From positions 1 through 16,565 of the forward strand of contig JADZCL010000285.1 of assembly GCA_020851615.1 (NCBI GenBank): a stretch of 16,565 nucleotides of DNA. The letters run 5' to 3'. The notes below the pieces were generated by a model, which did not search any database, was not told the origin of the DNA, and was given only the letters and a program-made list of their open reading frames with translations. Below are positions 1 to 16,565 of the stretch, one piece after another (position 1 is the stretch's first letter; each line of letters opens with the position of its first letter). The position numbers were made by a program, and so were the translations under genes. Origin of the DNA: Rubrivivax sp. (GTDB lineage Bacteria; Pseudomonadota; Gammaproteobacteria; Burkholderiales; Burkholderiaceae_C).

Positions 1-1041
1 CTGCAGCTGGCGCGCTCGGTGATGAACGACAAGCAGGCCGCCGACTTCGAGCGCACCAAGGAATGCAACTTCGCCATCTCGCCTGCGGGCGTGGGGCGCT
101 TTCGCGTCAACGCCTTCATGCAGCAGGGCCATGTCGGGCTCGTCTTCCGCACCATCCCGCAGACGCTGCCCACCATCGCCAGTCTGAACCTGCCGGTCGT
201 GCTCGAGGACGTGGCGATGACCAAGCGCGGCCTGGTGATCTTTGTCGGGGCCACCGGCTCGGGCAAGAGCACCTCGCTGGCGGCGATGGTGGATTGGCGC
301 AACGAGAACTCCTTCGGCCACATCATCACGATCGAGGATCCGGTCGAGTTCGTTCACCCGCACAAGAACTGCATCGTCACGCAGCGCGAGGTCGGCATCG
401 ATACCGACGGCTGGGAGATCGCGCTGAAGAACACGCTGCGTCAGGCGCCCGATGTGATCCTGATGGGCGAGATCCGTGACCGCGAGACCATGGAGCACGC
501 GGTGGCCTTCGCCGAGACCGGCCACCTGTGCATGGCCACGCTGCATGCCAACAGCGCCAACCAGGCGCTGGACCGCATCATCAACTTCTTCCCCGAGGAG
601 CGGCGCGCACAGCTGCTGATGGACCTCTCGCTGAACCTGAAGGCGATGGTCTCGCAGCGCCTGCTGCCGCGCCAGGAAGGACGTGGCCGCGTCGCGGCGG
701 TGGAGATCCTGCTCAACACGCCGCTCATCTCCGACCTGATCTTCAAGGGCGAGGTCGGCGAGATCAAGGAGCTGATGAAGCGCTCGACCGAACTGGGCAT
801 GCAGACCTTCGACCAGGCGCTGTTCGCCCTCTATGAAGCGAACCTGGTGGGCCTGGAGGACGCGCTGCGCAACGCCGATTCGGTCAACGACCTGCGGCTG
901 CAGATCAAGCTCAAGAGCCAGCGCGCACGCAACCCCGACCTCGCCGCGGGCACCGAGCACATGCAGATCGTGGGTGATCCGCAGGCCGAGCTTGCCAAGC
1001 TCAACCCCGGCCGCCGCGCCACCGACGCCCGGCCGCGCTGA
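1..1041 (+). CDS. pilU: PilU, type IV pilus retraction-associated ATPase (5' end outside window)
   Basis: The reading frame is open from base 1, so the N-terminus lies outside the window and the GTG at 19 is not a real start. The visible 346 residues hold the PilT/PilU secretion-ATPase core: Walker A GATGSGKST at 247-273, an Asp box around IITIEDPVEF, Walker B-like DVILMGEIRD at 451-480, and the His box TLHANSANQALDRI from about 538. PilU is a cytoplasmic hexameric ATPase at the base of the type IV pilus that assists PilT in pilus retraction and twitching motility. The variant Asp and His boxes and the polar C-terminal tail after the core favour PilU over PilT; pilT would be expected just upstream, outside the window. 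Assignment as PilU rather than PilT is an inference from overall resemblance. Confidence 0.9.
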   Translation: MQLARSVMNDKQAADFERTKECNFAISPAGVGRFRVNAFMQQGHVGLVFRTIPQTLPTIASLNLPVVLEDVAMTKRGLVIFVGATGSGKSTSLAAMVDWRNENSFGHIITIEDPVEFVHPHKNCIVTQREVGIDTDGWEIALKNTLRQAPDVILMGEIRDRETMEHAVAFAETGHLCMATLHANSANQALDRIINFFPEERRAQLLMDLSLNLKAMVSQRLLPRQEGRGRVAAVEILLNTPLISDLIFKGEVGEIKELMKRSTELGMQTFDQALFALYEANLVGLEDALRNADSVNDLRLQIKLKSQRARNPDLAAGTEHMQIVGDPQAELAKLNPGRRATDARPR

Positions 1042-1052
1042 GAGCGCATCAG

Positions 1053-1075
1053 GGCCTGCCGCTTCGCGGCAGGCC
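1053..1075 (+). terminator. Hairpin after pilU, possible terminator
   Basis: A perfect 9-bp inverted repeat, GGCCTGCCG at 1053-1061 and CGGCAGGCC at 1067-1075, encloses a CTTCG loop and begins 11 bases after the pilU stop. No T tract follows, so it is a weak intrinsic terminator at best. It could instead protect the mRNA 3' end or assist Rho-dependent termination. Confidence 0.4.
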
Positions 1076-1104
1076 AGGCGCCGCTTCGTGGCACCATGCG
1101 CGGC

Positions 1105-2031
1105 ATGAACACTGCCACCAAGACCTACGCCCATACGGCCCCCCAACGGGTGGCCTTCCTCGGTCTGGGCGTGATGGGCGCGCCGATGGCCGGGCATCTG
1201 GCGCGCGCCGGCCATGCCGTGACCGTCTACAACCGCCATGCCGAGAAGGCGCTCGCCTGGGTCCGTGAATACAACGGGCAGGTCGCGACCACGCCGGCCC
1301 AGGCGGCAGCCGGCGCCGACTTCGTCTTCGCCTGCGTGGGCAATGACGACGACGTGCGTGCGGTGACGCTGGGCCGGCCGCACGCCGACGGCCAGCGTGA
1401 CGAAGATGGCGCGTTTGCGGGCATGCAGCCCGGTGCGGTCTTCGTCGACCACACGACCGCCTCGGCCGCGGTCGCGCGCGAGCTGCACGCGCTGGCCGCC
1501 GCGCGCGGCCTGGGATTCGTCGATGCGCCCGTCTCGGGCGGACAGGCCGGCGCGGTGAATGGCGTGTTGACGGTGATGTGCGGCGGCGAGCAGGCCGCCT
1601 TCGACGCCATGGCGCCGCTTGCGCTGGCCTATGGCCGCGCGGTGACGCGCGTGGGCGACAGCGGTGCCGGCCAGCTTGCCAAGATGGTCAACCAGATCTG
1701 CATCGCCGGCCTCGTGCAAGGGCTGGCCGAGGCGATTGCCTTCGGCCGCCTCGCAGGCCTGGACATGCAGCAGGTGCTCCAGGTCATCGGCAAGGGCGCG
1801 GCTCAGAGCTGGCAGATGGACAACCGAGGCCAGACCATGCTCGAGGACCGCTTCGACTTCGGCTTTGCCGTCGACTGGATGCGCAAGGACCTGGGTCTGG
1901 TGCTCGACGAGGCGCGCCGCAACGGCGCACAACTGCCGGTGACGGCGCTCGTCGACCAGTTCTACGCCGACCTGCAGCGCCAGGGCGGTGGCCGCTGGGA
2001 CACGAGCAGCCTGCTGCGCCGGCTGCGGTAG
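1105..2031 (+). CDS. NAD(P)-dependent beta-hydroxyacid dehydrogenase (3-hydroxyisobutyrate dehydrogenase family)
   Basis: The 308-residue protein has the family's full architecture. A Rossmann dinucleotide-binding motif GLGVMGAPMA lies at residues 20-29, the substrate-binding motif DAPVSGG starts at Asp140, and the catalytic Lys193 sits in GAGQLAKMVNQ. The C-terminal half is the all-helical dimerisation domain. Members oxidise 3-hydroxyisobutyrate (valine catabolism) or reduce tartronate semialdehyde or related short semialdehydes; the sequence alone does not fix the substrate, so no symbol is given. Length is normal for the family (about 290-310). Two in-frame ATGs exist, 1096 and 1105. Neither has a Shine-Dalgarno sequence, and I prefer 1105 because a -10-like CACCAT at 1092-1097 would place transcription start at that ATG. 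No valine-pathway gene is adjacent. Confidence 0.88.
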   Translation: MNTATKTYAHTAPQRVAFLGLGVMGAPMAGHLARAGHAVTVYNRHAEKALAWVREYNGQVATTPAQAAAGADFVFACVGNDDDVRAVTLGRPHADGQRDEDGAFAGMQPGAVFVDHTTASAAVARELHALAAARGLGFVDAPVSGGQAGAVNGVLTVMCGGEQAAFDAMAPLALAYGRAVTRVGDSGAGQLAKMVNQICIAGLVQGLAEAIAFGRLAGLDMQQVLQVIGKGAAQSWQMDNRGQTMLEDRFDFGFAVDWMRKDLGLVLDEARRNGAQLPVTALVDQFYADLQRQGGGRWDTSSLLRRLR

Positions 2032-2052
2032 CCGGTCGCGCCGCGGGGTGCG

Positions 2053-2676
2053 TCAGGACTTGGTCTGCAGCGAGGCCAATTCGGCCTCGCTGACGATCTC
2101 GAATACGCGCACGACCTTGCGCACGCCGTCGATCGAGCGGGCGATGTCGGCAAAGCGCGCGGCCTCGCGCTCGGTCACGCGCCCCATTAGGTAGACGACG
2201 CCGCGCTCGGTCACGACCTTGGCGGCCTGCACCTGCAAGTCCTTGGCGTCGACGAACCCGGCCTTGACCTTGCTCGTGATGACGCTGTCGCTGGTGCGCG
2301 AGCCCACGGTGCTGGCCTCCATCACCGCCAGCTCGTTGACGACCGAGCGCACGCCGTCGATGCGTGAGAGCTGCTGCTCGATGATCGCCTTGTCGGCCTC
2401 GCGCGGGACCTCGCCCGTGATCAGCAGCACGCGGTTGTAGCTGGTGGCGTTGACGTGGGCGCCCAGGGCCAGTTCGCGCACGCGGATGGCGGCCTTGAGC
2501 TCGATGGCCTGGTCGTCGACCTGTGCCCCGCTGCTGCGCCGGTCGAGCACCATCATCGTGCCGCCGAGCATTGCGCCACCCAGCAGCAGCGGCGCGCAGG
2601 CAGGCAGCGTGGTCACGGCTGCCGAAACGGCCAGGGTGGTGGCTGCCAGGCGCAGCGGCAGGCGAAGTCGGTTCAT
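2053..2676 (-). CDS. dolP: BON-domain outer-membrane lipoprotein, DolP (YraP)-like
   Basis: This 207-residue protein opens with a lipoprotein signal peptide: Arg-rich n-region, hydrophobic stretch and lipobox LPAC with the lipidated Cys at residue 27. No Asp follows the Cys, which fits outer-membrane sorting. Two BON domains follow, roughly residues 53-115 and 130-198, each with the typical alternation ending in a V-R-x-V-x-N/V-x-I/L strand (IDGVRSVVNELAV and IDGVRKVVRVFEI). E. coli DolP is an outer-membrane lipoprotein of the same plan that binds anionic phospholipids, helps envelope integrity and supports BAM. The start ATG overlaps the stop of the upstream SIS gene (ATGA), so translation is probably coupled; GGAG in GGGAGATCCTG precedes the start. 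Orthology to DolP rests on domain plan and gene order. Confidence 0.85.
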   Translation of the reverse strand: MNRLRLPLRLAATTLAVSAAVTTLPACAPLLLGGAMLGGTMMVLDRRSSGAQVDDQAIELKAAIRVRELALGAHVNATSYNRVLLITGEVPREADKAIIEQQLSRIDGVRSVVNELAVMEASTVGSRTSDSVITSKVKAGFVDAKDLQVQAAKVVTERGVVYLMGRVTEREAARFADIARSIDGVRKVVRVFEIVSEAELASLQTKS

Positions 2677-3215
2677 TCAGGATCTCCCATCAGTTGGGCG
2701 TCGACCGCGTCGATCAGGGTGTGCAGCACCAGCAACTGGGTCTCGAGCACGCGGCTTGTGCGCTCGTGCGGCACGGTGATCTGGATGTCGGTCTCGGCCA
2801 GGGTCTCACGCAGGCCGTCGCCGCTGCTGCCCACCAGCAGGACGACGGTCATGTCCTTGCCCTGGGCGGCGCGTATCGCGGCCATGCCGATGTCGAGGTC
2901 GCCCGCGGCGGCGTCGACCAGAAGAAGCAGGTCGCCGGGCAGCCCCAGGGCCTGGATCTGGCGGGCCGAGGGCGCAACGGCCAATGCGGCCAGCGGGGGG
3001 CGCGTGCGCTCGAGGCCGCCGACCAGCAGCGTCGCGGCGTGCCGTGCCAGCGCGTGTCCGCTGTCGGTGCCGCACAGCAGCAGCTTGCCGCCGGCGGTGA
3101 GCGCTTCCACGATCGCGGTCGCGGCCTGCGCAATCGGCGGTGCCAGCGCCTCGGCGGTCTGGTACTGCAGATCGGCGCCTTCGAAGAACTGCTGCTGGAT
3201 GCGCTGTTCGAGCAT
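2673..3215 (-). CDS. diaA: DiaA/GmhA-like SIS-domain protein, shortened and with altered ligand loops
   Basis: The 180-residue protein is one SIS (sugar isomerase) domain. Its N-terminus (residues 1-45) and C-terminus (VPHERTSRVLETQLLVLHTLIDAVD) match DiaA/phosphoheptose isomerases. DiaA binds DnaA and times replication initiation in E. coli; GmhA isomerises sedoheptulose-7-phosphate for LPS. Two features argue against catalysis. The loop that reads CGNGTSAANA in E. coli DiaA is CGTDSGHALA here, and the Ser/Thr-rich phosphate loop (STRGNS) is DAAAGD. It is also about 16 residues shorter, lacking the segment between the first conserved half and the ALG..GD motif. Position between yraN and dolP supports a DiaA role rather than heptose synthesis. 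The start has no Shine-Dalgarno sequence but lies eight bases after a TATGAT -10-like hexamer. Confidence 0.75.
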   Translation of the reverse strand: MLEQRIQQQFFEGADLQYQTAEALAPPIAQAATAIVEALTAGGKLLLCGTDSGHALARHAATLLVGGLERTRPPLAALAVAPSARQIQALGLPGDLLLLVDAAAGDLDIGMAAIRAAQGKDMTVVLLVGSSGDGLRETLAETDIQITVPHERTSRVLETQLLVLHTLIDAVDAQLMGDPE

Positions 3216-3223
3216 GACGCACG

Positions 3224-3229
3224 ATCATA
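3224..3229 (-). promoter_or_regulatory. Possible -10 element for the diaA-like gene (leaderless start)
   Basis: On the minus strand TATGAT lies eight bases before the ATG at 3215. A TTGAGC at 3250-3245, overlapping the yraN stop region, is 15 bp upstream and could serve as a short-spaced -35. Transcription would start at or within a base or two of the ATG, matching the absence of a ribosome binding site. Inference from motif only. Confidence 0.35.
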
Positions 3230-3246
3230 GGCGAGAGCCCAGGCGC

Positions 3247-3633
3247 TCAAGCGGCGTCGAAGGCCGCACGGATCCACTCGATGCGCTCGCCGTCGATTGC
3301 CACCACGTCGAAACGGCAGGGCGGCAGGGCGGGCAGCCGCAGCAGATAGTGCTGCGCGGCCAGGCGCAGGTGCGCTCGCTTGGCCGTGCCGACGCTGGCC
3401 GCGGCGCCGCCATGCGCCAGCCCGCGGCGGCTGCGGACCTCGACGAAGACCAGCGTGCCGTCGCGCTCGCGCAGCACGAGGTCGATCTCGCCGCCGCGCG
3501 CAAAGGGCCCGCGGGCGACTCGATAATTGCGCTCCACCAACCGCAGACCGTGTTCTTGCAGATGGGCCAGGGCGCGTGCCTCGGCTGCATCGCCGCGCGG
3601 CTTGCCGCTCCGGGTGCCTGTCTTGTCGACCAT
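3247..3633 (-). CDS. yraN: YraN family protein (UPF0102, endonuclease-like fold)
   Basis: This 128-residue protein has the conserved UPF0102 core: G-D-x-A-E at residues 14-18, then GGEIDLV with Glu49 and Asp51, and FVEVRSR with Glu65 and Arg67. That arrangement of acidic residues and a basic residue resembles the PD-(D/E)xK nuclease fold of Holliday-junction resolvases, although the cellular function of YraN is not established. The frame is open further upstream, but the ATG at 3633 is chosen because AAGGA (minus strand 3645-3641) precedes it by 7 bases and because conservation begins just after it. It starts inside the rsmI 5' end on the opposite strand. The diaA-like gene follows after 31 bases and dolP after that, so the three probably form one transcription unit. 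Confidence 0.88.
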
Positions 3634-4540
3634 CGATGCTTCCTTGCTGCAGGCCGCTGCGGCCGCCGCTGCAGGCCACCAGCACCACCCCGGGGCCACG
3701 CTCTACCTGGTGGCCACGCCGATCGGCAACCGCGCCGATATCACGCTGCGTGCGCTGTACGTGCTGATGCGTGCGGACACCGTGGCCTGCGAGGATACGC
3801 GCGTCACCGCGCCGCTGCTGGCCGCATACGGCCTGAACAAGCCTTTGCTGGCGCTGCATGCGCACAACGAGAACGAGGCCGCGGCCCGTGTGTGCGAGCG
3901 CCTGGCCGCCGGAGAGGTGGTGGCCTTCGTCAGCGATGCCGGAACGCCGGGGGTCTCGGATCCCGGCGCGCGGCTGGTGGCAGCGGCCGTGGCAGCGGGT
4001 TGGCCGGTGACGCCCGTGCCGGGGCCCAGCAGCGCGCTGGCCGCGCTCAGCGTGGCCGGGGACGTGGGCGCGCAGGGCTTCGTCTTTCACGGCTTCCTGC
4101 AGGCCAAGGGCGCCGCGCGTGAGGGTGCACTGCAGGCTGTGGCTGCAGGACACGCGGCGCAGATCGTCTTCGAGGCGCCGCACCGCATCCAGGGCTTGCT
4201 GGCTGCGCTGGCGCAGCTCGTGCCCGCGCGCCACATCACGATCGCGCGTGAGTTGACCAAGCAATTCGAGGAAGTGGCCACGCTGCCTGCCGCACAGGCG
4301 CCGGCCTGGCTGGCCGCGCAGGCGCAACGCGTGCGCGGCGAGTTCGTCCTCGTGCTGCACGCGCTCGCGCCGACGGCCAGCGCTGAGGACGACCTGCCTG
4401 CAGCGGCACGACAGTGCCTGGCCGTGTTGCTGGACGAACTGCCGCTCAAGCAGGCCGTGGCGCTTGCCGCGCGCATCAGTGGCGCGCCGCGCAATCAACT
4501 CTACCGACTGGCGCTGCTGCGCCAGTCGGCCGGCGGCTGA
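3623..4540 (+). CDS. rsmI: RsmI, 16S rRNA (cytidine-1402-2'-O)-methyltransferase
   Basis: RsmI adds the 2'-O-methyl group to C1402 in the decoding centre of 16S rRNA using S-adenosylmethionine. The tetrapyrrole-methylase fold is clear: [17 protein letters not shown] near residues 29-43, ACEDTR soon after, [12 protein letters not shown] from residue 104, [12 protein letters not shown], then FEAPHRI and [10 protein letters not shown]. The C-terminal helical domain ending [11 protein letters not shown] is also typical. There is no ATG before the conserved core. I take the TTG at 3623, which gives a natural Met-Ser-Thr start; GTG at 3614 is the alternative. The N-terminal 28 residues include a seven-Ala run. 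The 5' end overlaps yraN on the other strand, so each gene's promoter must lie within the other's coding sequence. The stop is four bases from the stop of the convergent small gene. Confidence 0.92.
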
Positions 4541-4544
4541 TCAA

Positions 4545-4802
4545 TCAGTTCGAGCCGCTGGCGGCGCCGGTGGCGCGCTTGGCCTTGCTGCGCTTGGCTT
4601 GCTTGGCCTTCTTGCTGGCGTGGGTCGCCTTGTGCGCCTTCTTGCCGGCGGCAGCTTCGGCGGCCGGCGGTGCCGCAGCGGGCGTCGTCGCTGCAGGCGT
4701 GGCCGGTGCAGGGGTGGCGGTGCCACTGGCCGGTGCTTGGGCAAAGGCCGTGGCGGCAGCGGCGGCCACAACGGTGCCGAGGAGGACTTGTTGCAGTTTC
4801 AT
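4545..4802 (-). CDS. Small secreted Ala/Pro/Lys-rich protein of unknown function
   Basis: An 85-residue ORF begins with a clear Sec signal peptide (MKLQQVLLGTVVAAAAATAFA-QA, written here with its likely cleavage site). The mature protein of about 62 residues has two halves: a low-complexity Ala/Pro/Thr stretch, then a strongly basic tail with repeated K-K-A, K-A-K and A-K-R units. Such small basic exported proteins recall acid-shock protein Asr or histone H1-like tails, but this is composition rather than proven homology. The ATG at 4802 is chosen over 4844 because it gives the canonical signal peptide; neither has a Shine-Dalgarno sequence. The gene is divergent from tldD and convergent with rsmI. 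No cysteine or enzymatic motif is visible. Confidence 0.7.
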   Translation of the reverse strand: MKLQQVLLGTVVAAAAATAFAQAPASGTATPAPATPAATTPAAAPPAAEAAAGKKAHKATHASKKAKQAKRSKAKRATGAASGSN

Positions 4803-4854
4803 GGTCTGCGCAAAGGCGAAGTGAATGACGCCACCACAACGCATGAAACGGCGC

Positions 4855-4868
4855 GCCTGTTGACAGGC
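4855..4868. promoter_or_regulatory. Palindrome in the intergenic region upstream of tldD, possible operator
   Basis: GCCTGT-TG-ACAGGC is a perfect 6-bp dyad with a 2-bp centre in the 138-bp region between the small secreted-protein gene and tldD. It lies about 30 bp upstream of the tldD -10-like element and about 50 bp upstream of the start of the divergent gene, where a repressor or activator of either gene could bind. No protein partner can be named. Confidence 0.3.
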
Positions 4869-4899
4869 ATGCGCGCGAGCGGCCGCGCAGCGCGCTGCC

Positions 4900-4905
4900 T
4901 ACAAT
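4900..4905 (+). promoter_or_regulatory. Probable -10 element for tldD-ilvA
   Basis: TACAAT (in CTACAATG) lies 35 bases before the tldD ATG. The same octamer occurs before the dehydrogenase gene at 9639-9646, and a one-base variant before the aroG leader. No good -35 is seen at 16-18 bp: the TTGACA at 4860-4865 is 34 bp away, too far to pair with it. Confidence 0.5.
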
Positions 4906-4940
4906 GCGCTGGCCGCTTTCTCTGTCGGCGAGGCCTGCGC

Positions 4941-6407
4941 ATGATCAGCCGTGAACCCACCCTCGAACGCCTGGCCATCGCGCAGGCCTTGTTGCTGGAG
5001 CCCTTCGGGCTCGACGAGACGGTGCTTGCCCGCGCGCTGGGCTGCATCGCGCAGCATCGCATCGACGATGCCGACCTCTACTTCGAAACCACGCGCCACG
5101 AGGGCTGGAGCCTCGAGGAAGGCATCGTCAAGAGCGGCAGCTTCAGCATCGACCAGGGCGTGGGCGTGCGCGCGGTGGCCGGCGAGCGCACGGCCTTCGC
5201 CTACAGCGACGATCTCTCCGAGGCCAGCCTGATGGATGCCGCGCGCACCGTGCGCAGCATCGGTGCGGCCGGCCAGCAGCGGCGCGTGAAGGTCGGCCGT
5301 GCCCGGTCCAAGGTGGCGCCAAGCCGCCGGCTCTACGCGACGCTGGACCCGATCGGCACGCTGGATAGCGCGCGCAAGGTGGCGCTGCTGGAGAAGACCG
5401 AGCGGCTGGCGCGGGCCAGGGATCCGCGCGTCGTGCAGGTGATGGCGGGGCTGGCGGCTGAGCATGAGGTGATGCTGGTGGCGCGTGCGGACGGCACGCG
5501 CGCAGCCGACGTGCGCCCGCTGGTGCGCCTGAGCGTGACGGTGATCGCCGAGCAGGGTGGCCGGCGCGAGGTGGGCAGCGGGGGCGGCGGCGGGCGCTAT
5601 GGCCTGGACCGCATCGACGACGCGATGATCGCGCACTGGGTCGAGCAGGCCGTGAACGCCGCGCTCACCAACCTCGAGAGCCGCCCGGCGCCAGCGGGGC
5701 AGATGGCGGTGGTGCTAGGTCCGGGCTGGCCGGGCGTGCTGCTGCACGAGGCCGTGGGCCATGGCCTGGAGGGCGACTTCCACCGCCGCCGCAGCAGCGC
5801 CTTCACCGGGCGCGTGGGTCAGCGCGTGGCCGCGCGGGGTGTCACCGTGCTCGACGACGGCACGCTGCCCGACCGCCGCGGCTCGCTCAACGTCGACGAC
5901 GAGGGCGCACCGTCGCAGCGCAACGTGCTGATCGAGGACGGCATCCTGCGCAACTGCCTGCAGGACAGCCTGAACGCGCGGCTGATGGGTGTGGCGGCAA
6001 CCGGCAACGGGCGTCGCGAGAGCTACGCCCACGCGCCGATGCCGCGCATGACCAATACCTACATGCTGGGTGGCAAGACCGATCCGGCGGAGATCGTCGC
6101 CAGCCTCGAGCGCGGCCTGTACGCGACGAACTTCGGCGGTGGCCAGGTCGACATCACGAGCGGCAAGTTCGTCTTTTCGGCCAGCGAGGCCTTCTGGGTG
6201 GAGAAGGGGAAGATCCTGTATCCGGTCAAGGGCGCGACGATCATCGGCAACGGGCCCGATGCGCTCACGCGCGTGAGCCTGATCGGCAACGACATGCGCC
6301 TGGATGACGGGGTGGGCATGTGCGGCAAGGACGGACAGAGCGTGCCCGTGGGCGTGGGTCAGCCCACGCTGCGTATCGAGCGCCTGACCGTCGGGGGCAC
6401 TGCTTGA
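4941..6407 (+). CDS. tldD: TldD metalloprotease subunit
   Basis: The 488-residue protein is a full-length TldD. Its hallmark zinc site HEAVGH starts at His269 (HExxxH), followed by GLEGD and by the conserved stretches NVDDEG, NCLQDSLNA, RMTNTYML and EAFWVEKGKI. TldD pairs with TldE (PmbA) to form a heterodimeric protease that degrades unfolded peptides and processes ribosomal peptides such as microcin B17 and the CcdA antitoxin; TldD supplies the zinc-binding residues. No tldE/pmbA is in the window, as is usual for unlinked copies. The frame extends far upstream to 4464 but conservation starts at the ATG at 4941, preceded by a modest GAGG. The stop overlaps the ilvA start (TTGA). Confidence 0.95.
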   Translation: MISREPTLERLAIAQALLLEPFGLDETVLARALGCIAQHRIDDADLYFETTRHEGWSLEEGIVKSGSFSIDQGVGVRAVAGERTAFAYSDDLSEASLMDAARTVRSIGAAGQQRRVKVGRARSKVAPSRRLYATLDPIGTLDSARKVALLEKTERLARARDPRVVQVMAGLAAEHEVMLVARADGTRAADVRPLVRLSVTVIAEQGGRREVGSGGGGGRYGLDRIDDAMIAHWVEQAVNAALTNLESRPAPAGQMAVVLGPGWPGVLLHEAVGHGLEGDFHRRRSSAFTGRVGQRVAARGVTVLDDGTLPDRRGSLNVDDEGAPSQRNVLIEDGILRNCLQDSLNARLMGVAATGNGRRESYAHAPMPRMTNTYMLGGKTDPAEIVASLERGLYATNFGGGQVDITSGKFVFSASEAFWVEKGKILYPVKGATIIGNGPDALTRVSLIGNDMRLDDGVGMCGKDGQSVPVGVGQPTLRIERLTVGGTA

Positions 6408-7636
6408 GCGAAGGCGCGGGCGAGGTCGCGCTCGCCGATATCGAGGCTGCCGCCGCGCGCCTGGCCGGGCAGGTGCTCGAGACGCCCTGCCTGGAATCCA
6501 GGACCTTGTCGCAGCTCGTGGGGACGCGCGTCTTTCTGAAGTTCGAGAACCTTCAGTTCACGGCCTCGTTCAAGGAGCGTGGGGCGCTCAACAAGCTGTT
6601 GGGTCTGCTGGCCGAACGCGACGCCGGGCGGCTGGCGCTGCGGGGGGTGATCGCGGCTTCGGCGGGCAACCACGCGCAGGGGGTGGCGCATCACGCCCAG
6701 CGCCTGGGCCTGCGCGCGGTGATCGTCATGCCGCAGTTCACGCCGCTGGTGAAGGTCGAGCGCACGCGCGGCTTTGGTGCCGAGGTGGTGCTGCACGGTG
6801 ACAGCTTCGATGCCGCGCACGCGCACGCGTTGCAGATGGCGCAGGCGCAGGGCCTGTCCTTTGTCCATCCCTTCGAGGACCCGCTGGTGATCGCCGGGCA
6901 GGGCACCATCGGGCTGGAGATGCTGCGTCAGCAACCGGAACTCGACACGCTGGTGATCGCGGTGGGTGGCGGCGGCATGATCGCCGGCATCGGGCGCGCA
7001 GCGCGGGCACTGCGGCCCGCGTTGCAGATCGTCGGCGTACAGGCCGAGCGCTTCCCGGCGATGTTCAACCGCATCAAGGGCACCGCGCACCCGCAGGGCC
7101 AGGTGACGATTGCCGAGGGCATTGCCGTGGGGCAGCCGGGGGCGCTGAACAGCCGCATCGTCGCCGAGACCGTCGACGACCTCGTCCTCGTCGACGAAGG
7201 CGATCTCGAGCAGGCGGTGCTGATGCTGCTGGAGATCGAGAAGACGGTCGTCGAAGGCGCGGGCGCGGCGGGCCTGGCGGCCCTGCTGCGCCACCGATCG
7301 CGCTTTGCCGGGCGCACGGTGGGGCTGGTCCTCAGCGGCGGCAACATCGATCCGCTGCGGCTGGCAGCGATCATCGAGCGCGGCATGGTGCGCGCCGGGC
7401 GGCTGGCGCGCATCCGGGTGGCGGCGCGCGATCACCCGGGCGTGCTGGCGACCCTCACGACGCTGGTGGCGCGGGCGGGGTGCAATATCGACGAGGTGCA
7501 CCACCATCGTGCCTTCTCGACGCTGTCGGCGCAGAACGTCGAGATCGAACTGGTGCTGCAGACGCGCAACCCGGCACACGTGGCCGAGGTGGTGCGCATT
7601 CTGCAGGCCGAGGGCTTCGAGGCGGCCGCGTACTGA
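6404..7636 (+). CDS. ilvA: Threonine ammonia-lyase, short form with one ACT domain
   Basis: This PLP enzyme of 410 residues deaminates threonine to 2-oxobutanoate, the first committed step to isoleucine. The PLP lysine is Lys57 in TASFKERGA, the cofactor phosphate loop is the Gly-rich VGGGGMIAGIG, and ASAGNHAQG is the usual substrate loop. The C-terminal 75 residues (from RIRVAARDHPGVL) form a single ACT domain, as in the roughly 400-residue TdcB-plus-ACT class, unlike the roughly 510-residue E. coli IlvA with a longer regulatory region. The start is the TTG at 6404 overlapping the tldD stop, with a GGGGG stretch as possible ribosome binding site; no ATG is available near the conserved N-terminus. 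Translation is probably coupled to tldD. The ACT domain suggests allosteric control by an amino acid, probably isoleucine or valine. Confidence 0.9.
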   Translation: MSEGAGEVALADIEAAAARLAGQVLETPCLESRTLSQLVGTRVFLKFENLQFTASFKERGALNKLLGLLAERDAGRLALRGVIAASAGNHAQGVAHHAQRLGLRAVIVMPQFTPLVKVERTRGFGAEVVLHGDSFDAAHAHALQMAQAQGLSFVHPFEDPLVIAGQGTIGLEMLRQQPELDTLVIAVGGGGMIAGIGRAARALRPALQIVGVQAERFPAMFNRIKGTAHPQGQVTIAEGIAVGQPGALNSRIVAETVDDLVLVDEGDLEQAVLMLLEIEKTVVEGAGAAGLAALLRHRSRFAGRTVGLVLSGGNIDPLRLAAIIERGMVRAGRLARIRVAARDHPGVLATLTTLVARAGCNIDEVHHHRAFSTLSAQNVEIELVLQTRNPAHVAEVVRILQAEGFEAAAY

Positions 7637-7666
7637 CGCGTGACGGGCGGCCGCGTCCGGCCGTGC

Positions 7667-7672
7667 TACATT
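7667..7672 (+). promoter_or_regulatory. Probable -10 element for the aroG leader transcript
   Basis: TACATT lies seven bases before the ATG of the leader peptide, so transcription would begin at or next to that A. The hexamer is close to TATAAT and to the TACAAT elements at 4900 and 9640. No convincing -35 is present at normal spacing; GTGACG at 7640-7645 is 21 bp away. The position agrees with the lack of any ribosome binding site before the leader ORF. Confidence 0.5.
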
Positions 7673-7679
7673 GCGCGCC

Positions 7680-7748
7680 ATGCGTTGCGCGCCGTATTTC
7701 TTTGCGTACTCTTGGTTCTCGCCCCAATCGGCGGCTGGAGAGGCCTAG
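7680..7748 (+). CDS. Aromatic-rich leader peptide of the aroG attenuator
   Basis: A 22-codon ORF from ATG 7680 to TAG 7746-7748 encodes a peptide in which residues 6-13 read YFFAYSWF: two Tyr, three Phe and one Trp among eight codons. Such density of the end-product amino acids of the downstream enzyme is the signature of ribosome-mediated attenuation, as in trpL, pheL and hisL. Ribosomes would pause at codons 7695-7718 when charged tRNA for Phe, Tyr or Trp is scarce. The first five residues and the last nine look unremarkable. There is no Shine-Dalgarno sequence; the -10-like TACATT seven bases upstream suggests a leaderless mRNA beginning at this ATG, as described for the trpL leader in Sinorhizobium. 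The peptide itself probably has no separate function. Confidence 0.82.
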   Translation: MRCAPYFFAYSWFSPQSAAGEA

Positions 7749-7783
7749 ACGCACGCAACGAACACGCAGCGCAAACCCCCTTC

Positions 7784-7814
7784 GAACCGCCGGTGACCCC
7801 GGCGGTTCTTTTTT
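7784..7814 (+). terminator. Intrinsic terminator inside the aroG leader (attenuator terminator)
   Basis: A perfect 10-bp stem, GAACCGCCGG at 7784-7793 and CCGGCGGTTC at 7799-7808, has a five-base loop TGACC and is followed directly by six T (7809-7814). It is the best intrinsic terminator in the window. It ends 30 bases before the aroG ATG and after the leader ORF, so any transcript entering aroG from ilvA or the leader promoter must read through it. Confidence 0.88.
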
Positions 7815-7844
7815 GCCACGCCCACATCAACGAAGAGCAGATCG

Positions 7845-8984
7845 ATGAGCCCCAAAGCCTCCCCCGGCAGCGCCCCGCAGGGCGAAGCACGCCTGGCGCT
7901 GTCCGAGAAGACCAGCCAGACCGACGACCAGCGCATCCGCGAGATCACGCCGCTGCCACCTCCCGAGCACCTGATCCGCTTCTTCCCGATCGCGGGCACG
8001 CCGGTGGAGACGCTGGTGGGGCAGGCCCGGCAGACGGTGCGCCGCATCATGAATGGCGAGGACGACCGCCTGCTGGTCATCATCGGCCCGTGCTCGATTC
8101 ACAACCCGGAAGCCGCGCTCGAGTACGCGCGGCGGCTGGCCGCCGAGCGCCAGCGTCACGCCGGCGAGCTCGAGATCTTCATGCGCGTGTACTTCGAGAA
8201 GCCGCGCACGACGGTGGGCTGGAAGGGGCTGATCAACGACCCCTACCTCGACGAGAGCTTCCGTATCCACGAGGGCCTGCGCATCGCGCGCCAGCTGCTG
8301 GTGGACATCAACCGCCTGGGCGTGCCCGCGGGCAGCGAGTTCCTGGACGTCATCAGCCCGCAGTACATCGGCGACCTGATCGCCTGGGGCGCGATCGGCG
8401 CGCGCACGACCGAGAGCCAGGTGCACCGCGAGCTGGCTTCGGGTCTGTCGGCGCCGGTGGGCTTCAAGAACGGCACGGACGGCAACCTGCGCATCGCCTG
8501 CGACGCGATCCAGGCCGCGGCCAAGCCGCACCACTTCCTCTCGGTGCACAAGAACGGCCAGGTGGCGATCGTGCAGACCAAGGGCAACAAGGACTGCCAT
8601 GCCATCCTGCGCGGGGGCAAGACGCCCAACTACGATGCCGCCAGCGTGGCGGCCGCCTGCAAGGAAATGGAGGCCGCCAAGCTGCCCTGCCGTCTGATGG
8701 TCGATGCCAGCCATGCCAACAGCAGCAAGCAGCACCAGCGCCAGATCGAGGTGCTGCGCGACGTCGGGGCCCAGCTGGCCGCGGGAAGCTGCAGCATCTT
8801 CGGGGTGATGGTCGAGAGCCACCTGCAGGCCGGGGCGCAGAAGTTCAACCCCGGCAAGGACGACCCGGCGGGTCTGGTCTACGGCCAGAGCATCACCGAC
8901 GCCTGCATCGGCTGGGACGATTCGGTCGAGGCGCTGCACATCCTGTCCGCCGCTGTGCGGGCGCGGCGGCGGCACGCCGCCTGA
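7845..8984 (+). CDS. aroG: DAHP synthase, class I (AroG type)
   Basis: 3-Deoxy-7-phosphoheptulonate synthase joins phosphoenolpyruvate and erythrose-4-phosphate, the entry step of the shikimate pathway to Phe, Tyr and Trp. The 379-residue protein aligns throughout with E. coli AroF/G/H: DDRLLVIIGPCSIHNP, MRVYFEKPRTTVGWKGL, SEFLDVISPQYIGDLIAWGA, IGARTTESQVHRELASGL, VGFKNGTDG, GNKDCHAILRGGK, DASHANSSKQ and GVMVESHL, with the metal-binding Cys, His, Glu and Asp residues of the family in these blocks. It is about 25 residues longer at the N-terminus than AroG, starting with a low-complexity segment. The N-terminal DDQRIREI stretch that forms part of the feedback-inhibitor site is kept, so allosteric inhibition is likely. 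A weak GAAGAG precedes the ATG. The leader attenuator upstream would add control by aromatic tRNA charging. Confidence 0.95.
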   Translation: MSPKASPGSAPQGEARLALSEKTSQTDDQRIREITPLPPPEHLIRFFPIAGTPVETLVGQARQTVRRIMNGEDDRLLVIIGPCSIHNPEAALEYARRLAAERQRHAGELEIFMRVYFEKPRTTVGWKGLINDPYLDESFRIHEGLRIARQLLVDINRLGVPAGSEFLDVISPQYIGDLIAWGAIGARTTESQVHRELASGLSAPVGFKNGTDGNLRIACDAIQAAAKPHHFLSVHKNGQVAIVQTKGNKDCHAILRGGKTPNYDAASVAAACKEMEAAKLPCRLMVDASHANSSKQHQRQIEVLRDVGAQLAAGSCSIFGVMVESHLQAGAQKFNPGKDDPAGLVYGQSITDACIGWDDSVEALHILSAAVRARRRHAA

Positions 8985-9003
8985 GGGGGTCTGGCCAGTC
9001 GGC

Positions 9004-9579
9004 TCAATCGCCCTGGCGGGCCAGCCGTTCGCTCTTCCAGTAGACGTCGTCACCGGCCAGACCGTCCAGGTTGGCGCGGTTGAGCACGCGGGCGAGGACG
9101 AAGAGCAGGTCGGAGAGGCGGTTGAGGTAGTGCCGCAGCGCCGCGTTGACGTCCTGCTGCGCCTGCAGCGCGACCAGGGCCCGCTCGGCGCGCCTCGCGA
9201 CGGTGCGGCTGACGTGTGCCAGGGCGGCGCTGCGCGTGCCGCCGGGCAGGATGAACTCCGCCAACCGCGGCAGGCCCGCGTTGTAGTGCGCCAGCGCCTG
9301 GTCCAGACGCAGCACGGCGTCTTCCTTGACCAGGGTGTAGCCCGGGACGGCCAGTTCTCCGCCCAGGTTGAACAGCTCCTGCTGGATGACGAGCAAGAGT
9401 GCCCGCACGTCATCGGGCAAGGGTTCGCACAGGATGACGCCCAGGCTCGAGTTGAGCTCGTCGACGTGGCCGATGGTGTCGATGCGCGGATCGTCCTTGC
9501 GCACGCGCGTGCCGTCGCCCAGGCCGGTGCTGCCGTCGTCACCGGTGCGCGTGGCGATCTGCGAGAGTCGATTGCCCAT
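9004..9579 (-). CDS. pduO: Cob(I)alamin adenosyltransferase, PduO type
   Basis: The enzyme transfers the adenosyl group of ATP to cob(I)alamin to make adenosylcobalamin. The 191-residue protein starts with the family's ATP-binding motif TRTGDDGSTGLGDG at residues 10-23, followed by VDELNSSLGV; the C-terminal helix pair contains RRAERALVAL and LNRLSDLLFVLAR, the usual PduO substrate-site region. The frame extends upstream to 9816 but this part is non-homologous and overlaps the divergent gene. ATG 9579 gives the standard N-terminus; ATG 9588 would add three residues. There is no Shine-Dalgarno sequence, and a TACGAT seven bases upstream suggests a leaderless message. No cobalamin riboswitch is seen. 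The stop faces aroG across about 20 bases. Confidence 0.92.
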   Translation of the reverse strand: MGNRLSQIATRTGDDGSTGLGDGTRVRKDDPRIDTIGHVDELNSSLGVILCEPLPDDVRALLLVIQQELFNLGGELAVPGYTLVKEDAVLRLDQALAHYNAGLPRLAEFILPGGTRSAALAHVSRTVARRAERALVALQAQQDVNAALRHYLNRLSDLLFVLARVLNRANLDGLAGDDVYWKSERLARQGD

Positions 9580-9586
9580 GCGGCGC

Positions 9587-9592
9587 ATCGTA
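9587..9592 (-). promoter_or_regulatory. Possible -10 element for pduO (leaderless start)
   Basis: On the minus strand TACGAT is followed by seven bases (GCGCCGC) and then the ATG. The same spacing and a very similar spacer occur at the aroG leader (TACATT, GCGCGCC) and at the hydroxyacid dehydrogenase (CACCAT, GCGCGGC). No clear -35 is visible. Confidence 0.4.
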
Positions 9593-9639
9593 GCAGCGCG
9601 CCGGCCCGGCGCTGCGCTGCAGCGCCAAGACCCCGTCCC

Positions 9640-9645
9640 TACAAT
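9640..9645 (+). promoter_or_regulatory. Probable -10 element for the FAD-linked oxidase gene
   Basis: TACAAT within CTACAATG, identical to the octamer before tldD. Transcription would start near 9652, leaving about 60 bases of leader with a hairpin and a strong ribosome binding site. It overlaps the in-frame ATG at 9644, which therefore should not be the translation start. Confidence 0.5.
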
Positions 9646-9658
9646 GAAGCGCGCTGTT

Positions 9659-9676
9659 GTTGCCGAGTGCGGCAAC
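9659..9676 (+). promoter_or_regulatory. Hairpin in the oxidase 5' leader
   Basis: GTTGCCG (9659-9665) and CGGCAAC (9670-9676) form a perfect 7-bp stem with an AGTG loop, in the predicted leader and 28 bases upstream of the GGAGG ribosome binding site. It could be an operator dyad in DNA or an RNA element; no T tract follows, so it is not a terminator. Confidence 0.3.
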
Positions 9677-9703
9677 TCCCCCATCTGCTTGGCCGCGCTG
9701 GCC

Positions 9704-9708
9704 GGAGG
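9704..9708 (+). promoter_or_regulatory. Ribosome binding site deciding the oxidase start
   Basis: GGAGG four bases before ATG 9713 is the strongest Shine-Dalgarno sequence in this half of the window. It selects 9713 over the upstream in-frame ATG 9644. Confidence 0.7.
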
Positions 9709-9712
9709 TTCC

Positions 9713-11128
9713 ATGAACGCACCGCACCCCCATCCGCTCGTCCAGACCCTGCGCCCCGTGCCGCCGGCGATGCTCCAGGCCTTGCGCGCCCGCTTTGGCG
9801 AGCGCTGCTCCACCACCCAGGCCGTGCGCGAGCAGCACGGCCGTGACGAGTCGGTCTACCCGATGATGCCGCCGGAGGTGGTGGTCTTCTGCGAGAGCAC
9901 GGCAGACGTGGCCGCCGTCGTTGCCCTGGCCGACGAGCACGCCGTGCCGGTGATCCCGTTTGGCGTCGGCAGCTCGGTCGAGGGCCACCTGCTGGCCATC
10001 CAGGGCGGGGTGTCGATAGACCTCTCGCGCATGGACAAGATCCTGCAGGTCCATGCCGAGGATCTGACGGTGACGGTGCAGCCCGGCGTGACGCGCGAAC
10101 AACTCAACCGCGAGATCCGTGACACGGGGCTGTTCTTCCCCATCGATCCTGGCGCCAACGCCTCGCTAGGCGGCATGAGCGCCACGCGCGCCAGCGGCAC
10201 CAACGCCGTGCGCTACGGCACGATGCGCGAGAACGTGCTGGCACTGACCGTCGTCACCGCCAGCGGCACGGTCATCCGCACCGGCACGCGCGCCAAGAAG
10301 AGCGCGGCCGGCTACGACCTCACGCGGCTCTTCGTGGGCAGCGAAGGGACGCTGGGCGTGATGACCGAGATCACCCTCAAGCTCTACCCGCTGCCCGAGG
10401 CGGTGAGCGCGGCGATCTGCCAGTTCCCCAGTGTCGACGCCGCGGTGCGCACGACCATCCAGATCATCCAGATGGGTGTGCCGATCGCGCGCTGCGAATT
10501 GCTGGATGCCAACGCCGTGCGCGCGGTCAACAAGCACGATCGGCTCGAACTGCAGGAGAGCCCGATGCTGCTGATGGAGTTCCACGGCAGCGCCGCGGGC
10601 GTGCAGGAGCAGGCGCAGACGGTGCAGGAGATCGCCAAGGAGTTCGGCGGCACCGACTTCCAGTGGGCGACCACACCCGAGGAGCGCACCCGCCTGTGGA
10701 CGGCGCGCCATCACGCCTACTTTGCTGCCGTGCAGACACGCCCGGGCTGCCGTTGCCAGGCCGGTGACGTCTGTGTCCCCATCTCACGCCTGGCCGAATG
10801 CATCCAGGCGGCGATGGACGACTCCGACGCCAACGGCGTGCCCTTCTGGATCGTCGGCCACGTCGGCGATGGCAACTTCCACCTCAGCTGGCTGCTGGAC
10901 CCGAGCGACGCCGACGAGGCCGAGCGCGTTGAGGCACTGAACCTGCGCATGGTGCAGCGCGCGCAGCAGATGGGGGGCACCTGCACCGGCGAGCACGGTG
11001 TGGGCCTGCACAAGATGGGCTACCTCGTCGGCGAGCACGGCGAAGGCGCGATGGAAGTCATGCGCACCATCAAGCGCGCGCTGGACCCGAAGAACATCAT
11101 GAACCCGGGGAAGATGCTGGCATCGTGA
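9713..11128 (+). CDS. FAD-linked oxidase, D-lactate dehydrogenase (cytochrome)/GlcD type
   Basis: The 471-residue protein is a VAO-fold flavoprotein. The FAD-binding PCMH domain covers about residues 50-230, with PFGVGSSVEGH at 82-92, GVTREQLNREIRDTGLFFPIDPGANASLGGM, and GYDLTRLFVGSEGTLGVMTEITLKL. The C-terminal FAD-oxidase domain has the metal/substrate motif HVGDGNFH (His383 to His390) and GEHGVGLHKMGYL, ending with DPKNIMNPGKML. This matches D-lactate dehydrogenase (Dld/LDHD type) and glycolate oxidase GlcD. No glcE/glcF partner follows, so a single-subunit D-2-hydroxyacid dehydrogenase feeding the respiratory chain is more likely; the exact acid is uncertain. It is divergent from pduO, and its stop codon lies in a long palindrome shared with the convergent PEP-CTERM gene's 3' region. 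Confidence 0.9.
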   Translation: MNAPHPHPLVQTLRPVPPAMLQALRARFGERCSTTQAVREQHGRDESVYPMMPPEVVVFCESTADVAAVVALADEHAVPVIPFGVGSSVEGHLLAIQGGVSIDLSRMDKILQVHAEDLTVTVQPGVTREQLNREIRDTGLFFPIDPGANASLGGMSATRASGTNAVRYGTMRENVLALTVVTASGTVIRTGTRAKKSAAGYDLTRLFVGSEGTLGVMTEITLKLYPLPEAVSAAICQFPSVDAAVRTTIQIIQMGVPIARCELLDANAVRAVNKHDRLELQESPMLLMEFHGSAAGVQEQAQTVQEIAKEFGGTDFQWATTPEERTRLWTARHHAYFAAVQTRPGCRCQAGDVCVPISRLAECIQAAMDDSDANGVPFWIVGHVGDGNFHLSWLLDPSDADEAERVEALNLRMVQRAQQMGGTCTGEHGVGLHKMGYLVGEHGEGAMEVMRTIKRALDPKNIMNPGKMLAS

Positions 11129-11138
11129 TGCCAGCATC
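11113..11138. terminator. Palindrome over the oxidase stop codon, probable bidirectional transcript end
   Basis: Arms GATGCTGGCATC (11113-11124) and GATGCCAGCATC (11127-11138) are perfect reverse complements separated by GT, with the stop codon TGA at the centre. The RNA stem would be about 11 bp with a CGTG loop. It lies between convergent genes and could end transcripts from both sides, but T tracts are missing. Confidence 0.45.
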
Positions 11139-11147
11139 CAGGCCGCG

Positions 11148-12038
11148 CTAGCGGCGCGCGCGCCGTCGTGCGGCCGCAAGGCCGAGCAAGCCGACCGCGG
11201 CGAGCGCCAGCATGGCGGGCTCGGGCACATTCGACGCACCCGGCGCGGCGAAGATGCTCCCGGGCGTATAGCCCGCTGTTCCGCCCCAGGATGCACCGAC
11301 ATCGCTGGCCCAACTGCCCGGCGCGAAGGTGAAGCTGAAGCTGTAGAACCCGTTCAGCGCGGGGTTGGTCGTCGACTGGTTCTCGAAGATGCCGCTGGCG
11401 CTGCCGGTCATCGAATCGGGATCCGCTGCCGTCTCGTACCAGGTGGTGGTGTTGTTGTAGCTGGCGGCGGTCAGGAAGTTCGCCTGCAGCGAGAGGCCGA
11501 AGCTGTGGAAGAACCCGCTTGTGTCGCCAGAGGGCCCACCCAAAGAGGGTGCGGCCCACAGGCGCGCATAGTTGAAGCTGTCGCCGGTGCCGCCGGTCAC
11601 GTGGACCGTGAAGGTCTTGTTGCCGTTGGACCAGCCCCCGTTGACTGTCGGCGTGGCCGTTTCGTCGTAGTACTGGACGAAGCCCGTGTTCGTGTTGTTG
11701 GGGTTGCCCCAGCCATTGCCGTTGCCCGGAGACTGGGTGAAGTACCACGCAGTCGAGAAGTAGGCCACATCGCTCGGGTCATAGGCTGCGGAGCTGCTGG
11801 CCAGATAGAGATTCCCATCGCGGGCGTTCGTGCGTGTTGCGGCACTGCCATTGGTTGCCGTCGCGATGCTCGTGCTGGACATCGCGTTGGTTCCGGCCTG
11901 CGCGTCGGCCAGTGTGGCGTAGCGAGTCACCAGCCCCGAGTAGGTGAAGTTGTCGTAGGCCACGTACAGCATGCCTGCAGACGCAGGAAAGGCCGAGACG
12001 ACAGACGTGATTGCGATCAATTTCTTCAGCATGTGCAT
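11148..12038 (-). CDS. PEP-CTERM sorting-signal exported protein 1
   Basis: The 296-residue protein has a Sec signal peptide (MHMLKKLIAITSVVSAFPASA) and, at residues 271-296, a complete PEP-CTERM tail: VPEP, a hydrophobic helix of about 16 residues and a terminal RRRARR cluster. Such tails are recognised by exosortase (EpsH/XrtA), which cleaves and anchors or releases the protein at the outer surface, usually with exopolysaccharide production. The body is rich in Gly, Ser, Thr, Asn and Tyr/Trp and looks like a beta-sandwich surface protein; I recognise no catalytic motif. The start at 12038 is supported by GGAGAG seven bases upstream; ATG 12032 is the alternative. No exosortase is in the window. 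Function unknown, perhaps biofilm or floc matrix. Confidence 0.85.
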   Translation of the reverse strand: MHMLKKLIAITSVVSAFPASAGMLYVAYDNFTYSGLVTRYATLADAQAGTNAMSSTSIATATNGSAATRTNARDGNLYLASSSAAYDPSDVAYFSTAWYFTQSPGNGNGWGNPNNTNTGFVQYYDETATPTVNGGWSNGNKTFTVHVTGGTGDSFNYARLWAAPSLGGPSGDTSGFFHSFGLSLQANFLTAASYNNTTTWYETAADPDSMTGSASGIFENQSTTNPALNGFYSFSFTFAPGSWASDVGASWGGTAGYTPGSIFAAPGASNVPEPAMLALAAVGLLGLAAARRRARR

Positions 12039-12157
12039 CGGAGCTCTCCAGTTGACGCCAATCGGTCGGTGCGCGTAAGCATCATTCGGGCCAAAGAGAA
12101 ATTCCTCCACATTTGTAACGACTTGCAGAGCACTGCCCCGGTGCGGAGATCAATAGT

Positions 12158-12174
12158 GTAAGGAAAGGCGACAC
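12158..12174 (-). promoter_or_regulatory. TGTCG element, copy facing the leftward PEP-CTERM gene
   Basis: Read on the minus strand, GTGTCGCCTTTCCTTAC matches the plus-strand element at 12217-12233 at 13 of 17 positions. It lies about 120 bases upstream of the leftward gene's start. It is a candidate activator binding site shared by both genes. Confidence 0.35.
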
Positions 12175-12216
12175 CAACCCCCGGCAATCGGCGTGTGGGC
12201 GCGAGGGTTACGGAGC

Positions 12217-12233
12217 GTGTCGGTATTTCTTAC
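12217..12233 (+). promoter_or_regulatory. TGTCG element, first copy facing the rightward PEP-CTERM gene
   Basis: GTGTCGGTATTTCTTAC lies about 80 bases upstream of the sigma-54 -24 box, a usual distance for an enhancer-binding protein site. A shorter relative, ATGTCGATTTCCT, follows at 12243-12255. Confidence 0.38.
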
Positions 12234-12296
12234 GCCGTAGATATGTCGATTTCCTGCGCATGGCGAATGGACATATGAATCAATTGTTTGCAAATA

Positions 12297-12312
12297 TGGT
12301 ACGTTTATTGCC
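12297..12312 (+). promoter_or_regulatory. Sigma-54 (-24/-12) promoter for PEP-CTERM gene 2
   Basis: TGGTACG-TTTA-TTGCC matches the sigma-54 consensus TGGCACG-N4-TTGCW at all but two positions, with the invariant GG and GC exactly ten bases apart. Transcription should start near 12323, giving a leader of about 30 bases with the ribosome binding site AAGGGAG. PEP-CTERM systems are often accompanied by PrsK/PrsR, a kinase and sigma-54 activator pair, which would fit; neither is in this window. Confidence 0.7.
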
Positions 12313-12340
12313 GGAAATAACTTGTAGTTTATTTTCATAG

Positions 12341-12347
12341 AAGGGAG
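12341..12347 (+). promoter_or_regulatory. Ribosome binding site deciding the PEP-CTERM 2 start
   Basis: AAGGGAG ends seven bases before ATG 12355 but only one base before ATG 12349, so 12355 is the start. Confidence 0.7.
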
Positions 12348-12354
12348 CATGCAA

Positions 12355-13233
12355 ATGAGTTGGAACAAGCTGTCGCCCCTCGCGCTGGTCGCCGCACTGG
12401 CCTTTGCGGGTGCCGCACAAGCGGGTCTCGTCGTCGAAGCCAACAATCCGGCCGGCGACGTCTTTGCCGGGTCGGGAAGCAGCGGCAAGGGCCAGGCGCT
12501 GGGAAGCAGCGGCTGGTACTACAACAACGCGCGGGCGAACACGAAGATCGGCATCAGCGGCGACGAGCCGCGCTCGGGCAACGGATCGGTCTACTTCCAG
12601 GGCCAGACCAGCGGCTCGAAGGCCGACATCGAGTACCTGGTGAACGGCGCCAAGCCGTTGTTCAGTCAGAACTACGCGTCCACCGGCACGCTGGGCAACT
12701 TCTCGGACCTGAGCGCGATGAGCTACGAGTGGTATCGCGACAGCAGCAGCACTGCAACCGGCCACTTCCACGCGGTGATGCGCGTGCTGATCGACCGTGA
12801 CGGCAACCTCAACACCGCGGGTGACCGCGGCGGGCTGGTGTTCGAGCGCATCTACAACGCGCTGGGTGTCTCGACCGACGCCTGGGTGCAGGACAGCATC
12901 ACCGGCACGACCAATGTCTGGAACTTCGGCCTGGGGCTTGGCACCGGCTTCGACATTGACGGCAACGGCTATGCCTACGACGACACGCTGGCGGCATGGC
13001 AGGCATACATGCCCAACGCGAAGATCATCGGCTTCAGTGCGGGCATCGGTTCGGGCTGGAGCGGCAGCTATGTCGGTGCGGTCGACAACGTCTCGTGGAC
13101 GATTGCCGGGGTGACTTCGTCGTTCAACTTCGAGCTGACCGACAGCGGCGACGTGCCCGAGCCCGGCACGCTGCTGGTGGCTGCTGCGGGGCTGCTGGGC
13201 CTGGCCGCCACGCGCCGCCGCCGCGTTCGCTGA
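12355..13233 (+). CDS. PEP-CTERM sorting-signal exported protein 2
   Basis: The 292-residue protein has a signal peptide ending AGAAQA-G and a C-terminal PEP-CTERM tail at residues 267-292: VPEP, hydrophobic helix, then RRRRVR. Exosortase would process it at the inner membrane during export to the cell surface. The body is Gly/Ser/Asn-rich with repeated Trp and Tyr positions and an acidic DRDGNLN and DIDGNGYAYDD pair that resembles calcium-binding loops, though this is only a resemblance. It shows no evident similarity to the divergent PEP-CTERM protein outside the tail. A sigma-54 promoter lies directly upstream. Function is unknown; a role in the extracellular matrix is an inference from the sorting signal. 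Confidence 0.85.
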   Translation: MSWNKLSPLALVAALAFAGAAQAGLVVEANNPAGDVFAGSGSSGKGQALGSSGWYYNNARANTKIGISGDEPRSGNGSVYFQGQTSGSKADIEYLVNGAKPLFSQNYASTGTLGNFSDLSAMSYEWYRDSSSTATGHFHAVMRVLIDRDGNLNTAGDRGGLVFERIYNALGVSTDAWVQDSITGTTNVWNFGLGLGTGFDIDGNGYAYDDTLAAWQAYMPNAKIIGFSAGIGSGWSGSYVGAVDNVSWTIAGVTSSFNFELTDSGDVPEPGTLLVAAAGLLGLAATRRRRVR

Positions 13234-13266
13234 GCCGCTGCGCGCCCTGCGGGTGCGTTTGGACAA

Positions 13267-13295
13267 GACAAACCTCGCGGGCAGCGGGGTTTGTC
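13267..13295. terminator. Hairpin between PEP-CTERM 2 and spoVR, probable bidirectional terminator
   Basis: GACAAACC (13267-13274) and GGTTTGTC (13288-13295) pair perfectly and the stem extends by a T.G wobble and CGC/GCG to 12 bp with a GGGCA loop. It lies between convergent genes, 34 bases after one stop and 25 from the other. No long T run follows on either strand (the minus strand continues TTGTCC). Confidence 0.6.
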
Positions 13296-13319
13296 GCTTG
13301 CGGCCCGCTTGGGTCGCGT

Positions 13320-14936
13320 TCAGCCCGGCGGGTTCACGCTCCAGCGCTGCGTCACTTCGCCGGCGGCGTTGGTACTCTCCAGGTGCACGCCGAAACCCCA
13401 CAGCCGTGCGACGTGCTTGATGACTTCTTCGGCGCTGTCGTGCAGTGGACGCTCGTTGTGCTGGAAGTGTCGCAGGGTGAGGCTGCGGTCGCCGCGCAGG
13501 TTGACGTTCCAGACCTGGATGTCGGGTTCGCGGGTGCCGAGGTCGTATTGGCGTGAGAGCGATTCGCGCAGGCGGCGATAGCCGGCCTCGTCGTGGATCG
13601 CGGCGACCTCGAGCTCGGCGTCCTTCTCGTCGTCGCGGATGGCGAACAGGCGCAGCTCGCGCATCAGCCGCGGACTCAGGTACTGGCCGATGAAGCTCTC
13701 GTCCTTGAAGTTGCGCATCGCCTGGTCGAGCGCGGGCAGCCAGGGCGTGCCGGCGATATCGGGGAACCATTCATGGTCCTCGGCGGTCGGTTGCTCGCAG
13801 ATGCGCTTGATGTCGGTGTACATCGCAAAGCCCAGCGCGTAGGGGTTGAGCCCGCTGTAGGCTGGATGGCCCACCGGGGGCTGCGCGATGACGTTGGTGT
13901 GCGACTTCAGCCACTCGATCATCACGCCGTCGACGAGATGGCCGTCGTCGTACATCTGGTTGAGCAGCCGGTGGTGCCAGAACGTGGCCCAGCCTTCGTT
14001 CATGACCTGCGTCTGGCGTTGCGGGTAGAAGTACTGGGCGATCTTGCGCACGATGCGCATGACCTCGCGCTGCCAGGGTTCGAGCAGCGGCGCGTTCTTC
14101 TCGATGAAGTAGAGCAGGTTCTCCTGCGGCTCCTCGGGGAAGCGCTTGCTGTCGTGGTCGGTGTGCTCCTTTTCCGCGCGGCGCGGCAGCGTGCGCCAGA
14201 GGTCGTTGACCTGCTGCTGCGCGTACTGCTCGCGGTCCTTGCGCTCGGCCAGTTCCTGCGCAAGCGACTTGCGCGTGGGGCGACGGTAGCGGTCCACGCC
14301 GTGATGGGACAGCGCGTGGCAGCTGTCGAGGAAGAGCTCGACGGCGTCGATCCCGTGGCGCTCTTCGCACTGGCGCACGTAGTTCTTGGCGTAGACGAGG
14401 TAGTCGACGATGGACGCCGCATCGGTCCACATGCGAAAGAGGTAGTTGCCCTTGAAGAAGCTGTTGTGGCCGTAGGCGGCGTGGGCGATGACGAGGGCCT
14501 GCATCGCCATCGTGTTCTCTTCCATCAGGTAGCTGATGCAGGGGTTGGAGTTGATGACGATCTCGTAGGCCAGGCCCATCGCGCCGCGCTTGTAGTTCTT
14601 CTCGGTGGCGATGAATTCCTTGCCGTAGCTCCAGTGGCGGTAGTTGACGGGCATGCCCACGCTGGCGTAGGCGTCCATCATCTGCTCGGCCGTGATGATC
14701 TCGAGCTGGTTGGGGTAGGTGTCCAGGCCGAAGCGCGCGGCTGTGTTGCGGATGACCTCGTGGTAGCGCTCGATCAGCTCGAATGACCAGTCGCTGGGGC
14801 CCGGCAGGGGCTGCGAAGGTCGCGCCGGGGATGGCAAGGGCTGCACTTGCCGACGTGCGCCGGCACGGCGATCGCCGTCATGCGGGATGCGTGCTCGATC
14901 GTGCACGCGGCGACGTTCGTAGCCGGGATCGTTCAT
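13320..14936 (-). CDS. spoVR: SpoVR family protein (YcgB)
   Basis: Full-length SpoVR homologue of 538 residues, near the size of E. coli YcgB (about 510) plus a longer N-terminus. Recognised blocks include DWSFELIERYHEVI, LDTYPNQLEIITAEQMMDAY, VNYRHWSYGKEFI, YEIVINSNPCISYLMEENT, AHAAYGHNSFFKGN and MNEGWATFWHH. The His/Glu clusters in the last two blocks look like a metal site, but the biochemical function is not established; in Bacillus the protein affects spore cortex formation. The first 46 residues are Arg/Pro-rich and not conserved, and ATG 14936 lacks a Shine-Dalgarno sequence, so the start is uncertain (GTG 14846 is possible). It is the third gene of the prkA-yeaH-spoVR operon, 33 bases after yeaH. 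Confidence 0.92.
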   Translation of the reverse strand: MNDPGYERRRVHDRARIPHDGDRRAGARRQVQPLPSPARPSQPLPGPSDWSFELIERYHEVIRNTAARFGLDTYPNQLEIITAEQMMDAYASVGMPVNYRHWSYGKEFIATEKNYKRGAMGLAYEIVINSNPCISYLMEENTMAMQALVIAHAAYGHNSFFKGNYLFRMWTDAASIVDYLVYAKNYVRQCEERHGIDAVELFLDSCHALSHHGVDRYRRPTRKSLAQELAERKDREQYAQQQVNDLWRTLPRRAEKEHTDHDSKRFPEEPQENLLYFIEKNAPLLEPWQREVMRIVRKIAQYFYPQRQTQVMNEGWATFWHHRLLNQMYDDGHLVDGVMIEWLKSHTNVIAQPPVGHPAYSGLNPYALGFAMYTDIKRICEQPTAEDHEWFPDIAGTPWLPALDQAMRNFKDESFIGQYLSPRLMRELRLFAIRDDEKDAELEVAAIHDEAGYRRLRESLSRQYDLGTREPDIQVWNVNLRGDRSLTLRHFQHNERPLHDSAEEVIKHVARLWGFGVHLESTNAAGEVTQRWSVNPPG

Positions 14937-14969
14937 GGTGGTGACGGCGATCGGCTGGGCCCCTGCGGG

Positions 14970-16256
14970 TCAGGCCGCCGCCTGCTCCTTCTTGAACAGG
15001 TCGCGGAAGACCGGGTAGATCTGCGAGGCCTCGACCGCCTTGCGCATGGCGAAGTGCCGGTGCGTGCTGGCCAGCTGCGTGTATTCCTCCCAGAGGTTCT
15101 GCTCTTCCTCGGCCACCTGCACGTAGGCGAAGTAGCGGCACAGCGGCAGCAGCTTGTCGTTGAGGAGCTCCCGGCAGCGGCCCGAGTCGTGGTGCCAGTT
15201 GTCGCCGTCGCTGGCCTGGGCGCCGTAGATGTTCCACTCGGACGGGCTGTAGCGTGCGCGAACGATCTCCTCCATCAGCACCAAGGCGCTGCTCACCACG
15301 GTGCCACCGGTCTCGCGCGCATGGAAGAAGTTCTCCTCGTCCACCTCCTGCGCCTGGGTGTGGTGGCGGATGAAGACGATGTCGATCTTCTCGTAGTGCC
15401 GCGTGAGGAACAGGTAGAGCAGGATGAAGAAGCGCTTGGACAGCTCCTTGCGGGCTTCGTCCATCGAGCCCGATACGTCCATCAGGCAGAACATCACCGC
15501 CTTGCTCGTGGGGACCGGGACCCGCACCCTGTTGCGAAAGCGCAGGTCGATCGGATCGAGGTAGGGGATGCGCTCGAGCCGCGCCTTCAGCGCCGCAATC
15601 TCCTGCTCGAGCGGGGGGATCTGGGCGCGGGCGCCGGCGTCTCCTGCTGCGGCAGCCGCGTGCAACTCGATCAGGTGCTGCTCCATCTCGCGCAGTTCGC
15701 GCCGCGAGCCCGCGCCGATGGCCAGGCGCCGACCGATCGCGCCGCGTATCGATCGCACCACATGCAGGTTGGTGGGCGTGCCGTCGTTGGTGTAGCCGGC
15801 GCGGTGGCTGCGCCACTCGGGTGTTTCGGCCAATTGCGTGCGTATCAGGTGCGGCAGTGCAAGATCTTCGAAGAAGACCTGCATGAACTCTTCCTTGCTC
15901 AGCGCGAAGCTGAAGTCGTCCTCGCCCTCTCCCGAGTCGCTGGCCTGGCCCTTGCCGGAGCCACCGCCTTGCCCGCCCTTGGGGCGCTGGATGCGGTCGC
16001 CGCGCAAGTACTCCTTGTTGCCCGGATGCACCATCTCGCGCGTGCCACCCTGGCCATGGTGGAACACCGGCTGCGAGAGATCCTTCTTCGGGATGTGCAC
16101 CTCTTCACCGCGCTCGAGGTCACGGATGCCGCGGCCATCGACGGCGCGTTTGACGGCCTCGCGGATCTGCTCCTTGTAGCGGCGCATGAAGCGCTCGCGG
16201 TTGCCGATGGACTTGTTCCTGCCCGCCAGCCGCCGGTCGATGATCGATTGAAGCAC
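14970..16256 (-). CDS. yeaH: YeaH/YhbH family protein (DUF444, VWA-like)
   Basis: This 428-residue protein aligns along its length with E. coli YeaH. IDRRLAGRNKS near the start, a Gly-rich low-complexity stretch around residues 105-125, then VMFCLMDVSGSMDEA with a MIDAS-type DxSxS (Asp260, Ser262, Ser264), FIRHHTQAQEVDE, ETGGTVVSSAL and AQASDGDNW. The von Willebrand A-type metal site suggests protein-protein contacts, perhaps with the kinase PrkA or SpoVR; in E. coli YeaG and YeaH act together in long nitrogen starvation. The start is the GTG at 16256: AGGGGGA (16268-16262) lies five bases upstream, and conservation begins within a few residues. The longer reading to 16415 runs antisense-like into prkA and is rejected. 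Confidence 0.94.
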   Translation of the reverse strand: MLQSIIDRRLAGRNKSIGNRERFMRRYKEQIREAVKRAVDGRGIRDLERGEEVHIPKKDLSQPVFHHGQGGTREMVHPGNKEYLRGDRIQRPKGGQGGGSGKGQASDSGEGEDDFSFALSKEEFMQVFFEDLALPHLIRTQLAETPEWRSHRAGYTNDGTPTNLHVVRSIRGAIGRRLAIGAGSRRELREMEQHLIELHAAAAAGDAGARAQIPPLEQEIAALKARLERIPYLDPIDLRFRNRVRVPVPTSKAVMFCLMDVSGSMDEARKELSKRFFILLYLFLTRHYEKIDIVFIRHHTQAQEVDEENFFHARETGGTVVSSALVLMEEIVRARYSPSEWNIYGAQASDGDNWHHDSGRCRELLNDKLLPLCRYFAYVQVAEEEQNLWEEYTQLASTHRHFAMRKAVEASQIYPVFRDLFKKEQAAA

Positions 16257-16261
16257 GCGCG

Positions 16262-16268
16262 TCCCCCT
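16262..16268 (-). promoter_or_regulatory. Ribosome binding site deciding the yeaH GTG start
   Basis: AGGGGGA on the minus strand is five bases before GTG 16256, in the 28-base gap after prkA. It makes this the translation start even though no ATG is near. Confidence 0.75.
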
Positions 16269-16284
16269 GTTGCACAGGCGTGGG

Positions 16285-16565
16285 TCAGCTGCTCTTGCGC
16301 ACGCGCAGGTACCACTCGCACAGCAGGCGCACCTGCTTGGGCGTGTAGCCCTTGGCGACCATGCGGGTGACGAAGTCCTCGTGCTTCTTGGCCTCGTCGG
16401 CGCTGGCCTTGGCATTGAAGCTGATGACCGGCAGCAGTTCCTCGGTGTTGGAGAACATCTTCTTCTCGATCACCGCGCGCAGCTTCTCGTAGCTCGTCCA
16501 CAGCGGGTTCTTGCCCTGGTTGTTGGCGCGCGCGCGCAGCACGAAGTTGACGATCTCGTTGCGGA
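16285..16565 (-). CDS. prkA: PrkA (YeaG) serine protein kinase, C-terminal part
   Basis: The last 92 residues of a gene that enters from beyond the right edge. The frame is open to 16565, and the segment RNEIVNFVLRARANNQGKN, EKKMFSNTEELLPVISFNAK and QVRLLCEWYLRVRKSS is nearly identical to the C-terminus of E. coli YeaG. PrkA has an N-terminal AAA+ ATPase module and a kinase-like C-terminal domain; the ATPase part is not in the window. It is the first visible gene of the leftward prkA-yeaH-spoVR operon, with yeaH starting 28 bases after its stop. In E. coli the genes respond to general stress and nitrogen starvation; promoter information lies outside the window. Confidence 0.95.
   Translation of the reverse strand, partial: RNEIVNFVLRARANNQGKNPLWTSYEKLRAVIEKKMFSNTEELLPVISFNAKASADEAKKHEDFVTRMVAKGYTPKQVRLLCEWYLRVRKSS

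Follow-up and report, generated by a model that had tools for sequence, protein, structure and literature searches.

A predicted attenuator with an aromatic-rich leader peptide upstream of the DAHP synthase gene aroG in Burkholderiales

DAHP synthase sets the carbon flow into all aromatic compounds. The locus described here raised the question of whether a short aromatic-rich ORF and a hairpin that precede an aroG-like gene form an attenuator, which would offer a defined answer to how the DAHP synthase step is controlled in these bacteria. The locus lies in the window, by which we mean the whole stretch of 16,565 nucleotides of Rubrivivax sp. DNA that was analysed; its source genome comprises 2.56 Mb in 435 contigs and is 76% complete. 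As judged from the comparison of relatives, attenuation is by far the best reading, and the element is very probably a ribosome-mediated transcription attenuator of the DAHP synthase gene.

Parts of the element and conservation in close relatives

The initial annotation had described a 22-codon ORF with six aromatic codons in eight (YFFAYSWF), a 10-bp terminator followed by six T, and aroG, and all of these were read directly in the DNA (Table 1). The product of the aroG-like gene scored 521.5 bits against TIGR00034 (cut-off 173.2) and 533.1 bits against the stricter AroG model NF006723, which is 35 bits under the cut-off of 568. Elsewhere in the window, ORFs at 11148-12110 (-) and 12349-13233 (+) showed VPEPxxL, hydrophobic and RRR ends of a kind typical of PEP-CTERM sorting signals, and two ORFs at 13320-16415 (-) resemble the SpoVR and YeaH (DUF444) pair.

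Table 1. Features of the aroG leader region in window coordinates.
Feature	Position	Strand	Remarks
Extended -10 promoter-like element TGCTACATT	7664..7672	+	7 nt upstream of the leader ATG
Leader ORF MRCAPYFFAYSWFSPQSAAGEA	7680..7748	+	22 codons and stop; ATG 7680-7682, TAG 7746-7748
Aromatic codon block Y F F A Y S W F	7695..7718	+	6/8 codons aromatic
Tyr, Trp and Phe codons of the block	7707-7709, 7713-7715, 7716-7718	+	block codons closest to the switch
Region 1 (Trp-Phe-Ser-Pro codons)	7713..7724	+	predicted to pair with region 2 when the leader is untranslated; weak against shuffles
Region 2, antiterminator 5' arm (CGGCGG..TGGAG.GG)	7729..7743	+	predicted fold, family comparison
Region 3, antiterminator 3' arm	7777..7793	+	contains the terminator 5' arm
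Terminator 5' arm GAACCGCCGG	7784-7793	+	read directly; loop TGACC next
Region 4, terminator 3' arm CCGGCGGTTC	7799..7808	+	perfect 10-bp stem
Intrinsic-terminator T tract, six T	7809..7814	+	read directly
aroG-like gene, type I DAHP synthase (3-deoxy-7-phosphoheptulonate synthase)	7845..8984	+	predicted regulated gene; ATG at 7845, 30 bases past the T tract

The window was compared with a close set consisting of the best 80 of at least 592 confirmed relatives by AroG protein, and among these listed matches the nearest neighbours were Rubrivivax, Aquabacterium, Ideonella and similar. We found an aromatic ORF upstream of aroG in all of the best 80 of at least 592; 79 of these ORFs reached at least five aromatic codons in eight, and that of L082 had four. 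The 3' side of the terminator was matched in 81/81 elements (the window and the best 80 of at least 592). The initial annotation had staked its reading on homologous regions keeping both the aromatic ORF and the terminator, and both were retained throughout this set. In the window's genus, the element was present in 11 of 13 genomes, its own included, and the two genomes without it were 78-79% complete. The records L055 and L017, titled Rickettsia typhi MAG bin and Terrimicrobiaceae, carried an aroG gene and leader close to those of Burkholderiales; these contigs are probably mislabelled or contaminants.

Coding constraint and the amino acids of the leader peptide

The codon use of the leaders pointed to a translated peptide. 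In the densest eight-codon stretch of 166 leaders, Phe was encoded by TTT 446 times and by TTC 250 times, Tyr by TAT 111 times and by TAC 150 times, and Trp by TGG 121 times; the Leu, Ile and Val codons one step away occurred at most three times each, and there were no stop codons. In the two other frames of the leaders, the number of aromatic residues per eight codons never rose above four. A density of at least six in eight was found in 148 of 169 leaders compared with 3 of 16,900 composition-keeping shuffles, and when 89 stretches upstream of aroG were read as their reverse complement, five or more in eight appeared once. From this coding constraint we infer that the leader ORF is translated. 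A U-rich untranslated RNA, considered as another reading of the leader, was ruled out by the codon use. The pooled element sets used here and below include the best 80 of at least 592 AroG relatives together with covariance-model matches, and the sets for codon use, spacing, pairing and the ribosome model omit L084, which is the window again, and L150.

The position of the aromatic codons was also related to region 2. Among codons starting at least 11 nt before region 2, 1027 of 1959 (52%) were aromatic, whereas beyond this point the number was 21 of 1368 (1.5%), and in 140 of 151 leaders the start of the last aromatic codon lay 11-15 nt ahead of region 2. In this test, region 2 was chosen blind to the peptide, using the 151 of 169 elements that have a single GGCGG.

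As for which amino acids may count, Phe was present in 81, Tyr in 76, Trp in 75 and all three in 70 of the 81 leaders (the window and the best 80 of at least 592). Among 92 elements from the window's family and the best 80 of at least 592, 61 had Phe, Tyr and Trp codons all at 11-26 nt from region 2. In other families, Phe and Tyr without Trp was the commonest combination near region 2 (40/75), and all three were found in 19/75. This position count covered 167 of 169 elements, and the choice of region 2 took account of where the last aromatic codon lay. Comparison of 61/92 with 19/75 indicates that the trivalent reading belongs to the window's lineage more than to the whole element. The idea that all three aromatic amino acids are sensed, as first annotated, thus held anatomically for the close leaders, but in other families leaders with Phe and Tyr prevailed. 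Leaders of the Phe/Tyr and Phe/Tyr/Trp types provide a natural series on how one attenuator may read several amino acids.

An attenuator with such a leader may in practice respond to one amino acid, Phe or perhaps Trp, with the others tolerated or minor, and we regard this as a serious possibility, albeit somewhat below even. It would agree with the Phe-Tyr-Phe aroR leader of C. glutamicum, which according to passages of PMC11802643 answers Phe limitation and not Tyr limitation. Phe was also the only aromatic residue present in every one of the 81 leaders (the window and the best 80 of at least 592), and the control positions in other families were mostly without Trp. However, Trp and Tyr were nearly as widespread as Phe in the same 81 leaders, as counted above, and Trp mostly lay nearest the switch.

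Competing RNA structures and the predicted switch

In the proposed attenuation mechanism, RNA polymerase would start at or beside the leader AUG. With an ample supply of charged Phe-, Tyr- and Trp-tRNA, the leading ribosome would reach the stop codon and cover region 2; regions 3 and 4 would then form the terminator, and transcription would stop near 7814. Under a shortage of charged tRNA, the ribosome would stall on an aromatic codon with its leading edge just short of region 2, which would be free to pair with region 3, such that the terminator would be blocked and aroG would be transcribed.

Folding, a check proposed in the initial annotation, gave a minimum free energy of -62.9 kcal/mol for 7670-7830 (z -3.24), and 0/200 dinucleotide shuffles were as low. 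In the predicted antiterminator of the window, 7729-7743 paired with 7777-7792, which is close to the originally drawn pairing of 7727-7743 with 7776-7794. The predicted antiterminator uses the 5' arm of the terminator, so the two structures would be mutually exclusive. Its core, in which region 2 (GGCGG..GAGAGG) is at the end of the leader ORF, was predicted in 80 of 81 elements (the window and the best 80 of at least 592; the exception was L075), and in this set the mean energies were -21.4 kcal/mol for the antiterminator core and -19.5 kcal/mol for the terminator. The originally drawn pairing between regions 1 and 2 needed adjustment: 7690-7694 (GCGCC) is an incomplete match to 7729-7733 (CGGCG), and 7691-7695 (CGCCG) matches it. 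A better-conserved region 1 partner was found in the Trp-Phe-Ser codons at approximately 7713-7724, which are predicted to pair with GGCGG..GAGAG. The 1:2 hairpin formed by these codons was modest, with -12.4 kcal/mol compared with -10.1 kcal/mol for mononucleotide shuffles in 69 segments, from which L012, L024 and identical segments were excluded.

Covarying 2:3 and 3:4 stems, which the initial annotation had named as a sign to look for, were not seen among close relatives, and correlated change was found across families. In particular, RNAalifold on the close-set alignment (52 of 81 elements, hand-thinned of near copies, with relatives from the best 80 of at least 592) returned the terminator only, with 0/8 pairs covarying, because the GGCGG/CCGCC core hardly varies there. 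Across families, the flanking pair of the terminator (3:4) was G-C in 110, A-T in 47 and otherwise in 11 of 168 elements. The region 2 base agreed with region 3 in 108 of the 154 elements with exact GGCGG in region 2 (C with G in 80, T with A in 28); the crossed combinations numbered 12 and 10, and another base was present in 24. The Fisher p for this agreement was 3e-11 on 130 elements, a value that ignores shared ancestry. Additionally, own-family pairing was stronger than that of between-family swaps in 12 of 14 families for 2:3 and in 13 of 14 for 3:4, as computed for 164 of 169 elements, in which region 2 was chosen in view of the last aromatic codon. The attenuator reading of the initial annotation was thus supported by the coding constraint, the spacing and the correlated change of regions 2, 3 and 4.

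The conserved GGCGG..GAGAGG and the alternative structures could also be expected of a metabolite riboswitch or T-box in place of a translated leader. However, a scan of the window against Rfam 15 gave no family at gathering score, the conserved purine stretch is explained as the antiterminator arm and tends to change with its partner, and the codon-level constraint is strong. We consider a riboswitch or T-box highly improbable and rejected it as a candidate.

We examined the predicted attenuator with an equilibrium model in which the ribosome hides 12 nt past the first base of the A-site codon; the model covered 158 of 169 elements, and the position of the last aromatic codon guided the choice of its region 2. 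When the modelled ribosome stalled at the best control aromatic codon, 2:3 exceeded 0.5 in 156/158, and when it stood at the stop codon, the antiterminator exceeded 0.5 in 0/158. The modelled antiterminator probability in the window went from 1.00 at Phe13 to 0.00 at Ser14. According to the model, the control codons are placed so that a stalled ribosome would free region 2 and a ribosome at the stop codon would cover it. A modelled stall at early aromatic codons also freed 2:3 in 139/155, and the equilibrium model therefore singles out no control codon. In ribosome-free RNA, the modelled antiterminator exceeded 0.5 in 58/158, and the untranslated state is therefore not uniformly off. Thus, the model supports the stop-codon and stall states and not a uniform off state without translation.

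Alternatively, the leader might act on aroG by coupled translation or reinitiation and not by termination, as the leader ORF precedes the gene on a predicted single transcript. Against this, a terminator-like hairpin and T tract intervene between leader and gene in 168 of 171 parsed elements, with the window counted twice (the terminator was unparsed in L016, where the stretch is cut at the gene start, L116 and L150), and the aromatic codons are positioned relative to the antiterminator arm. Coupled translation is accordingly most unlikely as the main effect of the leader.

The predicted transcript of the attenuator would begin at the leader itself. The pattern TGnTAnnnT with a 6-8 nt spacer preceded the start in 72 of 76 elements (the window and the best 80 of at least 592) compared with 11 of 15,200 random positions. 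This count omits L017, L041 and L045, as well as L075 and L082, for which no start was picked; all five parse once the start is set by the -10 element. A -10-like hexamer lay 6-9 nt before the start in 81/81 (the window and the best 80 of at least 592), where the spacing is part of the selection, as the close-set parse admitted only leaders with four aromatic residues and with TAnnnT placed 6-9 nt ahead of the start. The start codon in these 81 leaders (the window and the best 80 of at least 592) was ATG in 79 and GTG in 2. A stretch of approximately 12 bases, CYGTGCTACATT, was conserved upstream in the close set (best 80 of at least 592), and no conserved -35 was found in this set. As there is no conserved -35 and too little space for a Shine-Dalgarno site, we predict a leaderless leader mRNA that starts at its AUG. 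The -10 pattern with ATG occurred once in the window's own genome, which is 76% complete. Outside the window's family, TAnnnT was found 5-10 nt before the start in 42 of 77 leaders, and motifs resembling Shine-Dalgarno sites preceded 7 of 89 leaders overall. The leaders of families f32, f8, f11, f20 and f3 were mostly without either a -10-like hexamer or a Shine-Dalgarno-like site.

A threonine ammonia-lyase ORF (ilvA) on the same strand ends at 7636, 148 bases before the hairpin, and the hairpin could be its 3' terminator with the aromatic ORF present by chance, but this reading is extremely unlikely and was ruled out, as IlvA was upstream in 7 of 78 loci with enough sequence (of the best 80 of at least 592) and in 0 of 29 other loci while the element keeps to aroG, and the promoter-like element and the coding constraint lie between ilvA and the hairpin.

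Wider distribution and relation to known regulators

A covariance model, R1, was built from 52 of 81 elements (the window and the best 80 of at least 592), and within the order it matched 130 of 399 genomes at E <= 1e-3. Whole-model (1-143) matches numbered 100 in 99 genomes; the remainder were partial and mostly covered the terminator only. All 90 fetched matches, window included, adjoined a DAHP synthase gene on the same strand; they comprised 89 full-length matches and G098 (16-143), and the full-length matches left out were G330, G052, G144, G060, G104, G301:C119, G211, G382, G357, G181 and G320:C2. A leader with at least five aromatic codons in eight was present in 85 of the 90, with fewer in L126, L156, L169 and L170, while L150 was unparsed; examples are MSAKFYFYFFWHLRPLADREG, MKFASPAFYFYFYGFLKPLAEEGTRSI and MKLAHFFFFFYFSYSKPQAVGRR.

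In a class-wide R1 search, 17 of 369 genomes matched, three of them from the window's family. Six full-length matches lay outside the order, and four of these (L263-L266; three in family f63 and one in f68) preceded aroG and had both an aromatic leader and a terminator. Two weak full-length matches, L269 and L273, had no aroG nearby and were rejected as false positives. In a quick tree, the AroG proteins of L263-L266 fell among f4 proteins of the order, which may mean that gene and attenuator were transferred together. A plasmid search with 7660-7830 gave no match.

A census independent of the model revealed a close AroG homologue (E <= 1e-60) in 82 of 110 genomes of the order, and by the criterion used the leader was present at the best aroG copy in 25 and absent in 57 of the 82. 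The census read upstream of the best aroG copy, or of the tandem pair in G022, and the 25 are made up of 17 plus G000, G003, G019, G022, G043, G066, G069 and G088, the last with only four aromatic codons in eight. Among 15 second aroG copies read in other genomes (L248-L262), none reached five aromatic codons in eight. The window's own genome has a second DAHP synthase (L002), which showed no such leader upstream by eye and no R1 match, and attenuation of this gene was rejected.

In a quick AroG tree of 126 rows, the leader label changed 7 times compared with 12.6 times when shuffled, and 0/500 shuffles were as low. The rows comprised 112 with a leader, 13 without and one uncounted; 20 of the close set (best 80 of at least 592) were used, 17 duplicate rows were dropped, and L085-L173 except L150 were taken as leader-bearing on their R1 match. 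Rows without a leader inside leader clades included small genomes of 1.7-2.2 Mb (G031, G076, G053 and G101), which suggests that the leader was lost in some lineages.

TrpR was found in 0 of 21 genomes (the window's own and relatives), with the control positive in E. coli and B. subtilis, and TyrR was above cut-off in 0 of 13 genomes, where all matches were sub-threshold. According to passages of a regulon survey, many groups within the Gammaproteobacteria have kept TrpR and TyrR, and other classes lack them (PMC5343134). The TrpR/TyrR pattern fits attenuation as the main control of aroG, although it does not prove it. We tentatively propose, with slightly less than even confidence, that across much of the Burkholderiales the element is an old, mostly vertically inherited attenuator, leaderless in many families, which replaces TyrR/TrpR at the entry to the shikimate pathway, and that in the Comamonadaceae/Sphaerotilaceae-like line, including the window, it became a trivalent sensor in which scarcity of Phe, Tyr or Trp alone would be enough to turn on DAHP synthase.

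An aroR-aroF attenuator of C. glutamicum was reportedly described by Neshat et al. in 2014. Excerpts of three papers place a Phe-Tyr-Phe leader peptide before the DAHP synthase gene there (PMC11802643, PMC4046766, PMC7356990), and aroF transcription is described as rising on ribosome stalling under Phe limitation (PMC11802643, in part). The window element is similar in having an aromatic leader peptide upstream of DAHP synthase. In contrast, C. glutamicum belongs to another phylum, and its aroR, likened here by description and not by sequence, has a shorter aromatic run with no Trp reported in those excerpts; here, Phe, Tyr and often Trp lie nearest the switch, and the element spans many families of one order of Proteobacteria. 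A second likeness, also by description, is the predicted uORFC-13-1 motif, which combines Phe codon(s) in a uORF with a neighbouring terminator before DAHP synthase; as excerpted, its 24 representatives precede aroF and come from Acholeplasma and environmental sequences alone, and the same source cites an older attenuation hypothesis for E. coli aroF (PMC8632094). The initial annotation, which named trp, pheA and pheST as the known aromatic attenuators, had overlooked the DAHP synthase leaders of C. glutamicum and Acholeplasma.

In passages of PMC11802643, the E. coli trp, pheA and pheST attenuators read Trp- or Phe-charged tRNA, and repression by TyrR and TrpR is given for aroF and aroH, two DAHP synthase genes of E. 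coli. The window element resembles these attenuators in its leader peptide and its competing antiterminator and terminator, but the E. coli target genes differ. Its predicted leaderless start would resemble that of trpL-trpE(G) of Sinorhizobium meliloti, where the attenuator RNA is described as leaderless and starting at the leader ATG, whereas S. meliloti trpL senses Trp and controls trpE(G) (PMC7298713, in part). Predicted attenuators also precede the DAHP synthase operon aroA(I alpha)-tyrA of Vibrio, listed as putative structures in the Merino database (PMC1173090, Table 7); the passages on them name no leader peptide. Thus, the mechanism class is already known, and DAHP synthase as an attenuation target has precedents elsewhere; the wide conservation, the predicted leaderless start and the predicted multi-aromatic sensor appear to be new. 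We found no description of a Burkholderiales aroG attenuator in the open-access literature, and subscription surveys could list one; the main-text passages of PMC2965389, PMC4833913 and PMC11109978 that concern such elements make no mention of it. The attenuator would also be a ready amino acid sensor for synthetic biology.

We also observed that G022 carried tandem DAHP synthase genes (L117; 2637489-2638529 and 2636369-2637412) behind one aromatic leader, and a single attenuator may serve both genes.
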